Origin: Psococerastis gibbosa
Taxonomy: Eukaryota > Arthropoda > Insecta > Psocodea > Psocidae
NCBI GenBank assembly: GCA_963971405.1
Contig: OZ020485.1
Coordinates: forward strand, 7,192,001-7,256,000
DNA length: 64,000 nt
Direction of reading: 5' to 3'
Shown: piece after piece, positions 1 to 64,000 of the stretch
Position numbering within the stretch: position 1 is the stretch's first letter
Layout: each line of letters begins with the position of its first letter
Notes under the pieces: generated by a model
Told to the model about the DNA's origin: nothing
What the model saw: only the letters and a program-made list of their open reading frames with translations
Databases searched by the model: none
Made by a program: the position numbers and the translations under genes

Positions 1-268
1 ACGCACTCTTTAAAGTATCAGGCTTATACTGCTCATCGACTATGAAATATTTCCTTACAATGTTGGCTTGCATTTCAGATAATTTTGTTAGAGTACCCGA
101 CGGCATTTGCTGATGCCTTCCTATTTTGGCATGGAATTTGAGATACGCCTCCATTACCTCCTCTGGTATACGTGACGATGCAGCAATACATGCAGGTATG
201 TAATTAGGTTTCTGGGCGGTTGCTTCGTAAAATGAAAGGAAGGATGGCGGCAATACAGATAAAACACT
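1..268 (-). CDS. Ankyrin-repeat protein, exon 4 (partial, runs off window)
   Basis: The minus strand reads open from an AG acceptor (complement of 269-271) to the window edge. It continues the frame of exon 3 in phase 0 and gives about 89 residues. The translation contains PEEVMEAYLKFHAKIG and is rich in helix-forming residues. I do not recognise this part as ankyrin repeats or as any named domain. It follows the repeat block, so it is probably a C-terminal extension. The end of the gene is outside the window. Confidence 0.6.
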
Positions 269-598
269 CTGAAAATAATAGTGACTGATAATGTTTATTC
301 AATTGGTTATATAGGCCTACATGTCAGACCTAAATTCTAATTTTTCAATAATCTAAAATCACGTTATAATAAGAAGTCTTCTCATTAAAACACCTCTGAA
401 ATAATAGGACTTGTACGCCAAAGACCCAAGTCATGGCAAGATTTAAATATTATCTAGACATCAATACATTCACCATTTCGATCCACAAATAAGCCCTAAA
501 CTATAGACAGGTGATTGATTTTTTATTTACAGAATAAATTTGAAGTCAGAAGTGATATTTATGATCTGATTACTTAATACAGTAAAAATCCCACAAAC
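269..598 (-). other. Ankyrin gene intron 3
   Basis: This is an intron between two coding exons in the same phase. I see no repeats, RNA genes or other coding potential in it. Confidence 0.6.
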
Positions 599-919
599 CT
601 TGAAGGTAGAAACGTCATTGAGACAGTAGTGGAGGGGAGTCACGCGGTCGTTAATATCGAAAATGAGGCCTTCACCCAAATCCATCCGAGGCCATATAAA
701 GGCAGCATGAGTTTTGCAAAATGGTGCGGCGATCAAAAATGAATCCCACTGCCGGTCACGTACCATTATGGAGATGTGAACGGTTGTAGGAATGAACTTG
801 GGAACTATTATGACTACCGCTCGAGGCAGGCACAAAAGGGCTAAAGTCAGCGTGTCAAAGCTACTGTTTTTAAGAGTTAGGTCAGTGTAATCCACTAGCA
901 ACTTCACCATCTTCAAATC
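599..919 (-). CDS. Ankyrin-repeat protein, exon 3
   Basis: This exon is 321 nt (107 codons), phase 0 at both ends. The acceptor is TTCCAG before GATTTGAAG, and the donor is AAG then GTTTGT. It completes an ankyrin repeat begun in exon 2 (KMVKLLVDYTD follows DGFTPIMNS). Further on it has RVTPLHYCLNDVSTFK, another degenerate repeat. The stretch between them is hydrophobic and repeat-poor, which suggests divergent ankyrin units. No stop codon interrupts it. Confidence 0.65.
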
Positions 920-1435
920 CTGGAAAGAATTATGTGTGTAAGTTATAGCTCAGAACACCGTCATAGTTCCCCCGCACAAATATTATACAATTCATCAGAC
1001 CAATTGAATTCATAAAAAAACGCCCCTGAATGGAAACTATGGTTCGGATGCGACATTTAGCCTTTGGTTTTTATTCAAACTGCGGGCATATCTAGGGTTG
1101 ATAAAAATATGACATGTCTAATCAGGTTCCGTACTATGCTTTAAGCAAGTCAACGCTTACGACTGTTACATTTTGTCAGTGGTCCATTGTCGCTTGTAAC
1201 CGGTGAAGATTGGCATCGAGGACATGTAAGAGTTTGCCAGCGCCCAAAAATTCACGTGGAAACAATACCAATGTCAAAAAAACATGAGCAAGGTTCAATG
1301 GGATTTATATAAGTAGGCCTAAGACCATAAAAGCCTTTCAAATATAATGTTTTAAACATATACCCATGCTCCCTTAGTTAAATTTATTTAAATTGCATTA
1401 GTGTTTTTTTTTCAAACAAAATAAAAAAGGCTTAC
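920..1435 (-). other. Ankyrin gene intron 2
   Basis: This is an intron of about 0.5 kb between coding exons. A T-rich run near 1400 lies just inside the donor side. I see nothing else recognisable. Confidence 0.5.
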
Positions 1436-1648
1436 CCTTGCTTCGTAAATAGAATTCATAATGGGCGTGAAGCCATCCTTATCGTCCTGAATACTAGGAT
1501 TCGCCCCTTTATCAATAAGCAGTTTCGCAATTTTCGTTCTGTTTCCTTTGATTTTACAAAGAAGATGGAGTGAATTCTCTTTGTTTAAGTTAAAAGCATT
1601 AGGATCAGCATAGTTGTTGAGTAAATGTTCAACTACATCATAACGTAC
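1436..1648 (-). CDS. Ankyrin-repeat protein, exon 2
   Basis: This is 213 nt (71 codons), phase 0 on both sides, with acceptor TTTTTTAG and donor AAGG then GTAAGC. The translation has two clear ankyrin units: ENSLHLLCKIKG..KIAKLLIDKGANPS and DGFTPIMNSIYEA. It has no ATG-started open frame of its own length. I found it by reading the reverse strand and confirmed it by splice phase with exons 1 and 3. Confidence 0.75.
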
Positions 1649-2097
1649 CTAAAAAAGGTTAAATTAAAAATATGAGAAAATAATATTCGCGACCTATTCC
1701 TACGAAATGTGTCAGCCTGCGGTAGCGCACTATTTTTTTTTTTTTTTTAAGGCCCCATAACATCTTGAAATACGAGTTAACTGTTAAAAATGTGCAAAGC
1801 AGTAATATATGCATGTCATTGACATGATCTATATATGTTATGGTATTCTGTGGCATGTACCTTCTACTGTAGATGTTCAAGTGTCATGAACACCTCAAAA
1901 TACAATTAAGAAGTGCATAATTCATTTGCAAATAGTAATAGCCATAGACATGCACCAAGTCATAAGTAAGATATAAAATGTACTATTACTACAAGTTTTG
2001 CTCTGAAATTAGGCCAATAATTGTTTTCCCTGCGCAAACGGGCGGTGCAGAGCTCATGTACTGTAAACCCCATTGAACTATTAAATTATCGACCTCG

Positions 2098-2248
2098 ATG
2101 GCCAGGTGGTAACGTGCTTGCACTTGTGCGAGTCTTTACACACCATGCGATTGGAGGCGTGTCGTAGCTCAACACGGGTATTAACCTACAGAGGCGACTG
2201 AAGAGGTTAATCGGATGCATTCATTAAATTGTTTGTATGCGGTTAACC

Positions 2249-2281
<33 letters not shown>

Positions 2282-2283
2282 CT
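2098..2283 (+). mobile_element. SINE-like element S1, copy 1, with poly(A)
   Basis: The element starts ATGGCCAGGTGGTAACG, which contains an A-box-like TGGCCAGGTGG. It runs about 160 bp and ends in a long A tract. The short direct repeat ACCTCG flanks it at 2092-2097 and 2284-2289. A second copy lies on the minus strand at 11305-11470 and matches over nearly its whole length. An A box at the start, a poly(A) tail and short target duplications suggest an RNA polymerase III-driven SINE. The B box is too degenerate to be sure. Confidence 0.5.
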
Positions 2284-2442
2284 ACCTCGGAGACTCATGA
2301 ATGATCATCTGGAGGAGCGATACGCGAACTAATATTGAGTAAAGCTTGGTAAACCGAGCTCCCGACATGATTATGTAGGCCTATGTTGAATGGGGCTACT
2401 GACACGGATAGATCGGGTGTTTCTGAGTGGCACAATCTGTTC

Positions 2443-2811
2443 GGCGGGGTTTCCACCGACGGGTTAGGGCTAAATCCAAATACGGTGACGTGGTAGCAGA
2501 CATTCAAGACTTAGGCGGGGTTTCCACCGACCTCGCATTGCAGAATGCAAATGACATTGACGGAAATGTTTGTTTTTCTTTTTATAGAAATCTATTAAAA
2601 TGTTTGTAATTAACATATCCCATGACGCCATTTTTTAATTTTAGTTAGTTTGTGATTTTACTGTATAATCATTGATCAATTTTAACTATGGCATAGAGTA
2701 AAACAAACATTTCCGTCAATGTCATTTGCATTCTGCAATGCGAGGTCGGTGGAAACCCCGCCTAAGTCTTGAATGTCTGCTACCACGTCACCGTATTTGG
2801 ATTTAGCCCTT
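2443..2811. mobile_element. Long-hairpin MITE family A, copy 1 (ends eroded)
   Basis: The two halves are inverted repeats of about 150 nt (2466-2580 against 2700-2811). They carry the family motifs GTGACGTGGTAGCAGACATT and TTCCACCGACCTCGCATTG. The outer GGCGCCCATTCCA ends seen in other copies are missing or rearranged, so this copy is damaged. It lies in the first intron of the ankyrin gene. Confidence 0.75.
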
Positions 2812-3625
2812 CCGAGAAGCTAGAGAAAGAGTGGACCAGCAAGACCAACGAAAATATGTCGTGAGCGAAAAAACGCGCCGAGCCACTTAGCATTCCTCGT
2901 AGTGGCGTATCTTGCCAATCACAATGTGGTGACTCTGTCGAATGCTCGCTACAAGTCCAGCTTGGCTTGACTTTTTTCTTTCTTGGAAATAATATCGACG
3001 GTAAAGGGCTCGGTAGAGGCGGTTCAACAGGCCGTGACGAGGGTGCTAAACTGAGTTTCAGTCAAGGCGTTCCTGTAGGCGTATGAAAAATGGAAAACAC
3101 GTTGGCAGTGTGAAGACTCGGAACAGTGCTCCTTTGAAAAATAGTTTGTAGTTTCGTACTATTCTCATGAATACATACAAAATGAGTTCTACTACTTGAA
3201 TACTTTCAGAACACGCATTAATCTCGAATTCTTCTAGCGCGCAGAACATAATATATTCTAGCACACCCGGTGACCCGGATAAATAATGAGAAATAAAGAA
3301 TATTAAGTGAAATATTGTGCAGTAGGTAATAGTCACACATACTGATTATAGAATGATGTATTTACGTTTACTCAGTACTTGCCACAGGCTACCGACCTTA
3401 AAATTCCGTATAAAAACTCTGTATAAACTTGCAAAAATTCCGTTCAGGACCAGCTGACTAATTGATCTTTTCTGGTGAACCTTGCCATTTGTCCCCACCT
3501 ACTCTTGGGCATTGCAGTAATAACCCTTAATAGTTGTACGTTGGTGGAGCGGAGGGTGATGGCTTCATTGTTCAAATTATAGAGAACTACTACTTACCTA
3601 CTTTTATTTAAGAGCTTTTAATTAC

Positions 3626-3943
3626 CTTGTCTGCAGAACAGGCTACTAAAAGAGGCGTTTCATTTTGCCACGCCTTTAAATTTGCCAGATGTTTACGATC
3701 TTTATCGCTTCCAGTAAGCATCAAACGCAACATTCCAATGCGACCTTTGTACGCTGCATGATGAATAGGAGTCCAGCCATTGTTATCATTCAATTCGACA
3801 GGAATAGTGTTGGTTTCGAGCAGTTTTTTAAGATCTCTAGCTGTACCATGGTTGACACATTTGATGAGGGTGTCTAAGGTTGCCTTTGGCTTCTTAACTG
3901 CCAGTTCCGCTGTTACTGATAACCGTTCTCGTTTGGTTCCCAT
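3626..3943 (-). CDS. Ankyrin-repeat protein, exon 1 with start codon
   Basis: This is the N-terminal coding exon: 106 codons from ATG at 3943 (context CAGGATGG, with A at -3) to a donor GTAATT after the lysine codon. The residues are basic at first (MGTKRERL, VKKPK). A textbook ankyrin unit follows at residues 54-80 (NDNNGWTPIHHAAYKGRIGM), and a second begins at NETPLLVACS and continues into exon 2. With exons 2-4 it gives at least 373 residues and roughly six ankyrin units. Ankyrin repeats bind other proteins, so the partner and pathway cannot be told from this. I do not recognise the specific orthologue. Its 5' end points away from KRR1, which starts 5.3 kb away on the other strand. A GTG 18 nt upstream is in frame, but the ATG is the better start. 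Confidence 0.75.
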
Positions 3944-4325
3944 CCTGGACAACAAGATCACAATTTTACAAAATATAAGGACACCGTAATTTTATGTCCT
4001 CGTTTATTATTTTGATACTATACATTTTTATACATATACATATTTATACAATAGTATCGCATACGCACCTCAGTAGTTACTCGGGTTACTCCTCTCCTAA
4101 GACCTCAACTCAACAGTCAACAACACAACTCAAAAGTCTAAGAATGCTCAAACTCAAAGCAGCGAAGTGCGAATGCAAAAATCAAAATGCAAATCCCATC
4201 ATTCCCATCCCAAATCCCAATAATAACAACGCATTAATCAGCATTAAACAGTTGACGTCATCTGTTTCTGCTTTCTGTAAGAAATGCATTGAGATTTGAG
4301 GAGCCACCAGCCAATCACAGTAGAA

Positions 4326-4709
4326 GGCGCCCATTCCATTGACCTGCTAGGGCTATTTCCAACAACGGTGACGTGGTAGCAGACATTCAAGACTTAGGTA
4401 GCGTTTCCACCGAACTCGCATTGCAGAATGCAAATGACATTGACGGAAATTAGAATTTTTCTTTTTATAGACATCTATTAAAATATTTGTACTTAACATA
4501 TCCCATGACGCCATTTTTTAATTTTAGTTTGTTTGTTTGTGATTTTACTGTATGATAATTGGTCAATTTTAACTATAGCATAAAGGAAAATAAACATTTC
4601 CGTCAATTCTGCAATGCGACGTCCGTGGAATCGCCACCTAAGTCTTGAATGTCTGCTACCACGTCACCGTTGTTGGAAATAGCCCTAGCCGGTCAATGGA
4701 AAGGGCACC
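4326..4709. mobile_element. Long-hairpin MITE family A, copy 2
   Basis: It begins GGCGCCCATTCCATTGACC and ends with the inverse (GGTCAATGG..GGGCACC). The flanks are GAA and TAA, probably a decayed TWA duplication. The inner part (CCCATGACGCCATTTTTTAA) is shared with the other copies. It lies about 400 bp upstream of the ankyrin start codon. Confidence 0.8.
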
Positions 4710-4937
4710 TAAGCAGATTTACAAGAAACGGAGTTGCAACCATTGAACTATATATATATATACACTGGAAACACACCAGGAGCGCTAGGGATGTCGGCAA
4801 CGGACAAAACCTGATATCTTGGATATTATGGCAGAAGCGTTCCATGCCATATACACTTACGTGTAAATTTGATGTTTTTCAATAATTTTTTTAATACGAT
4901 TTATTGACATTTTCTGCTTTTGTAATATTTTTTTATT

Positions 4938-5768
4938 GCTTTCCAATTTATACGTAGTATAAGGAAAGCTTTGTGATGGTCGAAATTTTCGATTCCGAGA
5001 TTTCAACGGATTTACACGTTTTGAGGTCCCAGGAACCCAAAAAAGTGGTTTTTACAAAATGTCGGTCTGTCTGTCTGTTCGTCGATTTCCGGGCAAACTA
5101 CTCAGTGGATTTGAGTGAAATTTGGCATGTAGGTTCACAAAAATCATACCTCGGGACCATTTTTTTTTTTTGGCTAACTCAATTTGGGGGGGTTTTATTT
5201 TCAAAAAACTCCAAAAAAAACGTCTAAAAAAATTATTTCTCAAAAACGGCTCCAACGATTTCTTTTAAATTCTCGTAGATTGTAGTCGTTATTAATGTTG
5301 ACAAAATGCGGGGGGTCGCTTGCCCCTTGATAGTTTGCTTCTGGGGGTAAAAAAATAAAAATAACTAAATTTTAATGAAAAAATGACTAAAAAATGCGAA
5401 ACCTTTCTATCGATGATTTCTACCTTCAAGCATGTTTTAGGTGTTAAATTGAGTAACGAAACCGGATAGGTTGCTTTCCCAGAAAAATATTTGGTTTTGC
5501 CCAAAAAATTATTTTTTGAAAAAAATGATAGAAAATTCGCGCTCAAATGCATTGCATGCCCTGCCATTATTGCTGTGTGGTAATTAATGTGCTATTCTGA
5601 CCTATCTGGAATTTACCTCACCTCCAGTGACGTCAGGTGGACACCCCCCCCCCCCCCCGAGATATCGGAAATTTAACCATAGGAAAAATATTTGCCATAA
5701 AATTACTAATTTTTTCTATCTAATAATTTTGATAATTTGGAAAGCATGTTCGAGTGAACTCGGACCGG
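4938..5768 (+). repeat. Unclassified interspersed repeat D, longest copy
   Basis: The left end GCTTTCC..ATACGTAGTAT..GGAAAGC is an imperfect palindrome that can fold. The right end is ATTTGGAAAGC followed by a small hairpin (CGAGTGAACTCG) and CGGACCGG. Inside are a GTCTGTCTGTCTG microsatellite, a block reading GAAATTTGGCATGTAGGTT and a C tract near 5650. Six other full or partial copies lie in the window. There is no coding capacity. The type of element is unresolved. Confidence 0.7.
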
Positions 5769-5996
5769 TTCTTTATTATAGAACAATATTCTATGGTCAC
5801 ATACCGGCATTTATGAAGATTTATTAATATTTAGCTAGGAATATGTTACTAAGAAAAATTGTGTCAAGCAGCAATTTAACAAAATATAGTCAAACTATTT
5901 AGTCCAATCTAACCATGTTCGTCTATTTAATTGCATTGGGACTAAATTTGAAGTGTTGAACTTGCTAAATTTAGGCTCCTACCTATACCAGGAGTA

Positions 5997-6310
5997 GATC
6001 CAGCCCATTGGGGGGGGGGGGGGGTAATTTGGCTCACAATATAATAAACATATGTAGTATCCTTTACATTATAACGTAATGTTAGGCAACTTACAACAGG
6101 CTAGCTTATAAGATTTTGGGGGCAGCTCCCCCTTCAGTGGTCAGCTGTCTGACAGGGGGGCGGATATCCCCCCCCCCCCCAAAAAAAAAAAATCAGTGAA
6201 TCTGTTTTATAAGGTAATTTTTGTAACGCTCTGATTTAATCGATACTACATAGGTTTTTCCTATTTTGACCCACAGCTCCCCCCCCCCCATGATGAGCTG
6301 GATCCGTCCC
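5997..6310. mobile_element. Short TIR element E with internal poly-G/poly-C tracts, copy 1
   Basis: The ends are inverted: GATCCAGC..ATTGGGGGG on the left and CCCCCATGATGAGCTGGATC on the right. The inner block AATCGATACTAC..TTTGACCCAC recurs in the copy at 31394-31555. It has no coding capacity. Long G/C homopolymers mark this family. Confidence 0.5.
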
Positions 6311-7114
6311 TGATCCACCCACACCGGCATTCGAATTTTTAAATCTCATAGCCTACTTATTATGCTTACACGATGTGAATATTCTGTGTGCTATCATCAA
6401 TGAAAAAATATTGCAGTTTTGATTTAGGGATGTCAATATCAATAAGCCTAATAATTTCACAATTTTCAAAAATCATTTCGGGGCAGTAACGGTTTCAGAA
6501 AAAGTTTTCGGGGGGGCGGTGGCCCAAGAAATATCGCGTTTCCCTTACTTGAGTAATAATTTCTCTTAATTTCCTTCAAAAGTCCATTCTAACTAGAATA
6601 ATGCTATTTCTCTCGGGGGGGGGGGGGCGACCACCCCCTCCGCCCCCAAGGATCCCCCCTTGGCTACGGCCTTGAGGACAATTGAAAGTGTGCGATTTGT
6701 TAACATAATGATTAATAAAACTGAAATAAACCCATAAATGTTGCATCGACTAATGACCAAACCATGCGAACACTTACTTGTGAAAAGTAATATTTTCCCC
6801 CGTTTCTCGACATATCTTGAACCTATTAGTGCATTTAGATGCAAAAGAAGATATGACCATTATGTCAAACCAAAGAAAAACTCAATAAATGGGTAAATAG
6901 ATTAAATAACAGGCAATGAAATACGTCTAAATCGCATTGAACGCAATGGAGTCAACCACTTCTTGCCATAATACCCCTTTTGTCACGTGACCAAAAGTGA
7001 AGACATTTGTTCAGCGTGGGCTAGGTGCCGTGGTAGTAATCCATGTATATCAATGGTTGCAACTCTACAAATGCAAAACTGAACATTGGGGAGTGAGTCA
7101 GTGTCTCATTTTTA
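6311..7114. other. Intergenic stretch, ankyrin gene to KRR1
   Basis: I see no gene here. A G tract at about 6617-6628 and a GGATCCCCCCTTGG motif suggest further decayed relatives of the poly-G elements. Confidence 0.4.
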
Positions 7115-7962
7115 GACTGTCTTTAATGTCTACTACCACGTCAATATCTCACGAAAACTTAAATGGTGGCCTTGATCCTTGTTACTGCGCATGTGTCAAA
7201 ACTTGTACGCGTAATCCACCAACGTCAATAGTGACGTTGATAGAATAAGCGCCTGTATCCAATTGGCTTTACCCTTTACCCCTCCAACGAGGAAGGTGTA
7301 CAACTTACAAGTTCCAGAATTTTAAAATATAAAACCTAAAAGTAAAACCTCTAGCACTCACTTTTAGCAATAGCTTTTCATGGTCCTTAATCATTATTAT
7401 AAGCCTAAATGGAACCAGTATCTACTGGATTTTGATCATAGCATACCTGCCTATAAGTTTTACTTGCAGGCTATATTTTAAAATTCTATAACTTTAACTT
7501 TATCAAAATTAATGGTTGATTGTTAGGTATTATTATAATTATGGCAGCCAACTTAACTGCTTACTGGGCGAAAGACGCTGTTACAAAAACTATAAAATAA
7601 TTCAATCAATTTAATCACAATTTTTCATTTATTAAAGCAAAACGTTAGCGATTGCAGATTACCCTTACACAATCCAGTAAGGTTAACTTCCCTTGAGCAA
7701 CAACTCATTATCTTCTCTTGGCAATCATTGGCACTTTCATTCTCGCTACATATATCGTCTTCCGTCACTAACTCATCAGAAACAAGCAAATTCACAATAT
7801 TCTCGTCTAATTTAACTAGTTCTTTGCCTCCCATTGCAATTGAGTGGGTTTTTATTCGAAACTCTTCCCATTTCTCATTGTCATATGCTAAGTTATTCTC
7901 TATTAACGTTTTATTTATTACTTGTACTAATTTTCACTTGTGCTAATTTTTCACTTGTACTT

Positions 7963-8110
7963 TTAAAGGGGGGCCCAGCACGGGATTTTCCTTTTCCTTT
8001 TTTAATACTGTAAATGTTGTTTTGATTTGATTTAATAATACATTTGATTTAATTTGAAATTTGATTTGATTTGAAATCTGCGCCCCGAATGGCTTTGCTT
8101 ATCATCATTC
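7963..8110 (+). repeat. Possible LINE 3'-UTR fragment
   Basis: The phrase AGGGGGGCCCAGCACGGG followed by an AT-rich tail resembles the 3' part of the LINE-derived element at 55.6 kb (AAAGGGGGCCCAGCACAGG). Only the tail is present and there is no coding sequence. Confidence 0.4.
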
Positions 8111-8729
8111 GTAAGGGCCCTCTTTTTTTTCTCAAACAATTAAGACTTGCCGTTCCGTCCATGGATGTCTTTTGTCACGGTCGCCACTTGTTAAAAAACT
8201 ATAAAATAATTCAAGGTTTACAATTTTTCATTTATTAAAGCAAAACGTTAGCGATGATTTCAAAACATTCAGAACATTAAGGTTGACTTCTTTTGTTTTC
8301 TTTCTCTTCTTTTTTCGAACGTATACAAAACCCAGTAGCGCAGTGACAGACGCGAAAGACCAAATAAGATTCCATTTCCTACCATACGGCACGACATGTA
8401 ATACAATTCAGTAGATTCTCGATTTTATCATTTAAAATAGTCAAAACAGTAACTAATTAAGTTAGCTGTAATAATTAATAATACCTATAACAATTAACCA
8501 TTTGATAAAGTCAAAATTTCAGAATTTAAAAATATAGCCTAACAGTAAAACCTATAGGTAGGTATGCTATGATCAAAATCCCGTAGATACTGGTTGCATT
8601 TAGGCTTATTATAATGTTTAAGGGCCATGAAAAGCTATTGATAAAAACGAGTGCTGAAGGTTTTACTTTTAGGCGATATTTTAAACTTTGGAACTTGTAA
8701 GTTGTACATCTTCCTCGTTGGAAGTAGAG

Positions 8730-9077
8730 CCAATGAGGTTCGGTAGGGACAGTTTTGGTCACTAGGTTCACTGACGATAAACCGATATCTATATTATTCA
8801 AAATGGCCACCGTTTGCGTGTGAAAGCCATTGATCTATATATATAAATGAAAGCTAAGCTCATAGCATCTAATTAATTCTTTTAATATTTTTACTACGCC
8901 TGGACCTTATTTCTCTGTATATAATTTAATATATATATTCTCCATAATTTATAGGAAAATATCACTTTAAAGTAATAATTAATTAAAAATAATTTTAAAA
9001 TAGTATTGATCAACGCTTTGATAACATTGTAACTGGTGCTGCCATCTACAAAATGATGTCACAAAGAACCTCATTGG
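8730..9077. mobile_element. TIR element F, copy 1
   Basis: The ends are CCAATGAGGTTC and its inverse GAACCTCATTGG. The 348-bp body is very similar to 41099-41442, including TATTATTCAAAATGGCC and GGTGCTGCCATCTACAAAAT. It is non-coding and sits inside the right arm of the inverted-repeat complex. Confidence 0.7.
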
Positions 9078-9253
9078 ACAAGTCCTGACGCATGCGCAGT
9101 AACAAGGATCAAGGCAAGCATTTAAGTTTTCGTAATTTATTTTATTTATTTATTGTTATTTTGACGACGCAACAAAGAGCATGGTAGAATTTTTTTTAGT
9201 TAATAGTTAATAATTCAAACATTCTACTTGGAATATTTGAAAGTTTGCATTAG

Positions 9254-10204
<951 letters not shown>

Positions 10205-10678
10205 GTAAGGTCAATAGTAACCAAAACAATGGAAAACGTTCACCCTATATATAAAATTAAAGAACTTATGATAAAAAGGGAACTTGCACGAGATCCAAAG
10301 TTGAAAAATGAAAGTTGGGAAAGGTTTTTGCCTCATTTCAAAAATAAGACAGTTTCCAAAAGAAAGCAACCAAAGAGCAAAAAGGGTAAGAAGCCTTACA
10401 CGCCTTTCCCTCCGCCACAGCCTGAAAGTAAGATCGATAAAGAATTGGCGTCAGGAGAATATTTTATGAAAGATGGCCAAAAGAAAGCAATTAAGCGGAA
10501 GCAGATTCTCGAGAAACATGCGGCCTCGAAGAAAAAGAGAGAGGAGGAGCGAAATCTGCCATTTGTACCTCCCGAGGAGAAGTATATGGAAAAAAAACGG
10601 AAGACCTCGGATGTCAATATTGAAGAGCTGAAGAATAAAGTTAAAAAGTCATTTAAAAAGAAAAAAGAAACCACTTAA
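10205..10678 (+). CDS. KRR1: KRR1, exon 2 and stop
   Basis: This exon continues in phase 0 as [19 protein letters not shown], the expected sequence after the KH domain of KRR1. It follows with [45 protein letters not shown] (family hallmark) and a lysine-rich tail ending KKKKETT. There are 157 codons plus TAA, so the protein is about 338 residues, slightly short of the human protein but complete in its blocks. The basic tail is typical of nucleolar proteins. No canonical AATAAA follows closely, so the 3' end of the mRNA is uncertain. Confidence 0.93.
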
Positions 10679-10960
10679 ATGAACTGATTTAACGTTACAG
10701 TACAATAATTATTTCGGTAGCAATGAATTGTTATTTGCTCTAACATAAGTGATTAATAATCATACGAAACAATAGACAAAGGCAAACTGTTTCAGATGGT
10801 CCCTGGGCAACTCATTGTCCAGCTTGCTCCCGACAGCAGTTTGTCGAACCACACCAATCCTATTCAAAACCACAGTATTGTAGGCTATTATATACACTTA
10901 TACACAGCGTAAGCCCCAAAGGACGTAGCGTTATGATTATTTAAAAAAAAAAACAAGTTA
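10679..10960. other. KRR1 downstream region
   Basis: AT-rich sequence after the KRR1 stop. No clear polyadenylation signal or gene is visible. Confidence 0.4.
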
Positions 10961-12120
10961 TTGAGAGGCAATTTTAATTTTAGTCAGGTAACTCCAAAAT
11001 CTGATGCAATTTATTTGTTTATGGACCATCCCATGGGGGACTTTAGGCCGCATTCACAACACCACGCCAACGAATCCTGTCCTTCGCCAGACCACGCCAC
11101 TCATCGGCCCGAAGACCAACTTCCTGCACATTTTCCTTTAGGTGGTCGCCATAGCGTCGTCTCGGACGGCCCAAAGGTTTTCTTCTGTTGGGACATGCCA
11201 CCCATACTGCTTGTGCTGTTCTTTCTGCTGGCATACGGACGACGTGTCCCATCCACTGGAGCCTTCTGCTTCGTAGTATTTGCGTGACGTGTGGCGAGCC
11301 GAAGTTTTTTTTTTTTTAAAGATTAATCGCATACAAACAATTTAATGAATGTATCCGATTGACCTTTTCAGTCGCCTCTGTAGGCTATTACCTGTGATGA
11401 GTACGACACGACTCCGATTGCATGGCGTGTAAAGACTCGCACAAGTGCAAGCACGTTACCACCTGGCCATCGAAGTCGATATTGGTGGATTTCTTCGTTC
11501 GTTTGGATTCTCCAACTGTTGTTTTCAAAAACTCTTCCGAATATTCTTCGTAACATCTTGTTCTCGAAAACAGCCAGCGCTCTTGATTCTTTCTTTGTCA
11601 GGGTCCATGCTTCACCACCATATATAAGGACGGCCAGGATTAGCGTCTTGTAAAGCCTGACCTTTGTTGTCCATGATAGAATCCGGGTCGAGAATAGTGC
11701 TCTTGTTTGGAAGAAAGCTACATTGGCTGATTTAATTCTGTTAAGAACGTTTTGACTAATCTTGTTGTCGGACGTGATGATGGACCCTAGGTATTTGAAA
11801 TCTTGCACTCTTTCAAAGTGGCTTGTTCAGGCATCTTGGTCTCTTCCCACTAATAGGTACTTGGTTTTTCAATGTTTATATTTAGACCTAGCTTCAGAGC
11901 TTCTTCTTCAAGGGGTTTCACTGTGGTCTCGGCTTCTTCTTTTGTTACTGCCTTGACGTTCAGGTCGTCAGCATACCCGAGAAATTTAATCCTTACTCCC
12001 ATGTCGATCCCGCCCGGTGTTTGTATAGCGTGTCTTACCGCCTTTTCCAGGACCAGGTTGAATAATAATGGTGATAGGCCATCTCCTTGTTTTACTCCCG
12101 TGAGTACTTCGAATGCTTAA
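10961..12120 (-). pseudogene. RTE-like LINE reverse transcriptase fragment, broken
   Basis: Read on the minus strand, this is the C-terminal half of a non-LTR reverse transcriptase. It has GVKQGDGLSPLLFNLVL, the catalytic GYADDLN, KYLGSIITSDNKIS, LIYGGEAWTLTKKE and, last, LQWMGHVVRMP..GRPRRRYGD. Stops and frameshifts separate these blocks, so it is dead. The S1 element at 11305-11470 is inserted right after the RLRW codons, splitting the RLRW-GHV motif. The endonuclease and the first reverse transcriptase motifs are missing. Confidence 0.8.
11305..11470 (-). mobile_element. SINE-like element S1, copy 2, nested in a LINE
   Basis: On the minus strand it begins ATGGCCAGGTGGTAACG and ends in a run of A before 11304. 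It is a near match to 2098-2283. The short repeat CGAAG occurs on both sides (11300-11304 and 11471-11475). It interrupts the reverse transcriptase frame of the surrounding LINE. Confidence 0.5.
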
Positions 12121-15071
12121 AGTATCCGACAATATTTCATGTCGAACTACTAAATTTTTGGGCCTTTGATAGAACATTTAAATTTTGGCACAAAACGTTT
12201 CTAAATGTAATATTGCAAAATATGTAACGTCACACTAGGGAAGGGGGTCTTGCAAATGTAACCAGCTGTGAAAAGGACGGGGGAGGGGTAAAAAAATATC
12301 GAAATTCGTGTGATGTAATTTATGGATGGTCCCTTGGGCCCGGTAAACACGGGCGTTCGACGTTCAGCCTCTGAGAAATTTATTATCGGAGCAAATGGGT
12401 AGTTGGAAAGATATCGGAGGCTACCTGTCAATATTTGGTTTATAAAGGCTCTAAAGTGATGAACGAAATTAACAAAAATCCAACATTATATTCTGATTCA
12501 AATAAAACATATTGCACACACAATGAATTAGCAGTCCTCCTCTAGGCAATTAATAATACCTACAATAAGTAGGCTAGTTCTACAACTTTTACACAAAAGA
12601 GCTCCCTTCCAGCAAGCTAATCCTAATTGAAACTTGTGGAATGAAGCGCTGGTGAGTTAAGGTTTTGGCCTGCCTAACATATGTTAACATTTTTAGTAAC
12701 AACTAACCTTCCTAATTACAATATTTACAGTTCTACAAAGGCTCATATTATAGATAGCCCATTTTTCTATACTTTAGGATATAATATAGCATTAGTTATT
12801 TATTTAAAGACTTGAGTCCTGGATGACTGGATAACAATAATAAGATCTGATTTAAAAACTACTGAAAACTGTTTTAAAACCTGATAGTAAAAAATAGCTA
12901 CAAGATATCCCAAAAAGTCTTGTTTGCCATTAATAATTAATTTTTACACCAGTATAAGAAAAACTGGGTGACGTGATTGAGTAGATTTACTAGAGAGTTA
13001 GAAGTCTTTGGGCAGCGCTTTTGTAGGAAAACACATTGTTGCTAAGTACAAGTTATTTTTTTCTTTTCGTCCAAAACGAAAACCATGGTAACATCTACCT
13101 CCTCTAATACATATACATTTTTTAATTTGAAACGTAAGTTACATTTCCTTTGTAGCCCCTACCCTTACGTAAAGTAACATGATTGGGGCTCCTAACTTAC
13201 CCATCGTCATTAATTTGAACATTTTTAAAGATATGTAGCAACTCAAATTCACCCGACTAAGACATAATATCGATAAAAAAAATTAACACTAAAGCTTAAA
13301 CTTTAATTTCACAGCTTGGGCGGATTTTTATTTAGGGTTGCTTTTTCATTGTCATGGAGCAGTAGAATCCGGGATGATAGGTCGTGGTCGTTCTGAAAAC
13401 GTACTGTTGCTGCTGAGAAGAGTTCTACTGAAGATATCGACCGCTGACGTTGACTTGCGCTTTCAGAACGACCACGGCCTATCATCCCGGATTCTACTGC
13501 ATTACTGCCCTTCTGCGAAAAGAATGTCGAGATTGCATTTTCATAGTGTGTAATAATACTGCTTACGCCGTATTTCCATTCAAAATTTTATATAGGGGTA
13601 AGATTTGTTAGCATGTTTTATTCGATTTTTTTAGCATTTGGAACACACGTTTCATGGTACATGAACCCAAATCTCGGGTGACCATTTATATATGGGCAGA
13701 TTCAGAGAAATTATCAAATTAAAATTATTCTAAACTAGAGTAAATAAAAAATAATAGGCCAATCTATGATAAGCAGATGAAGACATGATCAGTCAAAAAT
13801 TCGTTATAACAAGTCCCAGTCCCGCAGGGAGTGGTAGAAATGCTTAATTACACTAACGAGTTTATAATGCACTTAATATGTAGAGTATCCATTACTTAAT
13901 TTAGTCTATTCCGGTGAATGATTATATTAGACATCTAGGACGAAACGAAATAAAGCTTGAGAGTGTTCAGAGATACATACAAAAAAAGACGAGGGAACTG
14001 AGATTGCTGTCCATACCGATGGCTTACAACATCAGGTAGGTAAGTAGACACCTCTACCTATGTATGCTTATGAAAGTAGGTTGTCGATTGTTATGAGTAT
14101 TTTAAAAAACATAGCAGTCAGTCAGACAAAACTTACCTATTGCATAAGTTATAAAAATGTATGCACTAGCAGTTAGCACTAACATTACTTATACAATAGT
14201 AAAACATCACATTTTCAATTACCTCGGTCTACAGTAGGAATTTTTATTTTGTTATTTCATTTGTCGTTTAATAAGACTCGGAAACCCCCGCTCATTATAA
14301 ACAGGAATAATACAGCTTTGGCGCCATAAAATAGTAGCCCCAAAAGCTGTATATTCCCTGATATGTGTGATTAAATCCACATTGCATATTCTTTTAAATT
14401 TTATAAGGTAAGCGCAGCTTTATAAATAATGGAAGATACAGTACATGGGTTGACTATTTCGGGCCGCTTAGGTAGGCTACAGCTATAACTCTAGGTATCC
14501 TAGATAGTCCTACATACGGCACAAAAAAAATTTATCTTCTAATTTACTTCGCGGCAAAGTGTTCTTTTTTACTATGTGACTTATATATAAAGTGATAATA
14601 ATTCCTTCTGTACACGGTCTTAACGCATTCGGCATTGGCTGGCTAGAACGCTAATCGTTGTCTGCGAATGTCTAGGGCTCGAAGACACTTGCAAGTAAAA
14701 CATACAATGGGCAGGCTGTCCTGAATTCGATGCCGATACAATAATGTAAAAGATAAAAAATAAGTACCCTTTTGAAAAAGTCGAAATTTCATGACTTGTA
14801 TACAAAACAATCTATAGATAGCCTGCGCCCAAGTAGGCTGGTTTTTGTGTCAGACTTTAGGTACCCAAAGGAGTCGAGCAGAAATGTAATAGGACGTTTT
14901 CCCTCATAAAACCAATAGACCTTGCCGACGCGGCTAAAAGTCACGATTGCACACAACCCATGAAGCCACCATTACTGGGATGTAAAAAAACTGCCAAGTG
15001 CATAAACATACGCAAGATACCATATCTCAATTTTTACTTCCCATGCCATTCGAATGCCCTTTAAAAGACAT
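12121..15071. other. Intergenic region between KRR1 and the GALNT2 3' end
   Basis: I find no coding exon or RNA gene here. The only structured feature is the hairpin element at 13359-13500. The rest is AT-rich with no recognised repeat. Confidence 0.5.
13359..13500. mobile_element. Small hairpin element H, copy 1
   Basis: Arms of about 43 nt begin GCAGTAGAATCCGGGATGAT and are inverted at the other end with two mismatches. The loop contains ACTGAAGATATCGACC. The arm motif AGAATCCGG..TAGG.CGTGGTCG is shared with the longer element at 56148-56466, so the two are probably one family. Confidence 0.6.
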
Positions 15072-15077
15072 TTTATT
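15072..15077 (-). terminator. Candidate polyadenylation signal of GALNT2
   Basis: AATAAA on the minus strand, about 106 nt past the GALNT2 stop codon. The position is right for a short 3' UTR, but the motif is common in AT-rich DNA. Confidence 0.4.
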
Positions 15078-15182
15078 CGCGCAAACCCGCGTTATCTTTG
15101 AGTGTACATCACGGGAAGTCAACAAAGGGCATTGTTTTGTTGTGGTAGCTCAAATCAAGTGAAGCCACAGCCCCCGTGGTTG

Positions 15183-15341
15183 CTACGAGACGGTGCCCTG
15201 GTCGAATTGCCACTGTTGCGTCGGCGATTTTGAGTTGCAGTGGTCCACAATCAGGCCGCGAGATGTCGCGTCCCTACTATCCAAGCATAAGCTCCAAGTC
15301 AGGTGCTTAATCAGGCCACTTCCGTTCACTTTTCGCCATCT
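15183..15341 (-). CDS. GALNT2: GALNT2-like, last exon (lectin gamma repeat, stop)
   Basis: The acceptor CTTTCAG is followed by RWRKVNG. The exon continues with SLCLDSRD and ends with TQQWQFDQGTVS and TAG. The CLD and QxW signatures are those of the third ricin-type repeat and match the end of GALNT2 proteins. It has 52 codons plus stop and joins the preceding exon in phase 0. It lies 4.1 kb beyond that exon only because a LINE is inserted between them. Confidence 0.88.
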   Translation of the reverse strand, partial: RWRKVNGSGLIKHLTWSLCLDSRDATSRGLIVDHCNSKSPTQQWQFDQGTVS

Positions 15342-15589
15342 CTGAAAGCCGAAAATTTAAAATGAAGAAAAGATTATGATGTTAAAAGAAACATAGAAAA
15401 CTTCCCCCGAACATATGATATTCCTTTTACAAATAAAAAAGTTTCAATCCGAAGAACGTACATGTAGGTATTAGAGCAACTGTCCATGGGACACATGCGT
15501 GTTTTGTTTCATAAGTGTTGAAAGGATTAAAAGAGAATACTATCGATCATTTGCGGAAAGGAGAACTTGCATATTGAATTACCTAATGT

Positions 15590-16010
15590 GATTAGGTTAT
15601 CAATTCCCAAACTGCCCAAGATAAACTTGGAGAATCGTCGCTCCGATTGTTGATTGGTTGACATGGATGGAGCGTTCCTTCCCGCCATAAATAATTTTTG
15701 AATTTACAGCAACTTAAACTGTTACTCTACGCCCAAATTATAGGCCAATAATACAAAAAAGTTATTCATTTCAAAGATTACATCTTTATAATTTAAATGA
15801 TCAACAAAGCCAACTGCTATTTTGTCGTAAAATTAATTCGAAATAACAAATGACCCGCGCTTAAACAAAACAAATCACTGTGATACGTCTCTTCCCATAA
15901 GTAAATTATGGTCATTATTTTTAGGGATTGACAATTCAATTGGAGGAGGACATTTTGCCACAACGTTTATTTATTTATTATATATTTATGCAAGTTGTCC
16001 ATAATTGATA
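15590..16010. repeat. Interspersed repeat C, copy 1
   Basis: The segment around GATTGTTGATTGGTTG and GAATTTACAGC matches, inverted, 61.66-62.05 kb. The right edge reads ATGCAAGTTGTCCAT, like the ends of the element at 35427-36203. It is non-coding, and the copy is probably eroded on the left. Confidence 0.5.
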
Positions 16011-16086
16011 CCGTTAAAAGGTTACCACGGATGACCACGGTATTGTTTAACTTTTTCCCCGTCCGGTAACTCCGGACAAGGGGTTG

Positions 16087-16099
16087 TGTGTTGACAATA
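16087..16099. repeat. Target-site duplication of LINE L1, 3' side
   Basis: TGTGTTGACAATA, identical to 19391-19403. Confidence 0.85.
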
Positions 16100-19000
16100 T
16101 TATTATTTTATTTAGAAGGTTGAGCTGACATAGGTCTGGGGACCCTTTGAACAGCATAATTATTGGGATCACATCCCAATCATTCAAACTATGCCCTTAG
16201 CCAATTAATTAACTGTTGAAAAACAGCAGCTTAACCTTGTTAGCGAAGACAACCATGTCCTTCAATGGCAAGTCAATCAGATCGACTTGGTCGATGTAGG
16301 CAGCCCCAAAACAGTCCAACCGCGCCCGCCACAGGGCTGGACAGTGCCCAACCACGTGCTCCGCGGTTTCGTCAGCCTCATTGCAGTGCCGGCAGATGGT
16401 AGGACCTTCATGACCCAATTTGGCCATGTGGGCTCTGAACAAACCATGCCCAGTAACCAGGGCTGCGGTCGTTCGAGCCGTCTCTCTACCGACATTCAGT
16501 TTATGTAACCCCCATCCTTTCTGAGGGTAGAGGAACAACTTCGATGTACGCAATGTGGGAGTTAACCGCCATACCGTTTCAAGTTCTTTATAAAGACTGT
16601 TGACGAGAGTTCTCTTAAAAACTGCCAATCCTAAGGGGAGAATAGGTTCGGGCCCTATAGGGCTATCCGTTGAGCCTTTTCTAGCTAGTTCATCAGCTCG
16701 CTCGTTGCCGTCGATTCCAGCGTGCCCTGGAACCCACAGAATCTCTACAGATATGCGCCATTTTTCTAGTTCCAGTCCAGCTCTTCTACATTCAGCGACC
16801 AGGCCAGACGCCACTGTCGGACAGCTAAGAGCCAGGATGGCTGCCTGACTATCTGAGCATACGGCCACCTTCGTGCAGTCCTGTAGCGTGCCACACAGTT
16901 CAAGTGCGCATCTAATGGCAAACAGTTCAGCCTGGAATACGGATACATACCTTCCTAATGAAATGGAAACCGAACCGGGAGGATACTCGCAAAATACACC
17001 AGCCCCTGCCTTGCCTCCCATTTGGGACCCATCCGTAAAATAGACTATTGTATCCGACGATAAGAACCTCGGCCTATTGTCATTCCACTCATGTCTTTCC
17101 GGTAATCTTATCTTAAAACAGTCATCTGGGGATGCCTTGACTGAAGTCTTATCTTGGGGCATGTTCCCTACATCACCGCATCTGACCGGTAGCTCAGCCT
17201 TCCAAGCCCCCATCGTCTTGAGCCGATATTTAGCAACTAAAGCTTGGAGCTTTAAGAAAATGTGCAGTGGTGGTATGTCAAGCAGGACTTCTAGTGATGC
17301 TGTGGGCGTGGTTCTTATGGCCCCTGTCGCTCCAATGCATACCATCCGTTGAAGTTGTTGCAGACTTTTTTGTGCAGAGAGCACCTCAACCCGTCTCCAC
17401 CATACAATACAACCATACGTTATGATCGGTCTTATAACACCAATATACAACCAGCGAACTATCCTGGGTTTTAATCCCCATGTCGCACTAAAGAGACGTC
17501 TGATTCTGTAGAAAACCAGTGTTGCTTTCCGAATACAGGCTTCCAAGTGACATTTCCAAGTGAGCTTCTTGTCCAGAATCACACTTAGGTATTTAACCCT
17601 GTCAGTTATTTTCAGCACTTGTCCCTCCATGGTCAAAGTAGGCAACACGCCTAATTTCCTTTTTCTTGTGAAAAGAACAACTTCCGTCTTTTGGGGGTTG
17701 ACCCCTAGTTCTTTATCTGCGCACCACCGGGTAACGGTATCAAGAGCTCCTTGCATAATTTCGAATATAGTGGAGAGGAAGATCCCCACGACAAGAATTC
17801 GAATATCATCAGCATATGCATCTGCCATTATACCACAGGCTTTTAGAATTATTAGTAGTTCATTAACGACAAGGCTCCACAGCAAAGGTGACAAGACGCC
17901 ACCTTGTGGGCACCCACAGGCTACAGCAATCGTGGCAACCGCCTCCCCCCTTTCTGAGCTGACCAATCTACTTTTTGACATGTTTTCCACCCAATAAATA
18001 ACAATTGGATTAATGGTCCTCATTCTCAAGGCTCTCTTAATGGCTTCAAAGGAAACATTATTGAACGCCCCCTGTATATCAAGAAATGTAACCAAAGCTA
18101 ATTCGCCCCCATCAAGGGTCTTTTGCAGCCTATCCACCAAGGAGTAGAGTGCCGTTTCTGTAGACTTCCCTGTTTGGTACGCATGTTGGTTGGGAGAAAG
18201 TGGAGCATTAACAGAGATGTCGGCCCGAATTGACCATTCAATGAGACGTTCGAGAACCTTAAGAAGAAATGAACTTAACGTGATCGGTCTGAACGAGTTA
18301 GGCTGAGTGTAGTCAGTCTTCCCAGGTTTGGGGATGAACACAACTCGCACTCTTTTCCATGAATTTGGAATGTAGCCAAATCTCAGAGACGCCTTAAAAA
18401 GCAAGCCTAAGCAATCAATTATAGACTCTAAGCCATGTTTCAACATAGCTGGAATAACTCCATCAGGGCCTGCAGCTTTATAAGGTGAAAACTTCAGTAT
18501 TGCACACCTGATCCTTCTTTCCGTAACTATATCTCCAATCGATTCATTCTCATGAGACGAAATTGTAGGCAGAGTAGGAGAGATTGACATCCCGTCGTTT
18601 TCTTGGTCCACCTCTCTTGACCCCGGAAAATGAGCGTTCAAGAGCACTTGCAAGGCCTCCTTGTCACCTTCCGAAAAGCTTCCGTCAGGCTTCTGCAGGA
18701 TCCCCTCCTCCATGTGTCTTGTCTTACCAAGACATTTCTGTACCCTCATTGCAACAGGCAATTCATTGATATCACTGGTGAATTTCCTAAATGACACCTT
18801 TTGGGCGAGAGCAACGGCTTTCTTAAACCGGTTTCTAGCCGTAATATATGCCTCGATATCTGAATAGTTCTTAGTACGCCTCTTCCTATTATAGAGTCTT
18901 CTTGTCTCATTCCTACATTTTTCCACCTCTTTACTCCACCAGGTAGGTCTGGATAAGTCGCGGGCTCTGGAAAGTGGGCAGCAGGCCATGTAAGTGCTCA

Positions 19001-19390
19001 CCATCATCGAAGACAGGGTGTTGACAGCGTTGTCAAGTTCCTCCGCACTTCCTGGTTCATGACTAGGGTAGCCTAACATTTGCACAGCCATTTTGTCAGC
19101 GTACATGGCCCAGTCAGCCTTCCTCGGATTTCTGAACGTCCGCCTTTGTCCTTTAGGGCCATTATCTATAGTGAAAAGAATATGCTTATGGTCAGCCAGA
19201 GATTCCTCCCTTGACACCTTCCAACCTTTTATAGCATACAACATCGTTGGACTGGCCATTGTCAAGTCTAAGACCTCATTTCTGATAGCATTTTCAAACG
19301 TTGCTTCACTGCCCTGATTCACTACATGAAGGTCATTCGATATTATAAAATCTAACAGCTCCCTACCACGGGGGTTGATGTCAGAGCTAC
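16100..19390 (-). mobile_element. 5'-truncated RNase H-bearing LINE L1 (I superfamily)
   Basis: A 3.3-kb retroposon in the same orientation as GALNT2, flanked by perfect 13-bp duplications. Its 5' end is cut inside the endonuclease domain and its 3' end is an AAATAAAATAATAA-type tail. It lies in the last GALNT2 intron, only 52 bp inside the 5' splice site. Without it, that intron would be about 0.8 kb. The uninterrupted coding frame suggests a young insertion. Confidence 0.88.
16209..19387 (-). CDS. LINE polyprotein: endonuclease C-part, reverse transcriptase, RNase H, zinc knuckle
   Basis: This encodes the machinery for target-primed reverse transcription. The frame is open from the truncation at about 19387, upstream of the first ATG at 19322. 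Counting from that Met: the endonuclease tail includes a degenerate SDH motif (LADHKHI, 42-48). The reverse transcriptase has AAGPDGV (283-289), FLDIQGAF (413-420) and the catalytic YADD (503-506). The RNase H has D764 (FTDGS), E799 (QAEL), D824 (CSDSQAA) and H867/D876 (PGHAGIDGNERAD). A CRHC..H..C zinc knuckle sits near residue 985. The order fits the I superfamily of non-LTR elements; I cannot fix the clade. It lacks the 5' part (ORF1 and most of the endonuclease), so this copy cannot move by itself. Confidence 0.88.
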
Positions 19391-19403
19391 TGTGTTGACA
19401 ATA
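19391..19403. repeat. Target-site duplication of LINE L1, 5' side
   Basis: TGTGTTGACAATA, identical to 16087-16099. Confidence 0.85.
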
Positions 19404-19442
19404 ATAATATTAATGTAAATTGTAGGAAATTTGACTGCAAAC

Positions 19443-19559
19443 CTGGTTGTCAGCATCTTCGCAAGGGGACATCCTGACTAACGCACCAGCTGTAAAGCTC
19501 GGTATTGTCAAACAAAGCTCATGATGCTTGATGTAAGTCTCATCCTCGAGTGCCCACTC
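19443..19559 (-). CDS. GALNT2: GALNT2-like, lectin exon (beta repeat)
   Basis: This exon has 39 codons, phase 0 at both ends. The acceptor ACATTGCAG is followed by EWALEDETYIKHHELCLT, and the exon ends CEDADNQ before donor GTTTGC. The GNQ-EW junction with the previous exon and the LCLT motif are typical of the GALNT2 lectin domain. The donor is a little weak (GTTTGC), but it is the only in-phase choice joining to RWRKVNG. Confidence 0.85.
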
Positions 19560-19963
19560 CTGCAATGTCACAGTAAAAATTATTTGATATTATTAGATTG
19601 TTGTCGCCACTTAGGCATTTTGGGATGATTTGCTTTTGTTCTATTGTTTATGGTGTAAGTTTGTTGACTGGGAATAAAAATTAATGAAGCACCAACTTCA
19701 ATAAATTCTTTCACTGTTCACTTTCACTTAAAAGCATTTATGACCGATGGTAAACGGAGAACTGGTTTCGACCGGGACCCATCATCGTTTGTAAAGTCTC
19801 TATAAGTGGAATCCAACGGAAATTGCACGCCGCCACTATGCTTTGGAATAGGATAACACACGGTTGCGGCTTGCAGAATCTTTTACCAAGATTTTACAAA
19901 TGATAGTAACTGGTGACTCACCCCCAATTCCGAACAAAGTTAAGAAGATGGAAACAGTTTTAC

Positions 19964-20174
19964 CTGGTTGCCACCCGTGTCGTGACACAAGTAGACACCA
20001 ACAGCACTGTCGATAGATCTGCCCATGGTATCCAGACACATGTGTCGTTGTTTCACTGAGCTGAAAAATTTACCGTCTCCGGTAGGAACCGTCAGCTCTG
20101 GATAAATATGATCCAAGTACCATTTGAACGGTTTGCATCTCAACTGCCGCTTCAGTTCTAACCTGTCGTCAATG
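19964..20174 (-). CDS. GALNT2: GALNT2-like, exon ending the catalytic domain and starting the lectin
   Basis: This exon is 211 nt, entering with one base of a split Asn codon and leaving in phase 0. It encodes IDDRLELKRQLRCKPFKWYL, DHIYPELTVP, then RHMCLDTMG and GVYLCHDTGGNQ. CKPFKWYL marks the linker after the catalytic domain in GT27 enzymes. The CLDT and C..GGNQ motifs are the first ricin-type repeat. The acceptor (TTTTTCAG) lies only 58 bp from a LINE insertion. Confidence 0.9.
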
Positions 20175-20222
20175 CTGAAAAATCAAGAGATTGATTTAGG
20201 GTCAATTGTAGTCAATCCAGGT

Positions 20223-20232
20223 AAAACATGAC
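20223..20232. repeat. Target-site duplication of LINE L2, left
   Basis: AAAACATGAC, identical to 21894-21903. Confidence 0.75.
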
Positions 20233-21893
20233 AGCATGACGCTCTTGTCTCTGAGCGAATGCAAAGGGCCTTAACCATAGCCCATAATTGGTGCCTTTCT
20301 GAAGGACTGAATATAAATCCTAAAAAAACCACCCTGGTCCCGTTCACGAGGAAGTTGAAGCTTAATATTAAAGCTCCCACCTTCAGCGGGGTGCGTTTAG
20401 CCCTCACAGATAGCACCAAATATCTTGGTGTTATCCTTGACCGGAAGCTCACATGGAGCCTGCATCTGGACCAGGCTGTAAGCAGGGCACGAAACGCCTT
20501 ATTTCTTACGAGCAGAATGGTGGGTAGAACGTGGGGGCTTAAGCCGAAAGTAACGGACTGGCTATATAAGTCCATTGTGCGACCTATAATTAGCTATGCG
20601 GCGCTAATTTGGTGGCCTAGACTGCATAAGAGCAAAAAGGGAGCAAAATCTCTCACCAAACTACAGAGGCTGGCTTGCCTCGCGATCACGGGAGCATCCC
20701 GTTCGTGCCCCACGGCTGCCATGGAGGTCCTATTGAACCTACCACCACTCCCGATTTTCATCGAGAGTGAGGCAGCTAAGTGGGCCTATCGCATTAAGAA
20801 AAGCCATGGACTAAAGCCTGGCGACCTTACCGGACACTTACGCATTCTTAATGAGTGCAAGGTTCCGGAGGTTATGTTCTCAGACTCCATGGAGACAACT
20901 TTTCAATTCTCAAAGAATTTCTCGGTTATATTGGAAAGCCGGAAAAAATGGACTGACGGAGAGGTAGTCTTTCCATACGGCTCATTAAGATTTTATACTG
21001 ATGGGTCAAAAATAGAAAACGGAGGTACAGGGGCGGGGGTTTATGGGCCACGACTCAACTTAGTCATCCCCATGGGATCCCAACCCACAGTCTTCCAAGC
21101 CGAAATACATGCCATACGCGCATGTGCGGCGCATTGCATTAAACGTGCTTACCGCCACAGCAAGATATTCATTATCTCCGACAGCATGGCTTCCCTTCTT
21201 GCGCTGGACTCGAGTAGCTACGAGTCCAAGCAGGTGTGGGAATGTATGCTTGCACTCAACGCATTGGGAGTGACGAATAAAGTCACCCTCATGTGGGTTC
21301 CAGGACACGCCGGGATCGAAGGCAATGAAAATGCCGACGAGAAGGGAGCGCGCTACCCTTCATTGGGCCTGAACCCTTCTGCGCCTTCCCGAGAAACCGC
21401 CAAACCCTAGAGATTGGCCTATGGGAAGAAAAGAGAAAGGAAGCATACTGGAAGTCTGTCACAGGCCACAGACAATCCAAAATATTCCTCACTCACTCTA
21501 AGAGCTATACCGCCAAAGCACTGAACCTCAGCAAGCCTGAACTTAAGGTACTTACAGGTGCACTCACAGGACACTGCCACGTGAACTACCATTTAAAGAA
21601 CATGGGTAAAGTCTTGAATGACACCTGCCGATTCTGCAAAGAAAAGGCTGAGACTGCTGAGCATATCATCTGCTCGTGTCCGGCAGTAAAGAACAGACGG
21701 CTGCTAGCAACGTCCTCTTGGTTTCTATCACCAAGGGAGGCTTGCCAGTTGGCCCCTGGGCAGTTGTGCAGGTTTTTACGGGACCTGCTGACTGACCAGG
21801 ACTAAAAGTACGGGGATTCACAATAGATCTTTAAGGTCAAAGTGAGCCAAGCTCAAGTAGCAGCATCGCCCCATTACTAATCTAATCTAATCT
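20233..21893 (+). mobile_element. 5'-truncated RNase H-bearing LINE L2, antisense to GALNT2
   Basis: A 1.66-kb insertion between 10-bp direct repeats, ending in short TAATC-type repeats. It keeps the end of the reverse transcriptase, the RNase H and the zinc knuckle. It is related to but distinct from L1, as shown by shared motifs such as WGLKP, EVLL..PPL.IF and WVPGHAGI.GNE. It lies in the GALNT2 intron 58 bp from a splice acceptor and on the opposite strand. Confidence 0.82.
20259..21805 (+). pseudogene. LINE L2 reverse transcriptase/RNase H frame, frameshifted
   Basis: The first frame (20259-21410) reads through the reverse transcriptase thumb (KYLGVILDRKLTW) and RNase H with FTDGS-like YTDGSK, QAEIHAI, SDSMAS and WVPGHAGIEGNENAD. 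Just after that, near 21345, the frame must shift to continue as LPFIGPEPFCAF. From there a second frame is open to 21805. It contains GHCHVNYHLK, CRFCKEKAETAEHIICSCP and ends LLTDQD. One indel therefore breaks an otherwise readable protein. The polymerase YADD box and all upstream parts are absent because of 5' truncation. Confidence 0.82.
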
Positions 21894-21903
21894 AAAACAT
21901 GAC
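21894..21903. repeat. Target-site duplication of LINE L2, right
   Basis: AAAACATGAC, matching 20223-20232. Confidence 0.75.
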
Positions 21904-22235
21904 CTTAGGGACAAGTCACTTATCTGCAGCCGTAGCACGAACATACAAGAATAACTTTTCCAGGAATAAGTAAGAGTAAGTTCTCATAAATAAGCCACAA
22001 TGAATATAAATCGACTTGCGGGATTAATAATTAAATTAAAAATAGTTTGTCAACAGCGATTAGTCGCTATCAGTGGCGTATTTATAAAAAAAAATTGTTT
22101 GGGGGGGGGAGACCAGATCATCTCTAGGTAACAACTTATTGCCACGGGTAGAGGCCGTTGAATTCTACCAACCAAACAGCTTACTTCTCACATTTGACCC
22201 GAACAATTATCAGGAGGTCTGGTGAATAACTCGTA

Positions 22236-22247
22236 TTCATGCAACTC
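22236..22247. repeat. Target-site duplication of LINE L3, 3' side
   Basis: TTCATGCAACTC, identical to 24032-24043. Confidence 0.8.
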
Positions 22248-24031
22248 TTCTTCTTCTTCTTCTTCCGGCTCTACAGCCCTTGGTGGGCTTTGGCCTGCTC
22301 GACAACACTCCTCCATTCTTCTCGGTTTTGCACAACGCTCCACCATCTGGAGACTCCCAACTCGCGAAGGTCATTCTCTAACTCGTCCTTCCAGCGGTTT
22401 CTTGGCCGTCCTGGCAGTCGTCTTCCCGTCATGCTTGCTTTGTACATTTTTCGTGGCATGCGTTCTTCAGACATCCTTACAACGTGTCCCAGCCACCTTA
22501 ATCGTTGTGCTTTAATGAACCTTACTATGTCTTCTCCGTTGAGAGCGGCGTCGATTTCAGCGTTGTGTCTTATACGCCATTCTCCGTACTCGTAAAGGGG
22601 TCCATATATCCTCCTTATTATCTTTCTTTCGAGTACACGTAGTTTGTTGGCATCGTTTACAGTGAGATTCCAGGTTTCCGATCCGTATGTTGCAACTGGT
22701 CTTATAAGGGTTTTGTATATTCGTAGTTTTGTGGCTCTAGAGATAAGTCTTGACTTGAGCAATTTTAGGTTGGCAAAATATGCTCTATTGGCTGCTGTTA
22801 TTCTTCTGTCTATCTCTGCGCTAGTTTTGTTTTGATTGTTTACTTCTGCACCAAGGTAGATGAAGCTCTTTACATTCTCGAAAGCCATTCCTTGTACAGT
22901 CAGGTTGTCACTTCTCCGTCTCCTTTCTAACGCTGACATTACTAGATACTTAGTTTTTGAGACATTTATTTCTAGTCCAGCTCTACTCGCCTCTACACAT
23001 AGTCTAGCAAGTATCTCTCCTAGTTGCTTCCTATTTTTAGTGATTATGACTATGTCATCCGCATATGCGCAGATCATTTGTGACTTGTATACAATTGTCC
23101 CACTCTCTACTATATTCTGTAACGCTGCTTGCAGTGCCAGGTTGAACAGTGTAGCTGAGAGGGCGTCTCCTTGTCGTACCCCTCTGCCGAGTGGGAATTC
23201 TTCTCCACATCGTCCGTCTATTATTACACTGGCTCTGGCGTTTTCCATAGTCATTTTTACTAGATTAACTAGTTTTTTTGGTATTCCTTGTCGGATCATT
23301 GTGTTATATAGGCTGTCTTTCCAAATAGAATCGAAAGCCTGTCTAAAATCCACAAAGAGCATGTGTAGGTCCGTATTATGCTCGTAGCATTTTTCCATAG
23401 TTTGCCGTACAACGAAGATTTGGTCAACAGTTCCCCTGGCTGGTCTAAAACCACATTGGTACTCGCCTATTATTTCTTCTGCATACGGTGAGATTTTTCT
23501 TAATAGAAGATTTGAGAAAGTCTTGTAGGCAGTATTAAGGAGTGTAATTCCTCTGTAGTTATTGCAGTCCAACTTGTCGCCTTTCTTGTAAATCGGTACT
23601 ATAGTTCCTGTTTGCCATGCTTCCGGCATACATTCGTTTGCCCAGATCTTTGTAATAATGTCATGTAGTTCTTTTACAACCTCTGACCCAGAGTATTTTA
23701 GTATTTCACTGGTGATGCCATCTTTGCCTGGTGCTTTATAGTTATTCATCCTTTTTATGGCGTTTTCTACCTCTATTAGTGTTGGTGGGGGTATAAGCAT
23801 TTCCGCAGTTTGTGGTAGTGGTTCTTCTTCTGGTGTAGTGTCGCTCTCTTTGTTGAGTAGTTCTTTGAAGTACTCGGTCCATCGTTCCATAATACTCTCC
23901 TCTTCGCCAAGTAGTTTCCCATTCTTTTCTTTGCAACCGCTTAGTCTCGCCTTGTATTCTTTCCTGAACCAGTCTGTGTCTTTATAAAATTTCCTGGTCT
24001 GATTTTGCTGCCTTTTGTTTTCTATTTCTTC
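22248..24031 (-). mobile_element. 5'-truncated RTE-like LINE L3
   Basis: A 1.78-kb insertion on the same strand as GALNT2, flanked by 12-bp duplications. Its 3' end is a GAA-type microsatellite. The 5' end is cut before the reverse transcriptase. A dead relative of its 3' end lies at 34272-34428. With L2 it fills most of the intron between exons 19964-20174 and 24721-24940. Confidence 0.85.
22271..24031 (-). CDS. LINE L3 reverse transcriptase (RTE-like), open
   Basis: An uninterrupted frame of about 586 codons from the truncation to the stop. The Met that seems to start it at 24040 lies partly in the target duplication. Motifs in order: YKAPGKDGITSEILK (101-115), YRGITLLNTAYK (162-173), FVDFRQAFDS (229-238), GVRQGDALSATLFNL and the catalytic CAYADDIVI. 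Thumb motifs follow (YLGAEVN, YGSETW). The C-terminus, LRWLGHVVRM..GRPRNRWKDEL, is typical of RTE-like elements. There is no RNase H. The endonuclease is lost by truncation, so the copy is not autonomous. The lack of stops suggests recent insertion. Confidence 0.85.
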   Translation of the reverse strand, partial: EEIENKRQQNQTRKFYKDTDWFRKEYKARLSGCKEKNGKLLGEEESIMERWTEYFKELLNKESDTTPEEEPLPQTAEMLIPPPTLIEVENAIKRMNNYKAPGKDGITSEILKYSGSEVVKELHDIITKIWANECMPEAWQTGTIVPIYKKGDKLDCNNYRGITLLNTAYKTFSNLLLRKISPYAEEIIGEYQCGFRPARGTVDQIFVVRQTMEKCYEHNTDLHMLFVDFRQAFDSIWKDSLYNTMIRQGIPKKLVNLVKMTMENARASVIIDGRCGEEFPLGRGVRQGDALSATLFNLALQAALQNIVESGTIVYKSQMICAYADDIVIITKNRKQLGEILARLCVEASRAGLEINVSKTKYLVMSALERRRRSDNLTVQGMAFENVKSFIYLGAEVNNQNKTSAEIDRRITAANRAYFANLKLLKSRLISRATKLRIYKTLIRPVATYGSETWNLTVNDANKLRVLERKIIRRIYGPLYEYGEWRIRHNAEIDAALNGEDIVRFIKAQRLRWLGHVVRMSEERMPRKMYKASMTGRRLPGRPRNRWKDELENDLRELGVSRWWSVVQNREEWRSVVEQAKAHQGL

Positions 24032-24043
24032 TTCATGCAACTC
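24032..24043. repeat. Target-site duplication of LINE L3, 5' side
   Basis: TTCATGCAACTC, matching 22236-22247. Confidence 0.8.
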
Positions 24044-24174
24044 ACATTAGTTAATTTCGTCCTACATTTTCCCATTTCGCCATTTCGTCCCCCCCCCCCT
24101 TACATATACCACTGGCATTGCATGTTGCATGCATATGGGCTGTAAATAACAAAGAGGACCAAATCCTCCATGTG

Positions 24175-24333
24175 GCGGAGATGAGGATGTTACGCTGAGC
24201 AGTTGGAGTAGCCCCTTCAGACAGGCGACGAAACGAACAGATCAAAGCTGAGTTGAAAACTACCGAAATCACTCCGAAGCTAAGGGAAAAACGCCTGTTA
24301 TTGCATGGGCATGCCCAAATGCGACGCGAGACT
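24175..24333 (+). pseudogene. LINE reverse transcriptase C-terminal relic
   Basis: The plus frame reads AEMRMLR, a stop, then AVGVAPSDRRRNEQIKAEL and KLREKRLLLHGHAQMRR. This is a decayed version of the MRMLRW..RLRWHGHV end found in RTE-like reverse transcriptases. It is a short fragment with no boundaries that I can define. Confidence 0.6.
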
Positions 24334-24358
24334 CATCAATGAGGTCAAGGAGATTGTG

Positions 24359-24479
24359 GTCAATAGTTCACTATTGACGTGTTAGACGTGGTAGCAGACA
24401 TTAAAGACAGTGTAAAAATTGTCTGCTACCACATCAAACACGTCAATAGTGAACTATTGACGTCGGTGGAACAAGCGCC
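24359..24479. mobile_element. Hairpin MITE family B, copy 1 (left end worn)
   Basis: Inverted arms (GTCAATAGTTCACTATTGAC.., GTGGTAGCAGACA) surround the short loop TTAAAGACAGTGTAAAAAT. The right end GGAACAAGCGCC is followed by TTA. The left outer end has diverged. It matches 31741-31861 closely. Confidence 0.75.
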
Positions 24480-24720
24480 TTAGCCAGGACACCCTAGATG
24501 GAGGGCTGTGGAAGCGCCAATGCCGTACCGCCGACCCCTCGTAGGGGATAAAGCGCGGAGAATGTATATGCTAAAATGTAGAACATTTTTTTTAAACACC
24601 ATGGCTTTGTTTTTAAACGAACGAGTTAGTTTCAACACAGTATTAAATTGGTTTATCAGTGATACATGACATACCATACTGAATTTTAACGACTACATTT
24701 TCGATTACAGGAGTACGTAC

Positions 24721-24940
24721 TTTCCAAAAGGAATGTTCTTCGCAAGAGGTACCGCCGCGTAGTAATACTTCTTGTATTCATCCATCCAGACCTCGGCAGC
24801 CCGCCGTGTGTTTCTGGCGAAAACGTTGCCTGAGCCGCCCGGAAATGTGTACGGGTGCCGCTTCCGGAACACGTGACCAACCCTTGAACACGGCAGAATT
24901 TCCAGGCTGCCACCACACTGCCACACACGGAATGATATTT
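24721..24940 (-). CDS. GALNT2: GALNT2-like, catalytic exon with metal-binding histidine
   Basis: A 220-nt exon encoding [37 protein letters not shown], then [20 protein letters not shown] and NIPFG. RVWQCGG carries the Trp of the flexible catalytic loop. [10 protein letters not shown] contains the His (about residue 327 of the in-window product) that completes the metal site in GT27 enzymes. Both borders split codons (GAA/Glu at the start, AAC/Asn at the end), consistent with the neighbours. The donor is GTACGT. Confidence 0.93.
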
Positions 24941-25622
24941 CTGCAAAAAAATGAAAGAAAGTGAATAGTTTTAACATGTACAAGTAAAATGTAAATGATT
25001 TAAAACAAAATTAATTCTTGCTGCAACTCAGAATCAAGGTTACATGTTCTGCATCAGTCCAGAAGAATGGCAGATATCTACTGAGGACCAAACGGGGCGG
25101 CCGACGGCCACAAGTCTCAATAGGCTGAACGAGCCACCATAAGGCTCAGTACACCAAAGCAGATCTGCTACGTAGAATGCTCTTATGTGCACAGCCTAAG
25201 TCAGGAAGTAAATCAAGAAAGCAATTTTAATGAGCGGCAGTCTTATAGTAGGGGAGCCCAAGCGGGGATTTCTGGATTTACTCGAGCGCGGCAGATGAAG
25301 ATACAGGATGAGGATACCTTGAACCAGTTAAGTACCTCCACCAAAATATGAGCCACATATGTATGGTCGCCCGTCAACGATAAAGGATAAGGGATTGATC
25401 ATCGGATATTCTCGAGCGCGTCAGAATAAGGTATGCTAATAAGTGTGTATTTCACTAATCTGACAATTTGAGCGTGACATAAAAAAAGGGGAGGGGAGGG
25501 CTACAGTTTTAAAAAAAACGTTATCTCGATATTCTCGAGCGTGACCAAATTATATTAGCTGTCAAGACGTAAGATACCATTTGGACATTCGAACGGACCC
25601 TCAACATTCAATCCCAACTCAC

Positions 25623-25902
25623 CTAAATTCTCACCACCCCAAACATCCATCTCCATATCGTACTTGCCAAGGTGGTCAAAGTACGCGCGATCAATGACAA
25701 ACAGCCCGCCGGCGATCATGGGGGTGAGTATGGCGCCTGTAGGGTCCTGCTGTCTACGCAGGCGCTGTTCCAGCGTCAGGTACTCCCACTTGAACACCAG
25801 GTTCCAGTCGAAGCCGCCGCGCAAGTCGGCCGACGCCCCAATGTACTGAAACGAGTCCATGCTGATGACGTCGATGATTGGGCACACGACCCGCGTACGG
25901 TC
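25623..25902 (-). CDS. GALNT2: GALNT2-like, central catalytic exon
   Basis: 280 nt encoding [56 protein letters not shown] and [15 protein letters not shown]. The WGGEN motif (residues 299-303 of the in-window product) and the Gal/GalNAc-T block are diagnostic of the family. The [11 protein letters not shown] sequence points to the GALNT2 subfamily. The acceptor is TTTTTGCAG and the donor GTGAGT, leaving the first base of Glu. Confidence 0.95.
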
Positions 25903-26589
25903 CTGCAAAAAGCCACAATGAACTCAATTTTGGACATATTACACGATCAGGTTGAACACAATGATGGCGGACCTTATGCACGCCAAGGATTTGGTAACTA
26001 GCAGGAAGGGCAGTCGGCATCACCAAGGGTCAAATGTACGATGTTTTCCTGAACGGGGAACTTGCCTCGTTCGCTGCCGTGCGTTTTCTGTGCGTGGCTA
26101 TTGACGTAGTAAAGAGATATTTGGGTTATATGGGCTTACGCTCATCGCCGTCAATGATGTATTGTCGGAAATTTATTTAATCTTAAATGTAGTTTGTCAA
26201 ATTTTCTGGTCAATACACAATTATTATTATTATTATATGTATTATGGAAACCGGACAAATAGAACCAAAGTTATAGTGACTTTGTGCCGTTCAAAGGGTC
26301 CCAAAGACGGCAGCTTTAATCTCACAATTTTTTAGCGTTATGCCATTTCTCAATTTGCATGATGGCGGACGCCAATATATTATGTATCAGTTATTAAAAA
26401 AAGGACGATCATGATCTTTGATTTTGACTAACTAAACGTCCAATTTTGTAAGACCTGTAGGCTGTTAGTAGTTATAGAATGCCACGAGGAACATTTCTAT
26501 GAAAAATAAAACGCGATTTGGGATCAATCCCGAAGTTGACCCCTATATTACTGGACTATTAGTCCGATCAGGGTCTTTCGATGTCTTAC

Positions 26590-26711
26590 CTCAGCTACTC
26601 GCTCCAGCAGTGGCTCCAGCCAATGAGTATTGCACTCAACATGAGAATCAAGGAACGTCAGTATAGGCGCCGTCGCAACATCAGCCCCGCGAACACGACT
26701 TCGCATCAATC
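26590..26711 (-). CDS. GALNT2: GALNT2-like, exon with DxH motif
   Basis: 122 nt encoding [20 protein letters not shown], then DSH (about residues 192-194) and [16 protein letters not shown]. The Asp-Ser-His triplet binds the manganese ion and UDP-GalNAc. The first two bases complete a Gly codon from the preceding exon. The donor GTAAGA follows GAG. Confidence 0.94.
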
Positions 26712-26847
26712 CTGCAGCAAACAGAATAGCAGCTTGTATCAAGCTAAGAACAATCCACTGTTATTATATAAAAACCACTACATAAATCCAAGACCGCGAT
26801 TATATACTATTGTACTATATCAAGGAACATAACTAATATCCATTTTT

Positions 26848-27062
26848 GCTTTCCAATTTATACGTAGTATAAGGAAAGCTTAAAATCTCAAAATTGTCGA
26901 TTCCAAGATTTCAACGGATTTAAACGTTTTGAGGCCCCAGGAACCCAAAAAGTGTTTTTTTACGAAATTTCTGTCTGTCGGCTCTGTCTTTTCATCGATT
27001 TCCAGGCAAACTACTCGGTCGATTTTGACGAAATTTGGCATGTAAGTTCACAAAAAATCACA
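26848..27062 (+). repeat. Repeat D, copy 2 (left part only)
   Basis: It has the palindromic left end GCTTTCCAATTTATACGTAG and continues to GGCATGTAAGTTCACAAAAA, then breaks off. It matches the left quarter of 4938-5768. Confidence 0.7.
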
Positions 27063-27521
27063 ACAAATTGGCCTATATTGTTAATAAAAATACATTTACC
27101 CCGAAAAAAGAATGTAATTAGTAGGCCGAAGACCGTAGCATTACAACCGCAATCTACTACCATAATTACCATACAGCTCTGTTCTCAGTATAAGAAACAA
27201 TTGAGGAAGTTGTACTGAACTAGGCTACAGTACATAACTAGGCACATCCTGAGGGATCTTCAGTGTAAGTTATTATTCCACGCATTTACAGTGTATTACC
27301 ACAGCTAACAAGTGATAGTAATTCGTAATTGGAGACTAATAGCATGCCTATTGCCTATATAAGAGTTTGGTGAGTTTCAAGGTGGCTTATCATAGTTTTC
27401 TAATGCAACGGTATGAATGAGGAGCGAATGTTGAGTGAATGTTGCGTCCGTACATACCTCATTATTTTTACTGTTATGTATTTATTTTTATAATAATATT
27501 GTAATATTTTTGTAACAATAT

Positions 27522-27600
27522 TGTGGGTTAATGGTAAGAGTGGGCCGAAAGGCCCAAAATTCGTCCACATGGAAAATAAAGACAATTTTCATCCTTTCTT
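27522..27600 (+). repeat. Retroposon 3'-end-like sequence, copy 1
   Basis: GTAAGAGTGGGCCGAAAGGC followed by CATGGAAAATAAAGACAATT recurs at 37785-37862. The AATAAA near its end suggests the 3' terminus of a polyadenylated retroposon. Its family is unknown. Confidence 0.45.
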
Positions 27601-27696
27601 CTACTTTCTATGCCCTATCATTGGCCATAGCTTGTGGAAACACAGTGTCTTGCAGCAATATGCTGCACTTCGCATCCAATGTAATACTATTTTTGA

Positions 27697-27808
27697 TGCC
27701 CCAGCTAGGCATAGATCGTGGGTTCGAATCCCGCCAAGTCAAGATTTTTCTAAATCAGCTTCGGTTATAACGAGGAAGATGCCTCGTGCCTCATCAACTT
27801 AAATTAGT
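27697..27808 (+). mobile_element. tRNA-derived SINE S2, copy 3 (5' truncated)
   Basis: It contains CATAGATCGTGGG and the B-box GGTTCGAATCC, followed by CGCCAAGTCAAG and CTTCGGTTATAACGAGGAAG. These tail motifs match the minus-strand copies at 47.7 and 48.4 kb. The A-box half is missing. Confidence 0.55.
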
Positions 27809-28729
27809 TTAATATCAGTATTATATACCATATAAGGAGCAAACTTTCAAAACGTCACAAATCCATGAAAATTAAAAATTCATTTTATCATCGATTTTCC
27901 ATCTTGAAGATGAGTCGAATCAGGATTGCTGATCAAAACAAAAACAAAAAAATTTTAACCCAGTCTTCTGAAGGGTTAACATCTTATATTCCCTTTATAA
28001 TACAGCCAAATTAATTATGTTTTTCGTGAACATTTTACGAAAATGGATTAGTGCCGTTTTGAAAGTTTGCTCCTCATATAATCTTTCGTTTTGAATAAAA
28101 ATAACTTTTTAAAGTTTTACGTTATACATTATTAAAAAACACAACCGTTTTCGGCTCACGCCATCGCTAAGTATAAGAGCTCTAAAACAGTAACAGAAAA
28201 TTAAAACCGTTTTTTTAAATATTTTAAATATTGTATCACGTAAAACTTTACAAAGTTATTTTTATAAACAATGAGTGACAGTAAGTTTTACAAAGTTAAT
28301 AAGGAGACTATTATCTATACCATATAATCTGCAATATACAGTATATCGTTTGATGACCTAAAATTTAGACTCCAAATGACCGTGTTCATGATAGATATTG
28401 CCAGACTTATCAGACTTGTGACACTGGCTGGTCTGATGGGATTTGGTAGTTGTGTGAGGCGGTTATTGAATTGCTCCCAACCATAGGTAAGTAAACAAGC
28501 AACCCTCAACTAATAAAGTGGAACCAAACAAAGAATATTCCACCAAAAGAATCTCATCTAAGGAATAATAGTAATAAATAAGTGAAGTAGAAATACTCTG
28601 TAGGGGGCACAATAGACTAATAAGGCTTAAGAGGCTATGATACGATACGATACCTGTACACCAACTTAAGAAAAAAAAATGTCTACGCCTTTAAAATGAG
28701 TACTTTATATAGAAACAGCTATTTCTTTA

Positions 28730-29113
28730 GGTGCCCATTCCATTGACCGGCTAGGGCTATTTCCAAAAATGGTGACGTGGTAGCAGACATTCAAGACTTA
28801 GGTTGCGTTTCCACCGACCTAGCATTGCAGAATAGACGGAAATGTATATTTTCCTCTATGCCATAGTTAAAATTGATCAATGATCATACAGTAAAATCAC
28901 AAACAAACAAACTAAAATTAAAAAATGGTATCATGGGATATGTTAAGTACAAACATTTTAATAGATTTCTATAAAAAGAAAAATTCTAATTTCCGTCAAT
29001 GTCATTTGCATTCTGCAATGCGAGATCGGTGGAAAAGCAACCTAAGTCTTGAATGTCTGCTACCACGTCACTGTTTTTGGAAATAGCCCTAGCCGGTCAA
29101 TGGAATGGGCGCC
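28730..29113. mobile_element. Long-hairpin MITE family A, copy 3 (TTA duplication)
   Basis: A 384-bp element with ends GGTGCCCATTCCATTGACC and GGTCAATGGAATGGGCGCC, flanked on both sides by TTA (28727-28729 and 29114-29116). The arms include GGTGACGTGGTAGCAGACATTC and its inverse. The TWA duplication and the G-rich end suggest the PIF/Harbinger superfamily. It has no coding capacity. Confidence 0.85.
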
Positions 29114-29660
29114 TTAGATTGAAGTATCCTAACATTTTTTAAGTGACATTTTACAGTAATACAAAACTCCGCATTCCGTCAAAAATGCAGATTTAAAGAG
29201 CCTGCCCCAAGGCAAAGCAACATGACGGGTTTAATGAGATCCTATCAAAATCAAAAACTTGTTTACATAATGGAAAATATACGTAGTTTGCGAAACTCAA
29301 ACAAGACACAAGAGAGGTAGGTGGTAGTTGGCATGCAAGGTGTCAATCAAAATTCCTATTTTGAGCATGCAAGCTTACACTGTAAATCCGCCGACAGGTG
29401 AGAGAAAGGGGGTATAATAAAGATTTTGAGAGCTTTGTAAAATCACAAAATGAACATGCAAATAATTGCCAACCCTGCACGTGAGTTCACAAAGAGGCTC
29501 CTTCAAATACAGTAGAAATATCGGCAACCCAAAAAGAGCTGAGCGGATAAATCTGGATACGGAGGCAGTGGCGGATAAAGCTTTTTATATGGGGGCGGGG
29601 CCGGGGGGGGGGGGTCATCCGTCAAAATGCCGCCTCAGGTATAAACTAAGAATAAAAACG

Positions 29661-30038
29661 TTTTTCAAGATTTCAACGGGTTAACACGCTTCAAGATACC
29701 AGGAACACAAAAAGTGGTTTTTACGAAACGTCTGTCTGTCCCACTACTCGATGGAATTTTTATGAAATTCGGCACGAAGGTTCACAGTAATCCCATCTCC
29801 GAACAATTTATTCTATTTTTTGTTAACTCAATTTTGTGGTGTTTTATCACTAAAAAAAGATAAAAAAAATTGGTTTTTACCAAAAACAACTGCAACGATT
29901 TCTTTCAAACCCACATACATCGTAGTCCTTACTAATGTAAACCAACCCTACTAGGTAGGCCACATCCCCTTCACAGTTTGCTTCAGGGGACAAAAATTAA
30001 AAATGCTCAATTGAAATGAAAAATGACTAAAAAAAATG
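29661..30038 (+). repeat. Repeat D, copy 3 (diverged, partial)
   Basis: It shares ATTTCAACGGGTTAACACG, AAAAAGTGGTTTTTACGAAA and GTCTGTCTGTC with copy 1 but is more diverged. Both ends are missing. Confidence 0.55.
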
Positions 30039-31393
30039 GGGGTAAAATGCAACACATACGCACACTCGAATATTTTTCGAACGAAGAACTGAGGAGCTTG
30101 GTTAAAAACTTGGACAACTCCATTTTTTCACAAAACGGAGTTTTAATCCGACCTTGCCGAAAATTTTAATGTCCACCTGCACATTGTAAAATAAAGTGAC
30201 AAAAGTAGCCAGAAGCGCTGAGAAGTCTAGGTTTAGTCATAAGCTTAATCACAATTTTCAACAGAAAAACCGCTCTCCTGAAAAATTCTAATAAAACTTG
30301 GAGTTGTCCGTTGTCCTCAAATATTTGGAATGTTTATCATGAACTATATTATTTGAATATGAATTTAGGTACAGTATTACAATGTCGAATTTTTCTTATA
30401 TACTGTATATTGGAACCCCAATATTCGAGTGTGTAATAGGGGGGAATAACTGTGAGTACTGTGACTAACAAGGAAATCGTTACAACCTAATTCTCATCTT
30501 GCCCCCTAGCGCCCTTGAAAACTTTAGAAATGACGCCATTTTGCGTCAGTAACGCCGAGTAGTCTTTATTTATGGCCTAGATTATATTACAATAATACAA
30601 TACAATAAATTTATATTTCCATAAAAGGTTAAGTTACAATAGGGCCTAATCGTAATATGCTGCAGGGTTCAGTGAGATAATTATAATAAATAATAAATAT
30701 AATAATAATATAATAAATAAAATAATAAAATTAATAACCACAGTCTTATACATTATTACAACTTATACATACTGTAATAGTCCCCTAATTAACTTTGTAT
30801 GTTACAAGTCCACCGGTTATTTCCAATTAAAATATCATGATTGAGAACGAGGCTACTCAATACAACCAATACAGGGCTTATAAAATACTGTAACGAGCTT
30901 TTCCGAGTGAATTAACTGATTTACAAATTACAAAACACTAAAATTGCATCCGGCCTCACTACTATTCTATAGCTACATGATTAATTCATTAGCTGCATCT
31001 CATTATTCAAATGAGTTGTAATGAAAGGCTGTGCACGTTATAAAATATAGGGCACGCTAATTATGATGCACTGTGTTACACACGCACATCAACACTTTTT
31101 CAGACTATAGAGTCCTAGACTCTAAAAGTTGTACAACTGACACTCGTTTCAAAAGTTCATAAAAGAGTTCTAACAGATTTGTGAACAATCAAGAAAGCCA
31201 TTAGCACTTTTTGCGACTTTTAGATTATTTTGCAATTGTGCTCTACTTCGCGAAGCATCGGCTTTCCCTGTTATGTCGGGTATGTAGGAACTCAAACATT
31301 TTTTTTTTTTTAATACAATTCTCTGCGGAATTGACGAATTGGAATATAGATGAGAAATTTCGATAAGATTTCCTTTTAGGTCATCATCACCAA

Positions 31394-31555
31394 GGACGGA
31401 TATAGAGGGGGTAACTGCCCCCCCCCCCCCAAATAAAATTTGTAAGTCTGTTGTAAGTAAATTAAGATGGTACGTTTTAATGTAATCGATACTAAATGAG
31501 TTTATTCTACTTCGACCCACCACTACCTCTCCCAAAACAATCGGCTGGATCCGTT
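31394..31555. mobile_element. Poly-G/C TIR element E, copy 2
   Basis: The ends GGACGGATATAG and GGCTGGATCCG are inverted. A run of C starts near 31420. GTAATCGATACTAAATGAG and TTCGACCCAC match copy 1 at 5997-6310. Confidence 0.5.
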
Positions 31556-31740
31556 TCTGTCATCAGCTACCAGTAAGTTTACCTTTTAACACCTTTCTAG
31601 AAAAATTATTAGTTTAAAATTCTGTCGGATAGAATTGAAGCGTGTTGCATATTACACAGTAGCATTCAAGTATTGGCAAGGGCGGCGAAGGAAGCTCATT
31701 GAACAAGAGGGCAGCGGCACACCGCTCACTGGTCCCCTTA

Positions 31741-31861
31741 GGCGCTTATTCCACCGACGTCAATAGTTCACTATTGACGTGGTAGCAGACATTAAAGACA
31801 GTGTAAAAATTGTCTGCTACCACGTCAATAGTGAACTATTGACGTCGGTGGAATAAGCGCC
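31741..31861. mobile_element. Hairpin MITE family B, copy 2 (near-perfect 51-bp arms)
   Basis: A 121-bp element flanked by TTA (31738-31740 and 31862-31864). The left arm runs from GGCGCTTATTCCACCGACG to GTAGCAGACA, and the right arm is its exact inverse as far as I can read. The loop is about 19 nt. The outer ends resemble family A (GGCGCCCATTCCACCGACC), and the inner GTGGTAGCAGACAT is shared, so B looks like a compact relative of A. Confidence 0.85.
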
Positions 31862-32084
31862 TTAGGCCCGATGCACAAAGACGCATCGCCGCAGAAATCT
31901 TCTGAATCGGTACCTTTACAGCATCTGGCCTCAATAGAATTTAACCAACGGCCGCCAAGAGAGGACAGCCAGACGAACGGGATTTTGTGAATTATTATAT
32001 TGAGAGCCTGGACACTAATAACAGCATTAGAGTTAAACAATCATCCAACCGACAACAATGACGGTTTCTCAAGTTTGCACTTAC

Positions 32085-32150
32085 CTTCGCGCTTATTGTT
32101 CCTCACCAACTTGACCTTCTGAATCTTGGCCAATTCCTCGCCGTCAGAAG
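32085..32150 (-). CDS. GALNT2: GALNT2-like, 66-nt micro-exon
   Basis: This short exon is found only by reading splice phase. The acceptor is TGTGTTTCAG and the donor GTAAGT. Two bases complete a Pro codon, then SDGEELAKIQKVKLVRNNKR and E, and the last base starts the Gly codon of the next exon. It fills exactly the gap between LVDDFSDN and [11 protein letters not shown] in the GALNT2 catalytic domain. Introns on both sides are about 5 kb. Confidence 0.9.
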
Positions 32151-32418
32151 CTGAAACACACAAGATAAAGAGTCATTACCGCAAGGTCCTCGGGTCAAAC
32201 ACCCATTGTCATGCTTCATCCTTATTATTCAATCAACATTTCGACCTGCCTCTTACCGCTCTGACTCAACTGTTTTATAGTCTGCTCCATGTCCAATTGT
32301 GTTCGACAACAAACATTTAATTTTTTATGACGAGAGCACAGTAGTCAATTTAATACGCACTCAGCTTCTTCTTCTAATGCCTCTTCTATCGATTATTGGC
32401 GATCATCAGATCAGGACA

Positions 32419-32612
32419 TGTTGAGTAGTGGTACAGACTCCGACTTTCACCCGAAAGGTTGTTGGTTCGAGTTCCACACTTACTACAGTTTCTGGCCATG
32501 CTTCGGAGGGCATGTAAAGGAGGCGGTTCCGGGCTTTCCTAGTTGAGTGTAAGAGAGGGCTTTATAGCCCTAACTCTGCTAGGTTGGCTTAGTAATAGAA
32601 CAAAAAAAAATC
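32419..32612 (+). mobile_element. tRNA-derived SINE S3, copy 1
   Basis: The head has the A-box-like GAGTAGTGGTACAG and the B-box GGTTCGAGTTCC. The body contains CATGCTTCGGAGGGCATGTAAA and it ends in a run of A. The same body, in the other direction, is at 63462-63699. Head, body and tail are those of a SINE. Confidence 0.6.
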
Positions 32613-32689
32613 AATATTTATTTATTTACTTATTTATTTTACCATCATGGCAATAATTGTAGTCATGATGACTATACTAGTATAGGGAA

Positions 32690-33065
32690 TTGTAATGAAG
32701 TGGTTTCCCGTTGCCTTTTGCATCCTTATGCCACTGACTCTTCATAGAGTTCCTCCACCATCGGAGTTTCCGAACCCAGGACAAAAAGTTCAGAAAAGGC
32801 TGTGTATCGCTTATTCCGGCTCCAACTCGGTCCCCTACCTGTTCAGTCGCCATTATGCGCTTCCAAAAGTAACACCTTCTGCATGTGATAATCCAAGGGA
32901 AGATAGAAGGCAGTGGGTTCCGGGCAGAAGAAGAACATCCTGGTTTAAAAACCCTGACGCAGTGGTTTGGCAAGAGCACGACTTCCCTTTTCAGAGCAGC
33001 AGTCTCCAAGGTCCAAATTAATGATCGCCAATCTTCGATAGAAGAGGCATTAAAATAAGAAGAAG
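32690..33065 (+). pseudogene. RTE-like LINE 3' relic, copy 1
   Basis: The frames read, with shifts, GRRRTSW, KSTTSLFRAAVSKVQI and SSIEEALK, then an AAGAAGAAGA tail. It closely parallels 39890-40255. It is the last stretch of a non-LTR reverse transcriptase plus its 3' end, and it is inactive. Confidence 0.6.
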
Positions 33066-34271
33066 ATGTCAGAAGTCACTGTCAGTACAAGCCATTTAAA
33101 AAAAAAGTTACGCGACGCACAGGAGCTATAGCCCTCTTTCGAATAACGTCTGATAAGGGGCCAGACTGGCAGATTGAGAGTTGGCAAAACCATGGTTATG
33201 ATTGGGTGTCACAAACTGCTTGTCAACTTGACGTATACTTTGTTCTCAATATTTACAGTCAATGTTCGTATTCATTTAATTTACCAAACAAGCGTATACA
33301 ACATTATGATACGTAATAATGGCAGGCTTATTTCTTATCATTCTATACCGACGTTCAATGTCCATGATATTGCCTTTACCTCAACCATAGCTCTCCAAGA
33401 ATGAAGTAACCACGGAGTAAATAGGCTTGCAATTTTCGGCAGATGCCCCTATCTGTTGCGTAAACCGGCAACTTGTTACACACATTGGCAATTTTATTCT
33501 GACCGCCACACCGTTATACTAATGTGGAGGAATCCGCGGATCATCTCGTTAAGGATGCTGCAACATTTAAGTAGGTAATGGATTTGGCCACATTCTAATC
33601 GTGACTCGCATGACCAATCATTCTTATGTCAAATACATTTAAGAGAAAAACGTGGAAAAAGAAGTCTAGAGGTTATAATAATCTTTATCTGTGGAAATTT
33701 TTATAAAATCGAAAATTTTAGGCTTGCAGTCACAACTAATAATTCTTTTGATGCCCCACCACGCTTAGAAGTTATCGTGAGAAACACGAGTGCACCACTA
33801 TGCATTGGAACATGGGAGTGCCGCCTAACTGCATAACAATAAACAAGGCAAATAATTCGTAACCCCTCATGAAAACTCCTCTGAGCGTGGTGGAACCGGG
33901 CCTAAGTAAGCAAAGGAAAATATTTACAAGAGAGTAATCCGAAAAGAGAAACCAGATAAAATTGGCGAAAATGGGATTTGAACCTAAATTATTAATTGCC
34001 CTGCAGCCAGGCGGGTAAGATGGGCATTCGCAGCGTAAACAATGAAGCGGCAAAACGTTGTGACTCCGAATATGATTGGAGGTTCTCGCCATAAGCGAGT
34101 CTACAGTAATTACATTCATAATGAAGCTATTTGAATGAATGAATGTGTACTAAATATAGAATTTAGATTGTGAAGTGCGGTGAAACATACCACGCGGATC
34201 CTATTGTCAGCCCTGTCGGCAGGATTGTACATTTGTTCTTCATTTCCCGCAATGTTCTTTTCTTATTTACG

Positions 34272-34428
34272 TTCTTCTTCTTCTTCTGGCTCAACAGCCC
34301 TTGATGGGCTTCGGCCTGCTCAATACACACTCCTCCAGTCATTTCGGTTTTGTACAACGCTCCACCATCTACGGACTACCAACTCGCGAAGGTCAGTTTC
34401 CAACTCATCCTTCCAGCGTTTTCGAGGA
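34272..34428 (-). pseudogene. LINE L3 family 3' relic
   Basis: Read on the minus strand, it matches the last 150 bp of L3, including the EQAKAHQGL-like end (EQAEAHQGLL) and the GAAGAAGAA tail. It is broken and short. Confidence 0.65.
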
Positions 34429-34618
34429 CTTCTTTTTTATGTTAAGTTGGAGCCCGACAAAATCAGTCACCTTCCCTTTGTCCACCTTTGCCATTTTCCC
34501 TTACGTTTCACCGCTATCACCATTACTTAGCTTATGCATTGGCGCCATCTATTCTATTTTATATCTTTGCTCGCAACATAGTGCACCGTAGGCTAATAAC
34601 CAATTCACATGTCTCCGA

Positions 34619-34770
34619 CTTAGTCCAGTAGGTAGATACCTGGACTATGAAGCGGAAAGCGGAGGTTCGAAACTCCACTTAAAAAAAGGAAATATGTTCC
34701 GTCAGTCCTCCGGTGCAGATCCTCAATGGATTGTCGTGCCACTGCCGGTTTTCTCAATTTTTTCAGGTTT
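34619..34770 (+). mobile_element. Possible tRNA-derived SINE S4
   Basis: The A-box-like TTAGTCCAGTAGGTAGATAC and the B-box GGTTCGAAACTCC are spaced as in a tRNA. The sequence after them is AT-rich without a clear tail. Only one copy is seen. Confidence 0.35.
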
Positions 34771-35194
34771 CCCTTTATCGTATTAATTTAATTTAACTAT
34801 TCTTCATCCCAATTGTTCAACTCATTAGGTCTTACAGTATAAGAAACCAATGTTTTATGATGCAATACAATTTTCCACCCGAAAGTAGAGTACGTAGTGA
34901 ACCTTGGAGGCAGGCCCACCTGCGATCTCCAATCACTCGAATTAAATGTCAACGCAGTGGGAGGCTTGTCATTAAACTTCCTACACACTGGCAGATCTAT
35001 TCTGTGCCAGGTCATTGCATATTAAACGACGCCAGCACCACCTTCACGGAACACCCCAACAAACAGAAAGATTCATCACATATACTTTCTTTGTGAGAAA
35101 TACACGCGGATTTTCTATCTATTTTATTTATCTATCTCTATCTATTCCTTCCATATTTCGTAAAAAGCTTTTGTTAGCTACTATCGGCCACAAT

Positions 35195-35379
35195 GATTTC
35201 CTAGACTTTTTCTCCCAGAGCGACAGACAGGCATTCAGACAGACAGACATTTCGTAAAAACCACTTTTTTGGGTTTCTGGGACCTCAAAACGTGCAAATC
35301 CGTTGAAATCTCGGAATCGAAAATTTCGACCATCACAAAGCTTTCCTTATACTACTCGTACGTATAAATTGGAAAGCAA
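35195..35379 (-). repeat. Repeat D, copy 4 (partial)
   Basis: On the minus strand it shows the left end of the family (GCTTTCCAATTTATACGTAC..AAGGAAAGC), then GAAATTTTCGATTCCGAGA and the GTCTG microsatellite. It ends there. Confidence 0.7.
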
Positions 35380-35426
35380 TAAATCTACAATAGGAATGCG
35401 TGGTCAACTTTAAACCGGCAACGATG

Positions 35427-36203
35427 TAATGGACAACTTGCATATATAAAAAAAAGCAGTCTGGAAAACTGCCCTCCTCTGATTGGCGGGTTAATTCCCA
35501 ACCGTACCACCCATGTCTAACTTATAAGGAGGGCACATTGCGTCAATTTTATTTAAGTTCATCGATTTCACGGCAAAATTGAGTTTTCTTACGGATGCCA
35601 TCATCGGTTTGCTTGCGTTTAGGATCCCTACGGTCTGATTGGTGGGGCTGTCTGCAAGTCTTCTGCCTTGTTTGTTAATTGGTCATGGTGTGAGGAAGTA
35701 GGGACACCATCATTGCAATTGGAACAAAGCTATTCTGTTTTATTATCGTTAATAAGGACAAATAATGATTCCAAATTGAGTAAATATTGTAGTTAATTGT
35801 GAGTCTGTTACATGTGAATTATCACCACAGAGTGGTAAGATGACCAAGCCTCCAATACAATGTATTAATTATTAGCCGTATTTTGCAACCTTCTTTTAAA
35901 TATCTAATATCTTTAAAAATATCTTTAAATAATTATAATATAAAAATAAATATTGAATGCTGTCATTTGATCTTTTGTGCCCCTATCAATGTCTGCTTCT
36001 TTACATTCCTACAGTTTCTTCATGTTTAAACATGAACAATCGTTGAGATCCTAACAGCAATTTCAAATCTTTTTTTTAATAACAAATAGTGCCCCTCTTT
36101 ATAAGTTAAACATGGGTGTTCAATTGGGAATTGAACCGCCAATCACAGCGAGGCAAAGGTCCACCTTCAGAGGAAATATTATATGCAAGTTGTCTATGAG
36201 AGA
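35427..36203. mobile_element. TIR element C (GACAACTTGCATA ends)
   Basis: The left end GGACAACTTGCATATA and right end TATATGCAAGTTGTC are inverted repeats about 777 bp apart. Parts of the inside resemble 15590-16010 and 61660-62045. There is no coding capacity. The flanks show no clear duplication. Confidence 0.5.
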
Positions 36204-36606
36204 CTTGCATGTATACATTGGAGGGTCTCTTTTACGACTATTTGTCCAAAATCTTTGAAATTTGACCAGCGTGGTAGTTTTACGTTACCTGATAAGCTAA
36301 ACACAGAAATGCAGTGGAATTCATGAAATGAACGGAAAGGTAGAATAACAGATATTTCATTACAAAAGAGCAGAATCCCATTTTATTCCTCGAAGCAAAT
36401 GCCTTCTGCCCCCAAGCAATTGCTCTACATTTGTGAAGTAAAAGGTTTTATGAATTCCTCCACTAATGCTTAATCTATTCTATATAGCTTACGTAATTGC
36501 CTGGCATACACAGAGAGCCCCCGAAGCCGAGATCATAGTTCACATTGCAGAAGAGCGAGGGGAAACTGCGGAAGGCATGTCAATGGATTTATTTGAATAG
36601 ACTTAC

Positions 36607-36773
36607 GATTGTCGGAGAAGTCGTCGACTAGAATGATCTCCTTAATGAGATGTTCGGGGCTGCGATTCATAACGGACACGATGGTCCGCAGAAGAGTGGA
36701 CCGCGCCTCGTTGTGGAACGTTATCACCACGCTTGTCGGCGGCAGATCAGTCTTCCATCTCTTTCTTTTGCAT
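36607..36773 (-). CDS. GALNT2: GALNT2-like, start of catalytic domain
   Basis: 167 nt encoding [39 protein letters not shown] and [15 protein letters not shown]. This is the nucleotide-binding start of the GT27 domain, and [11 protein letters not shown] is a family signature. The first base completes a Pro codon from the stem exon and the last base begins one in the micro-exon. The acceptor is TTTTTTGCAG and the donor GTAAGT. The conserved PTSVV start rules out ATG within the exon as a true initiator. Confidence 0.95.
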
Positions 36774-37784
36774 CTGCAAAAAAAGAATATAATAATAATA
36801 ATGTCCTGAAGGACTTTTTATGGACCTACTTATAGTGGAATGTAGGGCTCTTGTCCAATGCCAACGACCCCATGGATTTCGGACATGATTTGTATTGTTT
36901 CCGAATGCCTTTTTGGCCATTGGCATTCTGGCACACGTGCTCGATGTTATCCTACTACGGTCAAGCTGCAACAAGCTTACCATTGACTATGTATTGTAGA
37001 ATATATAATATAATCATGACTTCAACAAGTAAAGGTACGAGTCAACTGAAACTAGTTGTAACAAAACACGTTACAACATGAAACAGCAAGAGGCAGCACA
37101 GCTCTAGTCAGTCGCCATTTTACTCCCACGTAGTTCGTTCGGATATTCCCTCTGTTTTCTCACATTATTAATTCATCCAGTTTTAGTCTGGTATAACTGG
37201 TAACAAAATCTCTACTCCGTCGTGCGCCTAAAGTTAAACAGCAAGATAGTCTACGAAGCTGGGCGCCCAGACCATCTAATCGACCGCACCGTTAATAAAG
37301 GTAAGGCAAACGTCTGAGGAGAGATTAATAATCCACACTAGAAACATTTGCTGTCATCTGAAAGCTGAAGAGTAAAAACAAGGCGAAGGAAATTTTGAGG
37401 GAAATGATAGAGAATAAAAAAGTGTTTAAAAGGGAGAACCTCTAGGGTTTTCTTTATTACCTCATAAATGCATACTAATTCAGCGGCGAAATCCTTTCCT
37501 GAGAGTACCTTTAAGTCCTCGTCGACAGCATCCCAAATATTATAACAGTGAAATTACGTAAGGGAAACTTTGAGAGTAGACATTGGACAGATGATTGCAT
37601 TTAAGCTGAAGTACCGGACCCCATCAGAAAAGAAAAAAGTTTAAAGAAGTTTAACGGTGGTTGTCTCGACTATTTTATGGGTATGTGTAGCATGTCAATG
37701 GTGGGTAAATGGTCTAGTGATACATTTTAATACTTCCCTTTTTTCAGTTAAATTTGTAATATTGTATAAAATTGTATTATTTAT

Positions 37785-37862
37785 TATGGGTTCATTGTAA
37801 GAGTGGGCCGAAAGGCTCCCAATTCGCCTATATGGAAAATAAAGACAGTTTTCTTTCATTCT
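37785..37862 (+). repeat. Retroposon 3'-end-like sequence, copy 2
   Basis: GTAAGAGTGGGCCGAAAGGC and ATGGAAAATAAAGACAGTTT match 27522-27600. Confidence 0.45.
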
Positions 37863-38480
37863 TTCTTGTGCCAATATTGCAACAATAATATGAAATCAGG
37901 CCCAGATTCTTCACCTCAGATAATCACTAAATTCCCTCAAAGAGGTACATATAAGGTACAATAAGGTACCTCCCTCAATCTGTTTCTATAGAGCAATTAA
38001 GTAAAGTTCACATGAGATATCGATCGTATAGAGATATAATTAAGGAATTCGCTTGAAGAAGATAAGTTCCCCTCCATTTTTGAAATACCTACCGTACATA
38101 CAAATTATCTATATTTGTTGAGAAATATTTTAAGGCCTGAGGTGTGGGGGAAATTAAAAAAACAAAATGGGGACACCCACATCTACAACGCAAGGCAAAG
38201 GGGAAACCTTGTAAGACCCACACCTCGCACAGCCAAGTGTGAGCGATTGGATCCTATACTACAAAGATTCGCCTACGTTAGAAAATTCCGGTTTGCTGAG
38301 TGGCTACGCTACGGAGACGCATGAAACCCGAACCAAAGCAAAGTCCACGACCACAAGCCGACACAGTTTCATGAGCAAAGGAGAGGTGTAACCAGAGGGC
38401 CACAATGTGAAACATCAGGTTACAAAACCGGATTACAATAAGCCAATAGGGGCTACCAAACCCGACAGGTTTCAACCTAA

Positions 38481-39250
38481 AGAACCGGTCCGAGTTTACT
38501 CGAACATGCTTTCCAATTTATCAAGTAGTAGCTAGAGAAAATGAGTAATTTCATGGTAAATAATTTTCCTATGGTTAAATTTCGGATATCACGGGGGGTG
38601 GGTCGCCCACCTGACGTCACTGGAGGTGACGTAAATTCTAGATAGGTCAGACCAACAAATTACCACCCAGCAATAATGGCAGGGCCCGCAATGCATTCGA
38701 CCGTGAATTTTCGTAACACCTAAAACATGCCTGAAGGTAAAAATCATCGATGGAAAGGTTTCACAGAAAAATTATTTTTTAGTCATTTTTCATTAAAATT
38801 TAGTTATTTTTATTTTTTTACCCCCAGAAGCAAACTATCAAGGGGCAAGCGACCCCCCGCATTTTGTCAACATTAATACCGACTACAATATATGTGAATT
38901 CAAAAGAAATCGTTGGAGCCGTTTTTGAGAAATAATTTTTTTAGGCGTTTTTTTTTAGTTTTTTGAGAATAAAACCCCCAAATTAAGTTAGCCCCAAATA
39001 AAAAAAATAAAATAAAATAAAAAATTGTTCCGAGGTATGATTTTTATAAACCTACATTCAAAATTTCATCAAAATCGACCGAGTAGTTTGCCCAGAAATC
39101 GACGCACAGACAGACATACAGACAGACATTTTGTAAAAACCACTTTTTTGGGTTCCTGGGACCTCAAAACGTGTAAATCCGTTGAAATCTCGGAATCGAA
39201 AATGTCGACCATCACAAAGCTTTCCTTATACTACGTATAAATTGGAAAGC
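38481..39250 (-). repeat. Repeat D, copy 5 (near full length)
   Basis: Inverted relative to copy 1 and near complete. The hairpin end (CGAGTTTACTCG) is at 38490 and the palindromic end GTATAAATTGGAAAGC is at 39235-39250. It includes the AAGTGACGTCA-like and GTCTG blocks and keeps both ends. Confidence 0.75.
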
Positions 39251-39889
39251 AAAAATACTTTTCTCCTCCGACTGTGCCTTGACATTGGCATTCTCAGACC
39301 GGAACTAGCAGGACCAGCGTGCCTTTTACTTGCCTGCAGGAGACTGAAGTCTGAACAGACGTAACCAACCGAACCGAACCCCACTGGGAGCGAAGCAATC
39401 AGCCAGAGGCGCGCGCCCTGTAATCACTCAGCCAACTAACTATCCTAATATGAGACTTTGCTTCTAATACATGGCTCAGTACCATTGTACATAGCTGAGG
39501 GACGGCCAGCCTGTATGAATACGATGCTCACACTGCATATTATGCAAAGAAGTAGAATACAATAGAAAGGGTCTAGCCAGGGCCATGGGATTCAATGAGG
39601 CGGTGAGGTGGTCGTTACAGGCGCCAAATCAAAATACTACCAAAAAAGGTATAAACGTGTCTTACGACACCGCGCACAGTAAGGAGCCACGTACAGAGTT
39701 ATACCTGTATGTATAAATGTGCCTTCAACATTTTTTGAAAAAACTAAAATGGAAAACAATTATGGATAGGTATGATTTATATTTATTGTAGTACAGGAAT
39801 AGCTCATGTACAAGTATATATTTTTAACAATAATTTAGTATAGGTAGTACCGCCTTGGAAAGCCTTGCCTCATGCAGAAAAATTCCTTA

Positions 39890-40255
39890 ATAATAAGCAT
39901 AGAAACATCGGTGTCGGAATCCGGCTTATCGTGGAGAGATCGTATTCGTAATGCTGACGTCTTGAGGCGAATGGATACAGAAGCCGAGTAGCTGCTGACA
40001 GTTAAGAAATGAAAACTAACATACTTCGGCCATGCGATGAGGAAAGAAAAATGTCGCCTACTACTTGTAATAATCCTGTGGAAGTTAGAAAGACTGAGGG
40101 CTTCCGGCAGATAAAGAACATCCTGGTTGAAACCCCTAAGGCAGTGGCCTGGCTAGAGCACGACTTCCCTTTTCTGAGCAGCAGTCTCCAAGGTCCAAAT
40201 TGCCATGATGGTGGCCAATCTTCGATAGAAGAGGCATTTAAAGAAGAAGCAGCAT
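39890..40255 (+). pseudogene. RTE-like LINE 3' relic, copy 2
   Basis: Read with shifts: WRDRIRNADVLRRMDTEAE, LLTVKK, KLTYFGHAMR, RTSWLKPLRQW, STTSLF..AAVSKVQIAMM and ANLR, then AAGAAGAAGC. Several stops break it. It is the C-terminus of a non-LTR reverse transcriptase, of a subfamily distinct from L3. Confidence 0.65.
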
Positions 40256-41098
40256 AGAAAAGTGTACACACACAATGCCTAACTTATGAAAATTTTCTTA
40301 CACATGAAACCATTTTTTAAGTCAGGCGTGAGAAAGTAACATGGTAGAATACGTCAGCATCGTTTCAGGAAGAAGTCAAAATAGCAAACATCAGCATCAA
40401 AATGAATCAACAAAATTTTATTCCTCCCCTTTTTCGTGGCAGCAGAAGCTAGGACCGCATTTTTAACATACCAAGGGGATGGTCGTGACCTGCATTTAAA
40501 CCGGAGGAGAAAACACACACAGGCGTTCAAAATCAGATTTAAATATAAATATATATAAAATATCGATAGTAAAGCCATCGCTGAGAAATTGGTAGAAAGA
40601 ACAAGTGTTCCACTACATTTTGATAAATAGCATGTGGCCGTCAGTAACACCGATTGGCCACAATAATGGTACTTGATAGATATAAATACGAATAGGTGCA
40701 AGGAATTATGTCATTGACGGCTGCATTATAAATATCAACATGTAGAGGAACATTTGTTTTTTTCTAAAAATTCCTTAATGCCAGTTCTACGATCGCTATT
40801 TAATGCGAATTTTGACTATGTGCTAATACAGGTAGTTTGAGTGTTCCGGTTGTCTCTTACCAGTCATTTCTGACTGTGTAACAGAAAATAGCCAAGGCTG
40901 GACGAATCGAAGAGTAACATGAAGACAACGAGGTTGTTCAATGGCTGGGCAAATACTGTACTGTCAACTGACAAATGCCAAGGTATTGCATTGGACAACA
41001 ATTTACAATCGAATTAACCCGCGACAGTGGAAAGTCAGGTGACAGAGAAAGTCGTATATAAATATTGTTCCCTGACGGACTACGAGTAATAATATGAC

Positions 41099-41442
41099 CA
41101 ATAAGGTTCTATAGGGACAGTTTTGGTCACTAGGTTCGCTGACGACAATAAGATATCCATATTATTCAAAATGGCCGCCGTTTGCATGTGAAAACTAAGT
41201 TCTTAGCATCTAATTAATTCTTTTAATATTTTTTATAATATTTTTACTATGCTTGGACTTATTGCGCTGCATATAATTTAATATATTCATTCTCCGTGAT
41301 TTATAGAAAAATATCACTTTAAAATAATACATAAATAAAATAATTTTAAAATATTATTGAGGCTTATGGAAAAATCAACGCTTTGATATCTTAGTAACTG
41401 GTGCTGCCATCTACAAAATGACTACTCAAATGAACCTCATTC
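41099..41442. mobile_element. TIR element F, copy 2
   Basis: Very similar to 8730-9077 through its whole length. The ends are CCAATAAGGTTC and GAACCTCATTCA. The core includes AGTTTTGGTCACTAGGTTCG and GGTGCTGCCATCTACAAAAT. It is non-coding. Confidence 0.7.
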
Positions 41443-42175
41443 AATATATTCTTTACGGTTTTCTTGTCAACCATTATAAGCTGGCACAGATGGAAAAGAA
41501 CGGGGATTATTTGAAGCTTTTTGGCGCGGAAGGAAAAATAATCTTCAGGTTTGTAAATAAAGGCATTAAAATGTGTCATCTTACTTTAACAGAGAGAAAT
41601 ATTATTGACACTGAAACAAAAGGAATGCTATTTAAACCCTTGTTTATACATCAGTGCATTAATACCATAAAAAGATAACACCAGAAAGGCTTCGCTCAGG
41701 CATATCATTTGAGGGTAGGAGGTTAATTTCATGTAAGTATTTGTTTGCAAAAAGTTGGTTATTGAATATAGTGGGGTTTAAGCATTTTGATATTACATAT
41801 GGTAAAGATTAGATTTTTACAGAAGAAGATTCATATAACTGCAATAAGGGGTTTCCCCCCGGGAGACCCTTTTTATATCATTTTGATTCGATACAGTGAG
41901 GTTACACACATTTTGAAAGTAAATAGCTATATTTTCACTCTGCCACTGAGTATTTTCCTGGAAGGTAATATTATTGTAACTGGAACTGAATGAATGCTGA
42001 TGAATGAATATTTTCAACCCTTTATTAAGAGCCCTCCCAATATCCGTTTAAAAATAAAAATAAATTAAAATGACACAAAAAATATCCATTTTATAGACTA
42101 GAGCAATAAAATATGTTAAATCCCTACTCCGTACTATGTGTATGTGTTGATATAATATTATGTAGTCATAACTAA

Positions 42176-42180
42176 CGCCG
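42176..42180. repeat. Transib target-site duplication, left
   Basis: CGCCG, identical to 46433-46437. Five bases and GC-rich, as expected for Transib. Confidence 0.9.
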
Positions 42181-42216
42181 CACAGTGGGGTATTTGCCCG
42201 ATTTAGCTGGCCAAAA
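42181..42216. repeat. Transib left terminal inverted repeat
   Basis: 36 bp, starting CACAGTGGGGTATTTGCC and ending GGCCAAAA, perfectly inverted at 46397-46432. CACAGTG equals the recombination-signal heptamer. After a 23-nt spacer comes CCAAAACTC, which matches 6 of 9 positions of the RSS nonamer consensus ACAAAAACC. Confidence 0.93.
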
Positions 42217-42245
42217 CTCAGAAAATCAAGCGATTTTCATGAAAC

Positions 42246-42765
42246 TTGGTGGAAAGGTGGATCTTAGGTAGAAAAAAATTACAAAAAAATTTTGTTAAAA
42301 AAAATTCAAGATGGCGGCCAAAATTGACCAAATTCTATATCTCAGCTTATTATGAACTAATTCAAGCCAAAATTCATATTTAGGTGCATCTTAGGTAGAA
42401 AAAAATCACAAAAAAATTTTGTTAAAAAAAATCCAAGATGGCGGTCAAAATCGACCAAATTCTATATCTCAGCTTATTATGAACTAATTCAAGCCAAAAT
42501 TCATATTTAGGTGCATCTTAGGTAGAAAAAAATTACGAAAAATTTTTGTTAAAAAAAATCCAAGATGGCGGCCAAAATCGACCAAATTCTATATCTCAGC
42601 TTATTATGAATTAATTCAAGCCAAAATTCATATTTAGGTGCATCTTAGGTAGAAAAAAATTACAAAAAATTTTTGTTAAAAAAAATTCAAGATGGCGGCC
42701 AAAATCGGCAAAAGTCTATATCTCAGCTTATTATGGGCTAATTGAGGCCAAAATTCATATTTAGG
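42246..42765. repeat. 127-bp tandem repeats inside Transib, four units
   Basis: The unit, starting near ATCTTAGGTAGAAAAAAAT, repeats with an exact 127-bp period (starts 42261, 42388, 42515 and 42642) and a partial fifth unit. Each contains CAAGATGGCGG (42307, 42434, 42561, 42688), close to the YY1/Pho binding consensus. The block lies past the transposase stop, near the left end. Confidence 0.9.
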
Positions 42766-43119
42766 TGGAAATATATCATATTAGTTGATATGCAAATTTT
42801 GACAGCCATAAATAAATTATTTATTTATTAAATAAATAAATAATCAAATATTTGGGTAGTCAAGATCAGCTTATAACCTGAATCTAGCCTTTAAATTGGT
42901 CAAAATATTTTCGTTCGGTAGCCTATGTAGGCCTAGATATTGATTCATTAAATGCCAAAGGCAAACATTAAGTGGTACAATACAAGCAGGCTAAATACCC
43001 CGATAAGCTGGATTTAGGAAATTTAAAACATTAAACATTAAAACAGTGCCGATTTGTATATTGCAAAAAGTAGAGAGATCAGAGGCAACTTTCTGCTATT
43101 GGCTCCCTTTCCCCTTCAG

Positions 43120-43379
43120 TTATTCATCTGATTCTGATGAGCTGGCTGATTCCTCCTCTATAATTAGCATGTTAGTGCTCTCTTCTGATAATTTTTTGGA
43201 TGGTCTTCTATGCAGCCGTGTATTGATGTATTCAAGAGACAGCAAGGGGTCTGAAGTTAGAAGCAGTCTGTTTAACACATCCTCATTTGTGGCTATGCGA
43301 GAACATTTTCGCGAATACCCCTTGCGGTACTTGCGGAGGCTTTTGTTCCGTGCTTCCGCTGCCTCCTCTGACAACTGGC
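43120..43379 (-). CDS. Transib transposase, exon 4 (catalytic Glu region, stop)
   Basis: This exon completes a split Gly codon, then reads QLSEEAAEARNKSLRKYRK, CSRIATNEDVLNRLLLTSDP and ends in a Ser/Glu-rich tail ESASSSESDE and TAA. SEEAAEARNK.LRKYRK aligns with the RAG1 block ASEGNESGNKLFRRFRK that holds its third acidic residue. The Glu cluster is at residues 582-586 of the joined protein. The acceptor is TTAATTTTAG. Confidence 0.9.
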
Positions 43380-43500
43380 CTAAAATTAAATCGAATAATT
43401 AATGAAAAATATATAATTATATAAACTATTGTAATAGGTATATAGAATACAGTACAATCACATCATTGAAAAAGTATAGGTTAGTAATTAAATTAAATAC

Positions 43501-43710
43501 CAATAGGCAGAAGAGAGCTCTCGACTATTACAGGCCCGTGGACCAACAACTTGTGGAGGGTCGGTGTCATTGGGTACCATTGATAATTTGTCACGTATAA
43601 TTCGGCAGTTTCCTTCGTATAAATTCCAAATTTTTCAACATCAATTTTCCTCGTAGAACACAATACCTCGATGATTACTTTGAGGCGTTGGATTAAGGAT
43701 AAGTCAAACC
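43501..43710 (-). CDS. Transib transposase, exon 3
   Basis: 210 nt, phase 1 to phase 1. The acceptor is TTTGTTCCAG and the donor GTATTT. It encodes GFDLSLIQRLKVIIEVL, DVEKFGIYTKETAELYV and YPMTPTLHKLLVHGPVIVES. TPTLHKLLVHG is a Transib-conserved stretch between the second Asp and the Glu. The two flanking introns are only 160 and 121 bp. Confidence 0.9.
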
Positions 43711-43870
43711 CTGGAACAAATAAATAACAAGTTAATATAATATACTAGAGATAAATTGAGCATTTTATATAGGCCTATATAGCAATGTAATGTGTTTTCA
43801 AAAATAAACAGTAGGGTACCTACGTAGTATATGAACAGAGAGGAGGAAAATATTTCTTCATTCGACTCAC

Positions 43871-45373
43871 CTGTTATATCATGCGCTTTTTCTGGACTCT
43901 CAAAGAATCTTCGTGATGTATTGCCATCGTTGGTATTGCCTGCCCCTGCTTTTGGCACGTCCACAATTAGGCCCAGTTCCGTTTTGAATCTGCGTTGAAT
44001 TTCCTTTTTTCTTTCTTTCATTATTCTTTTCCCTTCTACGTCTTTTTTCGGCACCTTCCACTTTTTCAATGGCAGCTTGTACGAAATTTTTAAAATGCTT
44101 TCCATTAGTCTTATTCTAGCGTGCAAAGTGGATAACCCAAACTTCAGGCTCTCCTCATTTACCTTTCGCGATATCGTCAGATCATTGAAAGTGTTCATGT
44201 TACCTCCACAAATGTAACATGCCATAGTGGATCTTGTGTCAGTAGCAGCATTACACACCTTTCCGTCAACCATTGTGGGTAACATAATTACTTTAATTTT
44301 GTATGTCTTATCAAAGACATTCAAAGTTACATTATTGAAACCTGTCAGCGAATCTTCAATATGCTGCATCTCTTCTTGTGTCCCTTCGGCAGTTTCTTTT
44401 TTGAAATGAATTCTTATAGGCCTACACAATCGCGGAGAAGAAGGCAGAGGATTCACCCAGATCGGTAGTCCTGTCTGAGTCGAGACGAGTTTCAATGGCA
44501 CCATGGAACTTTGGAAAACTGCTGAATCAGAAGCATTTACTTCGTCCTTGAAGACCTGCTTGTATTCTGCCTGCTGACTCCCATCACAGCCCCATTTCGA
44601 AATTAATGTGAGCTCGCGTTCTTCTGGCATTTCCGGTAAAGCTATCAATAGCCTGTGCGTCGTCAGCTTTAGAAGTTCTTTTAAGTCCACTTCCGCCTTT
44701 GTTTCAGTTATGGTTACAGCTTCTGGAGCCGGGTAGCATTTCCTCTTTTCTCGTTGGACAATACTGTACGAAGGGTACAATTTTTTATTTGTGCCTGTGC
44801 CTCTAACGATATTATACTGATTTCTAGTTAGATCTGCGTCCACGATCATTCCGAGTGCCTCTTTCGCAGTAAGTGTGTTTTTCACCAAGCTGCTGTGCCG
44901 GTCCTCTTCTATTACCATCTTAATTTTCTTCACTTTTGAAGGAGAACCCATCAAGCCATCCATTACTGAAGCTGCTTGCCTCTTCCCCTTTCTATATATC
45001 TTAGAACGAGCAGCAAGAAGCAGTTCTTGGGAATCAACTTCCTCCACAATTTTTTTCACCCTCCTTCTTTTTGTCCGACCCGAACTAGAAGCGAAGTCCG
45101 CATTTGGCCGTCCCGGCTTTACCTCTGTACCTCCCTCGTGCCATACCAGTTCCAACCACTGGCGGTGTTTTTCTACGAAACGATTATCCATATAGTTACA
45201 ACACTTTCTTCTCTCGTTCAGCTTGGATTTCAATCTAATGAATTTCCCTAATAAAGAACGTGGCACGCTTTCTTTAAAATTGTTGCATTTTTCGTCGAAA
45301 TTCGTCCCACTGTTGGTCATTATCTTACAATAAATGTCTTTGTGACTGATTTTGGACGACCAAAATCGCATTT
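43871..45373 (-). CDS. Transib transposase, exon 2 (bulk of the protein)
   Basis: 1503 nt, with 500 full codons and no stop. Transposase of the Transib superfamily, which cuts the transposon ends by a hairpin-type reaction like RAG1 (known for the family). The first acidic residue is in LISKWGCDGS (D270 of the joined protein) and the second in LPTMVDGKV (D376). The spacing of 106 is close to the 108 between the RAG1 aspartates 600 and 708. CYICGG (C392, C395) follows at the place of the RAG1 C-x2-C. FGLSTLHARIRLMESIL parallels the RAG1 LHCDIGNAAEFYKIF stretch. Basic stretches such as TKRRRVKKI could serve DNA binding or nuclear import. The donor is GTGAGT after GATATAACAG. Confidence 0.93.
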
Positions 45374-46144
45374 CTGCAAGAAAAAAATTAATAATTAGTA
45401 AACGCCAAGGAAATTTGGGCCTATGTACAATAGAGGCATTGCCACGCCCTCTAGCAGGGTTTACCTATAGCTGACAGCAGACAACAGCGCGCCGGGGCGC
45501 ACTGCGTCTCCACCACTTTAATTAGTTCAACTTCAGTCACACAGATGGCCAACTCATCGTTCTTTTTCCAATAAATAAACAATAGGCTATTAATTATGCG
45601 ATACATTGAAATAATATTTGTTTAGGAAGCGTAATTGCAACATTTAGCCTACATGTGCTGTGATGTAAGCATAAAAGTTATACTCAGTACCTAGTAGGTG
45701 AAATGTTTTGCTATTAACTTCCATGCATTATTATTCAATTATAAAATTAAATGTGTGCTTAATTTAGTATTCTACAGTAAATACTACCTTCATTTTGGTT
45801 TCAGGGTTCATCACTAAAGTATTGAGCCTACATTATCTTACAGGAACACATTACAGTATATCTGCCTACTAATATAATGTAGGTTGCAGACCAGACTTTC
45901 AGTGAATATTGTAGGAAAAGGGGGACGAACGGGGACGAGATTTCTACTAATCCTTCATCTCAATAAGTCAAACTATACACAGTAATAAGAGATAGCCCGG
46001 GATCGGGTGGGGCTCTTGACATATTCCTAGTTTGAAAAGCCAAAAAAATTGCAATTTAGCAAAAGTTGTCACTTTCATCAGCAATTTAAACCCAATTAAA
46101 TAGCATGAAACTAAACAAACATAATATTAAAATGTTCTACTAAC

Positions 46145-46163
46145 CTTCTTTGTCCAAATCCAT
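46145..46163 (-). CDS. Transib transposase, six-codon exon 1
   Basis: ATG GAT TTG GAC AAA GAA plus one base, then donor GTTAGT. It joins to the AA of exon 2 to give MDLDKEEMRFW in frame. The acceptor TTTTTTTCTTGCAG just before the exon-2 ATG supports splicing. If it is not used, translation could begin at that ATG (45371), losing seven residues. The joined product is 663 residues, a usual length for Transib transposases. The exon is inferred from splice sites and phase only. Confidence 0.7.
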
Positions 46164-46396
46164 AACGGGGTTAAAGTCAAACAGAGCTTACAAAATTAAA
46201 AATAACACAAATTTGGCTGTGCTGAGTGTTGCGTAAAAAATGCTCACAAAAACAAACAAATAGCCACTTTGGCAACGTAATAGCAAAAAAACCGCGTTAT
46301 ATTTTGCCGCCAATCTTTTAAATTAAAAAACTTTGAAGTTTTTTAAATAAAATTAGCCTATATTGATTCAACTTTGTTACATTTTGCAAAAATCAC

Positions 46397-46432
46397 TTTT
46401 GGCCAGCTAAATCGGGCAAATACCCCACTGTG
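46397..46432. repeat. Transib right terminal inverted repeat
   Basis: Perfect inverse of 42181-42216 over 36 bp. Read inwards, CACAGTG is followed after 23 nt by CCAAAAGTG. The transposase start lies 234 bp inside. Confidence 0.93.
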
Positions 46433-46437
46433 CGCCG
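46433..46437. repeat. Transib target-site duplication, right
   Basis: CGCCG, matching 42176-42180. The empty site would have read ACTAACGCCGATTGG. Confidence 0.9.
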
Positions 46438-47058
46438 ATTGGCCGCAGTTTTGAACTCCTTCATCCCGACTCCTTTTTTTAAACCCAAGTTCAACAAGTA
46501 AATTATATTGCATATTATTGCATAGTACAAACTATTGAAAAAAAAAACTGTCTGCATCATTATACCCCGTAACTAAATTTGTTTCCTGAGTTAAGAATAA
46601 CTAATTAAGGTTAGTGTTGAACAACGAAATAAAATCAAACTCTCTTCTTGATTCGTTACAACTAACTCATCTTCAGCCGGAATTCCCAGCAAAAATTTAT
46701 GGCATAATAAAATAGAGCCCAGATGTTGAACCCTCGACACAATTGCCGCAAATATGACGGACGACACGTTATAAATAATACAAACAGAAACTTCTTTAGA
46801 GAAATGGAAGAGAATAATATTGCGAATCCAGTGACTACGATGTCATAAAGAGTTAAGTTCAAAAAAGGCGAGGGAAAAAAAGCCAAAATGATAAATGTCA
46901 GATGAAGGCTGTATGAACGAACTCTGAAGGGAAGGGAAACAAAAGAAAATGATAGCGCACAGGCTCCACGTCCGACCGCCAAACTCGAGAAACCGCAATA
47001 AAGATAATCCCATACAGAGCAGCGCGAATACAAAAATGCCCGGGAAAAGTATTTGTAA

Positions 47059-47422
47059 GGCGCCCATTCCACCGACCGGCTAGGGCTATTTACAAAAACA
47101 GTGACGTGGTAGCAGACATTCAAGACTTAGGCGGGGTTTCCACCGACCTCGCATTGCAGAATTGACGGAAATGTTTATTTTCCTCTATGCCATAGTTAAA
47201 ATTCATCAATTATCATACAGTAAAATCACAAACAAGCAAACTAAAATTAAAAAATGGCGTCATGGGATATGTTAAGTACAAACATTTTAATAGATTTCTA
47301 TAAAAAGAAAAATTCTAATTTCCGTCAATGGAGGTAGGTGGAAACGCTACCTAAGTCTTGAATGTCTGCTACCACGTCACCGTTTTTGTAAATAGCCCTA
47401 GCCAGTCGGTGGAATGGGCGCC
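47059..47422. mobile_element. Long-hairpin MITE family A, copy 4 (TAA duplication)
   Basis: 364 bp, flanked on both sides by TAA (47056-47058 and 47423-47425). The ends are GGCGCCCATTCCACCGACC and its inverse. The arms are about 150 nt. Part of the right arm (TTTGCATTCTGCAATGCG) is deleted. Confidence 0.85.
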
Positions 47423-47734
47423 TAATGACTTCTTTTTCAAAGGGACGCAGAACCATTATAACATTATTATGCTTGTAACATTATGGCAATTTTCGTTTAA
47501 TGACAAAAGTTTATAGTAAGTGTCTGAATATATGTTGTCTAAAATTAAATGATCCATATAATATAACTGCAATTCATAAGGGTAAAGATCAGGGGCGTAA
47601 AGTTGGGGGGGGGGGGGCACGGTCCAGCTTGCCCCCCCCCCCCCCAGCCTCGAGCATTGTAAGACGTGGTTCATACTTCATGGTCCCCTTTGCAGCAATA
47701 TCAATATAAGCATTCCTTTTTTAGCTTTGTAAAA

Positions 47735-47847
47735 ACTACAGCTATAACCGAAATTAGACGATATGGAAAAAACTGGGCTTGGCGGGATTCGAACCCACGA
47801 CCTACGCCTAACCGGGGCGTCGTCTTAACCGCTGGACCACAAGCCCC
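47735..47847 (-). mobile_element. tRNA-derived SINE S2, copy 1
   Basis: The minus strand starts GGGGCTTGTGGTCCAGCGG (A box TGGTCCAGCGG). It has a five-pair anticodon-like stem (ACGCC..GGCGT) and the B box GGTTCGAATCC, and closes with CAAGCCC. The tail CAGTTTTTTCCATAT and TTTCGGTTATA is shared by three copies, showing a SINE rather than a single tRNA gene. The anticodon loop CCGGTTA lacks the usual U33. Confidence 0.65.
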
Positions 47848-47974
47848 GACAAGTGCAGTAAATGCCAAATCCTCTACTTATGCTCAAATTGACATGATTT
47901 GTGTTGCTAGACAGGTTAGCTTAACTGCACAACTATCTAACCGAACAGGTCTGTGAGCTTACTTCATTGTATAA

Positions 47975-48356
47975 GGTGCCCATTCCATTGACCGGCTAGG
48001 GCTATTTCCAAAACGGTGACGTGGTAGCAGACACTCAAGACTTAGGTGGCGTTTCCACCGACCTCGCATTGCAGAATTGACGGAAATGTTTATTTTCCTC
48101 TATGCCATAGTTAAAATTGATCAATGATCATACAATAAAATCACAAACAAACAAACTAAAATTAAAAAATGGCTTCATGGGATAAGTTAATTACAAACAT
48201 TTTAATAGATTTCTATAAAAAGAAAAACAAACATTTCCGTCAATGTCACTTGCAATCTGCAATGCGAGGTCGGTGGAGACGCTACCTAAGTCTTGAGTGT
48301 CTGCTACCACGTCACCGTTTTGGAAATAGCCCTAGCCGGTCAATGGAATGGGCGCC
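47975..48356. mobile_element. Long-hairpin MITE family A, copy 5
   Basis: 382 bp with ends GGTGCCCATTCCATTGACC and its inverse. TAA lies on the left and TTA on the right. The arms match nearly base for base (GGTGACGTGGTAGCAGACA..). It lies 550 bp from copy 4, with SINE S2 copies on each side. Confidence 0.85.
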
Positions 48357-48412
48357 TTAAGGCAATGCTTTATTCAATATATTGTAGTATTATATGGTAT
48401 ATATAACATTGA

Positions 48413-48555
48413 CATTAAATTAACTTTGGTTGAAGAGGTAACCTCCTCGTTATAACCGAAATTAGAGGATATGGAAAAAACTGGGCTTGGCGGGATTCGA
48501 ACCCACGATCTACACCTAACCGGGGCGTCGTCCTAACCGCTGGACTACAAGCTCC
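48413..48555 (-). mobile_element. tRNA-derived SINE S2, copy 2
   Basis: The minus strand starts GGAGCTTGTAGTCCAGCGG, with the B box GGTTCGAATCC and the tail CAGTTTTTTCCATAT. It continues with TTTCGGTTATAACGAGGAGG and AACCAAAGTTAATTTAAT. Mismatches to copy 1 in the stems show that the two are not selected as tRNAs. Confidence 0.65.
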
Positions 48556-49329
48556 GACAAGTTCAGTCTACAGCTATACTTTACAACTATTGAAATGCGT
48601 AAAACCCTACTGTTTTGTTCTTATATTTTCAATTTTTCCTTATCCTGCCTGATGACGTCATAAGGTCTACTTAGATTTTGCTCCCACCATCATTCTAAAA
48701 CTATACGCCTCTGGTAAAGATAGAGCCAATGTTATTGATATATGACTGGTTCTAGTAAAGATATATGGTATAATAAACCTAAAACATTATTAAATAGAAT
48801 TAATGAAAATAAAGAGATGAATATGATTGTATTTCCTGTGTTTAGTTTATTTCCACCAATTAAGGTCTTGAATTCTTTATGAAGGGTAAAAATAATTTTT
48901 ATTCAAATTTAATTTAATCGCGTTGGGACTAACCAAAAAATCAATATAATTATGGCAGTCTTTAGCCTGTTACTAGTTTGGCTGTGGGACAAACAAACAT
49001 GAAACTTTCAAAAACAGACGGATATCAAGCATCGTAAGGGAACTAGAAGGGTGGTCTTCTATAAAACTTCGTTAAATGAATAATTGTTTTTTTCAGCAGT
49101 ACCGTACATAAGATGCGAAATCCGTCGGCACTAATGCGTGGCTTGTACAATATGTCTAATAGATTAGGGATTTGTTGTTTGAAAGCTGTCAAAGTCTTGC
49201 CTCCAACATTACACTTAATAGGCGGCTGCAGGAAAGCACTGCAGAGCTAGTTGTTGCTAGTGGTGGATCCAGAATAGTGGCGGATCCAGAAATTTCTGAA
49301 GGGGCGGGGGCGATCGCGAATGTCCAATT

Positions 49330-49760
49330 TCTCCTAAATAGAACTTCAGCGTTAGCATCTTCTTCGTCTTCTTTACATGCATCTTCTAGAGAAGATCATA
49401 ATGGCAATTTGTGCCTTGGAGACTGCTGATCTGAAAAGGCTAGTCGTGCTCTTAACAACACAACTGCCTCAGGGTTTTTAACCAGGATGTTCTTCTTCTG
49501 CCGGGAGCTCTCAGTCTTTCTAACTTCCCTTGGATTATAACATGCAGAAGCGATATTATTAGCTCCTCAACACATGGCCGAAGTATGTTAGTTTCCGTTT
49601 CTTAACCGTCAGCAGAAACTCATCTTCTGTATCCATTCGTCTCAGGACATTCGGGGTATGATCTCTCTAAGTAATCCGCAGCATTCGTCTGGATATCCAC
49701 ATTTCAAATGCACTGACTCTGTTCTCCATATCTTGGGTCCACATCCATCTTATCGAACGA
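49330..49760 (-). pseudogene. RTE-like LINE 3' relic, copy 3
   Basis: The minus strand reads FEMWISRRMLRIT, a stop, RDHTPNVLRRMDTEDEFLLT, VKKRKLTYFGHVLRS and, after shifts, RRRTSWLK. It is the best-kept copy of this subfamily (others at 32690 and 39890) but has stops and indels. Confidence 0.7.
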
Positions 49761-51798
49761 TTGGGAATACATAACATATCACCATTCTCAATGGAAAGTC
49801 CAACTGCAGATTCCGACACCAAGGTACTTTCTGCATTTTGATGAAGGCATTTCGAGCGTTAGCCTACGCGTATCTTGAGCGCGCACTAGGACATGGGAGA
49901 ACTCTCCTCTCTCTTGCGTCTTGCCATCAATAACAGAATCTGCGAGTTGTCACCAGCCATCATTATATACTCTTATGGCCACTAAAGCACGTGATGACTG
50001 ACCAGAAGGGCAGATCCGTCATGCCATTAACACACAGTAGGAGCTAAAAGCCAAATATGTATGATAATGACTGGGCAGGCCACTTTCGCTCAGACACTGG
50101 CGCTTCATAGTGGTCAGCGCACACGCACACTGACCTGCATCAAGGTTCCGGAAATGCTCTCAGCTGAGTCATCAGGCAACATACCAATTCACCAAGAGCC
50201 AAGATCTTCCACCTGCAACGATGGGGCGACACACAGCATTTTCAAAGGGTCAATGAAAAATGGAGGCTGCAGATCTTCTTGACAAATTGTTCGCCAGATA
50301 TAATAGTGGTAGATTGATTCCGATAAATTGGGATAGGGAAGATCGGGCAGCCGAAAATAAACTAATAACCATGGATGGTTAGAGGTCACATTTTTATTTT
50401 CGAAAATAGTTCATTTTATAGTAAGTATTGTATACATGGACGATTTATGACAGATATGGCAATTGGTTATGCATCTGTTACGATACATACTAAAATGTTT
50501 TGGCCTGCAGGAATTTATTACCCATCCAGTTGCTGTTGCGTCAGAATTTTTATCTACTACACATATATTAATTGTTACAGAAGTGGTATATCTGGAGATT
50601 GAATCCAACCAGCTGTTTGTATTCACTAATTTTTCTCAATTATATACAGTATATTATATTATATGGTAGTATGAAGGCAATATTTGAGCAGCTTAACCCA
50701 GTTGTTAAATTTTGATAAATACACGCATTATTATTATTATTATTATTAAATTTCTGCAGGCATTTGAAAATTATTATTATCATGATTAGCTACCGGTGCA
50801 ACTTTGAATGACCTAAAGAGCACATGTAAGAAACAATCACAGAAAAGTAACCGTAAAGAAGACTAATATCCTCTACTCCCCTACAACTTTATAACGTTGT
50901 TATACTAGAAAAACCAACTGAAGCAAAGAGATAAAATAGATAGATAACAAAATTTTTTGGAGGAGAGAAAATGAAAAACAGCAGCAGTATAAAAAGTAAG
51001 AAAGAATAGCACTCAATAAATTTTCCTAGATCCCGTTAGCGAATCTACACCATCCATCAAAGCTGATGACCAAGCGAACCATTCCAGTAATGGTTATTTA
51101 TGTGGCATAAATTATATTGTACAATGGAGGCATCAGCAGGAGAACTAAATCGTCTACGAGTAATGCAAGAAGGGGAGGGGAAATATTGGGCATCGAATTA
51201 CAATGCCGATAAGGGAAAATGGTTACTCACATTACTTTTACCACCCCTGACAAGTACCTAAGCACTTTTTTGCACTAATAATTCCAGCTACAAAGGGTCA
51301 TTTCATGTTTTGAGTACAGGGAAGTATAGCGTTAAAAACGTTTTGCCCCCCCCCCCAAAAAAAAAAATACTGGGCCTAGCAGAACATTTATCTGACGTCA
51401 CCGGAAGTGAGGTAACACCTCAATATATTTAAAACTCCATTCTATCTAGTGTACGCTGCAAATATCTCGGGACTACGCAGCTACGTTCTAAGCCGCGTCA
51501 TACAATTTTGTCCCACCCCGTCTCGCAAATATATTTTCGCCCCTAAATCTGTCCAATAAAAATGGATGACTCGTTTCCCGTAACTGAGAAATACCCCCCC
51601 CCCCCCTCTTCTCTTCTTGCATACACAAAACAACAGACTACTTACGGAAGGACTGACTAATGACAGATAGAGCCCCCCGATAGCTAGACGGACCCCAATG
51701 ATGACTCACACATACCATATATAACAAATGGATGAACGGGACATGACACGAAGGCATGGGGACCCGGGTTAAGAAAAAAGGAGAAGAGGGAGACTTAC

Positions 51799-52076
51799 GG
51801 CATTCCCCGGGTGTCGGGAATCTCCCGGTTGCTCGGAAGCAAGTCACTGGCCCGCTGGTTGAACTTATTCCGGGAGTAGGCGTCCTCGCCGTCCCTGAGA
51901 GCATTGCCAGCGATATACCGCTTCTCGTCGAAGTACTGCCACGCCTGCCGTGGGTCCACCAAGTCGCTGACCAGGTGCTTCGATTCCCCGATGTGAAGGG
52001 CCTCCGCCTCCTCCGTCAACACTTCCCCAGACTTAAGGCGAAGGCCCTTGTTCACCCCCACAGCACGCTGATCATT
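51799..52076 (-). CDS. GALNT2: GALNT2-like, stem exon (first in-window exon)
   Basis: The enzyme starts mucin-type O-glycosylation in the Golgi by moving GalNAc from UDP-GalNAc to Ser/Thr. This 278-nt exon (acceptor TTGTTTCAG, donor GTAAGT) encodes the lumenal stem [17 protein letters not shown].. and the conserved [20 protein letters not shown] and IPDTRGMP leading into the catalytic domain. It ends with two bases of Pro. With the eight other exons it gives 539 residues without a gap. The order is catalytic GT27 domain (about residues 90-390), linker, then ricin-type lectin (about 405-539). Closest family by motif: GALNT2 (pgant2 in insects). The N-terminal membrane anchor, about 30-60 residues, was not found. 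The exon enters in phase 0, so a coding exon must lie upstream. Confidence 0.9.
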
Positions 52077-54999
52077 CTGAAACAATAAAGGAACGTTGGC
52101 AATGGCTACAACTTGGCCAGAAAACCGAAGAAACATAAAATTAGGTTATGAATAGGAGTAGGCCAGAAGTGTCCAGCGCCAAATCGGTCGTCTAATTTGA
52201 AGCAATGCCCTAAAGTCCACGACGTTTCTGACCAGCACGTACTATTTTCATAACGCTAATCAAAAGCCCGTTTCGCAGTGCAACCTTGTGCTGATGCCCG
52301 GGTTCAGAGCGCAGCGCTTCAATTATACAAAAATAATGGAAGCTTTCGATGCTTCCACAGAAATAACTCTTTACAGTCAAAATTTTATGAAAATCTTCTC
52401 AAGGGTTGACCAAACACAAAATAAACAATTAATGCTGACGTCCCTTACATTGCCGCGCGTCACCTCTATACACAGCCAGGATTTACAATAAGCATGACAC
52501 CTCATTTGTTATCCGGTCCCTACAGCTCTATAGCTCATTATAAAAATAAAAATTCATTGTATACCAAAGCACGTCGTATTATTGATGAGCAAAAGACGTA
52601 TCTTCTATCATGGAAATTATAATGGGGGAAGCGTATCACAGAGGAAGAGCTTGTTAGGACAAAAATTACATGGTAACCCATTTACTGAGTTTGCAGGGAA
52701 AATGCTCTCTTCTCTCTTATCCCACGCCCAGAAAATAAAAGCAAAAAGTTTATCATTGCTCAAAAAATATAATATCCACGATTACATCTTTTTGCTTCGA
52801 CTTGATGTTATTTGACGATAGCTAAAAAGTACATTTAATAGACGGCAGCACTATTTAAAGTAACGCACACCGGTACCCGGAAGGTAAACACTTCTATAAA
52901 TAAATGCAAAAGTAATAAATGTACACTATTGTTTTCTTAATTATTATACAATATTATTTTGATTAGGTTTGGACCTGCTGCCATCAAAGAAACCAACTTT
53001 TCAGTTGCCCTGCCATTGCCAATTTATGACTGACTTCTGCAAGACGTGCTATCAAGCCCCTACACCTCCATATGATTTGCTTGCGGGAGTGGGGACCAAC
53101 AGAAGATCCGCCATCTTTTGGCCTCACATTTTCGCCCCAAATGAAACTATAGTTATCTTATGGTACCTAACCCAAAATTTTTAAAACAAAAAAAAATGTG
53201 TCTTTATTAAATATTTAGGCTGTCTAACTTCATTATTATAATTAATATGCTTTTCCAAAATAGCTGAAAATTATGTGGATTAAAAATAAATAATAGCATA
53301 AAAAAGTTCTATCATCCAAAACAGCAACTGTACCCTATGAAATTTAAAATGTAGCAAATGCAAAATTAAATTATGGGCAATAACAATAGGGCAACAAAAA
53401 GGTATTTTCTCTTAGTTTTTAATTAAAATACAGAATACCACCTGCTGTGAGCCCAAAAATGGCGGAAATCAAATGACCATGCGACACTAGCGCCAATGGT
53501 ACTTCTAGTATATTATATTAGAAGTTCTTTGCGTGCTATATTGCTGCTGTCCTCCATTTTGCCCATTGCATTGTATTTGTAATAGTACAGGTTGCATAAT
53601 CATGCATTTGCAGGAATTAAACGACTGGGGATGGAAGTATAATCCAACCGATTCAACCAATAAGCCATCATCTTTCCTTTGAGCCGACTCTTATCCCCCC
53701 CCCCCATTTTATTATACTCGCACCTATTCCTGGGACTTAGGAGGATTAGGTGTTTAAGCCTACATATCAGCTATTGTTCCTTTAAAGGCATTGACATCCG
53801 GAGGAAACTTAGTCTGCTGACACGATTTTCCCCTCTCCAAAATATTAGAAAATTTCAATATTGTCCGGGGTTTCAGTTATTAGGCGGATCGGATGTATCA
53901 GTGGGGTGGTGAAACTACAGATCAATAAAATGTTAGAAATGCGACATTCGAACCCGTCAAAATGTTTTTAGAATCTTGGGACCACCTGTTACATCTTTTC
54001 AACAGCTGTTCATGGGAGACGTGGCGTGTGACCCCAGAAATTCAGACATTTCTCTTCTATAAACATCTCCCCTATACAAAATCTAGGTGGACCCACTATA
54101 ACGCATAACGCGTTCCATATAAGACCGATGTAGTTTAAGATGGTACCCAAGACTGTCGTAAATGGGAAGAAATTTTCACATCAAAAACAAAGCTCGAAGT
54201 TCAAATCTTCGGACTGTCAAATTTTCAAATAACTGAATTTCCGAAGAACATCTGCAGAAACCAAATTCTCAGAGGGCCGAATTTAAAAGAATATAGTTCA
54301 TTACCTGTGCAGAAAAAGAATAGCTTATGTTCCGATTTGCCAAATGCAAAGCGAATAGAAAAACTTCATGCTGTTTTCATTTCAGGAGGTCTTTTTTCGA
54401 TCGCTGAGACTAAAAATGTGTCTACGGTAAGCCATAATCTGGCAATGCAAGCCCTTACTCATAATACACATATCTACATAATCTCCACTCTTATCTACAT
54501 TCCATGTCAATTGAGTTAATGGGTAGATCCGGTGCGGAAGGTAATACGTGTTGAGCCTCCAACAAAATTTTCTTTTAATAACTTAATAATCTATAGACGA
54601 TACTGAAGACTTGAATAATTAGGTAAAAAGTACACTTCTTCAAGTCCTTATCAAAAGATGAGCATCGCCTGGTGGCATGCAATGATTATATGTTAGACAC
54701 GGCATCTCGGATGGAAGATACAACGTGTAACACTTTATATCTCTGTAATTGCTTCATTATATCACGCTACATTAATTCTAGGGGACCAAACATTTCTATG
54801 CTATCAATCAATCTCTGTCCATGACCCACCAAGCAATCTGGGATTGACGGCGTCCAAAGGCAAATCTAAAACAAAACAAGTTTCAAGTGAGTGCGAAAGC
54901 ACACGTTAAACGGGGGGGGGGGGGGTGGTTAATGTGTTATGTATCTCAATTTAGTTCCCTGAACTGGTCCATGCTGTAGTTTATTCCATCATCGCCCTT
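52077..54999. other. GALNT2 upstream intron or intergenic, 52.1-55.0 kb
   Basis: I find no exon in either strand that would encode the missing membrane anchor. No repeat family of the window is present. Short G/C tracts occur at 53.7 and 54.9 kb. Confidence 0.45.
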
Positions 55000-55029
55000 G
55001 TGACAACGACCTTTTCTGGAAAGCATCCA

Positions 55030-55770
55030 TATCATAGTCAAAGATGGCGGCCAACTAAATAAACCGTTCTTTGCAGCTCTTAATTTTATTAATGATAATT
55101 TCAGTAAAATACAGTTTTTTTTTCTCTCTTTTTTGTGTAATATTGGTGACTTGATCGTATTGGAAGCAATTTAAAATGAATTCAGAATTACTGGCTTTGT
55201 TGAAGGAAATGAAGCTGATTCGTTACGACCTAAACAAGGTGAAAGCTGATGGAAACAACACAAGTAAAGATCAAACTGTAAGTTTAATTGAAACCAGATT
55301 CACAGACTTTAGGAACTGACTGAAGAGAGCTGCCTCAGAACCCCAGCATTTAGAACTACATTGTTACAGCATTCACACTCTATTCTCTCAGTAAAAGCTT
55401 ACAATTTGCTCCCTCTATCAGTTAAATCAGCATTAAATCTAACTATTTACAAAGCTAAAATTAAAAAACAACTCAGCCAATACCCTGAAATACACAAAAA
55501 CCGTCTTTTATAGTCCTAACAGCCACCCAGAATGTCAGCATGTGCTTTAATGCATTGCATGTTTAGTTATTGCAACTAAAATTTAATAATTATTATTCGC
55601 TTATCTTAGTTTTCAATTTTTAGCCTTTAGTTTTAGCTATTAGCTATATTAAAAGGGGGCCCAGCACAGGCTCGTCCTAAAGGGTCCGTCCTACTGATAT
55701 TAAACTTATAAAATAATTGTAAATCTATATTTTGAAGGAAATAAAAATTTACTTTACATTACATTTGCAT
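55030..55770 (+). mobile_element. Internally deleted non-LTR retroposon
   Basis: The front part has AAAGATGGCGGCCAAC and, after it, a short frame (55176-55319) MNSELLALLKEMKLIRYDLN..SLIETRFTDFRN, like the coiled start of an ORF1 protein. Soon after comes the very end of a reverse transcriptase: VKAYNLLPLSVKSALNLTIY..NRLL and TAG (55391-55513). A 3' region follows with AAAAGGGGGCCCAGCACAGG. Everything between (most of ORF1, endonuclease, polymerase) is missing. It looks like a deletion derivative of a CR1/jockey-like LINE with both ends kept. Confidence 0.5.
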
Positions 55771-56147
55771 GCGTCAATTCATCTACTAATAATGTATGGG
55801 GTCTATTATGGCTTCATCAAACCGCACTCTAAAGCAGTGGATCCCAAGCTGTGGGGCACAGCGCTTCATCAGGGAGCCATGGGACCTCGGGAGAAAAAAC
55901 TTATGAATTTTCGGAATAATTGAAAATAATTTTTTTTTTTTTAAATTACACCATAGCACTAGGTTTCCGCCATCAGCTTTCTTGTAGCCCAATACAACAC
56001 ATAATCTGGTGAACCTCTGCTACTGACAAGAGCCTGGCACGTCTTAGGATGATTTCCGTCCATTTCTTCCCGGGTGTCGCATAAATTGAAAATAATGAAA
56101 TGAAAAATTATATAATAACGAAGGCTTTCACGGCCGGAGTCTAATAA

Positions 56148-56466
56148 GGGGACAGAAGAATCCGGACTAATAGGCCGTGGTCGATTTGAAAGTAGGCTTC
56201 CAAACGTTTCGTCAACAACTGCGGTTGACATCTTCAGTGACACTACGTACACGTTTTCTTCTAAGATTGTATCGCGGAGGTACGGTAGCAACTGACTGAG
56301 TTGGTGCAGGTATGATTCGTTGCGCAGGCGTTCGGGTTTCTGTTTGGCTCGTTGGCGTCATTCTCTTTGTTGTTGTTTTGCTGAGGCCTGGAGTCCATAA
56401 TTATTTTATTTACTTTTAATCCTTCTTCCTATCTGTTAGCCTATTAGCCCGGATTCTTTTGTCCCC
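56148..56466. mobile_element. TIR element H, copy 2 (longer)
   Basis: The ends are GGGGACAGAAGAATCCGG and CCGGATTCTTTTGTCCCC. Next to the left end is ACTAATAGGCCGTGGTCG, also found in the hairpin at 13359-13500. The inside has ACGTTTCGTCAACAACTG and GACATCTTCAGTG. It is non-coding. Confidence 0.6.
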
Positions 56467-56869
56467 TTAATGAAAAATTAGTCCATAATGGAAAGAATTT
56501 CGGGTTTCAACCATGAAGCCATGATTGCAAAATCTGAGCTCATAATACATAAACTATAATGAACAAGTAGGGAAGGGACAGCGAAGCGTGAAAAAAGAAA
56601 GGTCGAAAAAGACAAGAAGAAGGTAGTTGGAGAAAGGGAAGCCACGGCGGTGCACCGAGAGGACACTTCACCTTGGTTACGAGAAATGTCATTGCTAGAG
56701 TGCTAGACTCTTACTGGCAAATAGAACATTGGAACACCCCCCCCCCCTCCCCACTACCGGATTTTAATATAAAGTCAAATTTCTCATTAAATGTCGATAA
56801 TAGAGCTATTAATGAGAGAAGTAGAAGAAATGCTACTCTGCATTTTGATATCTAGTAACACATAAAGTA

Positions 56870-57340
56870 TATTGTAGTCGTTGTTAAATTACACAAACCC
56901 CAATAGGTAACTTGCCCCCTGACAGTTTGGTACTGGGCCCGGGGGCTGAAAAAAAGACTCAATTTTCATGAAAAATGACAAAAAAATTATTTTTCTGTCG
57001 AACCTTTCTGTCGCTGCTATCTATCTTCAGGCATGTTTTAGGTGTTAAATAGAGCAACAAAACCGAACCAGTTGCTTTCCCAAGCTAAGTTTTGGTCTTG
57101 TATTTAAATGTCCCAATACAATGCATACTCTGCCATTATTACTGCCTTGTAACTATATTGGTCTGCCCGTTCTAGACCATGTGATCGGCCCATCGATCAA
57201 TTCAGTGCTTTGGGATAGGGAGCTCAAGGCAATCGAAATTTCACACAGGGACAATTATTTACCATCATATTATCTACTTAGATATACTAATATATTGTAT
57301 ACTCGTACCGGCTCTTTATTAATTGACAGAAATTGCATAA
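56870..57340 (+). repeat. Repeat D, copy 7 (diverged right half)
   Basis: It shares TAGTCGTTGTTAA, GCATGTTTTAGGTGTTAAAT and the TGCCATTATTACTG block with 5280-5580. Neither end is preserved. Confidence 0.45.
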
Positions 57341-57757
57341 GGTAATAAATATTTTAAATTTAGACATCGTGTGTGGGGGGGGGGGGGGGGGCTTATTTCT
57401 CTTGGGTCGTGCAGTGCATACACAGAGCATGATAGAGAATGTGTATTGTAATTTATGTATAATGGGGAAGTTCTGATCATCTCACACCAATGAGGAGTTA
57501 CGTAAGTGTATTATTCTACATTTGTAAATCAAACGCCATTAAAGATCATCAGATACCAAATGAACGAGCGGACTATTCAAGTGTAGTGAAAGTCTTCTCC
57601 ATTGCTATAGATAATTAATGCAGATAGTAGTATAAACAAAATGTGACTGGGAATTATTGCAATATGGCAAAATGTACATAATACCAACAGCTGGTAGCAA
57701 ATAGATTAGATTTATTTATGTAGTTGATTATGCTCTTATGTTATAGCCATGTGCATA
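57341..57757. other. Unassigned stretch 57.3-57.8 kb
   Basis: A G tract at 57375-57391 is the only notable feature. I see no gene. Confidence 0.35.
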
Positions 57758-58181
57758 GGCGCCCATTCCACATACGTACAACGTCAATGAAAATTATGAA
57801 ATTGAAGGACATTTCAATTTCTCATTGATGGGGGCCATTCCATATGTTTTTCAAAAATTGACAATTTTCAATTGAAGCGTATGCGCCAAATTTTTGAAAT
57901 TTGTTTCTTGAAATTGTATTTGTTTTCTTCGTCGCCTTATTATTTAATCCTTATTATAATTTTTATACAGAAATGCTTTCTTTTTAGAGAAATCAATTAA
58001 AATAGTTGTACTTGTCATATCACATGACGCCATTTTTTAATTTTAGATTGTTTCATTGTTTGTGATTTTACTCTATTATCAATTGATCATTGATCAATTT
58101 TAACAGTGGCATAGAGTAAAATTGAAATGCCCTTCAATTTCATAATTTTCATTGACGTTGTACGTATGTGGAATGGGCACC
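57758..58181. mobile_element. Long-hairpin MITE family A, copy 6 (divergent subfamily)
   Basis: The ends are GGCGCCCATTCCACATACG and its inverse. The arms then read TACAACGTCAATGAAAATT rather than the usual arm. The centre keeps CATGACGCCATTTTTTAATT. The flanks are ATA and TTA. It is the same family with a replaced arm. Confidence 0.75.
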
Positions 58182-58980
58182 TTACATCAATGCTTTTATT
58201 GATGCATTGTTACATCATATGTACGAGCGTAGATATTTTCAATACATTCTTTCATTTTTCTTCTCTCCTTCCTTAAAAATGTCAAGCGATCATTATCTGA
58301 GATAATAAGAACGAAACAGATGAAATAATTGTGACTTGCGTTCCAAAAGGTTAAGTTATTAGGACTATTATTATATTATTGCCGGCCGCCTTACCAAGTT
58401 GAATCCAGCAGACCAGAGCAGGTTCAAAGATGCAGATAACTTGGTAATGTGCACAGTGCCGGTAGGGAAACATGGTAGGACTTGTCCTGGTCACCTCCGA
58501 ACTAATCGAGTGACTTCACTGTGTTTCCCAAGTGGTTCGGAATCCACTATAATCAGGAGGTCCCCTGTCCTATGGGCCCACAGTGTGGCCTGGGACTGTG
58601 TCCAAACATACAACTACTACTATTAGGACTATTTAAAAAATGGACACATTAAATATTAATATTAAATTTACTTAAAGCTACCATTACAAGAACAAGCAAG
58701 ATTTTAGAGATTACGTCAAGCATAATATCATTGATATCATTTTAAGGCTACCAATCTTCTCTCGTCTCACCTGCCAGTTTGTCAGGTGAAACAGTAAAGA
58801 AAACTAAGCAACCTACCGGCCATTTCGACACAGCTGACTTTCAATGCGTCAAGGCAACGGTTGATAAGGACAAACAAATAATTATTGACTGAAAGCTATT
58901 CTATTACACCAGTTTGATAGATAGTAAAATACAATAATGCGCAGTTCACTCTGTGGTATGGGATCTTCAACAAATCTTCA
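58182..58980. other. Unassigned stretch 58.2-59.0 kb
   Basis: A GC-richer block at 58380-58620 (GGTTCGGAATCC, an ACT-repeat end) may be an unrecognised retroposon. I see no second copy. Confidence 0.35.
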
Positions 58981-59502
58981 AGAGCCGGTCCGAGTTTACT
59001 CGAACATGTTTTCCAATTTATCAACATTTGTAGATGGAGAATATGAGTAATTTCATGGTAAATAATTTTCCAGTGGTTAAATTTCCGATATCTCGGGGGG
59101 GGGGGGGGGGGGGACTAGAATATATGTGAATTTAAAAGAAATCGTTTGGAGCCGTTTTCGAGAAATAATTATTTTACAAGTTTTTTTTGGAGTTTTTTGA
59201 GAATAAAACCCCCCCAAATTGAGTTAACCCAAAATAAAAAAAATTGTCCCGAGGTATGATTTTTTTGAACCTATATACAAAATTTCATCAAAATCGGCCA
59301 AGTAGTTTGCCCGGAAATCGATGAACAGACATACAGACAGACATACAGACAGACATACAGACAGAGCGACAGACAGACATTTTGTAAAAACCACTTTTTT
59401 GGGTTCCTGGGATCTCAAAACGTGTAAATCCGTTGAAATCTCGGAATCGAAAATTTCGACGATCACAAAGCTTTCCTTATACTAAGCATAAATTGGAAAG
59501 CA
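58981..59502 (-). repeat. Repeat D, copy 6 (internal deletion)
   Basis: Both ends are present (CGAGTTTACTCG hairpin at 58990, GCATAAATTGGAAAGC at 59487-59502). The middle is shortened and replaced by a G tract at 59095-59113. The CAGACAGACA microsatellite is expanded. Confidence 0.7.
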
Positions 59503-60210
59503 AAAAGTGCTAAATATGCCGGTGAGCTTCTTCTGGCTTCACATCGGCGCCTTAAGGAAGGGGAAGGTAGGCCAGTGCTGTTGCACATGGTCTTATCACT
59601 AATGTCCGTAAAGCTCAAAAGGAGGAGACTCCTATCCCCCATACCCGTACTGTACTAACTCAGGCCAGATCCCCCCCCCCCGCAACAAAAACCTGCGCAC
59701 AGCCTTGGTACCGAGCATACCTTTGTGAAATTGAATTGTTTTATTAAAACAATGGAGTGCAGTAAATTCGGATTTATTTTCCAATTATGAGTGTGTGTAC
59801 TTTACACACACCTGGTGGCTGGTGGCTGGTCCACTTTTTTATCTTTAATACTCTTACAATATTGTATTAATTTAATTTGGCATCGGAATAATAGGTGTAA
59901 TACCCAGAAACGGATCCAGCAGCCCATTTGGGGGGGGGGGGGGGGGTAAATAAAAAAACCCACCGGGGTTCCTTCAATTGATCCAGGGTCAACTGAAAAT
60001 TTGCTCTTTGTCGGCCCAATAAATATTGGCAAAATGTCACGACTACCTCAATTTCGGCCAGAACAATAACCGAAAGAGATGTTTTATTATACACGAAACT
60101 GGTTGCGTGTGAGTTGCCACTACGGACGTTCACGTCCGTCTACCTTTAGAAACTATGGGAAAATACTCCACACGGTCCAGTTCTAGACAAGATAAAACAT
60201 GGGAAAATAC
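59503..60210. other. Unassigned stretch 59.5-60.2 kb
   Basis: A piece of a poly-G element (ACGGATCCAGCAGCCCATTT then a G tract) lies at 59910-59946. I see no gene. Confidence 0.35.
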
Positions 60211-60218
60211 AGGAGCCG

Positions 60219-60650
60219 TTATATTTGGGTACATCGGCCGTCGCCCTTGCATTAGTTATGAAGGGGCAAACGGTTTCTGTAGTATCTGAAGTCGGAAGGA
60301 ATTTTTGTATTCTTGTCGGCATATTACAATGTTCGTTTGATGACGCTAAATGACACAAACAATTCAATAAAGAAACCGCGGAATCGGTTGTAAGTAAAAA
60401 CGGAGTTGCAAGGTGAAATGGATCATATATTTATGATATATAAATATAGTTATATTTGGGTACAGCGGCCGCCGCCCTTGCATTACTTATGAAGGGGCAA
60501 ATGGTTACTGTAATATCTGAAGTCGGAAGGAATTATTTTTTATTTTTTTCAGCATATTCGTTTGTTGACGCTAAATCACAGAAACAATTCAATAAAGAAG
60601 TCACGGAATCGGTTGTAAGTCGAAACAGAGCTGCAAAGTGAAATGGATCA
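60219..60650. repeat. Tandem duplication, two units of about 200 bp
   Basis: Unit 1 (60219-60426) and unit 2 (60450-60650) share TTATATTTGGGTAC, CGCCCTTGCATTA, TATGAAGGGGCAAA, TCTGAAGTCGGAAGGAAT and GAATCGGTTGTAAGT. They differ by substitutions and small indels. The frame through both is not conserved, so I do not call a gene. Confidence 0.7.
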
Positions 60651-60980
60651 CTCACGTTTTGTAATTTGTAAATCTAATGGAAAAATATAGGAAAACTAAA
60701 CTAAAAGCAGTACTCTCTGGAAAGTTGTCAATTCGAACTACTACCGCCTGCACTAGGGGTATTCACTGTGTTGGGTTTACCCTAAGGGAATATAGGAAAC
60801 TGAGGGAAAGTGAAAAAATAGAACTCCGGTTTTTGATTAGAATTAATATGATGTCATAAGGAAACCTGTCTCCCTAACATTCCCACTTTACTCAACCCAC
60901 TAGGTGGGTAACTGCACTTGGGGAATCGAAAACGGCCATATTTGTTGTTGTTTGCTTTTAATTTTTATTTAATTTGAAAA

Positions 60981-61444
60981 ATGAGCTCTGCGACAGAAAT
61001 TAATAAAAAAAGAAACATATGGCAAGAGGTGTGGACTACAACAGATGTTAATAAGTTAATAACCAAAAGTAAAGAAACTTTGGAAGTTAGGTTAGGTTTT
61101 TCTATTTCTATGGTTGGCGGAGGTATCCTCACGCTGAGCTATTTCTCTATTTTCCCTTTATCCCATTTCTACCAACACAGTGAATAATATTAACCAAAAA
61201 CGCTTCGAAAATATTTTCAAATTCAATTGTAATGGCCTTGATATTCTGCATTACAGATCAAACAGTATGGGTATGCACAGCAAGATTTGGGGTAGTAATC
61301 TACAAGAAGCGTTTTGCAGCACATGGTTTCGTGTTTTACCAGCGCAGCGAACGGAAACTGGAAAAACTACTTCCCATTACGGAGATTTCAATTAAGATTA
61401 AATCATATGCTGAGATTACAGACAAAATAAATGAACTGTATTAG
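60981..61444 (+). other. Candidate small gene, two possible exons (unrecognised)
   Basis: The first frame (60981-61187) starts MSSATEINKKRNIWQEVWTT and runs to KETLEVRLGF. A donor-like G/GTTTTT or AG/GTTAGG lies near 61090. A second open block, from an acceptor-like TGCATTACAG at 61256, reads QTVWVCTARFGVVIYKKRFA and ends KINELY and TAG at 61444. One donor choice joins them in frame. I do not recognise the product and the splice sites are weak. It could also be chance. Confidence 0.25.
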
Positions 61445-61659
61445 GTAACGGTTATGGGCAAGGCCCAAAACTAAACTTTTGCATATGTTTCATATCTAAT
61501 GTAGCTGACGCAGTCACGCCCGGCTGTATCAATTTGGGAATGAGGCACTAGGCTCAACTTAAACATTTTCGAGTGATTTCAAAGAACGTAGAATTGAGTG
61601 TATGACCTGCCAATGGATAACATTCCTAAATAAAATAAAAAACAATGTGCCAAAATGTG

Positions 61660-62045
61660 CCCTCATCTGATTAGGGGGTCAACTCCCAAGGCGCCCATGA
61701 TTAACTGATGGAGAGAGGCATATTGGATAACTTTTTATGTGATTTGATTCATTTTACGACGAAATTTACGACGGCTTTGTTGATAATTTGAATTATAATG
61801 AAGTAGACGTAAAAATTAATAGCTGTTATTGGACGATTAACCTATCACTTGGGTTTAGATTATCAACTAAAGTCGCTGTAAATTCAAAAGTTATTTATTG
61901 CGGGAAAGAATGATTTACCAAAGCCAACCAATCAACAATTAGAGCAAGGATACGTTAATCGTGGACGCTATAATCGGTAATTGACTTCCAATCACAACAG
62001 GTAATTCTGTAAGAAAGTTGTCCATTGCCAAATTGCGGTAAGCAT
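61660..62045. repeat. Interspersed repeat C, copy 2 (inverted)
   Basis: On the minus strand it matches 15590-16010 (TTGTTGATTGGTTG, TTGAATTTACAGCGAC, ATTATCAACAAAGCC). The right edge has AAAGTTGTCCATTGCC. It is diverged and non-coding. Confidence 0.55.
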
Positions 62046-63444
62046 TGGCAACCTTTCTTATAGTTTATTGAGTACCGCATTTCGGTATCGGATAGTTAGC
62101 CTACTTCGAACACACCCTTAGGGTCGATCCGAACATCTTGCTGATGGCTTGTTGACAGATAGGTAAGTGGATCTAGGTTAGTTAATTTTTAAATTCTTCA
62201 AATATATAAATTAGTAAAGACTTTCTTTGAAGTAAATATGGTGAATTTTATATTAGTTTTCTTGGCAATGCCTATTGTGTCCTCGTAAATTGTAGCATAG
62301 TTGTTACAGTATGTATATTATTGTGTATTGATATTATATACATACCTAATACACGTATTAATCTGATTGTATTACCATGTAAGGTCACCCACTGAATCCA
62401 AAGAGAAAGGCACACTTCTATTGTGTTATAATAAACAATCAGCCAAATCTTACCTGCAACAAAATTAAACATTAGTAACCCTTCACAGTAATATTGGCAT
62501 AATAGGTTTGTGAATTGCAGTGCTGCATGTATAGAAAACTAAATTGAAGAAATGTCAACTTGGCTATGAACCGTCTTATGATGAAAACGCACAGTACAGT
62601 ATACCATAAATATCGTACAATTGCATATATATACAATAATTTCACATACATCCAAGAGCTCGGTTATAAGAGACATTGTGTGCCAAGCCGGGAGTTCTGT
62701 AGTTGCCGAGATAGTAATTACTAAAAGAGGTTCAAGTCCTATGCCTACCACTTGAAACCAATATGAGTAAATTTTACTTCTAAAATATGTTCTTTTATAA
62801 CCGTGGTAGTGTTCTTAACTAAGCGAGTTACATTCCAATGGCATATGAAGATTCGAAGAAAATATTATCCGAGCCTTCAATAGTCGAGTTCTACTCTACA
62901 AAATTTTGCTTTTAATTATACGTTTATACTAGCTTCGCTTCGATTTCTTAAGAGGCCCTTCGTTTTCACTCTCAAAAACATCATTGTGATGCTCCTTCAT
63001 ATACCCCAGGGCTGCTTCTAGGCTCTAACAGACGCTTTTCATAATTTAATAAATTAACAACCAGCTTAGTGAAATAATGAGCTTTGCCATCACCCCGTAG
63101 AAGAATGTAAAAGAAAATTTACACTTGGAGCTTTAAAAAAACAACATTTTTGTGGAATACATCTCCTGCCATAATGGAAAATAAAGCCGAATGGTATACA
63201 AATGACAGAAAATATTTTATTAGGGCAATTTTTACATTATTATTTACTATGGATGGCTGTAGCTATACCATGCTTACAAGATCTGCATACAAAATTGCTT
63301 AGGTTTGCGATCTATATAATTCAGTTCCTATTCAACTAGTCTACACTCTGCAAGCTTTATCGAGGCTGTATTCTCACTATACTCTTTTCCTTGCCTGTTA
63401 ACCCCCAACACCGGGCAATATATTAAAAATTCATTTTTCAAAAC
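62046..63444. other. Unassigned stretch 62.0-63.4 kb
   Basis: AT-rich. A B-box-like GGTTCAAGTCC at 62730 hints at a SINE relic. The minus frame at 62272-62472 is hydrophobic but has no family match or clear exon borders. I see no confident gene. Confidence 0.35.
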
Positions 63445-63461
63445 AGTAAAAAGTAAATTCG

Positions 63462-63699
63462 TGTCGGGGTGGTACTACCCGTGGTACAGGAGTTTTCAGG
63501 TTGCATCAACAGCCTCCTGTTTAACCTATCGACAGTCAGGGAAGACTGCCGGGACCGCCGGCTTTACATGCCCTCCGAAGCATGGTAGTCAGAAGATAAA
63601 TAATTGTACCACTAGAAAATTTTGGCATTCGGGTGGGACTCGAACCAGTCACCTTCTGGATGATAGTCCGAGTCGTTACCTCTACGCCATTCTGACTAC
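63462..63699 (-). mobile_element. tRNA-derived SINE S3, copy 2
   Basis: The minus strand has the A-box-like AATGGCGTAGAGGTAACG and the B box GGTTCGAGTCCC. The shared body CCATGCTTCGGAGGGCATGT follows, then a GC-rich tail. It has the same layout as 32419-32612. Confidence 0.6.
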
Positions 63700-63871
63700 T
63701 TCAAAACAGTAATATTCACACTCACGTTTTCGCTTATCAAGCGAACATGGAGCAAATGGCACTGAAAAATATACTTGTAATTGTTAATTTTCTATGATTA
63801 ACCCTAACAATGCCCACTCTCTCCCCAGGTAATAACAATAGTAGCATAGTAGTAGTAGAGTAGTAGACAAT

Positions 63872-63985
63872 CTGTCGGTTCTGCAGAGAAGAATAGACCG
63901 GCTGGCACATTTTAACTGGCTGTCCAGCCCAATGGCTTCTTGAAATCTGGAAATATAGGCGAGCAGGAGAACCCGGTTGTGGATA
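63872..63985 (+). pseudogene. Decayed LINE zinc-knuckle fragment
   Basis: The frame reads CRFCREE, a stop, TGWHILTGCPAQW and IWKYRRAGEPGC. The C-x2-C..H..C pattern matches the zinc knuckle near the end of L1 and L2 (CRFCKEK..AEHIICSC). It is a short relic near the window edge. Confidence 0.45.
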
Positions 63986-64000
63986 TTAGTCCTACAGCTA

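Follow-up and report, generated by a model that had tools for sequence, protein, structure and literature searches.

RAG1 descended from a Transib-like transposase, and to our knowledge current activity has been demonstrated, or is likely, for few Transib elements. Hztransib is described as a 3,518-bp element encoding 489 residues with a GCTCG duplication (PMC1852546), and its catalytic triad is given as D126/D225/E436 (PMC6941560). Transib1 of Drosophila (3,030 bp) is reported to have spread in D. melanogaster from 2013 to 2016 with D. simulans as the source; samples of known date revealed the donor and the timing, and older fragmentary copies of that element already existed (PMC12230796). 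A heptamer starting with CAC and 5-bp duplications are reported for RAG1 and RAG1L (PMC7204232). The defining features of Transib used here draw on accounts in PMC1852546, PMC4411706, PMC6941560, PMC7204232, and PMC8355894.

In this study, we analysed a 64,000-nucleotide stretch of the genome of the barkfly Psococerastis gibbosa (hereafter the window), in which positions 42181-46432 are occupied by an element of 4,252 bp. Judged from its sequence, the element is confirmed as a DNA transposon of the Transib superfamily. We consider it very probable (about 0.93) that it is an autonomous Transib cut-and-paste transposon and one of 23 copies derived from a single very recent burst. Our literature search found no paper naming Transib together with Psocodea or Psocoptera.

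Anatomy of the element and its transposase

The positions of the features are listed in Table 1. The original prediction had given CGCCG on both sides, 36-bp perfect inverted repeats beginning with CACAGTG, and four exons joining into a stop-free frame, and all of these were confirmed. The inverted repeats matched at 36/36 positions and diverged beyond them, and the four minus-strand exons, separated by GT...AG introns, were joined into an uninterrupted frame of 663 residues plus a stop codon. Exon 1 is a putative assignment with little homology behind it. The number of 127-bp units ranged from 2 to 6 among genomic copies that were otherwise near-identical.

Table 1 Features of the barkfly element and their positions in the window.
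Feature	Position	Strand	Remark
Left target-site duplication, CGCCG	42176-42180		Same letters at 46433-46437
Left terminal inverted repeat, 36 bp, opening with the CACAGTG heptamer	42181-42216	+	36/36 against the right end
127-bp unit, four in a head-to-tail array	42255-42767		
Exon 4, residues 578-663 and stop, with the third acidic residue E586	43120-43379	-	
Intron 3, 121 bp, GT...AG	43380-43500	-	Protein alignment unbroken over the junction in seven relatives
Exon 3, with H560 and H565 (zinc-ligand-like HKxLxH)	43501-43710	-	Aligns with the RAG1 LHKTLAH stretch
Intron 2, 160 bp, GT...AG	43711-43870	-	Splice signals and alignment of relatives over the junction
Exon 2, 1503 bp, with D270, D376, C392, and C395	43871-45373	-	
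Intron 1, 771 bp, GT...AG	45374-46144	-	Predicted from splice signals, the reading frame, and two relatives that begin with MDL/MDF
Exon 1 with start codon, MDLDKE	46145-46163	-	
Right terminal inverted repeat, 36 bp	46397-46432	-	
Right target-site duplication, CGCCG	46433-46437		Same letters at 42176-42180

The joined protein was searched against Transib and RAG1 sequences, and the predicted relationship to both was found. A sequence search matched residues 175-656 of the query to 6pqn, a transposase, with an E-value of 8.3e-116, and a 32-sequence profile gave an E-value of 1.2e-162, both showing homology to Transib transposases in the catalytic core. With the same profile, the E-values were 1.4e-11 for RAG1L (6b40, which we take to be amphioxus ProtoRAG) and between 1.3e-7 and 1.3e-5 for vertebrate RAG1 chains. 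We take 6pqn and related entries to be Hztransib of Helicoverpa zea; the entry is titled 'putative DNA-mediated transposase', and its residue numbers fit that name. D270, D376, and E586 were aligned to 6pqn chain residues 109, 208, and 419, constantly 17 below D126, D225, and E436. In the 32-sequence alignment D270 and D376 were invariant and E586 was nearly so. The expected Asp-Asp-Glu and C-x2-C layout was also recovered, with D270 and D376 spaced by 106 and C392-x2-C395 lying downstream of D376.

In a Pfam scan the RAG1 model was the sole match, with 19.3 bits against a cut-off of 25 bits. Three of four relatives likewise gave matches below the cut-off and one (P0118) gave none, so that the weak score appears to reflect a limit of the model. 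Among the 120 proteins listed of 549, the best identity was 52%. A Transib-like protein of Periplaneta americana (P0045) was 49% identical in an alignment covering 84% of the query, and this alignment continued over the exon 2/3 and 3/4 junctions. In a tree, the barkfly element formed a lone long branch placed beside 6pqn; this position was not relied on because both branches are long and the placement may be a long-branch effect.

The barkfly element shares with Hztransib the transposase homology across the whole solved core, the same catalytic triad, the terminal inverted repeats, and a GC-rich duplication of 5 bp. It differs in its length (4,252 bp), its four exons, its protein of 663 residues, which is extended at the N-terminal side, the tandem array of 127-bp units close to its left end, and its 23 near-identical genomic copies. 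With RAG1 and RAG1L it shares the aligned acidic residues and HKxLxH motif, the C-x2-C order, a heptamer starting with CAC, and 5-bp duplications, whereas the sequence match is convincing only in the C-terminal stretch and weak elsewhere, and a RAG2-like partner is lacking.

Copies and target sites in the genome

The 409-Mb genome was searched with the 27-base end sequence, allowing up to three mismatches, with the reversed sequence as the control. There were 46 matches (45 perfect and one with a single mismatch) against 0 in the control, and the CACAGTG heptamer was present at 46/46 ends. These ends pair as the two termini of 23 full-length copies on seven autosomes. The matches are not due to chance, because the control gave none and the ends were always paired in 23 duplication-flanked elements. 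This search found neither solo ends nor short derivatives, and no ends of greater age.

The original prediction of a young copy was borne out well past what a single copy could show. Thirteen of the 22 other copies matched the window copy letter for letter over the full 4,252 bp, and 21/22 were identical to it over the 3,665 bp to the right of the 127-bp array. All 22 copies pooled carried 6 substitutions in 93,034 bp relative to the window copy, and 20 copies carried none. The 663-residue protein was the same as that of the window copy in 22/22 fetched copies, with no broken frame, and the exon 2 protein was 100% identical in all 23 genomic copies. Chromosomes 1, X, and Y carry none of the 23 copies. 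The spread over chromosomes does not depart from what chance allows (p 0.24 in a chi-square simulation), and a chromosome bias was not accepted, the zero count of chromosome 1 alone giving an uncorrected p of 0.038.

A perfect 5-bp target-site duplication was found at 23/23 copies. Its sequence was CGNCG at 20 of them, and CAGCG, CGCTG, and AGACG occurred once each. Empty sites were sought in paralogous repeats, and all 40 scored places (of 903 candidates) read straight through the target; a single CGGCG was present at 5/5 empty sites read. In a repeat hit twice by the element, the unoccupied repeat copies hold one CGNCG. The repeat hit by copies L016 and L024 was not found in the window.

Age, origin, and rival explanations

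The only other clear Transib traces found in the genome were three broken loci, all on the X chromosome. Taken together, the near-identical copies, the absence of older ends, the distant X-chromosome traces as the only others, and the empty sites with a single CGNCG show that the burst was very recent and probably followed horizontal acquisition. Since no older family members were found, recent entry into the barkfly lineage most likely occurred via horizontal transfer, as judged from these sequence comparisons. The element can probably still move, and many of its insertions probably still segregate. Like Transib1, it would be a Transib whose spread is under way or only just past; the spread of Transib1 followed horizontal transfer, and the old fragments present in that case were not found for the barkfly family.

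At an insect mutation rate of 2.8e-9 per site per generation, the 6 substitutions in 93,034 bp allow a mean age that may reach a few tens of thousands of generations, and sequence cannot separate recent from present activity. It is therefore possible, although rather unlikely, that the burst is over, for example through small-RNA silencing, and that the copies are intact yet immobile. Against this, no frame is broken, short derivatives with these ends were not found in the 27-base search of 409 Mb, and the divergence between copies is about one hundredth of the host heterozygosity of 0.64% (PMC12559846). Somewhat less likely still is that a Transib already resident in barklice gave rise to the family, instead of horizontal transfer. 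The three X-chromosome loci speak for this, but they show 38-46% protein identity to the element and score higher against other Transib proteins among the relatives listed, and genome-wide end and protein searches found no intermediate copies or ends.

The near-perfect identity of the copies might also suggest that a single locus had been duplicated, segmentally or by the assembly, in place of separate transpositions. This reading was refuted by the flanking DNA, which is distinct from copy to copy except for shared repeats, and by the distinct 5-bp duplications: the 23 sites on seven chromosomes each have their own flanks and duplication, and homology ends at the inverted repeats. Furthermore, the assembly was made from HiFi reads with a QV of 60.4 (PMC12559846). 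Equally negligible in probability is a RAG-like (RAG1L-RAG2L) transposon; the DDE layout and the zinc-ligand-like residues are common to RAG1, but the transposase scored 391 bits to 6pqn against 26 bits to RAG1L and is far nearer 6pqn than RAG1L or RAG1. No stop-to-stop frame of more than 131 codons was found in the element outside the transposase exons, leaving a single transposase gene and no RAG2-like gene by ORF length.

Transposition, end structure, and significance

If the element works as Hztransib and RAG do, its transposase of 663 residues, made from the spliced transcript, would bind both CACAGTG ends, nick the DNA adjoining the heptamer, and then form a hairpin on the flanking DNA. 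The freed 3' ends would be joined to a CGNCG target at positions staggered by 5 bp, and fill-in of the stagger would give the 5-bp target duplication.

The consensus of the RSS nonamer is ACAAAAACC. The element ends match the RSS heptamer exactly, and with a 23-bp spacer the match to this nonamer was 6/9 at the left end and 5/9 at the right end. Equal matches occurred at other spacers (6/9 at 22 and 32 on the left; 5/9 at 22 on the right), and the nonamer-like block was left as weak evidence of RSS anatomy. It is very doubtful that the element is both in mid-invasion with segregating insertions and bounded by a symmetric pair of 23-bp-spaced RSS-like ends (exact heptamer plus A-rich nonamer-like block) that vertebrate RAG could partly recognise. 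If this were true, the ancestor that preceded the 12/23 arrangement would have a living counterpart in this element.

Hztransib and Drosophila Transib1 are earlier examples of active Transibs, and the barkfly element adds a good new member to this known kind. Its 23 copies are intact and near-identical, their 23 target sites give an insertion spectrum, the empty sites in paralogous repeats are clean, and the transposase sequence is divergent. The family is well suited to a comparison of V(D)J cleavage with Transib transposition and to following a young invasion.

Structure of the element and identity of its transposase

The original prediction described CGCCG on both sides, 36-bp perfect inverted repeats beginning CACAGTG, and four exons forming a 663-residue frame, all of which were seen again. 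CGCCG lies immediately outside each end as a target-site duplication, and the terminal likeness ends at base 37. The four joined exons encode 663 residues followed by a stop codon. The exon 2/3 and 3/4 junctions lie within an unbroken alignment in all seven relatives shown, and two of these seven have an MDL/MDF start, which hints that the short first exon may be part of the transposase gene. Four copies of a 127-bp unit separate the left end from the gene.

Features of the window and broken Transib loci elsewhere in the assembly
Feature	Position	Strand	Remarks
Transib element	42181-46432		4,252 bp; bounded by inverted repeats and duplication
Exon 1	start codon at 46163	minus	19 bases
Exon 2	45373-43871	minus	preceded by GT...AG intron 1, 771 bp
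Exon 3	43710-43501	minus	preceded by GT...AG intron 2, 160 bp
Exon 4	43379-43120	minus	preceded by GT...AG intron 3, 121 bp
127-bp unit array	42255-42767		
KRR1 (host gene, small-subunit processome)	9254-10678	plus	identity at most 72% among 120 proteins listed
1,066-codon uninterrupted frame	16209-19409	minus	endonuclease, reverse transcriptase and RNase H domains; looks like a non-LTR retrotransposon that may be intact
Further RT or RNase H frame	20232-21407	plus	
Further RT or RNase H frame	22271-24046	minus	
tRNA-like sequences	47774-47846 and 48482-48554		called tRNA-Thr, anticodon GGT
Long inverted repeat	47960-48360		by reading
Broken locus L088	C20:662250-662750		C20 = 22.82 Mb, taken as X
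Broken locus L089	C20:17067200-17068050		
Broken locus L090	C20:9592950-9593400		

Among solved structures, the best match of the protein was 6pqn (E 8.3e-116, residues 175-656), followed by RAG1L 6b40 (E 3e-5) and vertebrate RAG1 (0.0018 to 0.0057). A 32-sequence profile strengthened these matches to 1.2e-162, 1.4e-11, and 1.3e-7 to 1.3e-5, respectively, bearing out the predicted kinship with Transib and RAG1. The database labels 6pqn only as a "putative DNA-mediated transposase"; we take it to be the Hztransib transposase, which fits the residue numbering. D270, D376, and E586 align with 6pqn chain residues 109, 208, and 419, and these sit a constant 17 below the catalytic D126, D225, and E436 of Hztransib (PMC6941560), an offset that fits this identification. 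H560 and H565 align with the LHKTLAH stretch of RAG1. Judged by motif position, C392-x2-C395 resembles the RAG1 zinc ligands, being in the right order and similarly spaced. The RAG1 model, the only Pfam model to match the transposase, scored below its cut-off, as it did on three of four relatives, the fourth giving no match. The highest identity was 52% among the best 120 of 549 homologous proteins, and the element formed a lone long branch in the tree, so that its position there is unsure.

Copies of the element and their age

The first 27 bases of the element end, searched genome-wide with up to 3 mismatches, gave 46 matches, against 0 with a reversed control. These ends pair up as 23 elements, namely the window copy and 22 fetched copies. 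The window copy had been predicted to be young, and the fetched copies agree: the 663-residue protein does not differ in any of the 22, and 13 are identical to the window copy letter for letter. In the 3,665-bp segment to the right of the array, only one of the 22 copies differs from the window copy. Only 6 substitutions were counted in 93,034 bp, confined to three copies, and three of the six fall within the array, where gap placement alters the count; 1-bp insertions or deletions occur in four copies, none in a coding exon. The same search, which more diverged ends would escape, revealed no solo end, short derivative, or diverged end, and this lack of nonautonomous copies is as expected for a very young invasion.

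The divergence corresponds to 6.4e-5 per site. With a mutation rate of 2.8e-9 per site per generation, the copies would be about 23,000 generations old (Poisson range about 8,000 to 50,000). Host heterozygosity (0.64%; PMC12559846) is approximately 100 times this divergence, and many of the 23 insertions should therefore still be polymorphic. As to the host, the small contig C68 of the assembly is a mitochondrial genome, and its COI shares 98% identity with that of Psococerastis albimaculata. The element copies are spread over chromosomes 2 to 8 and absent from 1, X, and Y, a distribution compatible with chance overall (p 0.24).

The array comprises four units in 18 of the 23 copies, five in two, six in one, and two in two; this variation from 2 to 6 involves the window array and the otherwise near-identical copies L009, L017, L018, L028, and L030. 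The array thus evolves faster than substitutions accumulate, and its changes perhaps arise during gap repair after excision.

Target sites and proposed mechanism

The 5-bp duplication is perfect in all 23 copies (CGACG, 7; CGGCG, 5; CGTCG, 5; CGCCG, 3; CAGCG, CGCTG, and AGACG, 1 each). Flanks differ between copies, save where these occupy common repeats. Two copies, L016 and L024, are inserted at the same position in two copies of one dispersed repeat, whose CGNCG target was struck twice at the same base. From the look of its end (CAGTGGCGGCGCTACGGGGG), we take this repeat to be hAT-like. The joined flanks of L024 were used as a query, a paralogous form of the empty-site test, and gave 903 candidates. 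All 40 that were scored continue through the target unbroken, and each of the five unoccupied sites read carries one CGGCG.

The two tRNA-like sequences near the window copy share the same flanking block by eye, enclose the long inverted repeat, and are probably a tRNA-derived repeat, which resembles sequence beside the L018 insertion.

By homology, the transposase would cut at the CACAGTG border and leave hairpins on the donor flanks, and the freed ends would be inserted at a CGNCG target through cuts staggered by 5 bp. The same cleavage and joining chemistry is known for RAG. The scheme follows that of Hztransib as described in PMC6941560.

Older Transibs and origin of the family

In a genome search with the element protein, 67 of 73 candidates were scored, and all of these proved to be family copies. 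With a Periplaneta relative as the query, 74 of 75 candidates were scored, which added three loci on C20 and, elsewhere, one doubtful match (23% identity, E 0.105). The C20 loci comprise four pieces, none of them free of stop codons. These remains show that older Transibs once lived and died in this genome. The pieces share 38-46% protein identity with the window element and score higher against other Transib proteins, taken from the best 120 of 549 homologues. Judged from these sequences, the present family did not descend from the older Transibs detected, which favours a recent horizontal arrival. All three old loci lie on C20, while all 23 young copies are autosomal.

Hztransib is reportedly an active or recently spreading Transib. 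Transib1 swept D. melanogaster in 2013-2016, according to PMC12230796. A literature search, with Repbase and subscription papers outside its scope, found no paper naming Transib with Psocodea or with Psocoptera. Under looser terms 168 papers matched, and the word Transib was absent from the 10 of them that were listed. Active or recently spreading Transibs being already known, the barkfly element is a further member, and its value lies in its completeness and youth.
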